Source: Lantana camara
Taxonomy: Eukaryota; Streptophyta; Magnoliopsida; Lamiales; Verbenaceae
DNA length: 64,000 bases
Direction of reading: 5' to 3'
Assembly (NCBI GenBank): GCA_037501455.1
Contig: CM074855.1
Location: 34,629,001 to 34,693,000, forward strand
Shown here: one piece after another, positions 1-64,000 of the stretch
Position numbering within the stretch: position 1 is the stretch's first letter
How the letters are laid out: every line of letters begins with the position of its first letter
The notes under the pieces: model-generated
The model's input: the letters and a program-made list of their open reading frames with translations, nothing else
Database searches by the model: none
Told to the model about the DNA's origin: nothing
Made by a program: the position numbers and the translations under genes

Positions 1-2764
1 CTTACTCCTCTATAACATAAGAAAATCAAGAAAACCATAAATACATAAACAATCCATCCCCAACAACCACGGTGTTTCGGGAGTCAAACCCTCTCCACCT
101 AATTACCAATGCACATGGGGTAGCTAACCCGCAATGTGCTTGAAGCACCACGCCTCCTCAACCTCCAAGAGTCGCGCGTGAGTACTCCAAATGGAGGCTG
201 TGCACAGGCTAAACCTGACGGCCCTTGCTGTCCCGGGCGTCCTTACCCACGTCTCCGGGGTCCAGTAACAACCAATTATCCAATTAAACTTACTTAACTC
301 GCTACATAATTAAACATAACTTACGTACCTTATCGAGCATACCTTACCTTGCAACTCGGCATATGCTATACGCGTACCTCTCCATGTCTTCCTTAACATT
401 AAGATGTTGAGGTAGATCCTAGCTTACTTGACAACACACGGTTTGAAGCATAGCCTCGTTGCAAAACATTTTCAAGCTTATATATGCTTATACTTATAGT
501 TCAAAACGTTTAATCGTATAACAAGGTCATAAACATATCATATGACACATATCTAATATATAAATATATAGTATATTCGCATGCGGGTGAGAAATCATCA
601 CATTTAGGCCATAGGTCGATTAACTAAAGGAAAAGATCCTAAACCTCACCTTGTAGCAAAAGTAGGTAGAGTCCGGGGCCAAAAAGGAGCAAACAAACAC
701 CTAAACCTTGGGTTCAACGACGTTCGGAAGAGGCTCTGAAACAAAAGAACACAACACCAGAGACTTAGACTCAATCATGAACCAATTAGACGCAAGGCGA
801 TGCATACAAATGCGAGTGGGTCCAATGCATGTCATATAAATTCATATTTAGGCATGCCGGAGCAAATAATAAAATAATACATAAGGATTCAAGAATTAAA
901 CTCATATCATATGAAATAACCTCATAATGTATCGTATTATAGCATACCATAAGCGTTCATGAGTTTAAAATACATAAAGAAGGCAAACCACACAAGAAAA
1001 CATTACACGTATATCACTTAAGACATATCGAATCATAACTCGTTCAAATCATATCAAATGAATTCAAAAATCTAATAAAATCAAATTAACACATAATACT
1101 ACATGTTAGCAAAGCTTAGGAATCATATTAGGGGTGGGAGAAAAGCAAACAAGCAAAGAAAAACAAGAAAACAAAGTGCGAAGCAAAAAGAAGCCGCTGC
1201 CCTAAATCCAGCCCGGTGGATTTTTTCCAAAGGGGGAATCCACCCCCATGGATTTAGGGTAGACAGCTCTCTGCCTCAAATCCACCCCGGTGGATTATTT
1301 TCAAAGCAGAAATCCACCCCGGTGGATTTGGGTCAGAGGCTAAAAAAACGAGAAAAAGCTTGCAAACCAAAGCAAAACCAAGCAAAATCACATCCACAAC
1401 ATGAAGGAAGGTAAAGGGACAAATATACTATAATATAATGCAAGGAATTCGAGGAAATACCAATCTAAACTCATTCAAATCATTCAAGGAAGCAAGGATC
1501 AAAGAAGCACAAGTTTTCATCCCTTTTCTTGCAAGAACTCATATGAACATTAATGGTGAATTAAATCTCAAACAACTACCTTATTGTAAAGCTCAAGATA
1601 TGAGATAATTAAGCTCCATAGATCAACATACAAGTCATAAAATTTCATGAAAGCAAGAGATGCACCAAAACATGTTAAAAATCCACTCCGATGCACTTAT
1701 CTTCAACTAATTCAATTAGATGAGCACATAGGCAAGAGTTTCAAGCATTTTCCCCAAAAACCCCAAATAGCATAAATGGTAAATCTTACCCCAAGCAACT
1801 ACCATCAACAAGAATCATAAATAAGCAAGAAAGAAGCCTCCTAGGTCATCATATAAGCCATCAAACTCCAAATAGCCAAAGAATGCACATATAATCCAAA
1901 ATCTACCAAGAACCCTAACTATTCATCAAGTTTGGCATATACAAAGATCCTCAACATCAAAGCATGAAATTCATGGAGATAAAGAAGCACAAGAACAAGA
2001 AAATCAAGATTCCTAACTTACCTTAAAAGATTGGAGCAAGAAAGGATGAAAATCTTGAGCTTAAGGGCAAAAAATGGAGGTTCCTTCCATGGAGTCTCTC
2101 CTTTCTTCTTGGGGCTCAGGGGGGCTCGATTTTGGCATCAAAATGGGAGGGAAAGAAGGGTCTTGGGTGTAATATAGTCAAAGCAAGGATAAGAGACAAG
2201 TGGGCTAGCCTCCAAGTAGGTATCTAGGGGTATTTTAGGTACGTAGGGTGAGTTTGCATCATCGGGAGGTCGAACCAAAGTCAAAAGGTGATGAGGCTTG
2301 TCCCAATGAATCCAAATCGTCGATTCGAGTCTAATGGAGGTGACGGAACTAGAATCCGTGTTCCCTAGCTCAAGATACGAATTAAGGACTCAAGAGTGGC
2401 CAATTTGCAAAAAGGCTCAAAAATTCAAATAAAGTGCAATTGAGTCCAAACTAAAATCAATTAAGTCCAAAGCAAGTTAATACATACAAATAAGTCCTCA
2501 AATCATCTAATTTACCTAGTTCACAAAGTTAACATACTCGGGATTCTAATTCATAAATCGTAAATTTCACAAATTGCATATATTCACATTTGGAGCTCAA
2601 TTTGGGTAAATTCTTAACAAATAATTCAAGTAGTTAATATGAGAAATAAAATGTGAGAACATACGTCATATAAATTCATCAATTAAATAAGGAATCAACT
2701 AAGTTACGGAAAATAAACTCACACGTGATGCGTACCTGTACGTGCGAGCGAGCGGGGTGTCACA
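1..2764 (-). mobile_element. Partial LTR of family C (5' 2.76 kb), inserted in LTR-B
   Basis: Read on the minus strand, this begins at 2764 with TGTGACACCCCGCTCGC, a TG..-type LTR terminus like the other long LTRs here. It carries the modules they share: a TATCTTGAGCTAGG block near 2360, a donor-like AAGGTAAG at 2024-2017, a palindrome cluster at 1205-1328, and a GC-rich block at 60-270 resembling the GGGCCCCGGGACTT segment of families A and B. It runs off the left window edge, so its 3' end, internal region and target duplication are not visible. It sits exactly where LTR-B lacks its first 547 bases, so I infer insertion into LTR-B. No coding sequence is seen. Confidence 0.75.
1205..1328. 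repeat. Palindrome cluster of LTR family C (4 units)
   Basis: Four 18-bp near-perfect palindromes lie at 1205-1222, 1237-1254, 1279-1296 and 1311-1328. The best is AATCCACCCCGGTGGATT, with arms AATCCAC/GTGGATT around a 4-base G/C core. Units 1 and 2, and units 3 and 4, are joined by a TTTTCCAAAG-like linker. The same arms and linker occur in LTR-B, so B and C share this cassette. Confidence 0.9.
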
Positions 2765-3768
2765 TATCTTGAGCTAGGAAACTCGGATTCGAGTTTCGTC
2801 AACTTCGCTGAACTCATAACAAAAATTCGAGTTTAATGAACTTAGCCTTATATTTTTCCAAAGTTTTGAACCTCCAAAATTCAACCGAAAAGTGCTACGT
2901 TCGTCAAAACTGCCACAACTCAATAAAATGGCCATAACTTTCTCAAACCTTGACCAAATTAACCATGGTTTGATTCTTTGAAACCCTAACTCAACCCTCT
3001 AATAGCTTTTAATCAGCCTAAACCGAACCAACCCTCACACTTAGAGAAATTTCAGCAAAAGACCCCTGCTCTCCAGAAAATCCCGTAACCCTTGTGCACC
3101 TTAGAGATTCAAGCTCAAATCTCTTCCATCTTCCATCCAATCCACAAGGTGAGTTTAGGGTTGTGATATACATTTAATATGTGTCATTTTAAGCTATGCA
3201 TCCCTAATTTTGAGCTTATATTCATGGAGTTTGAAGGAGGTGAATGAATAGTTAGGTTATTACTTCATTTTTGAATTCATGGTTTAAACTTGGTTTTCTT
3301 GAGAATTTATGCATGAATCCGATCACTTCAGCTTCCATTATGTATATTTGAACTTGAATTTGATGTATGTTAAGTGTATGAGAACCCACCATTGTTGAAC
3401 TTCATGAAACATGAAGGTTTATGCAAGAATAAACTGCTCTTCGTTTTGAACAACTGTTGCTGCGTTTTGGGACTGTTTTTGCTATCATTTGTTGCCCCTC
3501 TTTGCCTTGTTCGTTGCTTGTTTGATGGTTGATGTATGCATGAGGTAGCTGCTCTGTTTTATGATGTTTTGCCCCTATTTTTTGGCTTGAATTGTTGCTG
3601 TCAGCTGCTGCTAATTCCTTGCTTAGTTGCTGTTAGTTTTCAGTCAGTTTTGTGGGAGTTTTGGCCTGAAATTGTATGCATTTCATTGAGTTTTAAGTTG
3701 GTAACATGCTTCGTTTCCTTTCCCTTTCGTGCATGCCCTGTTTATGTGTTTTTTTCGCCACAGACACA

Positions 3769-3860
3769 AATCCACGGGGGTGGATTTTTCCCTTTGGAAA
3801 AATCCATGGGGGTGGATTTGAGTCAGTGGGTTTCTGACCAGAATCCATGGGGGTGGATTC
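3769..3860. repeat. Palindrome cluster of LTR-B, left copy (3 units)
   Basis: Units are AATCCACGGGGGTGGATT (3769-3786), AATCCATGGGGGTGGATT (3801-3818) and GAATCCATGGGGGTGGATTC (3841-3860). A palindromic TTCCCTTTGGAAA linker joins the first two. Arms surround a GGGG core. The right LTR of the same element has four units. Confidence 0.92.
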
Positions 3861-5555
3861 TGTCCAGCCTATCCTCATGACTCCGATTCCGTTTTTCTTG
3901 TTTCTCTTCGATTGTTTATTCTTCTTCCACCTCTTTTATGACTTCTATGCTATGTTAACATGTCATATAATGTGTTATCTTATGTGTTATAAAGTTTGGT
4001 GAGTTTTCGTTGAATATTTTTCGAGTTATGCGCCAATATGTCTTTAATGCTCCTAATGTATGCATGCATGGATCTTTTGCTTCCAAGATGAGCCCTAATT
4101 ACTTCTTATCTCTTATTTTATGACTTAAGTGATATGTATACATGTTATACTATGTGTTATGCGCATTATGTGAATTTCTTGGATTAATTTGGTATGATTT
4201 ATGAAAGTGATGAACGTAAACGAATTTGAATGATTCTTGATATGAATGTATTGAACGTTTAGATGTCTTTGAGATATTAATCGTGTACATGAACGATTCC
4301 TTGACATAATATCACCTCTTGGACATGCATAACCTATGTTATACTTGTCGTATATAGTTTATGGCTCAATATGTTTTCCTTGCTCCAATATGGTACATGC
4401 ATGCATTGATGCTTCATGCTTGAACCCTAAATGATATTGTGCTTCTTTTTAGTGATTGATATGAAGTGTTTACATGTTATACTATGTGTGATGATCGTTA
4501 TTTGAATTTCTTAGATTTATGGGGTATAGAAATGAAAGGCATGAACTTATATGGATATGAACGCTTCTTGAAAGAAACAAATGGCTTGTATACATGTCTT
4601 TAAGACATTAATTGTGCACAAGAATGTTTCTATGACATGATATCATATCCTATACTTTCATATCGTATTCATTACATTGCCGTGCGTCATATATGGTATA
4701 TTTGGAGTCTTGAGTCTTACGTGTATACTTTATTGTCCTTTGTATAGTTTTCTCCAGGGTGGAGACTTGCCGGGTCTTAGGACACTTCCGGGTCCTCTTG
4801 TTTCTTCTTAGTTTTGGTTGGTAAGCTAAGGACAGGTGGGTTTCTCTACTATTTAGTTAAATGACCCTATATACTCCCAATGTGTAAAGATTTTAGCCAA
4901 AAGTATATATGTATATAGAGTCGTTTTCATGAGTTAATGATTTTAAAGTAGAGCCCTTCTTTTATGAACCTACCAAATATTTTCGCGAGAAAGAATGAAT
5001 GAATGCACAGAATGGGGCCCAGGGACTTGGTGTGAGTGGTGATCCGTGGAGGCATGGCCTGACAGTGATCCCTCACACTAGTTCCACCAATGAACGGCGT
5101 AACCGGACCTCATTAGGAGATAGCGAGGAATGGACGCTGAGTTCCATCTGGGGAGTCATGTTCCCCTTTTGGTCAATGAATGGATGGTTTGGGCCGATCA
5201 CCCGGAGGAAGAAGGTGTAAATGTCTATGAATGTGCACGAAAGAATGAAATGCATGAAAGAAAGAAAGAAAGAAAGAATGTTTAATGAACTACACGAGGT
5301 GTTGGTTCGAGATAATGCATGCCTACTCGTCAGGCCACGAAAGACTTAAAGAATGAAAAATGAACGTTATAATCCCTTTTGATGACTTCTTTATTTTACC
5401 CACTTGGGAAATGCTCTAAAATTTCATTTGGGATTATAACCTGCATGTGAATGTTTAAATATTGTTATATATGCTACTTATGCGTCATTTTATACCCACC
5501 TGTCTCGTATAGACTGAACCCGGATTGTTTTCAGTATTCTTGCAGGTTTGGAGTA

Positions 5556-5880
5556 CTAGGCGGGAAGTCAAGTCTATTAAGTCTTTCGGTTAAGTCAGAG
5601 TCGGTCCATGTGCATATTGAATCATGATTTGTTTAAGTATGAAGATGTAAGATTTGTATTGATTATTACTGCTATCATGAATTCTGAATGAGTTTATAAT
5701 AACAGAAGGAACCCGTAAATGGTGTTTTGTGATTTTATTGGAATTTCGGGATTAGATATCTATGCTAGTCGAACCCGTTACTCTGTACTTACCTTGCTAT
5801 TTATGAAAGTACTTTGCTTTCGCATTGGTAATATTTCTGTTTTATTGTCTCTTTAGTTGCGAAAGTTAGCTCCCGCCTAG
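5556..5880 (+). other. Conserved distant complementary arms near LTR-B 3' end
   Basis: CTAGGCGGGA at 5556-5565 is the exact reverse complement of TCCCGCCTAG at 5871-5880. The same pair is intact in the right LTR (39760-39769 with 40076-40085). Families A (18837-18847 with 19098-19108), D (55508-55517 with 55745-55754) and E (62954-62962 with 63323-63331) have equivalent arms with matching changes. I infer a base-paired RNA structure in the U5/leader region; its function is unknown. Confidence 0.7.
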
Positions 5881-5997
5881 CCTAGCGAGTGTGTATATCC
5901 CCGTTCGCCGTGATTTAGCTCGGGTATGGATTGTCCATTTCATATTCGGGTAGGGTCTCGATGCGGGGGATGTGGTATCTTGCGCTCGGGTGCTACA

Positions 5998-6954
5998 TCC
6001 TTAAGTGGTATCAGAGCCCGATTGCAAAACCGGTGTTCTCGTATCGTGATTGAGTCAGTCTCGGTCGTACGGCTTAGGAACTACATGACAATGTATGCAT
6101 TGCATCGATCTTGAATGTGAATTGGCTTCCTTTTTGAATTTTGTTGATTTATCTGTTGCATTCCTGTATTGGATCAGTGCCGTTCGTGTTAAATACGTAC
6201 CATGAGCATACACTAATCGCATGCATGTACCCTCGAAATAAGTTATGAATTACAGGTTATGAAGATACTATCAAACCACGGCCAAGTATCATGCTAACAA
6301 CGCCTTATTGCAAGTTCTTTCTGAGGCATGGAGGATAGGAAGGATGCGTCGGGGAAAGATATAGAGAATTCAGGATGCGTGGTCCTCATAGATAGAGCTA
6401 GAGTTCAAGGGTTAGGAGTTGAATTGGAAGTTCGACTTCAGAGATGCAACTATAGAGGGACACTTGAAGAAATAAGAGTTGATTGGGGAATATTTATGAC
6501 TTTGAAGATTGACTTATGCGGCTCTCTTATATAAGATGCCATAATTGGATCCAACGGGGTCATTCAAATTAAGGAATGGAGTGAATGAACTTTGAGGGTA
6601 CTTTAACTCAGGGTTCGGATTATGGAAGAGATAGCGAGGATTGTGAAGATTCAAGGTAAAATACATTCGGCGGGAATTAAGCATCAAGAGTCGTTAAAGA
6701 GGAATTTTTAAATAAACCCAATGGTTAGAAAAGAGGTTGCAGAGGTCAAGATCGAGAAGAAGTGAGTCCGGGAGCCCTAAATTTCAACTAAGATAGAAAA
6801 CGAGCCAGGAAGGGATTGGAAGGAGCCAAGTAGCATGGAAAATACAAGTTCATGGAAGGTGACAATACTACGGACAAGATTTGAGTTCGTTTTCCAAATC
6901 TAAGCTGAATTGTCGTGTTGTGAGGGTGAATTGGGAAATATGGAGCAACGAATG
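5998..6954 (+). other. LARD-B internal region, left part (noncoding)
   Basis: This is leader-like sequence after the primer-binding site. It resembles the LARD-A internal start (CATGAGCATRCACTAATCGCATGCAT, AAACCACGGCCAAGT near 6275). Frames are short and purine-rich, with no gag motif. It ends at the gaatg target site (6950-6954) of the Tat insertion and continues at 34052. Confidence 0.8.
6006..6017 (+). other. Primer-binding site of LARD-B (tRNA-iMet type)
   Basis: TGGTATCAGAGC lies 8 bases after the LTR end. This is the standard plant complement to the 3' end of initiator tRNA-Met. It sets the plus orientation and shows the element was competent for reverse transcription in cis. Confidence 0.93.
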
Positions 6955-7601
6955 TGATAACGCCGGAAATTGGTCCCCTTTCGAAGTGTGTAATCAGCTT
7001 CGAATCTCCGACGAATCAATTAAATGTGGGTTCTTTTACCAAATCCGATTGTTTGGATTGAAGGGAGTTGAGTTGAAATATCGGCAGAGTTTCGGTATGT
7101 AATTTTTGTCTGTCCCCCTTATCCTGGTGAAAGAAATGATATTTATATTCATCGTTCGAGCTGGCGCGACCTCGATTTTGACTTAGTGGGCTCGAGAATC
7201 GTGGGCCACGTACTTAGGTCGTGGGGTGGTTGGCGAGTGGGGATAACCGTCGACGTTGGGCTCGTGCTAAGGGCCCAAGAGCGAGCGCTAACACGTCGAG
7301 CACTTACAAGTCGAGCTCTTCCCTTAGCCAATTTTAAGGGGTTATGCTTAGTACTTACGAGCTGGACCCTCGACAGAACGAGGACTTCTCTTAGTCAATT
7401 TTAGGAGTTATGTCAAGCACTTACGAGCTGGGCACTTGGTAGAATGAGGGCTTGCCTTAGCCAATTTTAAGGGATATACTAAGCACTTACGAGGTGAGCA
7501 CTTGGTATGACGAGCCCTTGCCTTAGTCAATTTTAGGAATACGAGGATCATGGATAGTCTAAAATACGAGGAGGTTACTTAGTCATTTTTCGGCACAATC
7601 A
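6955..7601 (-). repeat. Tat element 3' LTR
   Basis: The terminal inverted TG..CA ends and the match to 33405-34051 define it. A C-rich stretch just outside (7602-7614) is the complement of the polypurine tract GGGGGGGCAAA. Inside, four tandem sub-repeats of 52-66 bases start at 7302, 7354, 7420 and 7485. Each has CTTACRAG followed by CTTAGYCAATTTTA. Confidence 0.92.
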
Positions 7602-8454
7602 TTTGCCCCCCCGCTCCTCGAGTACGAGGCGTGCGAGGTGCTCGTGGAGCGAGAATGTCGAGTCCTAAAATTTCAAAATTTCTAAGTGTTTTTCACGTCG
7701 TTCGTTACCGTATTATTCTGTATTTTAGGGTTTTGACTTTTCAAAGATTTTCAACTAGGGTTTTAGCTTTTAACCATATTACCGTAGTAATTCGAATTTC
7801 AATTTACCCCAGGCACTGTTCACGTTTCCAAGAGAGCTGTTCGAATTTCTGATGGCAGCCTAGCATGAGTCCAGCCTCCCAGTACTTGGCGATTCAGAGT
7901 CATTCATGAAGGCTTCGGTCATTCACAGCGGCGACGGTACGTCACTCACGGCGACATGAACGTTCAGTTCGCACGGCGAGGTGCTGGTCCTGAATTTGCA
8001 GTGATTTTGAGAGACTATACCTGGGACGACGCCAGAAAGCTCTTGAAAAACCTAGATCCAGACCAAACCTTGAGAGATCTGATACTTAGCCGTCGATTTC
8101 CGGCTTCTCGTTGTTGGCGAGCTTCCTCTTGCGGGGTATGTTTCTCGGACTTTTTCGGCGAGTTTCCATTCCACCCGGCGGGCTAATATTTAAAGTCGCT
8201 CAGATTTTTTTATTGTTTATTTTTCGGGCGTAAATCTTGGAATTTCAGGGGATTTTCTGGTAAAGCTCCGGGATTTCTCGAAAACATTAGGCATGAATAC
8301 CGTGATTCTGGAAATTTGCCTCGAGTCTTAGCGTGAGGTCTCTTATCTTCTGGTGTGCCTCAAGAGTTCCAACGAAGCTTGTTTCCTTGAAGGTTTAGTT
8401 TCGACAATTTCCAGATCTGCGACTTTCATCTCCCCTGATGTTGTTTCCAGATTT
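7602..8454. other. Tat 3' noncoding stretch, left of the copia insertion
   Basis: This lies between the Tat 3' LTR and the gene-capturing element. On the plus strand it would be upstream of the antisense accessory gene and may contain its promoter and leader, but no convincing TATA box, start or conserved frame can be named. It ends at the gattt target duplication (8450-8454). Confidence 0.5.
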
Positions 8455-8941
8455 TGTTATGAAGCTGCTTACCTTCTCACTAATTCACAGCAAATTCAGT
8501 TGAAGGCAGTAGAATTAAACTCACTTAAAAAGTGTGAAATTGTGCTGAAGAGATTTGAGGGAGAGATTAGAGGGAGAGAGCAGAGATTAGAGAGATTAGA
8601 GATGAGATTGAGAGAGATTAGAGACGAGGTTGAGAGAGAGAGAGAGAGAGAGATTCTGGAAAAGATTTTTATCATTCAAAGCTGCCTTACAAGGCCAACA
8701 CAGCGTACAATATATAGGTAAATGTCTCAGCCAAACATCCTACTACAAAGTCAAAATTACAATTTAAAATTCATGAAATCGTATAACAACTCTTAAGTAG
8801 AAATCTAATTCCTTCAGCTTCCCAAAACGATGCCGCATTGCTCTCAAAAGCCTTATCAGAAATACCCCAAAACTTGAAGAAACGCACTCTCCGATCTTGC
8901 ACTTCTTCTGAACGAGACTTATGACAGTTTTGCATATGATA
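8455..8941 (-). repeat. Gene-capturing element, 3' LTR
   Basis: It is 487 bp and matches 11599-12070. It contains a GA-rich tract (8565-8655) of GAGATTAGA and GAGAG repeats that differs in length between the LTRs. Its outer terminal base pair is altered (CATATGATA against CATATGACA in the other copy). The long frame of the element ends inside this LTR at 8764. Confidence 0.9.
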
Positions 8942-11541
8942 TTACTCCCTCCTAATTGAGAGTCTTGACCCCAAGACTCTAATTGAGCCTTCTCTTTGCC
9001 ATACGAAGCCCCAATTCTCCCCTCAGCAACAGTTTTGCATATGACATTTCTCCCACATTGAAAGATCTTTGTCCGAGCCTTGCGTTCTTTCATGAAACTT
9101 TTTATTTCATCCAATTCAAACTTCCTTCCAAAATAATCTCTTGGAACACCCTCACCAACAGAAATTTCTTGGAAACCGAGTCCCAGTATTTCATCAAATT
9201 TGGCCAGGGCAAAGGTAAGGCTTCCCTCTCGTGTAGCCTCAATAAACTCTTTATCTTTGACAGTAACATCACCAACTCCTACATTGTCTTGGCTAAAATA
9301 TCCAGAAATTGACCCAGACCCATAAGTACTTGAACAGGGCTTTCTAATCTTTGTATATGTAGAGGACTTGCTGGAGTTATATCTTGAATGGAAATAGCAA
9401 GCAAGAGAGAAGCAATGTTTCGACGATGGAATCCATAGATGGGAGCTGCAGGTATCAAATATGACTGTGAAATTCTGCGGGGTCGAACCAATAGAAATCT
9501 CTCCAAAGTATTGAACATCCATACAATTCTTCAAATAGACAAAATCTCCCTCAAAATCACCAACTTTTATCCTTTTATCTTTTAAACCCAGACTAGCTTT
9601 TCCAGTAGCTTTAATGGTGGAGAGGTCCAATGGCCTCCTTTTTAGACTAATTCTCCTCAACCCATCTGAAGATGGAACTAAAGAGCATACCAAAACCAAC
9701 AAACACAAAACGAACAACATGTTTCCAGCTTCCCCTATGATCTCAGCCATGACTTTAGAAGAAGCAGATGCATCCTCCATCATTATGCATGCAAGGAAAC
9801 ATACATTTGATAGATTACTTGATTGGCCTGTTGAAAGAAAATTGACAAGTGTATCAACTCCACCAGCTTTAATTGTTGTAGGCCAACATCCCTCAGTGCT
9901 GCTAGGAAGATTCCTTACAGCTCTTGCTGTTAGTAAGTCAACAACCACATTACCATCCTTAAGTCCATTCTCTAGTAGCTCCCATAAAACAGAGACAACA
10001 TCTTTTGTTGAAAAGATTTTTGAGCCAATATGATCCTTAGCCCCACCTTGAAAGACATCATATATCGTCTTTGCTGCAGCAAGTTGCCATTCAGGTGTTT
10101 TTGATTTAAGTAGACTAAGCAATGGGGGGCTGCAACCTCCAAGTAAAACTTTGACCCACAATTCATTCTCATTACAAAGACAACATAAAGCAATAGCAGC
10201 CCATATCTTTGTCTTGAGTGATCCAAACCGGAAAAGAGATAGGAGTATCAGAAGTACTTGAGAATGAGATCCAAAGGCATCACAAGCATTGATTTGTGTA
10301 TTAATAAGTTGAAGTAGTTGTCTCAAGGAAATCTCTTGTTCTTGCGGTGATGAGGAACTCTGCCTCAATTGCTCAATGCATTGGGCTACACTTTCCAATA
10401 TCCAATTTGATGTTCTGTTGAACAAAAGATTGAAAATAACAGCATCTCCTACTAAAACATATAGAAATGCAAATCTAATGTTCCATCCGACCTCTGTGGC
10501 ATAAATCCTAGTATCAATCAGCAGCATAAGAACCAAAGAACACCACGAAATAAACTCAATGCTCATAAGAACCATCTTATCTACTTTTTTGCACGAAAAT
10601 GATGCTTGATGTAATCTATGATAGAGCCTCAAACACATGATTTTATCCTTAACAGAGAATAACACCTTTATTTGAAGTCTAAGGGATGAATTGTTCCATT
10701 CCAAGTCGTTAACAGTTGTAATACCAAGTGAAGCACTACTAGTTGCCCATGATTCTCCCACCTTCAATTTTATAGGGGTATCATCCACATAGCATCCACC
10801 TGGATCAATCTTAAACGCATTGAATAAGTGAGTAAACGTACAACATGGAAGGCGCATTCGATCGATGAAGCAACAGTTGGTGTTGAAATCAGTTGTAGCA
10901 ACTCCCCTTTTTGGTCCACTTGCAATTTGATTATTTCCATCCGTTTCTACTTCCAGTATCCCTTTAATTTTTCTGTCGGGCATTTCATCGAACATCTGTC
11001 TGTCAATCCTTGTTTCAGCTTCCTTTACTATGAGTTTCCCATCCTTCAAACCACCAATGAGATTAGACCCAATCATTTGAGTATCTTCTGCACTTAGGTA
11101 ATTTCCATCCCTTAAGCTCTCATTCAATACATGAGTATCCAAGTCCACTACCATGTTCCTTCCAAGCCTATCTGCCTTGTGAAACGCACCACCTAACATC
11201 TTGCAATAAAAACCCATTACCCTTGATTCCTTCTCCTCGGACACATCCATATTATTTGGAGTCTTTTTCTCCTTTTCTACTTCCAACAAATCCTTAATTG
11301 CTCTTTTAGGAACTTTATCGAACACCTGAGTGTCGATACTTTTTGTAGTTTCCTTGACTATTAATTTCTCATCCTTCAAGCCCTTCATGGACACTGCTCC
11401 TTTCATTTCAGTTACTCTACTTACCGGAACTGGAGTTGGTAGTATACCTTCATCATAGTGTGGTCTGCTGGTGCGAGGAGAGATCTCACCCAGATTGCTT
11501 GTTCCCACGCTCTCCTTTCCCTTCAACAACCATTGAATCAA
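8764..11541 (-). CDS. Chimeric ORF of captured plant gene fragments (ABCC-like, CSI1-like, aspartic protease)
   Basis: The open frame has 925 codons. Its first codon is TTG; the first ATG is codon 46, so the start is uncertain. Codons 52-90 and 163-200 are two copies of a GLKDxKLIVKE..D(K/E)(V/M)P..LEVE unit of unknown origin. Codons about 325-373 resemble the first membrane domain of plant ABCC transporters ([20 protein letters not shown]). Codons 383-600 match the N-terminal armadillo region of cellulose synthase-interactive protein 1 ([40 protein letters not shown]). Codons 608-805 are the signal peptide, propeptide and N-lobe of a phytepsin-type aspartic protease ([20 protein letters not shown]). 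The catalytic DTG is DTC, and the second lobe is missing. The tail (about 860-925) comes from the LTR. The frame has no internal stop despite its composite origin. Expression is unproven. Confidence 0.8.
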
Positions 11542-11598
11542 GAAATCCAGCTTCTGATGTAAAGCTTTGTTGGACTCAACCTAAGCTCTGAGGCCATT

Positions 11599-12070
11599 TG
11601 TTATGAAGCTGCTTACCTTCTCACTAATTCACAGCAAATTCAGTTGAAGGCAGTAGAATTAAACTCACTTAAAAAGTGTGAAATTGTGCTGAAGAGATTT
11701 GAGGGAGAGAGCAGAGATTAGAGAGATTAGAGATGAGATTGAGAGAGATTAGAGACGAGGTTGAGAGAGAGAGAGAGAGAGATTCTGGAAAAGATTTTTA
11801 TCATTCAAAGCTGCCTTACAAGGCCAACACAGCGTACAATATATAGGTAAATGTATCAGCCAAACATCCTACTACAAAGTCAAAATTACAATTTAAAATT
11901 CATGAAAGCGTATAACAACTCTTAAGTAGAAATCTAATTCCTTCAGCTTCCCAAAACGATGCCGCATTGCTCTCAAAAGCGTTATCAGAAATGCCCCAAA
12001 ACTTGAAGAAACGCACTCTCCGATCTTGCACTTCTTCTGAACGAGAGTTATGACAGTTTTGCATATGACA
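11599..12070 (-). repeat. Gene-capturing element, 5' LTR
   Basis: It is 472 bp, next to the primer-binding variant at about 11574-11598. It lacks 13 bases of the GA-rich tract present in the other LTR. It is followed by gattt. Confidence 0.9.
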
Positions 12071-12989
12071 GATTTCAGTAGCTTCAGGGGTCTTGGGGCC
12101 TTGCAATTTCTGACGTGTTATGTTCGTCGTGTGCCTTATATCTTCAGGTGAATGGATGGTTAATCTCATTGTTGTAAGATTCCAGATATTCTATCTTTTT
12201 ATAATTACTCGAACTTCGCTGTAATGGATTTCGTGAGATTTTTCAATATCCATTGATATGCTGGGATTGAAAATGCCTAATTCCTCCTTAGTTGCTGTAA
12301 TGATTACCATCATTGTTGTTGAATAAATAATGTATTAGGCTAAAGTCTCTATTGAAAATTCATGCAGATTCCTGAGTGTTTGAGATTTTCCAAGACTTGC
12401 AATTTTTTTTTATTTTTGAATGAATGCTGTGGACCAGTGGTTGTGAAATGCTCAAATTTCCCCACTTATTTGTTGCAATCATTAATTAAGTAATGTTTGC
12501 TTCCTATGTTGCTCTTTGTAATGATTACAGCATAAGTGGGTGATTTGTTGAACTTTAAGATTTCCTTGAAGGAATTCATGTAGAATCTTTATTGGGTATT
12601 AGATATTTGTGGTGCAATAATGCAATTATGATGAAATGTCCCTAATTAAACCTTGTTTACCCGGTCACATATTTAATTGTTGAGGGGAAATAGTTGAGGC
12701 AGTCAGTTATACCTCGTTGAGCATGCTGTCTAAATTTGGGTCTTTACTCAGTTTGCAACCATTAAACCTTGGAAGTAGCTATGCCAGGCGGCCTGAATTT
12801 TGAGAGTTGAAGTTTCTCGGATTTGCTCGAGGAAGGAGGGGGTGCTGCTCGAATTTTCAATACTATTGAGGTAATTCCCAAGCTCTCTCCTTGAGTTATT
12901 TTCCTCGAATTGCTTGGATTGGATTTTATATGTCGAGATGCTTTCCCTACCATAATAGCTATTCGTCGGGTTGGAATAGCGGAGTTGAT
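12071..12989 (+). other. Upstream region of the Tat antisense gene
   Basis: AT-rich plus-strand sequence between the copia insertion and the first good ATG of the accessory gene (12990). Pyrimidine runs and GT/AG pairs could mark leader introns, but none can be fixed. A frame without stops reaches back to 12891 with no ATG until the MSRCF and MSDEW methionines. Confidence 0.4.
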
Positions 12990-15118
12990 ATGAGTGACGA
13001 GTGGGGTGCTCGGATTGAGGGGGCTGTTGAGGGCTCAAGTGTCGGTGTCGAGGCCGTCAGGGCTGAGGAGAACACCGTAGTGGAGACGACGAATGAGGTC
13101 ATGGGGACTGATTGTATTGTAGATAACAAGAAAGGGGTTTGCTTCAAACCATCCGAAATGTCGTCAAACATAAGTGATTCGGAGTTTAACGAGCTAAGGA
13201 GTTTGTTTCATATTCCAGATTTCTTTGAGATTATATGACCATTGCCTCACGAGAGGATTACTTCACCACCTGAGGGCACTATAGCGGCATATACCGATGC
13301 ATTTACTTGCGGTTTTCGACTCCCGATTGGGCCCGATGCGCTTGAGTTATATAAGGCGACGGGAGTTAGTCTGAGCCAATTAGCACCCAAACTGTATGTG
13401 ATAATCCATTGTTTCTTCGTGATCATGGCGTGCCTGGGAGAAGTACCCTCGGTGGTGAATTTTGCAAAACTTTATAGGACTCAGCGGTCTAGTCGATCGG
13501 CTGCCGATGTGGCAGATGCTAGATACCTTTGTATTACGCCTCAGAGTGATGCTCCTCGTTTAGATACTGATACTCTATATGACAGGACTTGGAAGAATCG
13601 ATTTGTATTTATTAGAAATACGAGGGGCGATTCATGGGGTGTACCCAAGAAGTGGGTTATTCCTGGAAAACGAGCTAAGAAAGCTCGAGCTGGATCGGTC
13701 GAAGATGAGTCAAGTGCGATCTCAAGTGACTCGATAAAGACATGGAAGTAATTGGGGTGTTTATCTGTCGTTAAACTGTTGGCTGAGCGAAATCTTTCTT
13801 GGGCCGGTATATCTCCCGTTTCGATTGGCTCGGAGCCGTTAGGTAGCTTTTATTATCTTACAGCTTCGACCCTTATCTCTTTTCTGTTGTTATACTCCAG
13901 CTTTTGAGTACGAAAATTCTAAGTATCTTGTTCGTGCTAATGTGTTCTTGTTTTGTGCTTTCCAGGCATCGATGACTTGATGAATGCCCAGGTGGAACTT
14001 GCGCTTGCTCAGGCGGTTGGAGGGAACAAGGTCGTTCGGCGTAAGCCCGGGAAAAGAAAGCGGGCCTCTTCGGATCAACAACATCCCAGCTCTGAATGCA
14101 CATTAGAGTCGATCCGAGAAGAACCTATGGAACTTGCCCCCCTTGTCGGTGATAAGGACGGACAATCTGATCCTCTCGTGCCTTCTTCAGCTGATCTTGT
14201 TGCTGAGGGGTCCCACACTACGCACCCTAGAGTGGATAATCTTGTGGAAGAGAGGTGCTTGAATCATCGTGCTAGGGACGTCGAAGTGATTGTCGCTTTA
14301 GATAATTTTCCGCCTTCTACGAGCATGCCGATAGCATTGGGCACCTCTACACCTTTGAGGGGTGGAGCTAGTAGAGGAGAGGCGCCTAACAATCAAGATT
14401 TGGTGGAAGCTTCTGATTTAGATAACGAGAATCAGCTGCCCGTTCATGACCAGCCCCGCGAGGTGCAAGGACTTTCCGATGCGATATTTAACTCGGAGCA
14501 ACTGGAGCATGATCTTCAGTGCTTGGGGCAAGTCGATTTTCAAGCCAACCAGCTAGCTATGAGAGAGGGTGTCACGGTAGTTTCCATATTTAGTCATTTT
14601 CGTCATTTCAATTTTTTATACTTATGCTGATATGGAGTAACATGCTGAACCCTTATACTTGGTGTATTTTCAGGATCTTATGCTGAGGATCGAGCACTCT
14701 TCTCGCTTAGCTTCTTGGTATAATAACATGAAAGTCATGTATAAACAGCTATATAAGCGAGCCAAGACCGATCTCGATGCACAAATTAAGGCTTCTGAGA
14801 GCCTTCGAGGCAGGTTCGAGAAGGCGAGGGAAACTATCCAGACACAAAAGAGTCAGTGTGCGAGGACCCAAGCGCTTCAAGACTAGGTGTTGGAGCTTAA
14901 GAAGGTGATCGAGGAGATGAAGGAGAAATCGACGAGCGACGATCGCCTAATGGTTTTATCCAAGGAAAGATTTGATGGGAGTGAGAGGGCACGCTTGGAA
15001 CTAAGAGTGAAGCTTGAGGAAAGCGAGAAAGAACGCATGGAGTTGAGCGCGAAGCTTGAGGAGCACGAGCTTGCCTCCGCTGCTCGAACTCGTTCGGATG
15101 TAGACGAGGGGGTGAAGC
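12990..15118 (+). pseudogene. Tat antisense accessory gene (putative gypsy-type transposase-like, Pfam Transposase_28 type), 5' part
   Basis: The gene lies on the strand opposite to gag-pol. The first coding block starts MSDEWGARIEG (12990) and runs to 13748 with one in-frame TGA at 13236-13238. After the stop it has PLPHERITSPPEGTIAAY and FRLPIGPDALELYKATGVSL, the signature I associate with the Putative gypsy type transposon family (PF04195). An apparent intron runs from about 13748 to TTTCCAG at 13965. A basic segment KVVRRKPGKRKRA follows, then acidic low-complexity sequence. A second apparent intron runs from about 14577 to TTTTCAG at 14672. The rest is a long coiled coil (ELKKVIEEMKEK) with an in-frame TAG at 14884-14886. 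The gene is cut by LARD-A after 15118 and resumes in frame at 25988. Its function is unknown; such genes are carried by many Tat elements. Confidence 0.75.
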
Positions 15119-18100
15119 TGTAACGCCCCGGTTTTTCAATTTTATTAATATACCTTATTTGCTTCTAAATTGCGCAATTTAATTATTTAATTATGTGAGT
15201 AATTGTTTTACGTGTTTTATATTTAACTTTATTATAATTGTTATTATTTTATTACATTATATTATAACATATTATGTTAATTAATCATGTTTTACTTAAT
15301 TAATTGTTTATTAATATTTATATATATATATATATTTATACGTACTATATATATATATATATATATATGCATGGAGAATTTTATTTATGCATGAAAATCA
15401 TATTTTTGCATGGGATTTAATATAATTATGCATGAGAATAAATTATGCATGGAGAATTAAATATGCATGCATGCAAATCATAATTGTGCATGGGAATTTT
15501 ATACATTATGCATGAATTGCATGATTAAGTTTGTTCGTTTATTTTGTGCTTCGTTTTTATATGATATGATATCAAATTGCCACGAAATTGTAATATGTTG
15601 TACGTATATGTGTTATGAATATGATTTTATGCTCAATTTATATTTTTGAATTCATTTGTTATGTTAACGAATTAAATTTTAATTGAGGAACCAAAACGGG
15701 AGCTAACGAGCACTTAGCGTACCCTTGGTTCCGAATTTAATATCTTGAGCTCGGGAACTCGGATTCGAGTTCCGTCAACTCCGCTGAACTCGTAACGAAA
15801 ATTCGAGTTTAGTAAACTTAGCCTTATAATTTTCCCAATTCATTTGAAACTCCGAAATCCAACCGAAAAACGAAAGGGAGACCAACTTGACCTTGTTGCA
15901 CCAATTGAACCATATCTCACCCAAACCATAACCAAACTAACCATGGTTTGATTCCTTTTAACCCTAACTCAACCATCTATCAGTACATATCAAGCCCTAA
16001 CCGATATTATCCTCTCACAAACCCCAAACTTCAGCCAAAGCTTCTGCCTCTCTCTCCAGTCCCGTAACCCTCCATCCCTTGAAGATTTTGGAGCTCAAAT
16101 CTTCTTCAAACTTCAACCAATCATCAAGGTAAGCTTAGGGTTGTAATATATGATTAATTCTGAGCATTTTCATCCTTCCATTCACAAGTTTGAGCATGGT
16201 TTCATCCATTTCTGGCCATTTTACCGAAAAATGGAGTTTTGTACAAATTCTTGATCTTCCTCGTTTCTTTATGGTTTTGATCGATTCCAAGCCTGATATT
16301 AATTGTTTTGACTTCCTCATAACATTTATGATCTTTGATTTCATGGTTGTTGAGACATATATGAGATATCACTTATGAAATTTTCAGAAATTCCACGGGA
16401 AGGTCACGTATGCTTCCATGCTTTAATTGATCACTTTTGGAACTGAATTACTTGTTGAATATATGATATTTTGCTGCTTATTGTTGGCCTTAACTGAGTT
16501 GATTGGATGGAGAAGGATTGAACGCAAGCGTGCCCTGTTTTCTTCAAGTGTATGCCCTGTTTTGGACCGATTTTCAGCTGTCCTTTTTGCTGCGATTCCT
16601 TCTTCCTTTTTGTTGTCTCTTTCATGGGTTCTTGGTGTGGGTTTAGTTGAGTTCTTGCAGCCCTTTCATACCTTGTTTAGCCTCCTTTGTTGCCTCGTTT
16701 TCCTACGTTTTTAGCTACCCTGTTTCTGCGCCAGTTTTGTTAAAAACAGGGGCTGCTGCTGCTCGCGACACGGGGGTGTCGTTTGCTGCTTTTCCGGCGA
16801 GGCACGGGGGTGCAGACTTGACCTGGGATTTCTGTACCGAGACACGGGCGTGTCTCGGTCTAAGCGTGGAGGGTGACACGGGGGTGTCACCCCGTTTTCT
16901 GGACTTTCCTTGCTGAGTGCTGGGACTGCTACTGCTGCTGCTGCTGATTGTTATTCCCTTGCATACTTGGTTGTGTGGTGTGTTGTGCTCCTGCATGCAT
17001 GTGTGAGGTTGTGTAAATATATATGTATTTGTGTGTGTGTTATTTATGTTGCATGCATGTTGGTGTATAATATATAGTATATATATAGGTGTTAGAGTGT
17101 GCATGCATGGGGTGTAATTGTGTGTGTACGTGCATGTGTTGCATGCATGTATATAATATATATAGCATATAATATGTATAGAATATATAGTATGTATAAT
17201 TATGCATGTAATATATAATATATATGCATGCATGGGTAGGTTGTGTGTGTGTACGTGTAGTTATGTATATATTATATATATTATGTATATTTATTATATA
17301 TTCTAAATATTATTTGATTTAATTTAATTCTTGAAATTAATTGATTTCCATTTCGCGTATTTAATTATCGACTTTTGATTGAACGTTTATTTATTCTATT
17401 CCTAAATGTGAATATGAATATTATATGTGTTGTGCTTATTAATTGAATTTTAGATTAATTGATATGCATTATGAATTTATGAATTTATGAATATTATGAA
17501 TATTGTAAATTTATGAAAATTTATATGAATTTTATGAACTTATGAAATTGAATGAAATATATGAACGAATGAATGATTATATGTTTTAAATTTCTTAATC
17601 GTGCACATGAACACTTTATTGATATAATATGATCATTTATGCATTCATATCATATTCACTTCATTGCCGTGCGTCATATATGGTTCATTAAGAGTCTTGA
17701 GTCTCACGAACACGTCTTGTGGTCTTTTGTACAGTTTGTCTCCAGGGTGGAGAGCTTTTGATCGTTCAAGCACTTGATAACTCGTTCCTTGTTTCATCAC
17801 TGTTAAGGTGAGGGTGGTTTTTGTTTTAGCTATGTAACAAACCCTACAACCCTTATGTGAAAAGCTTTGGCCAAAACCTTATGATTATATATATATATGG
17901 TTTTCAAATGAAGTTATCGAGTAAATCCTTCTGAATTATACGTATGAGCGTATATAAGCTTGAAAATGGTTTTGTAATGAGGCTATGCTCCAAACCGTGT
18001 GTCTTCATGCTAGCTATGGATTAGGATGACACGGAGAGGTACGTATATAACATATGCCGAATTACACGGTAAGGTATGATTTCTTATAGTATGTATCATA

Positions 18101-19235
18101 TGTATGTATTGACATGTTTTGGCGAGACACATTTATTACTTATTACAGAACGGGCCCCGGGACTTAGTATATGTGGCTAACCGAGGAAGCAAGGGCTGAC
18201 GGGGATCCCATATACTAGTCCCACTATTTAAACAGCGGTACTGGACCTCGTCAGGAGATTGGCGGGGAAAGGGAGCTGAGTGCCATCTGGGGAGTCATGT
18301 AACCCCTTTTGGTCAAAGACAGGGTGGTCGGGCCTTGCAAACCCACCACCAACCCGGAGGAAGAAGGTTGGAATTAATTATAATTGAATGATTGATTGAC
18401 TGATTGATTATCGATTGATAGGCACTGTGCGGGAAGGCCGGGAATCGGATTGCCCAAACAATATATTTAGGACTTGATTTATGGTCTGCCTGTATTATGA
18501 TATATTGCATGATCACCTAATCAATATATTATTGATATTTGTCGTACACGGTCGGAGTTTGGATGGAGGTTGTGCACGCTCACTCGCCGAGCCTTATTGA
18601 TTGATTATGATTTATGAACTTAATGGATTTAATATGATTAGTCGTAAAGTCTGAGCATTGCTGATTCATTCTCTTGCCCTTTTGGGAGCTAATTTCAAAG
18701 AAAACCTTGCTCGGAATTTATGACTTGCATGTGCATGTTTTTATATATGTATCGCTCCTGCTCACTCAGTCTTCTAGAGACTGACCCCTCTCCCTCCCCA
18801 CTCTTTTAGTGTGCAGGTTGGATCTTTGGAGTTCGGGCTAGGCGGAGGTGTTGGAGTTTTAAGTTGGTCGCGTTAGGTTAGGAGAGTCTTTGCACTCACT
18901 CATGTATTGAATTTATGTCTGTATCGATTCTTTGGTATCATGAATTTGAATAATTATGAAATTATTAGTGAATTGCTCTTACGGGGTATTGTTATGTTTC
19001 AAAAGAGGCCTGAAGAGCCCAAATTCCGTTTATGATTGGTATGTTTGAACTCTGGCTTTTCTGCATTATATTTTAAGGATTGGTAACCGTTGTCTAGCTC
19101 CGCCTGGCTTAGGAAAGTTTTTTTTTATGTTGTCTCCCGTTCGCTAGGGTTTGATACGGGTGCGGATTTACTATTTCGTTACTCGTGTTGAGCCTTAGTG
19201 CGGGGGATGTGGTGCCTCACGTGCGGGGTGCTACA
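15119..19235 (+). repeat. LARD-A 5' LTR
   Basis: It begins TGTAACGCCCCGGTTTTTC. Landmarks: AT-rich 5' third with (TA)n at about 15320-15368; TTGAGCTCGGGAACTCGGAT block at 15743; donor-like AAG|GTAAG with GT at 16129-16130; palindromes 16766-16891; CTG repeat near 16925; TGCATG-rich segment near 17000-17240; GGGCCCCGGGACTT at 18151; acceptor-like GTGCAG ending 18816; complementary arms at 18837-18847 and 19098-19108. A 172-codon minus-strand frame at 16715-17233 (repeated in the other LTR) is a by-product of TGCATG and (TG)n sequence and is not annotated as a gene. Confidence 0.95.
16766..16891. repeat. Palindrome cluster of LTR-A, left copy (4 units)
   Basis: Units are CGACACGGGGGTGTCG (16766-16781), GCACGGGGGTGC (16802-16813), GAGACACGGGCGTGTCTC (16839-16856) and GGTGACACGGGGGTGTCACC (16872-16891). 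All have exact arms round an AC-GGGG/GGGC-GT centre. Arm sequences differ between units while each stays self-complementary. Confidence 0.95.
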
Positions 19236-19243
19236 TCCTTAAG

Positions 19244-19255
19244 TGGTATCAGAGC
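19244..19255 (+). other. Primer-binding site of LARD-A (tRNA-iMet type)
   Basis: TGGTATCAGAGC lies 8 bases after the 5' LTR, with the same CCTTAAG spacer as LARD-B. Confidence 0.95.
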
Positions 19256-21648
19256 CCGGTTGCAAAACCGGTGTTCTTGAGTCGTGTTGGAGGCAGTCTA
19301 AGTCGAACGGCATAGGGACTATGTGATATTGTGTGCATTGCATCGATCCTGAATATGGAATTTGGTGTCCTTAAGAATTTTGTGAAGCACTTGTTGCATT
19401 TTATATGGATTCTTGTCTTTCGTATTGAATATGTGCCATGAGCATGCACTAATCGCATGCATCTATTCTTGAAATAAGTTATGGTTCCCAGGTTATAAAG
19501 ATGATATCAAACCACGGCCAAGTTCTAGGACAAAGAAGATTGATTGCAAACCTTTCTGAGACATGGAAGATATGGAGCAACAAATGGAAACGGTAAAGAG
19601 AGGAAATCATGCGGTCAAGTATAAGCAATTGGAGATGAATTAAATTCCCAAAGGATAAGCGCGGAGTTCTTGATCGAGGTAACGATTAGATGTGAAGGTC
19701 GAATTTCGAGGAGAAGTTTGGATACTAATTCTGTGGACGTGGAGGAATTAAGGATTACGGAATTTCAATCTCGGATAGTGGAAGATACAAGTGATGCAAC
19801 TCATGGAAAACTTGAAGACCGTGGGAAAGGCAAGGGATAATCACCAAGTCAAAGTAACCTCGGGATTGGAGGAACGAGGAAAAGCTACCGAGCTAATAGC
19901 TTATCACCTTGGTGACAGGTTCCAAAACATTCATAGCATGTGCATCATATTTCGCATTAATTGTTTATTCTTTTAACCTTATGGTTATCCGTGCATTTCT
20001 AATTGGCTTTGTTATGCTAATGTGTTGTATAACTGTTTGATGTAAATTGACACATGCATTGTCATTTTAACCCAACATGCATTTTAGTGTTTACTTGATA
20101 GGAAGCCTTTCGCCCCAACTATCAAGTATCAGTTCAACCGAATCGCATCCGAGTTATGAGGAAGAGAAATAATAGGATAACATAAGAAGGAAGGTGAATC
20201 TGGGGAAATAAGAACTTCTATTAAGGGATAGATTAACGAAAACAAGAATTCAGAAGGAGAAGTGAGATTAGAGTTCCGGACAAGATTAAGAAAGGAGTTT
20301 CGGACATCAAGAAAACTAGGGAAGGAGTTGAAAGGCCAAATCTTTGATTTTTATATCAGTTAAAACCCCACCAAATGGGGTTTACTCATCAAGAGTTTCG
20401 ATAAGAGAAGAATTGATGGAGTTCAACTCGGTACAATAGAAATTTAAGGGGGAGAGCACGACCGAGGAACAAATTGAAGATTGAATGGGTGCTCGAAGGA
20501 ATATTTTAGTGAGAGTAATGGAATTGCAAACTAAGGAAGACCTGGAAGTCCTATTAGTGATGATCAGAAATAAATAAGACGGTTTGAATGGATAAGTATC
20601 AAGAGGGGAGTTAAATTACTAAATACGGTTGAGGTCTATCACCAGGAATAAAGGAAATGATTTAGAGAATATTCTTATGTGTAGAACATGGATCTGGGGA
20701 TAACAGAATAATAAGGAAGCTTCTGGGAACTCCTAAGTCAGAATTGACAAGAGAGAGTGACGAATCAAGTTGGTATACGATGGAATGATAGCAATCATGA
20801 GTAATCCAATAGGGTACAACAGAGGGTTTAATAATGACAATATTATTGAGTCCTCGGTTAGTCCCATGTTACTTCGGAGGGAAATATAAGAAGGAATTAA
20901 ACCGGAAAGGATGATCATTGGAGGATTTACATCAAATTTCAAAACGCATCAAGAACATTCTGTCTTAGATCCAAGAGATGCAGAGTCAGATGCAGAATAC
21001 AACCTTAAAGGGGTTAAAAAGGAATGAACGGATAATATGAACGAAAAATAGAAAAGGATTCATGCTAAGGTAGATCCTAATAAAGAACACCTCAAGGTAG
21101 GGATTGAATCGTCAGGGTTGTCAGGAGTAGTTATCCTTGAGGGTATTTCAAACTCCGATATGGGTAGGATAGTAGCTATGGACCTAACTTCAAGACGGAT
21201 GGTCTAAGGGTATTCGGGAGGTCAAACTTGGTTAACTACAAAGAGTTGGTTGAAGGAAGATTAAGGGAAATAATGAAGACTGGAAACAGTACCAGGCAGA
21301 AGGGATCTAAGAAGTATAACCCCTGAAGAGGTTAAAGACAAACTGAGCACTGAATCTATCTTCTGGACAGATGATACACTGAACAGCGACAACTCACAAT
21401 TTTAAAACTTTGCAACTACGGTGAACGGTACTTATAGCATCCATGATACATACATTCATGCAAATTTAACTTAATAATTTCTTTGTTATGTGCTTTGTTT
21501 TCTTACCAAGTTAAATTACTTGAAGTAATTAATGATTAACGTGATGATAATTGATATTTACCTTGAGGTGGCTTATGTGATTTTGAATTTGGTTTTGCGT
21601 GTGCTGCTTGGGGGTATTGGAGACTTCCTTGCTTTATTTATCTTGTTT

Positions 21649-21807
21649 GAGAGACGGGGTGCTCTCGTTATTTCTAAGAGACGGGGTTTCTCTTATTTTT
21701 GTTCGAGAGACGGGGTACTCTCTTTGTTTGCGAGAGACGGGGTTCTCTCATTGTTGCTCGAGAGACGGGGCTCTCTCCTTGTTGTTGCGAGAGACGGGGA
21801 ATCTCTC
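21649..21807. repeat. Array of GAGAGACGGGG..CTCTC hairpins before the polypurine tract (LARD-A)
   Basis: Six units of about 28 bases start near 21649, 21677, 21705, 21731, 21759 and 21788. Each has a GAGAG or AGAGA arm, ACGGGG, one to three variable bases and a CTCTC or TCTCT arm (for example CGAGAGACGGGGTTCTCTC). They lie 44-60 bases before the polypurine tract. LARD-B has a five-unit version. Confidence 0.9.
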
Positions 21808-21867
21808 ATTGTTTAATTCCAAGCGTGTTTTGAATCCGAGGACGGATTCTTTTTAAGGGGGAGAGAT

Positions 21868-24800
21868 TGTAACGCCCCGGTTTTTCAATTTTATTAATAT
21901 ACCTTATTTGCTTCTAAATTGCGCAATTTAATTATTTAATTATGTGAGTAATTGTTTTACGTGTTTTATATTTAACTTTATTATAATTGTTATTATTTTA
22001 TTACATTATATTATAACATATTATGTTAATTAATCATGTTTTACTTAATTAATTGTTTATTAATATTTATATATATATATATATATTTATACGTACTATA
22101 TATATATATATATATGCATGGAGAATTTTATTTATGCATGAAAATCATATTTTTGCATGGGATTTAATATAATTATGCATGAGAATAAATTATGCATGGA
22201 GAATTAAATATGCATGCATGCAAATCATAATTGTGCATGGGAATTTTATACATTATGCATGAATTGCATGATTAAGTTTGTTCGTTTATTTTGTGCTTCG
22301 TTTTTATATGATATGATATCAAATTGCCACGAAATTGTAATATGTTGTACGTATATGTGTTATGAATATGATTTTATGCTCAATTTATATTTTTGAATTC
22401 ATTTTTTATGTTAACGAATTAAATTTTAATTGAGGAACCAAAACGGGAGCTAACGAGCACTTAGCGTACCCTTGGTTCCGAATTTAATATCTTGAGCTCG
22501 GGAACTCGGATTCGAGTTCCGTCAACTCCGCTGAACTCGTAACGAAAATTCGAGTTTAGTAAACTTAGCCTTATAATTTTCCCAATTCATTTGAAACTCC
22601 GAAATCCAACCGAAAAACGAAAGGGAGACCAACTTGACCTTGTTGCACCAATTGAACCATATCTCACCCAAACCATAACCAAACTAACCATGGTTTGATT
22701 CCTTTTAACCCTAACTCAACCATCTATCAGTACATATCAAGCCCTAACCGATATTATCCTCTCACAAACCCCAAGCTTCAGCCAAAGCTTCTGCCTCTCT
22801 CTCCAGTCCCGTAACCCTCCATCCCTTGAAGATTTTGGAGCTCAAATCTTCTTCAAACTTCAACCAATCATCAAGGTAAGCTTAGGGTTGTAATATATGA
22901 TTAATTCTGAGCATTTTCATCCTTCCATTCACAAGTTTGAGCATGGTTTCATCCATTTCTGGCCATTTTACCGAAAAATGGAGTTTTGTACAAATTCTTG
23001 ATCTTCCTCGTTTCTTTATGGTTTTGATCGATTCCAAGCCTGATATTAATTGTTTTGACTTCCTCATAACATTTATGATCTTTGATTTCATGGTTGTTGA
23101 GACATATATGAGATATCACTTATGAAATTTTCAGAAATTCCACGGGAAGGTCACGTATGCTTCCATGCTTTAATTGATCACTTTTGGAACTGAATTACTT
23201 GTTGAATATATGATATTTTGCTGCTTATTGTTGGCCTTAACTGAGTTGATTGGATGGAGAAGGATTGAACGCAAGCGTGCCCTGTTTTCTTCAAGTGTAT
23301 GCCCTGTTTTGGACCGATTTTCAGCTGTCCTTTTTGCTGCGATTCCTTCTTCCTTTTTGTTGTCTCTTTCATGGGTTCTTGGTGTGGGTTTAGTTGAGTT
23401 CTTGCAGCCCTTTCATACCTTGTTTAGCCTCCTTTGTTGCCTCGTTTTCCTACGTTTTTAGCTACCCTGTTTCTGCGCCAGTTTTGTTAAAAACAGGGGC
23501 TGCTGCTGCTCGCGACACGGGGGTGTCGTTTGCTGCTTTTCCGGCGAGGCACGGGGGTGCAGACTTGACCTGGGATTTCTGTACCGAGACACGGGCGTGT
23601 CTCGGCCTAAGCGTGGAGGGTGACACGGGGGTGTCACCCCGTTTTCTGGACTTTCCTTGCTGAGTGCTGGGACTGCTACTGCTGCTGCTGCTGATTGTTA
23701 TTCCCTTGCATACTTGGTTGTGTGGTGTGTTGTGCTCCTGCATGCATGTGTGAGGTTGTGTAAATATATATGTATTTGTGTGTGTGTTATTTATGTTGCA
23801 TGCATGTTGGTGTATAATATATAGTATATATATAGGTGTTAGAGTGTGCATGCATGGGGTGTAATTGTGTGTGTACGTGCATGTGTTGCATGCATGTATA
23901 TAATATATATAGCATATAATATGTATAGAATATATAGTATGTATAATTATGCATGTAATATATAATATATATGCATGCATGGGTAGGTTGTGTGTGTGTA
24001 CGTGTAGTTATGTATATATTATATATATTATGTATATTTATTATATATTCTAAATATTATTTGATTTAATTTAATTCTTGAAATTAATTGATTTCCATTT
24101 CGCGTATTTAATTATCGACTTTTGATTGAACGTTTATTTATTCTATTCCTAAATGTGAATATGAATATTATATGTGTTGTGCTTATTAATTGAATTTTAG
24201 ATTAATTGATATGCATTATGAATTTATGAATTTATGAATATTATGAATATTGTAAATTTATGAAAATTTATATGAATTTTATGAACTTATGAAATTGAAT
24301 GAAATATATGAACGAATGAATGATTATATGTTTTAAATTTCTTAATCGTGCACATGAACACTTTATTGATATAATATGATCATTTATGCATTCATATCAT
24401 ATTCACTTCATTGCCGTGCGTCATATATGGTTCATTAAGAGTCTTGAGTCTCACGAACACGTCTTGTGGTCTTTTGTACAGTTTGTCTCCAGGGTGGAGA
24501 GCTTTTGATCGTTCAAGCACTTGATAACTCGTTCCTTGTTTCATCATGGTTAAGGTGAGGGTGGTTTTTGTTTTAGCTATGTAACAAACCCTACAACCCT
24601 TATGTGAAAAGCTTTGGCCAAAACCTTATGATTATATATATATATGGTTTTCAAATGAAGTTATCGAGTAAATCCTTCTGAATTATACGTATGAGCGTAT
24701 ATAAGCTTGAAAATGGTTTTGTAATGAGGCTATGCTCCAAACCGTGTGTCTTCATGCTAGCTATGGATTAGGATGACACGGAGAGGTACGTATATAGCAT

Positions 24801-25982
24801 ATGCCGAATTACACGGTAAGGTATGATTTCTTATAGTATGTATCATATGTATGTATTGACATGTTTTGGCGAGACACATTTATTACTTATTACAGAACGG
24901 GCCCCGGGACTTAGTATATGTGGCTAACCGAGGAAGCAAGGGCTGACGGGGATCCCATATACTAGTCCCACTATTTAAACAGCGGTACTGGACCTCGTCA
25001 GGAGATTGGCGGGGAAAGGGAGCTGAGTGCCATCTGGGGAGTCATGTAACCCCTTTTGGTCAAAGACAGGGTGGTCGGGCCTTGCAAACCCACCACCAAC
25101 CCGGAGGAAGAAGGTTGGAATTAATTATAATTGAATGATTGATTGACTGATTGATTATCGATTGATAGGCACTGTGCGGGAAGGCCGGGAATCGGATTGC
25201 CCAAACAATATATTTAGGACTTGATTTATGGTCTGCCTGTATTATGATATATTGCATGATCACCTAATCAATATATTATTGATATTTGTCGTACACGGTC
25301 GGAGTTTGGATGGAGGTTGTGCACGCTCACTCGCCGAGCCTTATTGATTGATTATGATTTATGAACTTAATGGATTTAATATGATTAGTCGTAAAGTCTG
25401 AGCATTGCTGATTCATTCTCTTGCCCTTTTGGGAGCTAATTTCAAAGAAAACCTTGCTCGGAATTTATGACTTGCATGTGCATGTTTTTATATATGTATC
25501 GCTCCTGCTCACTCAGTCTTCTAGAGACTGACCCCTCTCCCTCCCCACTCTTTTAGTGTGCAGGTTGGATCTTTGGAGTTCGGGCTAGGCGGAGGTGTTG
25601 GAGTTTTAAGTTGGTCGCGTTAGGTTAGGAGAGTCTTTGCACTCACTCATGTATTGAATTTATGTCTGTATCGATTCTTTGGTATCATGAATTTGAATAA
25701 TTATGAAATTATTAGTGAATTGCTCTTACGGGGTATTGTTATGTTTCAAAAGAGGCCTGAAGAGCCCAAATTCCGTTTATGATTGGTATGTTTGAACTCT
25801 GGCTTTTCTGCATTATATTTTAAGGATTGGTAACCGTTGTCTAGCTCCACCTGGCTTAGGAAAGTTTTTTTTTATGTTGTCTCCCGTTCGCTAGGGTTTG
25901 ATACGGGTGCGGATTTACTATTTCGTTACTCGTGTTGAGCCTTAGTGCGGGGGATGTGGTGCCTCACGTGCGGGGTGCTACA
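21868..25982 (+). repeat. LARD-A 3' LTR
   Basis: Almost identical to 15119-19235. Differences seen include T for G near 22405, G for A near 22773, C for T near 23606, an altered pair near 24547, G for A near 24798 and A for G near 25849. The last falls in the 3' complementary arm. Confidence 0.95.
23513..23638. repeat. Palindrome cluster of LTR-A, right copy (4 units)
   Basis: Same four units as 16766-16891, unchanged, spanning CGACACGGGGGTGTCG at 23513 to GGTGACACGGGGGTGTCACC at 23619-23638. Confidence 0.95.
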
Positions 25983-26529
25983 GAAGCGCTTCATGAGGAG
26001 TCCCGCATTCGATGTTGTTTGTGCTCTCAACAATGCTGATGGATTCCGGGCTGCTTTTGAGCATGCATATAACCAGCTTAACCACTTGGGTGCCATTCAT
26101 GAAGACGCTAAGATTGATGAGATCGGCCTTGATAAAGACGACAAGATGAGGCCAATACTTGGCCGTGTGAGCGTACAGGATTCGACCCCAGGGGGTGCTA
26201 ATGACGATGAGTTTGGGTTCGCCATTGTTGAGATTCATGCCATAGTTGCTGAGAGGAATGCTGCTCAGCCTGGGGGCGACTATGTTCAAATTGAAAGAGG
26301 GGCTCGAGGCGAGCATGAGGTGGCAGTGGCTCGAGGCGAGCGCGAGTTGGCCGAGGCTCAAAGCGAGCGCGGGGAGGTTGAGGCTTAAGGCAAGTGCATC
26401 AACGAGAGTGCCATGGTCGAGGCGAACGAGTGGGCAGGTGGTAATTATCAATGTACCGAGGACGACATCAGAGGTGCCGAGCAGATGATTGGTGATGTTA
26501 TGGATCACATTGACGTAGATGTTCCTTAG
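25983..26529 (+). pseudogene. Tat antisense accessory gene, 3' part
   Basis: This is the continuation of the frame interrupted at 15118. Counting one copy of the gaagc duplication, the reading frame carries on without shift into FMRSPAFDVVCALNNADGF and HAYNQLNHLGAI. An Ala/Glu/Arg-rich coiled-coil tail follows (GERELAEAQSERGEVEA). A TAA at 26386-26388 interrupts it, and the same frame then runs on (GAEQMIGDVMDHIDVDV) to TAG at 26527-26529. The reverse-strand frame over the same bases is a shadow. The role of the protein is unknown. Confidence 0.75.
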
Positions 26530-27166
26530 GATGCTTTGTTTACTTCTTTGCATTTGATGTAGTTGGAGACATTCGTAGCGTAGTCTGTTTTGCTTTTGTT
26601 ATGGAAGGGAGCCCCTCTAATTTGCTATGTTGAGGGCCCCTTGAACTTTGTAAAGCCATTGGAATGAAATGCAAGATATGTGCTCGACGAACTAATTTGA
26701 ATGCATGTATGTTTGTACTTAGCTTTTTATGATTGTATTTGAAGATGTATGCAATTTGTACGAAAATATCTAAGTATTGTGTTCAAACTTTGTCGTGTAA
26801 CTCATATAATTTGTATTGGGTAACGGAATTTGGCTAAGTGTTGTGCTTCAACGCTGTATATAGTGCTCGCACTTCGTGTATTTGAACCTTGTTACCAAAT
26901 TTTTGAAAATTTTGTATCGAAGGGGCTTGGCTCCCCCCCTCGAGTAGGCTTCTTGAGCCGAGGTCATACTATAAGAAAAATTTCCTGGGTGTTCAAATAC
27001 GAGATAAAACGAGCAAAGTTGCGAGGTTTTCGCTTTTCATTGAATCAAACTAAACTGAACACTTGTGCAAATACAAATGTCTTTCTTTCCTAACATAAGC
27101 TGAATGCAAGCTAAACTGAATGTCAAAGAAAAAGAACATCATACTTAGAATAAAATGCAACAGATC
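26530..27166. other. Convergent spacer between antisense gene and Tat pol
   Basis: The antisense gene (plus) and pol (minus) end towards each other here. An AATGAAATG-type stretch near 26661 could serve polyadenylation of the plus-strand gene. Nothing else is recognisable; an 87-codon frame at 26830 has no support. Confidence 0.5.
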
Positions 27167-28537
27167 TTACGCGTAGAACTTTTTCAAGTTGATCACGTTC
27201 CAAGGCCTAGGCAGGGGCTTATTCTTCGCGTCCGCCAAGCGATAAGCATTGTTGGCGAGCGCTTCGATCACCTTGTACGGACCCTCCCAGTTCGGCTGGA
27301 GCTTGCCGATGTGTTGGGAAACTTCAACTTTTCTAAGCACCAAGTCTCCAAGTTGGAAGTTTCGCGGATTGACGCCTTTGTTATAATGCTTGGCCATTGT
27401 TACCTGATAACGCTTCATGTTTTGCCAAGCTCTAATCCGCTTTTCCTCGAGACAGTCGAGTTCGAGCGCTCTGTTATCCTCATTGGTGAGGGGCATGAAG
27501 TATGCAACCCGAGTGGTCTCGTGGAGAATCTCAACTGGTAGAACCGCCTCAACACCGTAGACAAGCGAGAAGGGGCTCTCATTCGTGGCAGTTCGGGGAG
27601 ATGTTCGGTATGCCCAAAGAACACGAGGAAGCTCCTCGGCCCATTTGGTTCTTTTCCCGTCGAGGATGGTCTTTAAGTTCTTCAGGATGATTCGATTAGT
27701 CACTTCGGCCTGCCCATTTGATTGTGGATTGCCGACCGAGGAGAACCGTTGTTCAATTCCAAGCCTATAACACCAATCTACTGTTCGCTTGCTGATGAAC
27801 TGGAGCCCGTTGTCCGAGATGAGGACTCTGGGTACTCCAAAGCGACAAATGATGTTTTTCCATATGAATTCCTGAACAATGGAGTCAGTGATCTTTGCAA
27901 CGGGTTCAGCCTCGGCCCATTTCGTGAAGTATTCCACTGCTACAATTGCATGCAACTTTTGAACCTTTGCCAACGGGAACGGCCCAATGATATCTATTCC
28001 CCACTGATCGAAGGGCCACGAGATCACGTGACTCACCATTTTCGCAGCGGGTTGGTGGAGAACATTCCCGAACTTCTAACACTGAGGGCATTTGCGAGTG
28101 TAGTCAATAGCGTCAGCGAGCAGGGTTGGCCAAAAGAAACCCGCCTGGGCTATCCTTTTTGCGAGCGCTCGTGCCCCAGCATGATTCCCACAAGTACTTT
28201 CTTCTTGGCCAGAATGAATATGTTTGAGCACCTCCTCGGTTTGTGATGGATGAAGGCATATCTGGTCAGGCCCAAAGAATGACTTGCGAAATAATCTTCC
28301 ATCTTCATCCAAAGTGTACCGAGTGGAGCGGTACCTTATCTGTCGAGCCTGAGTTCGATCTGAGGGGAGCGTTCCATCCCTGAGAAAGATCACCAAAGGG
28401 TCGAGCCAACACAGCTCGGCTGGATCGAGGGAGAACACTTCTTCGCGACCCTCCAAGGCGATCACGGGATCCTTTGCGGTTAGGAAAGTGATTGCATGAT
28501 CCGAGGTGCCTTGCATACTATTCGCCAATTTGGACAA
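27167..28537 (-). pseudogene. pol: Tat pol: zinc-binding and integrase domains (interrupted)
   Basis: The C-terminal part of pol joins cDNA to host DNA. From 28537 the frame holds the last part of RNase H (KLANSMQG), then an HHCC-type zinc region (HIHSGQEES.CGNHAGARALAK..YTRKCPQC). A TAG stop lies at 28076-28078, where the family usually has a Gln. From 28039 comes the catalytic core with D16 (WGIDIIGPF), D76 (ISDNGLQF) and E112 (NGQAEVTNR), the D,D-35-E spacing. It then has the GKLQPNWEGPYKV segment and ends NLKKFYA, typical for Tat integrases. All stops lie in one frame with no frameshift. Confidence 0.93.
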
Positions 28538-29113
28538 GGCGTCCGCCCTTTGATTTTCTTCCCTCGGTATTTGTGAAAGGCTGAAAGCTTTGAACCGAGC
28601 ACGGAGTTCGTTGACCTTCTACAAATACTGGATCATGGTTTCTTCCTTCGCTTCATACGAGCCTTCCACTTAGCTTGCCATAAGTTGGGAATCAGTAAAT
28701 ACCGCCAAATGTTGTATTCCTCTTCGTATCGCCAAGTTGAGTCCGGCCAAGAGGGCCTCATATTCCGCCTCGTTGTTCGTGGCTCTCCATTCAAGTCTTA
28801 TAGCAAAGTCGAGCTCTTGACCATCCGAACTCCTTAGTGAGATCCCTGCTCCTCCTCCTCCGTTTGTCGAGGAGCCATCAACATGGAGGGTCCATGGGAG
28901 TGCAACCTCTGCTAGGATGATCTCGTTGGGAAGATCACTTCGCTCCAACAAGAAATTCTCTAACACTTGGGCTTGTTGCGCAACTCTTAGTTGATAGGCG
29001 ACCTCGAACTGCCCAAGTTCGATCGCCCACTTTACAAGTCTCCCCGAAACATCCGACTTGCTCAGCACTTGCCTCAATGGTTGATTCGTTAAAACAACTA
29101 TGGAGTGGGATTA
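28538..29113 (-). pseudogene. pol: Tat pol: second (archaeal-like) RNase H
   Basis: RNase H removes the RNA strand during reverse transcription. The acidic residues are visible in LHVDGSS, NNEAEYEALLAGL and FTDSQL. Stops occur at 29111-29113, 28670-28672 and 28619-28621, each readable as a CAA or CAG codon changed by one C-to-T transition. Having this domain after the reverse-transcriptase-linked RNase H supports placement in the Tat lineage. Confidence 0.88.
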
Positions 29114-31351
29114 GAAGTAGGGCTTCAGCTTCCTTGATGTATGCACAAGAGCCAGCGCGAACTTCTCAATCTCCAAATAGTTTAACTCTGGTCTGTGGAG
29201 CACTTTACTCAAGTAATATACCGGCAAATGTTTTCGCTCGCGCACGACCACCACTACCGAACTGATTGCTTCTGACGAAACCGTAAGATACACATACAAT
29301 ATTTCTCCTTTGTTGGGTTTTGCCAGAAGAGGAGCTGATGCGAGGTACGCCTTGAGATTAGCGAGGGCCTCATTGCACTCTTTCGTCCATTTGAACTGTT
29401 TCATGTTCCTTAGAATTTTGAAGAATGGAAGGCTCCGATCAGCCGAGCGTGATATAAACCTGTTAAGCGAAATGATTCGCCCGAGGAGCACTTGAACCTT
29501 TTTGATCGAATCTGGAGGTTGGATCGCTTGAATGGCTTCGATCTTATCCGGATTTTCCTCAATTCCACGCTGGCTAACTACATAGCCCAAGAACTTTCCT
29601 CCTTCAATGCCAAATGTGCACTTGCTCGCGTTGAGCTTCATTCCGTATTTTCTCAGAATTGAGAAGGTTCCTTTAAGATGTTCCAAGTGGTCGGATGCCT
29701 TAACACTTTTAGTGATCATGTCATCGACGTACACCTCCATAGTGTCACCGATCTCGGGAGCAAACATCCAGTTTACCAGCCTTTGATAAGTCGCGCCCGC
29801 ATTCTTGAGGCCGAACGACATAACTTTAAAGCAATATATTCCGTTCACAACTACGAAGGCTGTTTTCGCTCGATCCTCGGGAGCCATGAAAATCTGATAA
29901 TAACACTGGAACGCGTCCATCATACTCATGAGTTCGCACCCAGCTGTGGAGTCAACGAGCTGGTCTATCCGAGGAAGTGGATAGGGATCCTTAGGGCATG
30001 CTTTGTTCAGATCCGTAAAATCATTGCACATATGCCATTTGCCATTTGCCTTAGGAACGAGGACAACATTGCACAACCATTCTGGAAATTTGATAGGCTC
30101 AATGTAATCCGCATCAAGTAGTCTATTCACCTCCTCGTCGATATTCGCATTCCGTTCATTCCCTAACTTCCTTGCTTTTTGTCGGACGGGCTTCACAGAA
30201 GGATCGACGTTGAGTCGATGCACAATCACGTTTGGATCGATCCCTTTGAAGTCCGAGGGCTTCCAGGCGAATATGTTTGTATTTTCGCGTAGGAAATCAA
30301 TCAACATGACTTGTTCTTTTCCTTTGAGTTGAGCCCCAACCTTAGTTGTTTTCGAACTATCACGCGGGATGAGCTCGATCTCTTTGAAATCTCCGGTGGG
30401 CTTCAGCCTAGTTTCCTTGGGCTCAATTTGTCGAGCCTCTAACTTGCGCTTTTTCGGATGAGGAATCCCCTCCATATCGGGCATTTCATCTTCCTCTTCA
30501 TGAGCCGCTTCCAACGGTTTCGGAGTTTCATGAATCGGCTTAGGCTTCACAGTTGAGAGCATGTAGCACTCCCAAGCCTCTTTTAATTGACAATTTACTT
30601 CTCCAATTCCGTTGGGAGTTGGAAACTTCATCTTGCGGTGGAACGTTGAATGAATGGCTTTCAACTTCGCAAGAGCGGGTCTCCCAAGGATCACGTTATA
30701 TGGGAGGTTAACCTCGACCACCGTATAGATCAATGGGACCGTGGCTCTTCTTGGGGCGCAACCTAAGGAGCTCGCCAATCTTACTTGGCCAAGCGGGTAT
30801 AGCTCTGATCCGCCAAAGCCGAGGAGAGGGGTCTCTACGACATCCAGCGTGACATCATTTCCACAAAACTTTTTGAAGGTGGAGAGTGGTAAGACGTTCA
30901 CCGAGCTGCCACTATCTACCAATACCCTTTTGACTTGGGTGTTGTAGATGTCAACATTGATTACCATAGGACAATCTGGGCACTCACCATCCTCGTCGAC
31001 CATGACATTATCAAAATCTCGATCTGTAAAACCCAGGACCTCGCCTTTCTCAATATGGAAGACGTGTTGAGCAGGAGTGTTAGGCTCTTGCCTAAATCGG
31101 CGCCCTGCTTTCTTTCGCGAGGTCTTGGTATCACCATTTGTTGCCCCTCCGGAAATCATATTAACCACTCCACGAATGGGCATGTTATCATCAGGCGCTT
31201 GCTTAGTGCCTTTAGTCGCTCGTCGACCGCGCTGAGGGCTACGCGAGTGCGAACGAGACCTGCAAGGACTGCATGAACGAGAGCGTGCTCTGCCTCCTCG
31301 CCCTTTATGATGTCGATCCATGGACTTTAACAAATTCTGATAGTTTGCCAC
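29114..31351 (-). pseudogene. pol: Tat pol: protease, reverse transcriptase, first RNase H
   Basis: A 746-codon open frame. An Arg/Ser-rich start (RSRSCSPCRSRSHSRSPQ) is followed by a retropepsin with VLVDSGSSVNVLP (active DSG at residues 146-148) and VILGRPAL. Reverse transcriptase begins about residue 425. It has CNDFTDLNKACPKDPYPLP, the YVDD catalytic box at 541-544 and KCTFGIEGGKFLGY. A gypsy RNase H-like remnant follows (LPVYYLSKVLHRPELNYLEIEKFAL). The frame overlaps the 3' end of gag by 47 bases in a different phase. A stop at 29111-29113 cuts it from the rest of pol, so it is not functional as it stands. Confidence 0.93.
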
Positions 31352-33327
31352 CAGCTACCAAACGTTGGATCTCCTTCTCCAAGCTGATGCACTCATCTAT
31401 ATCGTGTCCATTCTGTTGGTGGAACGCACAATACTTGTTGGAATGGGAGTTTTTCTCATTTTGGGGCATCGGACGAGGCTTTCTGAAGATCTTTAAGCCG
31501 AAAATATTCAAGATCTCGGAGTTGCATTTGGTAAGTTCAACTCGTGGTCCCCCAGGGAGGGGTCCTGCTCGTCGTTCTCTGCGCTCCTCCCTATTTGAGC
31601 TTCTTGATTGTCTATCCTGGATATTTGAGCTTCTTGATAGTCTATCCTGGACACGCGCTCGTTTCATGCGAGCCATGTCTTCCTGCTCCATGTACTCGCT
31701 TGCTATCCTCCGGAGATGAATCATGTCCTTAGGTCTTTGATGAGCAATAGCATCTCCACATTCCGTACTGATCTTGGAGTTATTCAGCCCTTGGTAAACC
31801 GCTCGCTTCAAGAAATCGCCAGACGGACTTTTAACCTTGGTTAGTTCAGCACCAAAACGAGCAAAGAATGCCCTTAAAGTTTTATTGGGACCTTGCTCAA
31901 CATTCCAGAGGTATGTAGTAGGCAACTTGGTCTCCTTCAGAGGGCTAAAATGGCTATCGAATTGTTCGTACAAGTCATCAATGCTCCGAATCGAGCTCGG
32001 GGAAAGTCGCTTGAACTAATCATAGGCTGTTCCTGAGAGCGAAGTAACAAAGATTTTGCACCAGAAGTCCAATGAATGTTCATACAAATGCATGAGGTGC
32101 TTGAAGGCTGTTAAATGCTCATCGGGATCACTCGTACCATCATAGCGAGGAACGTTGGTGGGAACTTTAGAATTTCCTGCTTGCGCCATCAATATCTCCT
32201 CGCAAAGTGGTGAGGCTCGCTCAGCCCTCGATCTTCGAGGTCGTCTATTCTTCCGTCGAGGGGAGAGTTCAATGGGTCTCTCCCGATCGCCTTGTACTGG
32301 ACGACGTCGGGGCTTATCGACCACTTCCTCATCCCGACACCGATGATGAATGCTCATCGGGATCACTCGTACCATCATAGCGAGGAACGTTGGTGGGAAC
32401 CTTAGGATTTCCTGCTTGCGCCATCAATATCTCCTCGCAAAGTGGTGAGGCTCGCTCAGCCCTCGATCTTCGAGGTCGTCTATTCTTCCGACGAGGGGAG
32501 AGTTCGATGGGTCTCTCCCGATCGCCTTGTACTGGACGACATCGGGGCTTATCGACCACTTCTTCATCCCTACGCCGATGATGAACTTCCTTGTCTCGAC
32601 GTTGCGCATGTCGATGATGGACCTCTTCTTGGTCACCAACCTGAGACGCTTCCACGATCTTGCTCAGGGCAGCACGCAAGTTCTGGTTCTCCTCTTCTAA
32701 CTGAGTGAGACGGTCATTCTCTTTCTCCCCTACTCGAGTTTTTGAATGTTGAGCGGGATTGAGAGAATCCGGTTCCTCCTCGTCTTTCACCATAGTCTGT
32801 TTCCCATCACGTCGCACAAACGGGACTTGGTCATCACCGTCCGGAGGTGGGATAGGGTCTCTCACTCGGCTCGGTCCCACTACCATTGGATTTGGCCCGA
32901 TACGAACGGGCGGTTCCTCTTGTAGCAACCGGTTGGCCGTGCGCCCTGCTCCGTTCATCATGATGGTAGTGCAAGGTGGAGCAATGGTGGCCTGGACTCC
33001 TCCGATCTGGGGTTGCGTTCCACCCTGAAGCTCCCATACCGGGTTAAACAACAATTGGTTCAGTAGCAACGGGTTTATGCCTGCTGGAATGTTTAAGTTT
33101 TGGTTCATTCCAGTGCCGAGGGCTTGCAAGGAGTGGACGGGCAGACTGAAGTCCACGGTGGCTCCAGTTTGTTTTTTCTTATGCGGGAACGCAGGCGGCA
33201 AGCGGCGCAACACGTCAATGTTCGCCCGACTCATGTTGATGTTCGCCTGAGTTACTCGGGTTGGGGATAGTCGCGGCGGCAAACTAGAGCTGCGCTCGTC
33301 ACGACTTCTAGTTTCAGATCCTGTCAT
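31305..33327 (-). pseudogene. gag: Tat gag (frameshifted by a tandem duplication, one stop)
   Basis: Gag forms the particle that packages the element RNA. The first ATG after the primer-binding site is at 33325-33327 (MTGSETRSRDERSS). The N-terminal part runs open to a 235-bp tandem duplication (32115-32584) that shifts the frame. The continuing frame has PRYDGTSDPDEHLTAFKHLM and then TAG at 32016-32018, where related proteins have Trp before F.RL. After the stop come LPTTYLWNVEQGPNKTLRAF, an Arg-rich stretch and a single zinc knuckle CAFHQQNGHDIDEC, ending near 31305. Confidence 0.88.
32115..32584 (-). repeat. 235-bp tandem duplication inside Tat gag
   Basis: 32115-32349 and 32350-32584 are near-identical direct copies starting ATGCTCATCGGGATC and ending CCGATGATGAA. 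The unit is not a multiple of three, so it breaks the gag frame. A few substitutions separate the copies, so it arose after or late in the life of this insertion. Confidence 0.92.
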
Positions 33328-33386
33328 CTTCCAAACGAAAACAAAGAGAATAGCTTTGAAAAAAGATTGGGAAATCCGGTGGTTTC

Positions 33387-33404
33387 CCACAGACGGCGCC
33401 AAAC
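33387..33404 (-). other. Primer-binding site of the Tat element
   Basis: The minus strand reads TTTGGCGCCGTCTGTGGG next to the 5' LTR. Tat and related gypsy elements commonly have TTGGCGCCG-type sites here. The exact tRNA is not assigned. Confidence 0.75.
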
Positions 33405-34051
33405 TGATAACGCCGGAAATTGGTCGCTTTCGAAAGTGTGTAATCGGCTTCGAATCTCCGACGAATCAATTAAATGTGGATTCTTTTACCAAATCCGATT
33501 GTTTGGATTGAAGGGAGTTGAGTTGAAATTTCGGCAGAGTTTCGGTACGTAATTTTTGTCTGTCCCCCTTATCCTGGTGAAAGAAATGATATTTATATTC
33601 ATCGTTCGAGCTGGCACGACCTCGATTTTGACTTAGTGGGCGCGAGAATCGCGGACCACGTACTTAGGTCGTGGGGTGGTTGGCGAGTGGGGATAACCGT
33701 CGACGTTGGGCTAGTGCTAAGCGCCCAAGAGTGAGCGGTAACACGCCGAGCACTTACAAGTCGAGCTCTTCCCTTAGCCAATTTTAAGGGGTTATGCTTA
33801 GTACTTACGAGCTGGGCCCTCGACAGAACGATGACTTCCCTTAGTCAATTTTAGGAGTTATGTCAAGCACTTACGAGCTGGGTACTTAGTAGAACGAGGG
33901 CTTGCCTTAGCCAATTTTAAGGGATATACTAAGCACTTACGAGGTGAGCACTTGGTATAACGAGCCCTTGTCTTAGTCAATTTTAGGAATACGAGGATCA
34001 TGGACAGTCTAAAATACGAGGAGGTTACTTAGTCATTTTTCGGTACAATCA
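33405..34051 (-). repeat. Tat element 5' LTR
   Basis: Matches 6955-7601 with about 27 differences over 647 bases. The tandem sub-repeats near 33752-33990 are retained. Followed by the gaatg duplication at 34052-34056. Confidence 0.93.
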
Positions 34052-36387
34052 GAATGGAAAAAGTAAAGAAAGGCAAAGACTTTTTGGAAGGAAATCATGC
34101 GCGCAAGTGGGAGCAATTGGAAAGCAAGTTCTATTCCCAATCTAAACTCATAAAGGATAAGCACGGGAATCTTGATCAGGGTGATGACTCGAAGTAGGAT
34201 TCGAAAACACAGTTGGGGTAATTTTATAAGAGAGTTGGGCATTACTGAAGGGCGATTTTCGGGGAGAAATTTGGATACTAATTCCGTGGATGTAGAAGGA
34301 GTTAGGGATCGAGAAATTACAATCTCGGACCGTGGAAGGTACAAGTTAATGCACAAAGATTCATGGAAAACTTGAAGACCGTGGGAAAGACAAAGCATGA
34401 TCAGCAAGTCAAAGTAAGCTGTGATTTGAGAAACAAGGACAAGCTACCCAGCTAATAGCTTGCCATCTTGGTGACAGGTTCAAGACATTCATAGCACGTG
34501 CATCATACTTCGTATAAATTAATTATTCTTCTTTACTTACGTTCGTGCATGCAATTCTATTTGATTTTGTTGCTCTAATGTGTTGCATATTTGCTTGTCG
34601 TAAGCGTGGCACGTGCATTGACATCTTTACCCGACATGCATTTTAGTGTTTACTTGGTAGGAAGTTCTTTCACCTTACTTATCAAGTATCTCTTCGACTG
34701 GGCCACATTTGAGTTAAAGGAAAAGAAATAATGGGATGGCACATGACAAGGAAGATGACTTCGGGAAATAAATAACTTCAAGTAAGGGGTAAGTTGGTGG
34801 AAAGGAAATTGCAAAAGAAAAAGTGCAACAGGAATTGGCTTCGGGATGTTCGGATCGAACAAGAATAGAGAAAGGGGTTTCGATTATCAAGAGAATTGGA
34901 AGAGAAGTTGTGAGGTATAATTTTGGGGTTGTTATGTTCGTTAAAATTCTCCCCCCAATTAAAATCTTTCCATCAAGAATTTCGATGAAAGATGGATCGA
35001 TAGAGTTCAAAATGTAACGACAAAAATTTTAAGGGGGAGAGAATGACAAGAGACAAAAATTGAAACTTGAAGTTGTGGCCGAAGAAATAATTAATAGAAA
35101 TAACGAAAATACAATTAGGGAAGATCCGGGAATTTTATGGGGGGAAGTGGAGATGAATAAGACGACTTTAAGGGGTGACCATTAAAATTTGAGCTAGGCC
35201 ACTAAATTCGGATTGAAGATTTTCACAGGGAATAGAGAGGATAGCTCGTCGAATCTTTTTACGTATGTAAGTCGGTTTGAAGATAAAGGAGTTATGAATG
35301 AGTTTAAGGAAACTCTTAAGTTGAATTGTCAAGAGGGAACCGATTCAAGTTATTATAGAAAAAGGGTGCTGTTCATAAAGCTTGGTTCAATGAGTTCGGA
35401 AAGAGATTTAAGAAGCGACAAACCGGCAAGGATGAACATTGGGAAATTTAAATCAAACTTCAAGAATCATCAAGAACATCCTAACTTCGATTAAAGAATT
35501 GTAGGGACCGAATACCAAATTTCACTTTAGAGGTAAAGAGAGTGAAAAGGGAAAAATTGAACGGAAGATAGGGAAAGATTTGGGTGATATATATATTAAG
35601 GTCGGGAATAAACTTTTAAAGACTCCAAGGGTAGTTATCTTCAATAGTAGGTTAGGTTTTGATATGGGTAAAGGAAATAACTATGGATCTGCTTTTGGGA
35701 TGGATGATTTAAGGGTATTTAGGGAGGTCAAGCTCGGTTAATTAAAAAGAGTTGGTTGGTCGAATGAAGATTATGGGAAATGTTGAAAGATCAAAGAAGA
35801 CTGGAAGCAGTACAAGTCAGAAGGGAATAAAGAATAAAATCCTTAGAGGATCTATCAATTGCTTTGCTGGGGTACCCTGAAGAGCTTAAAGACAAGTCGA
35901 GCACTGAACTCACTTTCGGGCCAGATCACGCTTTGGACAACAAAACTTACCATTCTGAATTATGCAACTACGGTGAACAGTACATGAAGCATCCATCATA
36001 CATGCAACCATGCAAATTTAACATAAATAATTTTTATGTTTGGTGCTTTGATTCCTTATCATGTTAAATTACTTGGAGTAATTGATAATCAACGTGGATG
36101 ATATCGATTACCTGCTTTGGGTGTCTTACGTGATTTTAATTATGGTTTTGCGTGTGTTGCTTGGGAGTATTGGAGGCTTCCTTGCTTTATTTTGTTTGAG
36201 AGACGGAGTGCTCTCGTTGTTTGTAAGAGACGGGGATTCTTTTATTTTTGTTTGAGAGACAGGGTGCTCTCCTTGCTTGCGAGAGACGGGGCTCTCTCCT
36301 TGTTGCTTGTGAGAGATGAGGAATCTCTCATTGGTTGTTCGGTCGAGTAGTGAATCGGAGGACGGATTCTTTTTAAGTGGGAGAGAT
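34052..36387 (+). other. LARD-B internal region, right part (noncoding)
   Basis: Continuation of 5998-6954 after the Tat insertion. It is purine-rich with many stops and several blocks shared with the LARD-A interior. The longest frames (for example 35213-35494) have no recognisable domain and no counterpart frame in LARD-A. It ends with the hairpin array and the polypurine tract TTTTAAGTGGGAGAGAT (36371-36387). Confidence 0.82.
36198..36329. repeat. Array of GAGAGACGGGG..CTCTC hairpins (LARD-B, 5 units)
   Basis: Units start near 36198, 36226, 36254, 36280 and 36311, for example CGAGAGACGGGGCTCTCTCC. This is the same design and place as in LARD-A but with one unit fewer and more substitutions (GACGGAG, GACAGGG, GATGAGG). 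Confidence 0.87.
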
Positions 36388-39300
36388 TGTAACGCCCCAA
36401 CTTTTCCGTACTCTAAAATGACGTATGTGTTTACTAATTTGCGCGAATTGATTGGCTATAAGTGTTTTATATATAAAATGTTAATTATTTATATCTTTAA
36501 TTTCTTTAATATTAATTATATACGAATTAGTGACTTTTAAATCTTAATGTATTAATACTATATATATACATATATGTAATTCGAGCTATGTATTTTTAAA
36601 TTATATGTAATTAGTGCATTTTGATTTAATGTTTATTTATGTCGCACTTTAGATTATATATTTAAAAATGAGTTTAAATTTGTTAATTATTATGAAATGT
36701 TATGAATTTATTTATGCATTGCTCACGAGCGTTATAAACGTGCTTCGTTTTTATATGATTTGATATCGAAATTTCGTGAAAATTTAATATGTTGGAGATA
36801 TACGTGTTATGAACATGGATATATGCTCGCTTCGTGTTTTCGGATTCATTTGCATTAGTTTCGAATTTATTTTGTTCTTGGAATCCAAATCGGGTGCTAA
36901 GGAGCAATTAGCGCACCCTTGGTTCCGTATGTGATATCTTGAGCTAGAAAACTCGGATTTGAGTTTCGTCAACTTCGATGAACTCGTAACGAAAATTTGA
37001 GTTTAATGAACTTATCCTTATATTTTTCCAAAGTTATTTGAACCTCCGAAATTCAACCGAAAAGTGCTACGTTCGTCAAAACTGCCACAGCTCAATAAAA
37101 TGGCCATAACTCTCTTAAACCTTGACCAAATTAACCATGGTTTGATTCTTTGGAACCCTAACTCAACCTTCTAACAGATTTTAACTAGCCTAAACCGAAC
37201 CAACCCTCACACTTAGAGAAACTTCAGCAAAAGACCCCTGCTCTCCAGAAAATCGCGTAACCCTTGTGCAACTTGGAGGTTCAAGCTCAAATCTCTTCCA
37301 TCTTCCATTCAATCCACAAGGTGAGTTTAGGGTTGTGATATACATTCGATATGTGTCATTTTAAGCTATGCATCCCTCATTTTGAGCTTATATTCATGGA
37401 GTTTGAAGGAGGTGAATGAATAGTTAGGTTATAACTTCATTTTTGAATTCATGGTTTAAACTTGGTTTTCTTGAGAATTTATGCATGAATCCGATCACTT
37501 CAGCTTCCATTATGTATATTTGAACTTGAATTTGATGTATGTTAAGTGTATGAGAACCCACCATTGTTGAACTTTATGAAACTTGAAGGTTTATGCAAGA
37601 ATAAACTGCTCTTCGTTTTGAACTGCTGTTGCTGCGTTTTGGGACTGTTTTTGCTATCATTTGTTGCCCCTCTTTGCCTTGTTCGTTGCTTGTTTGATGG
37701 TTGATGTATGCATGAGTTAGCTGCTCTGTTTTATGATGTTTTGCCCCTGTTTTTCGGTTTGAATTGTTGCTGTCAGCTGCTGCTAATTCCTTGCTTAGTT
37801 GCTGTTAGTTTTCAGTCAGTTTTGTGGGAGTTTTGGCCTGAAATTGTATGCATTTCATTGAGTTTTAAGTTGGTAACATGCTTCGTTTCCTTTCCCTTCC
37901 GTGCATGCCCTGTTTATGGGTTTTTTTCGCCACAGACACAAATCCACGGGGGTGGATTTTTCCCTTTGGAAAAATCCATGAGGGTGGATTTGAGTCAGTG
38001 GGTTTCTGACCAGAATCCATGGGGTTGGACTTTTCCCTTTGGAAAAATCCATGGGGGCGGATTCTGTCCAGCCTATCCTCATGACTCCGGTTCCATTTTT
38101 CTTGTTTCTCTTCGCTTGTTTATTCTTCTTCCACCTCTTTTATGACTTCTATGCTATATTAACATGTCATTTAATGTGTTATCTTATGTGTTATAAAGTT
38201 TGGTGAGTTTTCATTGAATATTTTTCGAGTTATGCGTCAATATGTCTTTAATGCTCCTAATGTATGCATGCATGGATCTTTTGCTTCCAAGATGAGCCCT
38301 AATTGCTTCTTATCTCTTATTTTATGACTTATGTGATATATATACATGTTATACTATGTGTTATGCGCATTATGTGAATTTCTTGGATTAATTTGGTATG
38401 ATTTATGAAAGTGATGAACGTAAACGAATTTGAATGATTCTTGATATGAATGTGTTGAACGTTTAGATGTCTTTGAGATATTAATCATGCACATGAACGA
38501 TTCCTTGACATAATATCACCTCTTGGACCTGCATAACCTATGTTATACTTGTCGTATTTAGTTTATGGCTCAATATGTCTTCCTTGCTCCAATATGGTAC
38601 ATGCATGCATTGATGCTTCATGCTTGAACCCTAAATGATGTTGTGCTTCTTTTTAATGATTGATATGAAGTGTTTACATGTTATACTATGTGTGATGATC
38701 GTTATTTGAATTTCTTAGATTTATGGGGTATAGAAATGAAAGTCGTGAACTCATATGGATATGAACGCTTCTTGAAAGAAATGAATGGCTTGTATACATG
38801 TCTTTAAGACATTAATTGTGCACAAGAATGTTTCTATGACATGATATCATATCCTATACTTTCATATCGTATTCATTACATTGCCGTGCGTCATATATGG
38901 TACATTTGGAGTCTTGAGTCTTACGTGTATACTCTATTGTCCTTTGTATAGTTTTCTCCAGGGCGGAGACTTTCCGGGTCTTTGGACACTTTCGGGTCCT
39001 CTTGTTTCTTCTTAGTTTTGGTTGGTAAGTTAAGGACAGGTGGGTTTCTCTACTATTTAGTTAAATGACCCTATATACTCCCAATGTGTAAAGATTTCAG
39101 CCAAAAGTATATATATATATAGAGTCGTTTTCATGAGTCAATGATTTTAAAGTAAAGCCCTTCTTTTATGAACCTACCAAATGTTTTGGCGAGAAAGAGT
39201 GAATGAATGCACAGAATGGGGCCCAGAGACATGGTGTGAGTGGTGATCTGGGGAAGCATTGGCCGACGGTGATCCCTCACACTAGTTCCACCAATGAACG

Positions 39301-40202
39301 GCGTAACCGGACCTCGTTAGGAGTTAGCGAGGAATGGATGCTGAGTGCCATCTGGGGAGTCATGTTCCCCTTTTGGTCAATGAATGGATGGTTCGGGCCG
39401 ATCACCCGGAGGAAGAAGGTGTAAATGTCTATGAATGTGCACGAAAGAATGAAATGTATGAAAGAAAGAAAGAAAGAAAGAATGTTTAATGAACTACACG
39501 AGGTGTTGGTTGGAGATAATGCACGCCTACTAGCCGGACCATGAAAGAGCTAAATAATGAAAAATGAACGTTATAATCCCTTTTGATGACTTCTTTATTT
39601 TACCCACTTGGGAAACACTGTAAAATTTCATTTGGGATTATAACCTGCATGTGAATGCTTAAATATTGTTATATATGCTACTTATGTCTCATTTTATACC
39701 CACTAGTCTCGTATAGACTGAACCCGGATTGTTTTCAGTGTTCTTGCAGGTTTGGAGTGCTAGGCGGGAAGTCAAGTCTATTAAGTCTTTCGGTTAAGTC
39801 AGAGTCGGTCCATGTGCATATTGAATCATGATTTGTTTAAGTATGAAGATGTAAGATTTGTATTGATTATTACTGCTATCATGAATTCTGAATGAGTTTA
39901 TAATAACAGAAGGAACCCCTAGATGGTGTTTTGTGATTTTTTTGAAATTTCGGGATTAAATATCTATGCTAGTCGAACCCGTTACTTTGTACTTACCTTG
40001 TTATTTATGAAAGTACTTTGCTTCCGCATTGGTAATATTTTTTATTTTATTGTCTCTTTGGTTGCGAAAGTTAGCTCCCGCCTAGCTTAGCGAGTGTGTA
40101 TGTCCCCGTTCGCCGTGATTTAGCTCGGGTATGGATTGTCCATTTCATATTCGGGTCGGGTCTCGGTGCGGGGGATGTGGTATCTTGCGCTCGGGTGCTA
40201 CA
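36388..40202 (+). repeat. LTR-B, right copy (complete, 3815 bp)
   Basis: TGTAACGCCCCAACTTTTCC..GGGTGCTACA. It carries the first 547 bases that the left copy lost to LTR-C. Donor-like CAAG|GTGAG has GT at 37321-37322. It has a four-unit palindrome cluster, acceptor-like TTCTTGCAG ending at 39749, complementary arms at 39760-39769 and 40076-40085, and a GAAA microsatellite near 39460. Confidence 0.93.
37941..38063. repeat. Palindrome cluster of LTR-B, right copy (4 units)
   Basis: Units lie at 37941-37958, 37973-37990, 38014-38030 (degenerate, AATCCATGGGGTTGGAC) and 38046-38063. The left LTR has three units, so a unit with its TTCCCTTTGGAAA linker has been gained here or lost there since insertion. 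Confidence 0.9.
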
Positions 40203-41163
40203 ATGGAATTAGATACATATTATATATATAATATCAAACTTTATGACTTTATACATATATACACTATATCTATAATTATATTACATTATATACATAATAC
40301 ATTGTATCTTATGCAAGACACACACACAACACCTACTAAATCTCTAACACACACTACACTCTCATTCATCATCTTCATCACATCTTTGATCTCCAAGCAA
40401 GAAGAGAAGGGAAGGACCATTCATCAAGAAGCATCATCATCATCATCTCCATCATCTCATCATCTTCATCACTTTCTCCCTTTCATTTCAAGAGTTCAAT
40501 CTGGTTGAGGAGCAGGGTCAGTAAGCTTCTCATTTCTTCTTCCTTTTGTCAAGATGAGGTTTTATTTTAGTTAATTAGAACCCTATTATCTTGTGTGATC
40601 TTTTCAAGCCAAAATATATTAAATATATGTATACTTTCGAAATGGTTTATGCATGAAATGTTTTCAAATGTTTTCAAGAAAATGTTTTGGCGAGAATCAT
40701 GCACATGTTATTGGGCCCGGGGAAACGTGGGCTTGGACACCGGTACGGCATTGGGTCGTCGGGCAACCCCTTGACATGTAGTACCCTTTGAGATTATCCT
40801 CGCGCGACCAGGGAGGCATGAAGGCGGGATATTCTTGAGCCAATGGTTAACCCATCGAAGGAGTGGGTAGGAGTCATGATCCCCCGTCTTGATATGTCTC
40901 ATGAGGTGGCTAGGGCCTTGCAAACCCTTCCACCGCCCCGGAGGAAGAAGGATGGAAAATTATGTTTTCTTATGATTATGATTATGGTTATGAATATGAT
41001 TATGATTATGATTATGAATGCATGAACTCTTAATTATGTTTTTAATCACACACTATGGGAGTAAGGTTGGAGAATTGCCCACTCGCTGGGCCACGTTAAG
41101 CTATGTTTTGTCAATCACTAATATGATATCCGTAATTCCGAGCAATGCCTCTTGTAAACTAAC
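40203..41163 (+). mobile_element. LTR of family D, left fragment
   Basis: LTR-like sequence between LARD-B and the Tekay insertion. CTCATCATCTTCATC-rich leader sequence is followed by a donor-like GGTCAGTAAGC at about 40517. A GGGCCCGGGGAAACGTGGGCTTGG block near 40713 and CCTTGCAAACCC..CCCCGGAGGAAGAAGG near 40916 align by eye with LTR-A and LTR-B. It continues after Tekay at 55378. Its 5' part is absent, as expected if LARD-B inserted into it and the rest lies left of the window. The last five bases, ctaac, are the Tekay target duplication. Confidence 0.72.
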
Positions 41164-44100
41164 TGTAACACCCCCACCCGTACCAGAACAAGAGGAGAGC
41201 GGCGTCTCAACCCCCGCACTGAAGCACCTCTCAAGTAATGGTGTGAGCCATCACTCAAGAAATACTCCAGCTAACGACTGTCTATCAGAACTATACATGT
41301 ACAACGATGTGGCTACGTAGCGGAAAATCAGAGTATTTTAAAACTTTTCAAAACATGTGCGTGATGGCATGTAACAAGTAAGAACATATTGATCATGTAA
41401 GAGAGACTCGGCATATCAGAACATGTATAGATTCACATATAAGTACCGATAAAGCATAGTTCAAAATATCGGTAACAGAGTAGCAGAGAGAGTATAACAA
41501 AGATACTCAAGTATTCTGAAACATATACAGAAGCATAAAGTGATGCAGCCATAAAACATACGCAGGACACAAAAGAGAAAGTAATACTAAGTCTTGACTG
41601 AAACAAAAATGACAATCTAGAGCTTCAAGATACCTCTAGACTGCGGCTGCAAGACCTGAAACCACGAGGCAAGAAAACGGGAGAGGTATTAGTCAAAAGG
41701 ACTAAGTGAGGGAATACTTAAAAGAAAGTGCTGAGTGTTAAAGAACTTGAAGTAAAGTTTAGAACTGTTAAATACAATGCTTTTAAAGAATAACTTGAAA
41801 CAAGTTCGATTGATAAAACTCTTTTGAATGCGATGTTGTAAAAGAATGCACGTTATAAAACATTTTCATGAATGCTATCACACGCGCACACATATGCTGT
41901 TGATGGTTCATAGTTCTTTCATAAAACGGGATAGGGTAAAGTGAACTTTTCCAGATATGAACCATCCTTTATGAAACAGAATTTTGCCCGCAAGCTAGGC
42001 TCCTCCATCCTTACTCCAGAAAACATGACCAGGATCAACAATAATTCCACGTACAGTAGAGTATCGGACCAAGATCAACAATAACCCCACATAAAGTAGA
42101 GCATCGGACCAAGATCAACAACAACTCCGCACACAGTAGACTATTGGACCAAGGTCAACAACAACTCTTACCAACACATACAAACATGCACCATCCTCCA
42201 CCGGTTGTCACTTCGGGTTGCTAGCCCTAGGCGGCCTGTAAAAATGTAATGGGAACAGATTTGCTGTCCGTTCCCAGACAGATTGTCCTGACTTAACAAA
42301 CCTCCTGTTAAAAGTCGGTGTCAATTGTCTAAGTGTGGCGGCCGGTATTGGTGATGTCGTTGGCGCTCACCTCCCGAGCATCACCTCCACACATAACCGC
42401 CGGGCCCAAACTGTAAACTGTATGCTTGCATTTAAGATTAGCAGTGACCAGAGTATCACTCCAGTATGCTAACTATAACATGTGAAACTGTAACTGTAAC
42501 ATATGATGCTGTCTGTAAAACATATGATTCTGTCTGTAAACTGTACTTTGAAAACATATGCAGATCATGTAACTGTCTTTGAACAAGAATGCAGAACTTT
42601 GGAAAACATATACTGTAGATCAAGGTATACTGTTAAAGTATGAATGATCCTTTCAAAAGAATGTCCCGATAAAAGGGATAGTTCAAAACGAGGTTTAGCT
42701 TTGAATTTCAAAACATATGATATGATAGTATAATCGTGGTTCCAGTTGGAAAACATTTATAACTTCACCTCACCTATCAGTAACAAAAGGCAGGTAGACA
42801 GATTATGCGGTGCCCTGGGGATCCCAGTGCTCAACTTTAATTCCTGTAGGTGGTGTACTAGAGTGAGCTTAAGAACTAAGACCCACTACTAACCAAGATG
42901 CATATGAAATGCATGAAACAAATGAACAAGGAACATGTAAGGAACATGTAACACAAGAGAGTAATACCATTTAAGGTATTCAAGAAAGGTGACACACAAA
43001 GGAATACGTCAAAGTGAGTTACTCTTAACGTTAGACTATGATCTTACTATAACCGAGTAAGCTTTAGTCAAATTATGAATCCTATCACAAACCTTAAGTT
43101 ATAAAACAAGTCCACGAAAGAAAACACATTTTAGACCCTGGATATGGAAACCCTAGGTGCAAATGTCTATAGAGAAAGCACAAGTTTTATTTCATACTTA
43201 CTATTCAAAAGCACTATTCCAGATTACTATTCATGATTACTATTCACAGTTACTATTCACAGGTTACTATTCACATGTCGGGTCAAAGGGTCGGGTTAAA
43301 CCCTTAATATACACACACACCCACACACACGGTACACACACACTATGCACGTACACACACACACACACACACACACACGGCATGCACACACACACACACC
43401 CTAATTAAATTATGATCTTGATTATAACCTATAGTTTCAAGTTCATGTTATAATAATCAAGAGTGATCTAGGTTAAAGGTATAACCTATAGTTAAGAGAT
43501 CCAATTAAGGCATAAGATCAAGTTAGGAAACACTAATCTATCTTAGGTTATAACATGTGACACTATTAAAGTGTATAACATATGATCAAGGCTTTAATCC
43601 ATTAATCCATATCATAACATAAGCTCAATTCATAATTCAAGAATCATATAACAATGTGACAACATGTCACAACATATATCATATCATATCATATCATATA
43701 TCATGAACCTTTGGGCATGTAACATGTAACAATTTAATTCAATACCAACATGTAACAAGTTGTGACATAATAAATTGTAAATCACTATTCCATTAGCTAG
43801 CATGCATGAACATAATTCAAACTCCATAATCATGCATCAATTCTCATAATATAACAACCATATCACATGATCATAGCATATACTAGAGCAATTCATAACA
43901 TATCCAAGCATATACTAAACAATTAAAACATATAAACATCTATTGAAACATATCATGAAAACTATATAATAAATGCATAAAATAAAATCCTATATGGCTT
44001 AGGGAAGACCCTAAGACCCAACCTAAACATAATACAAACATACCATAACATAAAACATAAACTAAACTAAACATAACATAAAGTAAAGCATAAAAATAAA

Positions 44101-45304
44101 ACAAACCTAGCTCTTGGGGAAAGGGGGGGGGGGGGGGGTGGTCGACGGCAAGAGGGGGAAGAGAGGGAGAGAAAGGGTGTTGTTAACACAACATTGAGCA
44201 AGGAATGAAATACCTCTTGGCCTCTATTTATAGTTGAAGAGAAGCCCCTCACCTTGGAAATAAAATGTGGAGAAGGGTAGCAGAGCAAAAATGGGATAGC
44301 TTCTCTTGGAAGCTTTAGGCAAGTTGAAGCTAAAATGGGGCTGCTGGGGGTATTTCTGTAATTTCATTGCCCAAGACTCGAGGATAAGTGGCTGGAAGTA
44401 TAATCATTCCGACGGCAAGAAAATTAGCTTCGAAACGCATATTCATTCGTCGAAATCGGATTTACCGTTTGAAAGATACATTAGTTTTAGTGAATAAAAG
44501 TTTTGAGCTCGAAACTCAACACGAGTGAAAAACGACTTTCTAGAATGATTTTCAAGTCTGGATTGTTTCCAAAATTCAAGAAATAAATCGAGAAGCATTT
44601 TGAGTCCAAAATCGACTATAAAACATTTTGCCGTTAAAAAGTTGAAAACATAGGATGAATAGTGAATTCTCACGTACGAACGTACGCTTCAAAATTTCAA
44701 GCTAGGACTTGAATCAAGAGTTTTAAACATCTCAAAAATCTTGAAATAGCTCAAGTAGTGCAAATCCGAAGAGAAAACATTTTCCGAATGAAAACCGTTC
44801 GAAAAAAGAATAGTAAACTAGGGTTTTCAAAAACGTTTTCAATAAAACAAAGTTCCGGAATGGATTTCCAAGCCAAGAATGATTTCAAAAGACTCGTCTC
44901 GACTCAAGGATCGATTTGATTGTAACTTGGGTAGGAAAAGGTATCAGAATCAAAAGCTTATTTTCTGATGAATAGTAACTTTGGTCGGTAAGTTCCAAAA
45001 ATACCCTTATGGCTCAAGAAAGACTTTCTGAGTTCGGGAAACAAGTTCAAACAGTTGGGAAACATGTGTGATGAACCTCTAGTGTTCGAGTAGCAATATG
45101 AACAAGGTAGGCTCGGGTTATGAATAGTAAACTGTATCAAAGGTCAAGAATTCCCCCTTAAAGCATGTCAGATCATATACGAGCACAAAGTTCATGTAAG
45201 AATGCAATGCATGATGATTCAAAAAGTTGGATCACGGTCTATAAACGCTTTACCAATGCCCTTAACTTACTGTTTTCATCCAGGCCCTGTTTTGGGCTGT
45301 TACA
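41164..45304 (-). repeat. Tekay 3' LTR
   Basis: Matches 51266-55377. It includes an ACTATTCA array (43199-43275), a (CA)n stretch near 43350-43378, a TATCA repeat near 43680 and a G-run near 44122-44139 that differs strongly from the other copy. The polypurine tract (minus strand CTTTAAGGAGGGGTGAT) lies just outside at 45305-45321. Confidence 0.95.
43199..43275. repeat. ACTATTCA tandem motif in Tekay LTR
   Basis: Six spaced copies of TTACTATTCA, one of them a CACTATTCC variant, at 14-17-base spacing. The reverse-complement GAATAGT occurs singly at about 44658, 44807, 44972 and 45122 on the same strand. Both sets recur in the 5' LTR (about 53324-53390 and 54767-55199). Confidence 0.85.
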
Positions 45305-46768
45305 ATCACCCCTCCTTAAAGAGAATCTGTCCTCAGATTCTTCCGCTGTAACCGCAAATAACTCGGGGTGATGCTTCTGCATTTTCTCTTCTGTCTCCCA
45401 GGTTGCCTCTTCTGTCCCATGTCCTTTCCAAAGGACTTTAACCAAAGGAATCTTCCTAATCCTCAGCTCTTAAAACTTCTTATCAAGAATCTTGGCGGGC
45501 TTCAAAACATAAGTCAAATCCGGTTCCAACAGTATCTCCTCTACCGGAACAACCTCTGTCTCATCCGAGAAACACTTGCGAAGCTGAGATACATGAAATA
45601 CGTTGTGGATTCCTGTTAAACCTATAGGCAAATCCAATCTATAAGCAGTCGGTCCAACTCTTTCCAATATCTCATACGGTCCAACCTATCTCTGGTTTAA
45701 CTTTCCACCTTTCCCAATTCGGGAAAACCCTTTCCTTGGTGATGCCTTCAGAAATACCTTTTCGTCCACTGCGAATTCCAAATCCCTTCTTCGTCGATCA
45801 GCATAACTCTTCTGCCTGTCCTGGGCAGCTTTCATTCTCTGGCGAATGATCTGAATCTTTTCTGTCGCCTCTCTTATCCATTTAGCTGAATTCACTCTGA
45901 TCGGTCCTTCCTCAGTACATCTTGCTTCATCCAAATCCCAGTACAATGGGGATCTACATTTCCTTCCATACAAGGCTTCATATGGAGCAGCTTTAATAGA
46001 AGCTTGACAACTATTATTGTATGCAAACTCCACAAGAGGTAAACACTCTTTCCAACTTTCCTAGAAGTCCAAAGCACAAGCTCTTAGTATATCTTCCAAG
46101 TATTTATTCATCCTTTCTGATTGTCCATCCGTCTGAGGATGCGCTGCAGTACTGAAGTTCAACTTCGTTCCCATCAGAGTCTGAATCTCTTTCCACAATT
46201 GCGACGTGAATTTCGGATCTCTGTCCGACACTATACTGTTTGGAACTCCATGTAATCTGACAATCTCTTGCTGATACAGCTTTGCCAACGTGCTAATCTT
46301 ATCCGTCGTCTTTACTGGCAAAAAGTGTGCTGACTTTGTCAATCGATCAATGATCACCCAGATACTATCTTGTCCTCCTCTGACTTTGGGTAATCCGGTG
46401 ACAAAATCCATCGTGATTTGCGCCCACTTCCAAGTCGGAATCGGTAATGGTTGCAACTTCCCACTCGGCTTCTGGTGCTCAGCTTTAACTTTCTGACAAG
46501 TTAAGCACTTCTTGACATAGTTGGCTATGTCTCTCTTCATTCCATTCCACCAGAAATGCGTCTTAACATCTTGATACATCTTAGTACCTCCGGGATGTAT
46601 CGTGTACTTAGTCTTGTGCGCTTCGTCGAGAATCTCTTTCCTCAAAACAGTTGGCACGCATACTCGACCTTTGTACCTCAATATTCCATGTTCATCAACC
46701 TTGAACTTAGTCTCATCATCCTTTTCCTTAGATTCGAGACATTTCTTGATCCACTCGTCGTTCTTCTA
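45239..46768 (-). pseudogene. pol: Tekay pol: integrase and chromodomain (interrupted)
   Basis: From about 46681 there is an HHCC zinc region (H..HPGGTKMYQDVK, C59 LTC62). The core has D92 (ITMDFVTGL), D153 (VSDRDPKF) and E189 (DGQSERMN), the D,D-35-E pattern. The GPYEILERVGPTAYRL and HNVFHVSQLRK motifs follow. The chromodomain is IPLVKVLWKGHGTEEATWE, near 45400. Stops lie at 46766-46768, 46061-46063, 45686-45688 and 45470-45472, all in the same frame. The frame ends inside the 3' LTR at 45239. Chromodomains steer integration towards particular chromatin. Confidence 0.93.
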
Positions 46769-48529
46769 TGCTTCCAACACTTGCTCTTTCAATGGTGATA
46801 TCATCACAACGTTCGCAATTCGAGCTTTAGTTATCACCTCTATTCTTTCTCTTTGATCAACCTCTGGGTTGGCAGAAATCTGTGCCAAATGAACTTTCCT
46901 GCTTAGAGCATCGGCTACAACATTCGCCTTTCCTGGATGGTATTGAATAAGGCAATCGTAGTCCTCCAGAAATTCCATCCATCTCCTCTGTCGCATATTC
47001 AACTCCTTCTGAGTGAATAGATATCGCAGGCTCTTATGATCAGTAAAGATCTCAAACGTAACTCTATACAGGTAATGTCTCCACTTTCCCAGAGCAAAAA
47101 TTATCGCTGCTAACTCCAAATCATGAGTCGGGTAGTTGACTTCATGCGTTTTGAGTTTCCTTGATGCATACGCAATCACTTTTCCATTCTGCATCAAAAC
47201 TCCTCCTAGTCCTTCTTTCGAAGCATCGGTGTAAACAGTGTATCCTTCTTTTCCTTCTGGTAACGCTAACACGAGTGCAGTTGTTAGCATCTTTTTCAAT
47301 CTTTGAAAACTTTGCTCACACTTCTCAGTCCACTCGAATTTCCCTTCTTTCTTTGTCAACTTAGTGAGAGGTGTAGCTATCTTCGAGAAATCTTTGACAA
47401 ACCTTCGGTAGTAACTAGCTAATCCCAGAAAACTCCTCACTTCTGAAGGATTCTTTGGTGACTTCCAATCCATAATCGTTTCAATCTTCGAGGGATCTAC
47501 TTCGATTCCAGATCCTGATATGATGTGTCCGAGAAACGTAACTCTCTCAAGCCAGAACTCACATTTACTGAACTTTGCATATAGCTTGTGATCCAGCAAA
47601 GTGCGTAACACAATTCGAAGATGCTCAGCATGTTCCTCCGGTGTCTTTGAAAATACCAAGATATCGTCGATGAAGATCACTACAAACTTGTCGAGAAACG
47701 GCTTGAATATACGGTGCATCATATCCATGAATGCAGCTGGTGCGTTCGTCAAACCAAATGGCATTACCACAAACTCTTAATGTCCGTATCGGCTGTTGAA
47801 AGCAGTCTTCGGAATATCTGCTTCCCTGATCTTCAATTGATAATACCCTTGTCTTAGATCTAACTTGGAGTAGACCTTCGATCCTTGAAGTATATCGAAC
47901 AACTCTTCGATATGAGGGAGAGGATACTTATTCTTGATTGTCATCCTGTTCAGCTCCCGATAGTCAATGCATAAACGCAATGATCCATCCTTCTTCTTAA
48001 CGAAAAGCACAGGCGCTCCTCACGGCGATGTGCTCGGTCGAACATATCCAGACTCAATCAGTTCATCCAATTGCTTCCTCAGTTCTTCCAAGATGATCTC
48101 TTTCTTGTAACAATCCAACTTAGCTCGGTACTTAGACAACCAATCCATACCAAGTATAACGTCGTATCTTGTCATCGGTAATTTAATAAGATCCATCGGG
48201 TAACAACGGGTACCAATACATATAGGGCAGCGTTTATATACTTGATCCGTAACAAGGCAAGTTCCCAAAGGAGAACTCACTTCAAATTTATATGGCAAGT
48301 ATTCAAGTGGAAACTGTAAATGCGCACATAATTCAGAAGCAACAAATGAATGCGTAGCACCAGGGTCATACAAGACCTTAACTGGCGTGTTAAGAATGTG
48401 TACAATACCTTCCACAACAGACGAAGGATCAACCTCCTCCTTACCATCCAAAGCATAAGCTCTGCCTTTGAACACCGGTTTGTTCGTCGTACCCACCACT
48501 GCTTTTCCTTTATCCTGGACCCCAAATCT
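46769..48529 (-). pseudogene. pol: Tekay pol: protease, reverse transcriptase, RNase H (interrupted, internal deletion)
   Basis: Retropepsin has LYDPGATHSF (DPG in the active-site place) and VILGMDWLSKYRAKLDC. Directly after KKEIIL the frame jumps to EELRKQLDELIESGYVRPS. The roughly 100 residues normally lying between protease and reverse transcriptase are absent (junction near 48089) without a frame change. Reverse transcriptase has [34 protein letters not shown] and the FIDD catalytic box. RNase H has [15 protein letters not shown] and [14 protein letters not shown]. Stops lie at 48020-48022 (TGA where Trp is expected) and 47777-47779 (TAA, expected Tyr). Confidence 0.93.
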
Positions 48530-49585
48530 CCTGATCCTGTGCGGGCAACTATCTATCCGGTGCTCAGGGGAACCACACGCGAAACACTGTCCAGCTTTCT
48601 TGCGACAGTTCTCCTCAGTGTGTCCCGTTCGGCGACAATATCTGCAAACAATTTCCTTTGGACCTGGCTGAGGTGCTCTCTGCTGTTGTGGCGCCTTCTG
48701 ATACTGCTGTGGCGCTTTCTGCTTCTGTACTTGCTGTTTCGGTGGAGCGTTCTGTTGCTGACGTTGTGGTGTTACCATTGGCCTCTTTCCAGTTCCTTGG
48801 AGAAAAGATCCGGAAGGTCGCTTATTCCCTTGATAAGGCTTAGGGTTAGAAGGTCCTTGACGTGCAGTAGTTATCTTGATCTCCTTGTGTGCAGCTTCAA
48901 CCCTTAGCGCTCTATCAACAGCACGATTGTAGGTTTCTATGTCCAAAGAAGCAAGTGCCAATCGAAGTTCGGGCTTCAGTCCATCGATAAACCTTTTTGT
49001 CTTGCGACGCTCGTCAGTCAGAATATGAGGCGCATACTTGATCAGCCTCACAAACCTAGCTTCATACTCCATCACATTCATAGTTCCCTGAACCAAGCTC
49101 ATAAACTCAGCCTCCCGTGCATCCCGAGTCACTTGAGGCATGTACTTCTGCTGAAACTCTCTGATAAACTCATCCCAACTTCCTTCAACATTATTCTCAT
49201 TCCACATATGCTGAACGTGCTTCCACCAATTGTATGCAGCTCCTTCCATAAGAAAAGTAGCATACCGAACTCGTTCACGATCCTCTGGCTAGATCTCCAT
49301 AGCCTCGAAAATCTTCTCAAGACTGGTAATCCAATTCTCAGCCTTTATGTCGTTCGGTTCTCCATAGAACTTAGGTGGATTCATCCTCAGAAATTTTTCC
49401 AGTGACCTTTCATTAGGAGGATTATCTCTCGGTGCACAAGCCCTCATAAATTGTCGTAGCACATCCCTTAATTCCGGAGTTCTTTCCCGTTCAGGGGGTG
49501 GAGTGACATCTCTTTGGGGCGGCGTGACATCTCTTTGGGGTGGCAGTGGTGGTACACGATTCCGGGGTGCTCTTCTCGGTGGCAT
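48530..49585 (-). pseudogene. gag: Tekay gag (one stop)
   Basis: It starts MPPRRAPRNR at 49583-49585, has a Pro/Arg-rich N-terminus with a short PPQRDVT duplication, then the capsid region (RMNPPKFYGEPNDIKAENW; EGAAYNWWKHVQ; FQQKYMPQVTRDAREAEFM). A Gln/Pro-rich linker precedes two zinc knuckles, CRYCRRTGHTEENC and CFACGSPEHRIDSC. One TAG lies at 49289-49291. Gag and pol share one frame, as is usual for Tekay. The gag/protease boundary is approximate. Confidence 0.93.
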
Positions 49586-50397
49586 GTTGTTACTGAATTC
49601 ACAAGCATTCAGATACATATATTCGATGCATGACATATAATGATTCATAGAATCCGTAACCACGTATTCACATTCCCACGTAGTCACATATAAGTATGAG
49701 AACAACACATTCCCATATCAACATATCAGTAAGATTCAAGATCTCCAAACATATCATATAATCCGAAACAACTGTCAGACAACATGTAAACAGGAACAGA
49801 AGCTCGGGTAACATATCAACATATCCGAAACATGTACAACATATCCCAAAATGTGATCAACATATAAACAGTAACAGAACGTGTACTGTCATATCAACAA
49901 GAACTGTAACATGATCAGACGTACGATCAACATATCCAACAACAAGAATATCAACATGCTAACAATAAATGAAATGGCATGATCCTATCAACGGTCCTAA
50001 TGGTATCTTGAAGCAACTCTAAGACTCATGCAATGACAGTTATGGAAAGCAGTAAACAGATATCCAACATAAAGCCGAAAGTGTTATAACTGTGCAAGGT
50101 TTGGTAAAATTTACTACAGGCCACATGTTAACAGTATTAATTCAAAATGGGGAGGACCCGATACTATCGAGTTGACTCCCTTACAGGCCTTACCAATCCG
50201 TCCAACCCTGCTGAAAATAACCTAGTAGGTACCAAGTCATCTGAACCGTCATCCGTGGTGCTAAAAGTCGGGGATCATCTACCAAAGCTATATATCCCCT
50301 CATCCAAAAGTCAGTCCTGAACTGTCCCGGCTATACGTCCGCCATCCATAGATAGTATATATGCATCAGTACTATACAGAAAACCTCCTATCAGTAA
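49586..50397. other. Spacer between the pre-gag ORF and gag
   Basis: About 0.8 kb rich in ACATATCA repeats with no supported coding frame. CATATC/ACATATC words recur roughly every 15-30 bases between about 49690 and 49935, a simple low-complexity pattern. Confidence 0.6.
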
Positions 50398-51078
50398 TCA
50401 ACCCTGATAACTGTGGTCCAAAGAACCCCTGGTGATGTCATTAGAAACAGCAATGACCTCACCCTGTCCGTGACCTGCTGGCTCATCTCCGCCATCATCA
50501 TCATCATCAGATCCTCCATCGCCTCCATCAGACTGCTCCTGCATAGGCTCGGGCTCCTGAGAAGCCTGACTGACTTCCTGACCCTCGACCTCCTCAACTG
50601 CCTGCTCATCGGATAAGTGATAGGTATCATACAGGTGAGCTCTCACGCGTGCACGGTAGTGCTGGTGACGCTCCATAGAGGTGTCGCGATCAATAGTCAT
50701 CTGCATAAGATCTACCTCCAGCTCAGCAATACGAGCAGCCCTCTAATCAGCAATATGAGTCATCTCTGCAGCATGCTCACGAGCGATGTCCCTATCAATC
50801 TGGTACTGCAGTGACTGATCCTGATGGCGCATAGACTCCAACCTGACCTCACGGGTCCTCTGATACTCCTGAAAGTAACCATCTCTCTCAGACTCGAGAT
50901 AGTGCACAACTCTGTTAGGATAGGAATACCCAGGCCTGCCACTGTTCCTAGATCTGCGCCAGGTGTAGAAACGAGTGCCTCCACGGCGAGAAACTGCCAC
51001 AGTACGCGGGGCCTCAAACTGCTCAAAGAAAGCCTCATCCATCTGCTGATTAGGATCCTGGTGTGGCTGAACTGCCAT
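50398..51078 (-). pseudogene. Tekay pre-gag ORF (unknown protein, one stop)
   Basis: An additional reading frame between the 5' LTR and gag, starting MAVQPHQDPNQQMDE at 51076-51078. The N-terminal part is Arg/Tyr-rich (RRGGTRFYTWRRSR; PNRVVHYLESERD). A predicted coiled coil follows (EYQRTREVRLESMRHQDQS; RAARIAELEVDLMQM). The tail is strongly acidic (GGDGGSDDDDDGGDEPAG). One in-frame TAG at 50743-50745 interrupts it; otherwise the frame is open for 227 codons including the stop. I do not recognise the family. Length, composition bias and ordered segments argue for a real, decayed gene. It could be an N-terminal Gag-like accessory protein, but no motif shows this. Confidence 0.65.
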
Positions 51079-51245
51079 AGCTATACAGAAGATACCACAG
51101 ATATGAAATCCAGATAACAGAACCATGCAATCCCCTAATATCCTGTCTCGATGCAGTATGAGAATGATCCTGGATGCAATACGTGAACAATCCATGATGC
51201 AACATGAGAGCAATCTAGGTTAAGTCTCTTCTTACTTAACCCGAT

Positions 51246-51257
51246 GCTCTGATACCA
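51246..51257 (-). other. Primer-binding site of Tekay (tRNA-iMet type)
   Basis: The minus strand reads TGGTATCAGAGC, 8 bases inside the 5' LTR end. Same primer as LARD-A and LARD-B. Confidence 0.95.
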
Positions 51258-51265
51258 CCTCAGGC

Positions 51266-53464
51266 TGTAACGTCCCCACCCGTACCAGAACAAGAGGAGA
51301 GCGGCGTCTCAACCCCCGCACTGAAGCACCTCTCAAGTAATGGTGTGAGCCATCACTCAAGAAATACTCCAGCGAACGACTGTCTATCAGAACTATACAT
51401 GTACAACGATGTGGCTACGTAGCGGAAAATCAGAGTATTTTAAAACTTTTCAAAACATGTGCGTGATGGCATGTAACAAGTAAGAACATATTGATCATGT
51501 AAGAGAGACTCGGCATATCAGAACATGTATAGATTCACATATAAGTACCGATAAAGCAGAGTTCAAAATATCGGTAACAGAGTAGCAGAGAGAGTATAAC
51601 AAAGATACTCAAGTATTCTGAAACATATACAGAAGCATAAAGTGATGCAGCCATAAAACATACGCAGGACACAAAAGAGAAAGTAATACTAAGTCTTGAC
51701 TGAAACAAAAATGACAATCTAGAGCTTCAAGATACCTCTAGACTGCGGCTGCAAGACCTGAAACCACGAGGCAAGAAAACGGGAGAGGTATTAGTCAAAA
51801 GGACTAAGTGAGGGAATACTTAAAAGAAAGTGCTGAGTGTTAAAGAACTTGAAGTAAAGTTTAGAACTGTTAAATACAATGCTTTTAAAGAATAACTTGA
51901 AACAAGTTCGATTGATAAAACTCTTTTGAATGCGATGCTGTAAAAGAATGCACGTTATAAAACATTTTCATGAATGCTATCACACGCGCACACATATGCT
52001 GTTGATGGTTCATAGTTCTTTCATAAAACGGGATAGGGTAAAGTGAACTTTTCCAGATATGAACCATCCTTTATGAAACAGAATTTTGCCCGCAAGCTAG
52101 GCTCCTCCATCCTTACTCCAGAAAACATGACCAGGATCAACAATAATTCCACGTACAGTAGAGTATCGGACCAAGATCAACAATAACCCCACATAAAGTA
52201 GAGCATCGGACCAAGATCAACAACAACTCCGCACACAGTAGACTATTGGACCAAGGTCAACAACAACTCTTACCAACACATACAAACATGCACCATCCTC
52301 CACCGGTTGTCACTTCGGGTAGCTAGCCCTAGGCGACCTGTAAAAATGTAATGGGAACAGATTTGCTGTCCGTTCCCAGACAGATTGTCCTGACTTAACA
52401 AACCTCCTGTTAAAAGTCGGTGTCAATTGTCTAAGTGTGGCGGCCGGTATTGGTGATGTCGTTGGCGCTCACCTCCCGAGCATCACCTCCACACATAACC
52501 GCCGGGCCCAAACTGTAAACTGTATGCTTGCATTTAAGATTAGCAGTGACCAGAGTATCACTCCAGTATGCTAACTATAACATGTGAAACTGTAACTGTA
52601 ACATATGATGCTGTCTGTAAAACATATGATTCTGTCTGTAAACTGTACTTTGAAAACATATGCAGATCATGTAACTGTCTTTGAACAAGAATGCAGAACT
52701 TTGGAAAACATATACTGTAGATCAAGGTATACTGTTAAAGTATGAATGATCCTTTCAAAAGAATGTCCCGATAAAAGGGATAGTTCAAAACGAGGTTTAG
52801 CTTTGAATTTCAAAACATATGATACGATAGTATAATCGTGGTTCCAGTTGGAAAACATTTATAACTTCACCTCACCTATCAGTAACAAAAGGCAGGTAGA
52901 CAGATTATGCGGTGCCCTGGGGATCCCAGTGCTCAACTTTAATTCCTGTAGGTGGTGTACTAGAGTGAGCTTAAGAACTAAGACCCACTACTAACCAAGA
53001 TGCATATGAAATGCATGAAACAAATGAACAAGGAACATGTAAGGAACATGTAACACAAGAGAGTAATACCATTTAAGGTATTCAAGAAAGGTGACACACA
53101 AAGGAATACGTCAAAGTGAGTTACTCTTAACGTTAGACTATGATCTTACTATAACCGAGTAAGCTTTAGTCAAATTATGAATCCTATCACAAACCTTAAG
53201 TTATAAAACAAGTCCACGAAAGAAAACACATTTTGAAAACACATTTTAGACCCTGGATATGGAAACCCTAGGTGTAAATGTCTATAGAGAAAGCACAAGT
53301 TTTATTTCATACTTACTATTCAAAAGCACTATTCCAGATTACTATTCATGATTACTATTCACAGTTACTATTCACAGGTTACTATTCACATGTCGGGTCA
53401 AAGGGTCGGGTCAAACCCTTACTATACACACACACCCATACACATGGTACACACACACTATGCA

Positions 53465-53495
<31 letters not shown>

Positions 53496-55377
53496 GGCAT
53501 GCACACACACACACACCCTAATTAAATTATGATCTTGATTATAACCTATAGTTTCAAGTTCATGTTATAATAATCAAGAGTGATCTAGGTTAAAGGTATA
53601 ACCTATAGTTAAGAGATCCAATTAAGGCATAAGATCAAGTTATGAAACACTAATCTATCTTAGGTTATAACATGTGACACTATTAAAGTGTATAACATAT
53701 GATCAAGGCTTTAATCCATTAATCCATATCATAACATAAGCTCAATTCATAATTCAAGAATCATATAACAATGTGACAACATGTCACAACATATATCATA
53801 TCATATCATATCATATATCATGAACCTTTGGGCATGTAACATGTAACAATTTAATTCAATTCCAACATGTAACAAGTTGTGACATAATAAATTGTAAATC
53901 ACTATTCCATTAGCTAGCATGCATGAACATAATTCAAACTCCATAATCATGCATCAATTCTCATAATATAACAACCATATCACATGATCATAGCATATAC
54001 TAGAACAATTCATAACATATCCAAGCATATACTAAACAATTAAAACATATAAACATCTATTGAAACATATCATGAAAACTATATAATAAATGCATGAAAT
54101 AAAATCCTATATGGCTTAGGGAAGACCCTAAGACCCAACCTAAACATAATATAAACATACCATAACATAAAACATAAACTAAACTAAACATAACATAAAC
54201 TAAAGCATAAAAATAAAACAAACCTAGCTCTAGTGGGGGGAGGGGGGGTGGCCGACGGTAAGAGGGGGAAGAGAGGGAGAGAAAGGGTGTTGTTAACACA
54301 ACATTGAGCAAGGAATGAAATGCCTCTTGGCCTCTATTTATAGTTGAAGAGAAGCCCCTCACCTTGGAAATAAAATGTGGAGAAGGGTAGGAGAGCAAAA
54401 ATGGGATAGCTTCTCTTGGAAGCTTTAGGCAAGTTGAAGCTAAAATGGGGCTGCTGGGGGTATTTCTGTAATTTCGTTGCCCAAGACTCGAGGATAAGTG
54501 GCTGGAAGTATAATCATGCCGACGGCAAGAAAATTAGCTTCGAAACGCATATTCATTCGTCGAAATCGGATTTACCGTTTGAAAGATACATTAGTTTTAG
54601 TGAATAAAAGTTTTGAGCTCGAAACTCGACACGAGTGAAAAACGACTTTCTAGAATGATTTTCAAGTCCGGATTGTTTCCAAAATTCAAGAAATAAATCG
54701 AGAAGCGTTTTGAGTCCAAAATCGACTATAAAACATTTTGCCGTTAAAAAGTTGAAAACGTAGGATGAATAGTGAATTCTCACGTACGAACGTACGCTTC
54801 AAAATTTCAAGCTAGGACTTGAATCAAGAGTTGTAAAACATATCAAAAATCTTGAAATAGCTCAAGTGCAAATCCGAAGAGAAAACATTTTTCGAATGAA
54901 AACCGTTCGAAAAAGGAATAGTAAACTAGGGTTTTCAAAAACGTTTTCAATAAAACAAAGTTCCGGAATGGATTTCCAAGCCAAGAATGATTTCAAAAGA
55001 CTCGTCTCGACTCAAGGATCAATTTGACTGTAACTTGGGTAGGAAAAGGTATCAGAATCAAAAGCTTATTTTCTGATGAATAGTAACTTTGGTCGGTAAG
55101 TTCCAAAAATACCCTTATGGCTCAAGAAAGACTTTCTGAGTTCGGGAACCTCTAGGGTTCGAGTAGCAATATGAACAAGGTAGGCTCGGGTTATGAATAG
55201 TAAACTGTATCAAAGGTCAAGGATTCCCCCTTAAAGCATATCAGATCATATACGAGCACAAAGTTCATGTAAAAATGCAATGCATGATGATTCAAAAAGT
55301 TGGATCACGGTCTATAAACGCTTTACCAATGCCCTTAACTTACTGTTTTCATCCAGGCCATATTTTGGGCTGTTACA
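51266..55377 (-). repeat. Tekay 5' LTR
   Basis: It matches 41164-45304. It differs by roughly 45-50 substitutions. It also has a 13-base duplication near 53234, a deletion of about 30 bases near 55148, and changed CA and G runs. Followed by the ctaac duplication. Confidence 0.95.
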
Positions 55378-55877
55378 CTAACCACTTGGGATGTTTGAAC
55401 ACTTTACTCGGGATTATGGATTTCATGCGCATGTGATATACGTATATGCCCCTCACTCAGTCTTTGAACTGACACCCCACGTTGTTTTTAGTCTTTTGCA
55501 GGTCAAGCTAGGCGGGGAGTGAAGTCGTGTAGTAGTCTTTCCTTTTGGAGTCCTAGCTTGTACTACTTCTTAGCATTTCATACTCATGTTTTAATTATGT
55601 ATTATTATATTTTGGAGAAGTATAGTATATATGTGGTGGCTGGGATGGCCTATGATTGTATTACGTGATTATGGCTAATCTATTGTGTATCTATGCTTCC
55701 GCTTTACGTATTGCATCGTTGGTTTTAATTGGTTTAAGGGTTAGCCCCGCTTAGCTAGGTCGAGTTTTTATTTGTCACCCGTTCGTCACGTGTTTGATTT
55801 GTGTATGGAAATTCATTTCATGCATGGATTGGACTAGTGGTGCGGGGGATGTGACGCCTTCCGATGTGGTTGTTACA
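55378..55877 (+). mobile_element. LTR of family D, right fragment (3' end)
   Basis: Begins with the second ctaac and continues the sequence broken at 41163. It has acceptor-like TCTTTTGCAG ending at 55501, CTAGGCGGGG at 55508-55517 with complement CCCCGCTTAG at 55745-55754, CACCCGTTCGTCACG, then GTGCGGGGGATGTGACG and the terminus GGTTGTTACA. No primer site follows, so this is a solo LTR or a 3' LTR. The next five bases, atatt, would be its duplication. Confidence 0.75.
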
Positions 55878-56074
55878 ATATTTACCCTCGAGTAACCGCA
55901 TGAGCGAGAGAAAAGAGAAGTTTAAAAAGATATTGTTGGAGTGATAAAATAAATAAGTAAATAAATAAAGAATGAAAGAGAACATAATGGATATAAAAAG
56001 TATATGAAACAAATGAAAAAGAAATAATTCAAGAATTCAAGAGACCAAAACGATTACTATCTGGCTCTCTCGGT

Positions 56075-56156
<82 letters not shown>

Positions 56157-56559
56157 GTAACTCACACTACAAAATACAATGCATAATTCAATTTAAAAAA
56201 TTTTCTATTACATTAGTCAATCACACGACTATTTCAATCAAGATAGCAAATGGTTACAAATAAAATTAATTATCAACTTATTCAATTACAGGTAAATTAT
56301 TATCATAGTATAAACAAACTAATATACAACTAATATTATACCTACTGAACTGAAACTAACTGTCTTAAAATATGACCTCGTGTTAATTCACATTTAGTGG
56401 GAGTAAGCAAAAGGTTTGCAGACTCTAAATGGTCAATTTACGAAATTGGATCAGGCTTCTAGGAATTATAGTATTCGAATTAGTGAAATAGTCAAAGTTG
56501 TTTTACCTTGTACACTGAATTTGAGTAAACGTGTACGAGAAAGTGTTAGAGACTAAAAA
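55878..56559. other. AT-rich stretch with microsatellite, no gene
   Basis: AT-rich DNA with a (TAA)n run at 56076-56157. Right of about 56390 there are faint copia pol traces (GGAGTAAGCAAAAGGTTTG) but no continuous frame. Confidence 0.6.
56076..56157. repeat. (TAA)n microsatellite, about 27 units
   Basis: Uninterrupted TAA/AAT repeats, ending AATAGTAA. Confidence 0.97.
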
Positions 56560-57558
56560 TTCAACTTTTGGTACTTTGTGAAGATGACATCCTTCTCATT
56601 GGGAATGTGGAAGATGACATAAAAGTCACCAAAGCCTGGTTAGGAACCATTTTGAGATGAAAGATCTTGGTGACAGATCCTACATTCTCGACACAAATAT
56701 CTATGGAGATATATTTAAGAGAATGATTGAATTATCACAGTCAAGGTACATAGGGAATTAACTAAAATGGTTTAGTATAGAAGATTCCTATAGAATTTTC
56801 AATGGATAATCGAACATCTCTTTTGAAGAGGATGTGTCCTAAAATAACTATGAGAAAGTTAGAATGTCCAAAACCCTTTTCGGGAAAGAGATGCATGATG
56901 TATACAAAGTTATGTACTTGAGGAGATAGGGCTTCCCATATAGCATGATGGGCCCAATTCTAAATGTAACCTTGGAGAAGGTCACTGAACTGCTGTAAAA
57001 TTGAGCACTTTAGAAGAAATGAGGATGTGTTTTAAGAGTCCAGCAAGATCTTGTCATTAAAGGATTATTTGATGTAATCATTGCATCAAAATATAGATAA
57101 TTATTGATCCATGAGAGGATACGCATTCTGCGTGAAAGGCAGAACAGTGCTTTGGAAAGAGTTCCAATCGAGAGGCACTGAAGATTCGACTATTAAGGTT
57201 GAATACTTAGCCGCATAGACTACCACTAAGCTAATTGTTTGGGTAAAAAACTCCATATAATGGGTAGATGAAGTTCCTAGCATAAAACAACACCATTATC
57301 ATATAGTATAATGAAATGGATGGTTGCTCGAGTAAGAGAAATGAGACCTCACCAAGGGACCAGACGCCTGATTATGAATCACGTGAATAAGGAAATCGCT
57401 TTTTTCTTAATGATGTGCAAATTAAAAAAATTCACATCAGCAGAAAATATAGCAGATCCACTTTGGAAACGCCCAAAGTCAATAAGGCTCTAAAGGTACA
57501 TCTTGGGAAGATGGAACCTAAAATATACCTGAAAGGCTTTTACAGGCAAGTGGGAGAT
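56560..57558 (+). pseudogene. pol: Ty1/copia pol remnant (reverse transcriptase to RNase H end)
   Basis: Heavily decayed plus-strand copia pol. Near 56578 the bases translate to EDDILLIGN, matching the copia YVDDILLIGN catalytic box. HFEMKDLGD and then ELSQSRYIGN follow, which match the F.MKDLGEA and L.LSQS.YI blocks. RNase H remains are visible as TVLWKEFQSRGTEDSTIKVEYLAA and, after stops, KKFTSAENIADPLWK (57311-57493). A polypurine tract AAGTGGGAGAT ends at 57558, just before an LTR start TGTTGGGAATAG. Frameshifts and stops are common and no product is expected. Confidence 0.85.
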
Positions 57559-58352
57559 TGTTGGGAATAGTGCCCTAGAAAGCTTGTGTGTGCCAATACG
57601 TGTTATGTATGTTTCCATTACGTGTGCCTGTCTAGAACTCCCCTAATCCGATGAGGCCGTTAAGAACTTTTTCATTATGGGAATGACACATGAAACAAGT
57701 TTTTAACTCCATAGGCGAGGATTAGAAACTTCTCGAAGTCAATGAGGCTGTGCTTTGGAAAGAGTTCCAATCGAGAGGCACTGAAGATTCGACTATTAAG
57801 GTTGAATACTTAGCCGCATAGAATACAGCTAAGCTAATTGTTTGGGTAAAAAACTCCATATAATGGGTAGATGAAGTTCCTAGCATGAAACAACACCATT
57901 ATCATATAGTATAATGAAATGGATGGTTGCTCGAGTAAGAGAAATGAGACCTCACCAAGGGACCAGACGCCTGATTATGAATCACGTGAATAAGGAAATC
58001 GCTTTTTTCTTAATGATGTGCAAATTAAAAAAATTCACATCAGCAGAAAATATAGCAGATCCACTTTGGAAACGCCCAAAGTCAATAAGGCTCTAAAGGT
58101 ACATCTTGGGAAGATGGAACCTAAAATATACCTGAAAGGCTTTTACAGGCAAGTGGGAGATTGTTGGGAATAGTGCCCTAGAAAGCTTGTGTGTGCCAAT
58201 ACGTGTTATGTATGTTTCCATTACGTGTGCCTGTCTAGAACTCCCCTAATCCGATGAGGCCGTTAAGAACTTTTTCATTATGGGAATGACACATGAAACA
58301 AGTCCTTAACTCCATAGGCGAGGATTAGAAACTTCTCGAAGTCAATGAGGCT
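57147..58352 (+). repeat. 603-bp tandem duplication across copia RNase H end, polypurine tract and LTR start
   Basis: 57147-57749 and 57750-58352 are direct tandem copies, each from GTGCTTTGGAAAG to GAAGTCAATGAGGCT, with only a few differences (for example near 57220/57823 and 57700/58303). Each copy carries the RNase H tail, polypurine tract and first 190 bases of the LTR. Confidence 0.93.
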
Positions 58353-59151
58353 GACAGACGGTGGGAGTGTCGACTTTGCCTCTGCTGAGACTTGCTTGTG
58401 TAGTTGTGTCCTTAAGAAGGATCATCATGTTTCATGGGGTGTAAAGTGCATAAGTTGATGCGTACACAATACACAGGGGTGCTTGTTGTAAGAACAAGTT
58501 CACTAAGAGTGCCCCGCGTGAGAAGATTCCTAAATGGGAAAGGACGTTACTAGAACTTGTAGATTAGGAAATATCTCACATGTCAATGACGTGAGGAATT
58601 AATCCTTGGACTTGAGATTCCAAATTGTCTCATATGAGCTAACTCTGTAATCTTTGATATAGGCTCAAAAGGGTGTCGCCATATAGACACCTGAACCACG
58701 GCCTATGTTGGGATTACACAAGTGGCATATGAGAATTGTTGGAATCAATAAAGGACCTACACTTACTATAGGCAAGATGATCTCTTATTACACAAGTCAT
58801 TCATGTTCCATCCTAAAATCCTTGCGCAAGGTGGTTAGATCAAGACATCAAGAAAATGGGGTTTTCTTGGATTGAGATCAAATGGAATATGAAGGGAACT
58901 TTGTTTTAAGATTAAGATTAATAGGGCTCTCTATATTCCCATGCCCTAGATCTTAATCGAGAGATAGGATGGTAGGAGGATCGTATCCCACATGTTGTTA
59001 TTGACTGAAAGGTTCTTTCGAATATACATTCACATTTCGGGTAGGGGTCACACACCTGTTGCTAGACTATGGTCATGTGATCTGTAAGGTAATTAATTAA
59101 TAAAGGGTATTAATTAATTAGGTTCACTGCTAACTGAAATTGAACCTAGTG
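58162..59151 (+). repeat. Copia 3' LTR remnant
   Basis: Starts TGTTGGGAATAGTGCCCTAG after the second polypurine tract. Sequence runs through TTAATTAATAAAGGG near 59095 to about 59151, where element G begins. The true LTR 3' end is not certain. Confidence 0.6.
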
Positions 59152-60448
59152 TTGTAACGGTTTTACTACAGTTAAAAACCAATCGTGCAAGTGTACACTA
59201 ACATACGCGTAGTAAAATAGGATCGAACCCACAGGGAAGGGAAATCAATCACTACTCTCTATTTCTCTCTAATCTAAAGACTTAACGGAAGCAATGGTTA
59301 TTTCTATTAGTCTACTGATGCAGAAATTAACAAATAACTAAATTATAATTGCAATTAACAACTTAACACACGAATTAACTCAATAAACTAAACAGGCAGG
59401 GGAAAAAGCTTTGAATCATACAATCAAGAGCTGATGTGATACTCGTTTGACAAGTGTAATTCTACAACCTAGTCACTTATATTTGAATTACCCTCTCTCG
59501 AGGTATAACCAAGTGCTTAATTAGTGTTCAATGTTGCTCTCGCAATCACCAATAGTTAATTAAACCATAGGAAGAAGACTAGTGTAATTCAGTATTCAAA
59601 AATTTTCAAAATTACTCGAATTTTAGCAATTTACAAGTGAAACTACATCTAATCATGCAAATGTTCAATAAAGCTCATAACAAGCATGCACATTCCCCCC
59701 CCCCCCCCCACCCACTTAAACTTTGCAATGTCCTAATGCAATTTGAAAGAATTAAAGGATTAGAAAACTTCCTGATTACTGACGAACCGACAATGTGCTT
59801 GCAATACTTTCGAAACCTGAACTAGTGACTAGAAAACATGGATCAAGTGCACAGGCAATTGATAATCAACATGCATCCAACAAGTATAATAATAGTCTCA
59901 AATTCACGAAAATAAAAGCACCATTGCATAAACCAAATCAGAAAACCGAACATAGGGAGGGGACGCTTCTTGCTTGTTAATTGAAGATGATTGACCCAAG
60001 GGAACAATTGAATCTCTAGTAAGGTGGGATAAGTGGGTGCAAGTGTATTTATAGGTTTGAGGGAAAGAAAATCGAAATTGGGTAGGACAAGACTTAGATT
60101 AACCCTAAAAACGTGTACCTAAAATCCAATTTACGCCAATCGGACCGGTAACGGGCATTACTGGTCTTCCTAAGAAAAGGGGTAACGGGCGTTAACCCCT
60201 GTCGGCCAAGACGCCTGTGTCCATTAACGGGCGTTACCAAAAATAATTGATGAGGTGTAACGCCCGTTACCTTTAGTACCCGGTGCGTCTGATCTCATTA
60301 ACGGGCGTTACCAAAAAAATAACAACAATGGTGTAACGCCCGTTACTTATAATTCTGCCCAAAACTTATTTAAAACACAAACACACAACTAATAGTGCTC
60401 AATCACGTCAATTAACTGAAATTAACTCATAGTATTCAATCAAATCAC
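59152..60448 (-). mobile_element. LTR-like element G, part 1
   Basis: On the plus strand it starts TGTTGTAACGGTTTTACTAC and has the TCGTGCAAGTGTACAC..TAGTAAAATAGGATCGAACCCACAGGGA block common near LTR 3' ends of plant gypsy elements in reverse orientation. On the minus strand a TATA-like TATAAATACACTTGCACCC lies near 60049. A C-run occurs at 59694-59709 and a palindrome cluster at 60144-60345. No coding frame is seen. It is interrupted by solo LTR-E at the atcac site (60444-60448) and continues at 63457. Its other end and target duplication were not found. Confidence 0.5.
60144..60345. repeat. Palindrome cluster of element G (6 units)
   Basis: Units lie at 60144-60165, 60179-60199, 60225-60236, 60258-60269, 60299-60310 and 60334-60345. 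The common core is TAACGGGCGTTA, or its complement TAACGCCCGTTA. Units 3/4 and 5/6 face each other and can pair with each other as well as with themselves. Confidence 0.92.
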
Positions 60449-63400
60449 TGTGATGCCCCGTCCGATAAATCGTACAGGTATGCGCCACGAGAGAGTTTAC
60501 CTTATGCACCTATGTGATTTAATTCCCTTTTTATGTGTTTAGATCCAACTTTGATTGAAAGTGTGACTTAATTGACTAAAATCCAAAATGGTAAAATATG
60601 AATTCTTGCATGATAACTTAAAAATGGAACTTGGTTGAATTTAAATTAGTTGTTGGAGTTGGATTTAAATAGGACTTGGACCTATTTGTGTGTTTGGGCC
60701 TAACTTGAGTTAGGTGAGTTTTGGGTCGTTTGGGACCTATATGAGCTCGGGAATTCGAATTTGAATTCCGACACCGCCATTGTGTTCGTTTCAATGATTC
60801 GAGTCCAAAGGAATTTATTTCAAAATTTTTGGATACCGTTTGGACCTTTATCCCTTTTATTGACCGATTCACTTGAACCGGGAATTACTTAAACCGGTTT
60901 TCTGATCTTGACCTAAAACTATCAGCCACTACATAACCTAGATCCCCTTTTCATTTCATTTCAAACCACACAAGTTAGCCACAAAGAGAATCATGGAGAA
61001 ACTTCAAGAGAAGATCAAGACTTGAACCATCTTTCATTCTAAGAGCTCATATTCTTTGATTCCTCATTCCTTCACAAGACAAGGTAAGCTTTGGATCTCT
61101 TTTGATGAGTACTTCATTTCTACTCTTGGATTGGAACATGAAATTGTTAGTATGAACTTGAATGATGAGATCTTGAATTCCTTAAGCAAGCCTTGATGAT
61201 TTGAATGCTCCTTATGTGCCTTAGTTGCTAGAAATTCGTGTAGGAAGACTAGGAATTCATATCTTCATGTTTAAGATTGAAATTCATGAAAATGGGTGTT
61301 TGAGATTTTGGGCAAAAACCTTCCTAAACTTGAATTAATTGATGTTTTGATGCTAAGCATGATTTATATGATGTTATACTTGAATTTCGTGATATTTTAT
61401 GGTGGATTTGGTGTTGGTTTGATGATATTTGGTGTTCCCCTCCTTCTTCCTCCCGAAACTGTCAAGTTTCTGCTCCAGATCTATGGCCGGAACGGCCGTT
61501 CTCGTTTGTGCTTTAAGCCCGGAACGGCCCTTCCGGGCTAGGGTTTGGTTTTGGCAGCCGAACATAGGAACGACCGTTCCCATGTGTGCTTGGACTGGGA
61601 ACGGCCGTTCCCAGTCTCGCTTGGCCTTGGCGTGGGAAGGACCGTTCCCATGTTATGTTGTGCATGGGAATGGCCGTTCCCATGCGTCTGTGACCCTTTT
61701 TGCTTGCTTTTTCGTGCGTATTTGATTCGTTTGAGTTGCTACTTGACTTGTATGCTCCGATATGACTTGGAATGCAATCTCTTAACCTTTATACTTCCTT
61801 ACTTGCATGATTTACTTGAATATTTGAACTACCCCTTGTGACCAATTTGATAAACATCATTCCATTTCGCATGTCATTCATACTTTGTACGCCATGCGTC
61901 TTACTTGGTTCATGTAGAGTCTAAGTTTGGGCTTTTGTATGTCTTGTCACAGAGTTTGGTGGTGCCGGTGAGCCCGAGGTTTAGAGTGTTTGGCCCTTCA
62001 CACTCTCAGACTCTACTACCACGAGGTGAGGTTTAGGATTTTGTATAGTTATGCGACCTATGGCCTTTATATGTTGATTTCTACCCTTGCATGCAAGTAT
62101 ACCTTACTATAGATATGTATGTGTTGGATATGATATGTTTATGACCTTATGCGTGCATCCTGCATGGGTGGGTGCCTTCGGGCTATATCCCTGCAGCATG
62201 GGAATGTACGTGCATGTGTCCTGCGTGGGCGGGTGCCTTCAGGCTATATCCCTGCAGCGTGGGAATAAATATATAATTCATTTTTTGAGGCATATGTAAG
62301 CTATTTTGGAAAAACCAGTTGTGTTCTGATTCTGTAGCGAGATTGTCATTAAAGATTGGCGTATGTTCTATTTTGTTCTATTTTGTTGTGGATCCTAGGA
62401 GCTGCGGGTAATGGGTCCCCCGGGACGTTAGGGCCGTCGGGGTATTTATCCATTGCATAGTTCCATTTGAGATATCTTCACGCGACCCGTGCTGTAGGGA
62501 AGGTGTGGTATCTTGAGCCTTCGGCTAAGGCTGGGGAGGACTCTTGTGGGTTCGCTACCCCTTGAGGGTGAGTCTATTTTAGACGGTTTATTATAGATAG
62601 TTTGGGGACAGTACATCTCCTCCATCACTGGTGTAGCGGATGGATCGATTTTGGATTTATGTTCTGAAGAGTAAAGGTTGGAAGCTCGTACTCGCCGAGT
62701 ATGTGATCTATTCTGTCTGGGAATCATGAATCGAGATAGAGTTTCTGAAATGTTTTCTAAAACTTCTATATCTATCTTTTGGGTACTTTGGAAATATCTT
62801 TGGTATGCAACACCTATCTCTGGTTCACGATTCCATCCTTTTATTCTGTGCTATGCTCTTTATATATATATTGTGGGTGTGCGTTAGCCCCCTCACTCGG
62901 TCAAGTTGACTAACCCCTCATTTAACTTTTAGTTGCATGTCTGTTGGCATTTGCTAGGCGGGAGTGAGTCCTTTGAGTTGCACTTCGTCGGTCTAGCCTT
63001 TCTAGATGCATTTGTCTTTCATACACTTTACTTATGTTTTGACTTGTAGACTTGAGATTATACTTTACCTTTCTGTAGCCCTGTGTGGCATTCGTATTCG
63101 GCCCTGTGTGGCACTTGATGATTATTACATTATGTTGATCGGATATTCGGGACTAGGTATCTATGCAAGTTGAACCCGTCACCTGTTATGCTTGTTGATA
63201 TTCGGGACTAGGTATCTATGCTAGTTGAACCCGTCACTTGTTTTAAATGTTGATTTAAATGCTTCAGCTATCTTGTTTTGAATGTTTGAATTGCTTCCGC
63301 ACTCTGAGTTTGTCGAGTTAGATCCGCCTAGCATAGCGTGTGCGTTTGTCTCCCGTTCTCTCTGATTCGGATTCAGGCATGGACTTTCATTTCATGATCG

Positions 63401-63451
63401 GGTCTGGGTCTCAGTGCGGGGGATGTGGCATCCTCCGTCCGGGGTGCTACA
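60449..63451 (+). mobile_element. Solo LTR of family E (3003 bp)
   Basis: TGTGATGCCCCGTCCG..GGGGTGCTACA with the 5-bp duplication atcac on both sides (60444-60448, 63452-63456). There is no internal region, so it is a solo LTR left by recombination between two LTRs. Landmarks are shared with A, B and D: GAGCTCGGGAATTCGAATT near 60743, donor-like ACAAG|GTAAG with GT at 61084-61085, palindromes 61489-61684, a CCCCGGGACG block near 62418, arms at 62954-62962 and 63323-63331, and GTGCGGGGGATGTGG near the end. A 55-base unit (CATGCGTGGGYGGGTGCCTTC-like) is tandemly repeated near 62150-62270. Confidence 0.93.
61489..61684. repeat. Palindrome cluster of LTR-E (6 units)
   Basis: Units lie at 61489-61503, 61517-61538, 61567-61580, 61594-61615, 61634-61649 and 61663-61684. 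The core is GGAACGGCCGTTCC. Outer bases of each unit differ (GCCC..GGGC, ACTG..CAGT, CAT..ATG) yet stay complementary within the unit. Confidence 0.95.
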
Positions 63452-63456
63452 ATCAC

Positions 63457-63775
63457 AGTGCACCTATAACAATTCATATCAACAATTCATTCTCCTCAAG
63501 AAAGACAATCAAACCATGCACAAGTATATGAACAAATTAAATAGACCTCAATATTGACAATGACGCTCAAATCATGGCCCTCGCACCATCAAGATCTTGG
63601 CTACCTAGTAAACCATCACGTGACCTGCAACGAGAGAGACAACTCAATTATTACGAGAAAACGAGAACGACAAAAACGAAAATAACGAAAACAAAAACAA
63701 AACAAAAGAAAAGAAAAAGGGAAAAGTTATTTCTAAGTTATAGTCGTTAGCTTGACTGCAGGAACCAATTTGGGA
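63457..63775 (-). other. Element G continuation or flank, noncoding
   Basis: Sequence resumes after the solo LTR. A-rich ACAAAAACGAAAA sequence fills about 63665-63725. A CCTAG at 63604 equals the five bases before 59152, but the terminus next to it is not a clean TG..CA end, so the boundary of G stays open. Confidence 0.4.
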
Positions 63776-64000
63776 TTAGCAATTCCCAAGCAACGGGTCA
63801 CAAGGAGTGACCTCATTCTTGTTACTCACAAACCCAGAGCTTGATCTCCAAGTATCTAAATCCAGAACATCCTTCATTCTCGCTCTCTGAAACTTCGTTT
63901 CTCTCTGCCAATCAACTGCATCTCTTTGCTTTGTAAACAAAGTCTCTCCGACTGGTGTATCATTGGCAACCTTAATCATGCAACACTTATCTGGAATTGC
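63776..64000 (-). CDS. Unrecognised ORF, C-terminal part, running off the right edge
   Basis: A minus-strand frame is open from the window edge to TAA at 63776-63778, at least 74 codons. The visible protein is hydrophilic, with WQRETKFQRARMKDVLDLDT and WRSSSGFVSNKNEVTPCDP, ending LLGNC. Codon choice looks plant-like and the residues are not low-complexity, unlike the chance frames nearby. I do not recognise the family. It may be the 3' exon of a host gene, a captured fragment or part of another element. Confidence 0.4.
   Translation of the reverse strand, partial: AIPDKCCMIKVANDTPVGETLFTKQRDAVDWQRETKFQRARMKDVLDLDTWRSSSGFVSNKNEVTPCDPLLGNC

What the first reader, a model, noticed from the sequence alone, without database searches (positions are those of the whole stretch)
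8455..12070. Retrotransposon that has fused pieces of three plant genes into one open frame
LTRs, a primer-site variant, a polypurine tract and the gattt duplication show an LTR retrotransposon. Its only frame joins an ABCC-transporter-like membrane segment, the start of a CSI1-type armadillo protein and the N-lobe of a phytepsin-type aspartic protease, ending in the LTR. Precedent: maize Bs1 carries parts of cellular genes. The 925-codon frame is open across introns that the donor genes would have had, as expected if spliced RNAs were captured during reverse transcription. This particular combination is not one I know.
Basis: partly seen in the sequence, partly recalled or inferred. Interest (0 to 1): 0.9.

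Follow-up and report, generated by a model that had tools for sequence, protein, structure and literature searches.

The report
Gene-collecting plant retrotransposon family
A mobile element in a flowering plant carries pieces of three ordinary plant genes joined into one very long reading frame, and related elements in the same genome carry other collections of host gene pieces, so it is a natural record of new gene combinations being made.

Summary
The element is real: 8455-12070, minus strand, two TG..CA LTRs, GATTT duplication, variant PBS, purine tract. Its 938-codon frame joins a gag start, an unidentified module, pieces of ABCC-, CSI1- and phytepsin-type genes and a tail. All three donor loci were found in the same genome on separate contigs (C2, C3, C8). 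The protease donor has three GT-AG introns that are exactly absent from the element, so spliced RNA was captured; the CSI1 and ABCC pieces each match one uninterrupted donor stretch and say nothing about introns.

The larger finding is outside the window. The same chimera sits at two more sites, one with a 952-codon frame. Related elements share the shell but carry other cargo (enolase, Sec23/24, exportin, Ca2+-ATPases, flippase, antiporter, PRMT, VHS). The module was matched at 72 loci; 26 of 73 matches lie in frames of 600 codons or more. In most copies read the start codon overlaps the PBS; the window copy has lost the frame to it. Ty3/gypsy gag-pol relatives are the likely helpers. Capture by reverse-transcriptase template switching is inferred. 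Frames stay open although CSI1 cargo drifts neutrally. Known kind (maize Bs1), new variant at family scale.

The parts
8450..8454 (.). target-site duplication GATTT, left copy
   Evidence: read; equals 12071-12075
8455..8941 (-). 3' LTR (487 bp)
   Evidence: K to the 5' LTR 0.0103
8942..8955 (-). polypurine tract beside the 3' LTR (position read by eye)
8942..9141 (-). tail of the internal region, possibly the remnant of the end of pol
   Evidence: C9-copy tail against the pol-end of L039: 42% over 33 residues, E 0.005 only
8764..11580 (-). 938-codon stop-free frame plus stop; ends inside the 3' LTR; first in-frame ATG at 11404-11406
9142..9738 (-). captured phytepsin-type protease N-lobe with about 18 bases from upstream of the donor's ATG; catalytic DTG changed to DTC; three donor introns missing
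   Evidence: donor G000:C8:11121566-11122426 in four blocks; motif count
9744..10409 (-). captured CSI1 armadillo piece, within one uninterrupted donor stretch
   Evidence: donor C3:14547364-14548029, 86% (85.5%)
10420..10577 (-). captured ABCC-type transmembrane piece
   Evidence: donor C2:3840418-3840575, 84%; PDB ABCC2
10579..11382 (-). N-module of unknown origin shared across the family; holds an imperfect 110-codon-spaced repeat (10926-11052, 11256-11382)
11383..11580 (-). gag N-terminal part of the frame
   Evidence: 45/73 identical between the C9 copy and gag of relative L063, carried over to the window copy by alignment
11585..11596 (-). primer-binding site variant TGGCCTCAGAGC; overlapped by an ATG (11595-11597) that opens only 19 codons in this copy
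   Evidence: the 18-base signature occurs 18 times in the genome, 0 for the reversed control
11599..12070 (-). 5' LTR (472 bp)
12071..12075 (.). target-site duplication GATTT, right copy

Best explanation
It is a non-autonomous LTR retrotransposon derived from a Ty3/gypsy lineage. The shell (LTRs, PBS, gag start, tail, purine tract) is retained; the rest of gag-pol has been replaced by pieces of host mRNAs. Shown: LTR-bounded copies with target-site duplications, spliced donor sequence, donors on other contigs, several copies of the same chimera, sister elements with the same shell and different cargo, and relatives with gag-pol. Inferred: the element RNA is packaged with a helper's reverse transcriptase; the enzyme switches between the element RNA and co-packaged spliced host mRNAs, stepwise and at short matches, so that cargo is gained and replaced over rounds. 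Also inferred (about 0.65): translation of the long frame, from a start codon that overlaps the PBS, helps the element RNA to persist, so frames are kept open although much of the cargo's protein sequence is not conserved. The gag start and N-module are the best candidates for a conserved function. The window copy itself has lost the frame to the PBS start codon.
For: Structure: (six of nine LTR-bounded elements have an exact 5-bp duplication by eye, one 4 of 5). Donors: AP C8, CSI1 C3, ABCC C2; introns of 91, 108, 84 bp missing. Copies: C9 with 952 open codons, C11. Other cargo. Shared CSI1-AP junction at four further loci. Family size: 111 matches, 73 with the N-module at 72 loci, 26 of 73 in frames of at least 600 codons and 13 of at least 1000. 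Helper candidates: 9 of 38 gag-start matches in frames of 1157 to 1561 codons; one, read in two pieces, has PBS TGGTATCAGAGC, the same gag start and a reverse transcriptase. Junction: N-module and ABCC exon share ATGGTT. Open frame: about 5 stops expected in 938 codons at K 0.05, P(0) 0.005, and the window-L061 divergence is K 0.121, so about 0.06 per lineage. N-module dN/dS 0.42-0.55 with p 0.0023 to 0.025 in 4 of 12 comparisons.
Against: No transcript, protein or mobilisation was observed. dN/dS among the three chimera copies (0.52-0.83) does not differ from 1; CSI1 cargo 0.67-1.18, none significant; 8 of the 12 comparisons were not significant and two exceeded 1. The counting method ignores transition bias, which lowers dN/dS, and the tests are not independent. 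Several copies are broken: C11 (368-bp insertion, stop), L040 (PBS frame 27 codons), L059, window copy. Microhomology at the CSI1-AP junction is at most about 2-3 bases. The tail's pol origin is weak (E 0.005). The assignment of a helper rests on similarity only. Frames of unread loci were not shown to hold host cargo.
Confidence: 0.82

Rival explanations
1. The cargo is inert passenger DNA; frames are long only because capture is recent and because long frames drew attention.
For: LTR divergences of nine elements are small, K 0.0021-0.0189. CSI1 cargo evolves neutrally. The window was chosen for its long frame, and broken copies exist.
Against: Cargo is older than the insertions: window to CSI1 donor K 0.152, to protease donor 0.116, to L061 0.121. 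Zero stops over 938 codons has P about 0.005 at K 0.05. Frames of 600 codons or more are found at 26 of 73 module matches that were not chosen for it.
Confidence: 0.3
2. Capture at the DNA or read-through transcript level from sequence next to an insertion (3' transduction), not template switching.
For: Reported for other plant elements (PMC13317346, section 5 read). A neighbour's transcript would also be spliced.
Against: Three donors on three contigs; cargo is internal, between gag start and 3' LTR; sister elements have different cargo at the same position.
Confidence: 0.12
3. The chimera is a domesticated host gene that resembles an element.
For: Long open frame; protease cargo dN/dS 0.40-0.61 between elements, p 0.037-0.10.
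Against: Three copies with different target-site duplications, LTRs 1% or less apart, two of three copies damaged.
Confidence: 0.04
4. An ordinary host locus or an assembly join.
For: None found.
Against: Same joins at several loci with different flanks; donors separate and, for the protease, with introns.
Confidence: 0.01

Closest known systems
[quoted passage not shown]
   Same: LTR retroelement with segments of three host genes in a chimeric frame (review PMC13317346, section 5 read; the original papers were not read, PMC2899935 is not held).
   Different: Here a family with many different cargo sets, a shared gag start and N-module, and a start codon overlapping the PBS. Whether Bs1 has comparable sister elements was not checked.
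LTR-captured genes surveyed in rice and sorghum (PMC3726574, passages seen)
   Same: Host genes inside LTR elements, many not under purifying selection.
   Different: The passages seen speak of captured genes one by one; multi-gene in-frame collages were not in them.
Replication-defective, gene-transducing retroviruses with gag-host gene fusions (recalled)
   Same: gag start fused in frame to spliced host sequence, pol lost, helper needed.
   Different: Intracellular plant element, several host genes in series, no envelope.
Pack-MULEs and Helitrons (recalled; named in PMC13317346)
   Same: Serial gathering of host gene fragments by a family.
   Different: DNA elements that usually copy genomic DNA with introns; here LTRs and spliced pieces.

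Membership tests
LTR retrotransposon | two LTRs ending TG..CA | tested here: met
   the 3' LTR's outer end on the internal side reads TA by one change
LTR retrotransposon | short target-site duplication, different at different sites | tested here: met
   GATTT, GTTTC, GGACC; others
LTR retrotransposon | PBS complementary to a tRNA 3' end | tested here: inconclusive
   10 of 12 bases of the initiator-Met type (tRNA sequence recalled); relative L063 has the full 12
LTR retrotransposon | gag-pol with reverse transcriptase in the element | tested here: not met
   Pfam finds none in the frame: non-autonomous
Ty3/gypsy-derived | sequence kinship with a Ty3/gypsy gag or pol | tested here: met
   gag start 45/73; L039 carries a gag start (E 6e-14) and integrase end (63%, E 4e-50) of relative L054 and is related to the C9 copy (E 2e-21)
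Ty3/gypsy-derived | chromodomain (chromovirus) | not tested
   no chromodomain search reported one; chromovirus kinship is only recalled resemblance
Bs1-type gene-transducing LTR element | pieces of several host genes inside an LTR element | tested here: met
   three donors located
Bs1-type gene-transducing LTR element | transcribed and translated chimeric product | not testable with these tools
   no RNA or protein data
TRIM / LARD | no coding capacity | tested here: not met
   938-codon frame; 951 codons from the PBS ATG in L032
active pepsin-type protease | two lobes with catalytic DTG/DSG | tested here: not met
   one lobe only and DTC; 98 of 98 database proteins with a readable motif have DTG

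The most novel reading that the evidence does not exclude
A lineage of defective plant retrotransposons works as a continuing exon-shuffling device: a start codon built into the PBS and a gag-derived start drive translation of whatever spliced host mRNA pieces have been spliced in by template switching, and propagation selects for an open frame rather than for a particular protein. It would keep producing roughly thousand-codon, multi-gene fusion proteins in one genome.
Probability: 0.4. Interest if true: 0.92.

Novelty: new variant of a known kind. Interest (0 to 1): 0.78.

Why it matters
How new multi-domain genes arise is usually inferred from old remnants. Here one genome holds many young elements (LTR K 0.002-0.019 in nine) that share a shell and differ in spliced host cargo, with donors still present, so capture order, junctions and fate of each chimera can be followed. 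The open-frame-without-sequence-conservation pattern and the PBS-overlapping start codon give directly testable ideas on why such frames persist. The family would also mislead gene annotation, since its frames look like large multi-domain genes.

Tried and rejected
Protein searches with the N-terminal third found nothing: residues 1-383 as a region (4754 candidates of 509-1619 aa, none at E <= 10) and as a separate query (2426 candidates, none). A PPR origin of the N-module was suggested by eye and not supported by Pfam (best CLASP_N, E 0.11). A ubiquitin-L40 match (E 1.7) was dropped: the same stretch occurs in L038 without further L40 similarity. An earlier thought that a 3-base insertion in the CSI1 piece marks a splice junction was dropped because the donor stretch is uninterrupted. 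A first dN/dS for CSI1 ran beyond the homologous part and was replaced, whose window-L061 row still includes a badly aligned left end. Viral contigs held no exact copy of a 23-base LTR end. No tRNA and no Rfam family in the window. Literature: searches found no paper on this combination (0 papers with all five terms); that is a statement about this open-licence library and those terms only.

Full report
OBSERVATION. The element occupies 8455-12070 on the minus strand. Its LTRs (8455-8941, 11599-12070) align with 5 mismatches and 15 gap columns, K 0.0103; the GATTT duplication flanks it. The PBS-like TGGCCTCAGAGC lies at 11585-11596 and a purine tract beside the 3' LTR. The frame is open for 938 codons (11580-8764); shuffles of the same sequence reached at most 192 in 500 trials.

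SEGMENTS. A database search with the whole frame returned 115 proteins at E <= 0.001, all scored from a capped set of 7986 candidates; those I looked at matched either the CSI1 or the protease part, and I saw none that joins them. The best named relatives are from Lamiales (Sesamum, Orobanche, Erythranthe). In small trees of 24 proteases and 13 CSI1 proteins (selected from the 115) the element falls near the Lamiales sequences with modest support. The ABCC piece matches plant ABCC2 (E 1.3e-7). The protease piece is the N-lobe only, with DTC for DTG.

DONORS. A search of the window's own genome (1.27 Gb, 378 contigs, unnamed) with the internal region gave 64 matches, 40 of 137 candidates being scored. 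The protease donor on C8 matches in four blocks; the gaps are introns of 91, 108 and 84 bp with GT..AG ends, and the captured piece begins about 18 bases upstream of the donor's ATG. The CSI1 donor on C3 is 86% identical over 666 uninterrupted bases, a paralogue on C4 76%. The ABCC donor on C2 is 84% identical over 158 bases, starting at an acceptor-like AG. In L038, which has the module but no ABCC, the module reads AAGATGGTTAAG where the window copy changes to ABCC; the ABCC exon begins ATGGTT.

SAME CHIMERA ELSEWHERE. The LTR search gave 43 matches. The copy on C9 (L032, duplication GTTTC) has a 952-codon frame. The copy on C11 (L031, duplication GGACC) holds a 368-base insertion, which includes an 8-base repeat of its flank and has the ends TAGGGATGTAAAC, hAT-like from memory, and a stop in the protease part. 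Both keep 25 bases behind the PBS that the window copy lacks. dN/dS between the three copies is 0.66, 0.83 and 0.52, none different from 1.

THE FAMILY. Fourteen elements that I read carry host cargo: the window copy, L031, L032, L037-L042, L044 and L058-L061. Beyond ABCC, CSI1 and protease, tests gave: L041 enolase (PF00113 2.5e-49) and Sec23/24 (2.5e-9), with kinesin below its cut-off; L039 exportin (PF08389 2.5e-12), phosphoglucomutase (3.2e-8) and an integrase-end domain (5.8e-14); L037 Na+/H+ exchanger (1.5e-22), VHS (5.5e-17), PRMT (PDB, 3.5e-7) and, in a second frame, GAT (7.9e-10); L038 PRMT_C (4.1e-22); L042 an ACA-type Ca2+-ATPase (2.1e-68), a SERCA-type one (2.8e-22), a MurE-like protein (4.8e-15), a flippase (3.9e-12) and a subtilase propeptide (2.8e-6); L058 protease and DUF7798 (1.1e-28); L059 PMR5N (5.5e-8; L060 below cut-off). 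L040 and L044 were taken as copies of L037 and L038 (96.6% and 99.1% protein identity). Names such as exportin-T, receptor kinase or carotenoid isomerase were given by eye only. L034, L035, L051 and L052 show the module without identified cargo. L058 to L061 have the same CSI1-to-protease join as the window copy, so this join is older than the window's subfamily.

SIZE. The first 228 residues of the C9 frame found 111 matches (150 of 174 candidates scored). By query range, 38 cover only the gag start and 73 include the N-module, at 72 loci. Of the 73, 26 lie in frames of at least 600 codons, 17 of at least 900, 13 of at least 1000; three of the 26 have one stop inside the match. I read cargo at a small part of these loci; the rest are counted by frame length only.

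SHELL AND HELPERS. Nine of the 38 gag-start matches lie in frames of 1157 to 1561 codons. Two short pieces of one (C4) show PBS TGGTATCAGAGC, the same leader and gag start (45 of 73 identical to the C9 copy, ending where gag's conserved part begins) and a Ty3/gypsy-type reverse transcriptase and RNase H. L054, another relative with gag and pol in several frames, links to the family through L039. In 15 of 25 sources scanned the PBS is TGGCC-type and overlapped by an ATG; L039 lacks the ATG, L063 has neither, L046 has the ATG with the ordinary PBS, and seven had no match. That ATG opens 951 codons in L032, 982 in L042, 682 in L037 and at least 730 in L060, but 19 in the window copy and 27 in L040. 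The 18-base signature occurs 18 times in the genome (reversed control 0), each 2 to 668 bases from the start of an N-module match.

SELECTION. Random change at K 0.05 would give about 5 stops in the window frame, P(none) 0.005; the path from window copy to L061 is K 0.121. An earlier estimate from protein divergence gave P(none) 0.003 to 0.01 for CSI1 plus protease pieces. Protein sequence itself is weakly conserved: within elements CSI1 0.67-1.18, protease 0.32-0.61 with p 0.037 to 0.10; N-module 0.42-0.55 in the four of 12 comparisons with p below 0.05, the others not significant, two above 1. The simple counting method, dependence between pairs and the fact that the window was picked for its frame all weaken these tests. 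My reading is that an open frame has been kept more strictly than its content; this is inferred, not shown.

MECHANISM AND NOVELTY. Spliced cargo, donors on different contigs, position between gag start and 3' LTR, and changing cargo in a constant shell fit reverse-transcriptase template switching during replication by a helper. Maize Bs1 is the known precedent (section 5 of PMC13317346 read), so the kind is known; the family with changing multi-gene, in-frame cargo and the PBS-overlapping start codon is what I have not seen described in the searches made.

Noticed in passing
G000:C7:87900552-87915596 (L043, L044): Seven LTR matches spaced exactly 2342 bases apart, with an eighth 3183 bases further on: an element amplified as a tandem array.
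   Followed up: partly
G000:C9:24763266-24902809 (L034, L035, L051, L052): Four similar truncated family members; three of them lie about 25 kb apart, as in a segmental array.
   Followed up: partly
window 9029-9054: A 26-base copy of the purine-tract/LTR-start junction lies inside the tail, 105 bases from the real one.
   Followed up: no
L031 inside the CSI1 piece: A 368-base insertion counting an 8-base flank repeat (GTTGCAGC), ends TAGGGATGTAAAC..: a probable hAT-type MITE.
   Followed up: partly
window 27167-31973 and 46061-49249: Two further Ty3/gypsy-type elements with gag, reverse transcriptase and integrase domains, in pieces.
   Followed up: partly
window 13242-13751: Weak Transposase_28 (putative gypsy-type) match, E 7.3e-5, below its cut-off, just beyond the element.
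   Followed up: no
L041: Internal region about 92% like the window element but LTRs only about 75%: a sign of recombination between subfamilies.
   Followed up: no
CSI1 proteins P0005-P0008: Unspliced predictions from four contig sets all stop soon after the same point (Y-T/S-Q-V), so a first long CSI1 exon of about 1000 codons is likely.
   Followed up: partly
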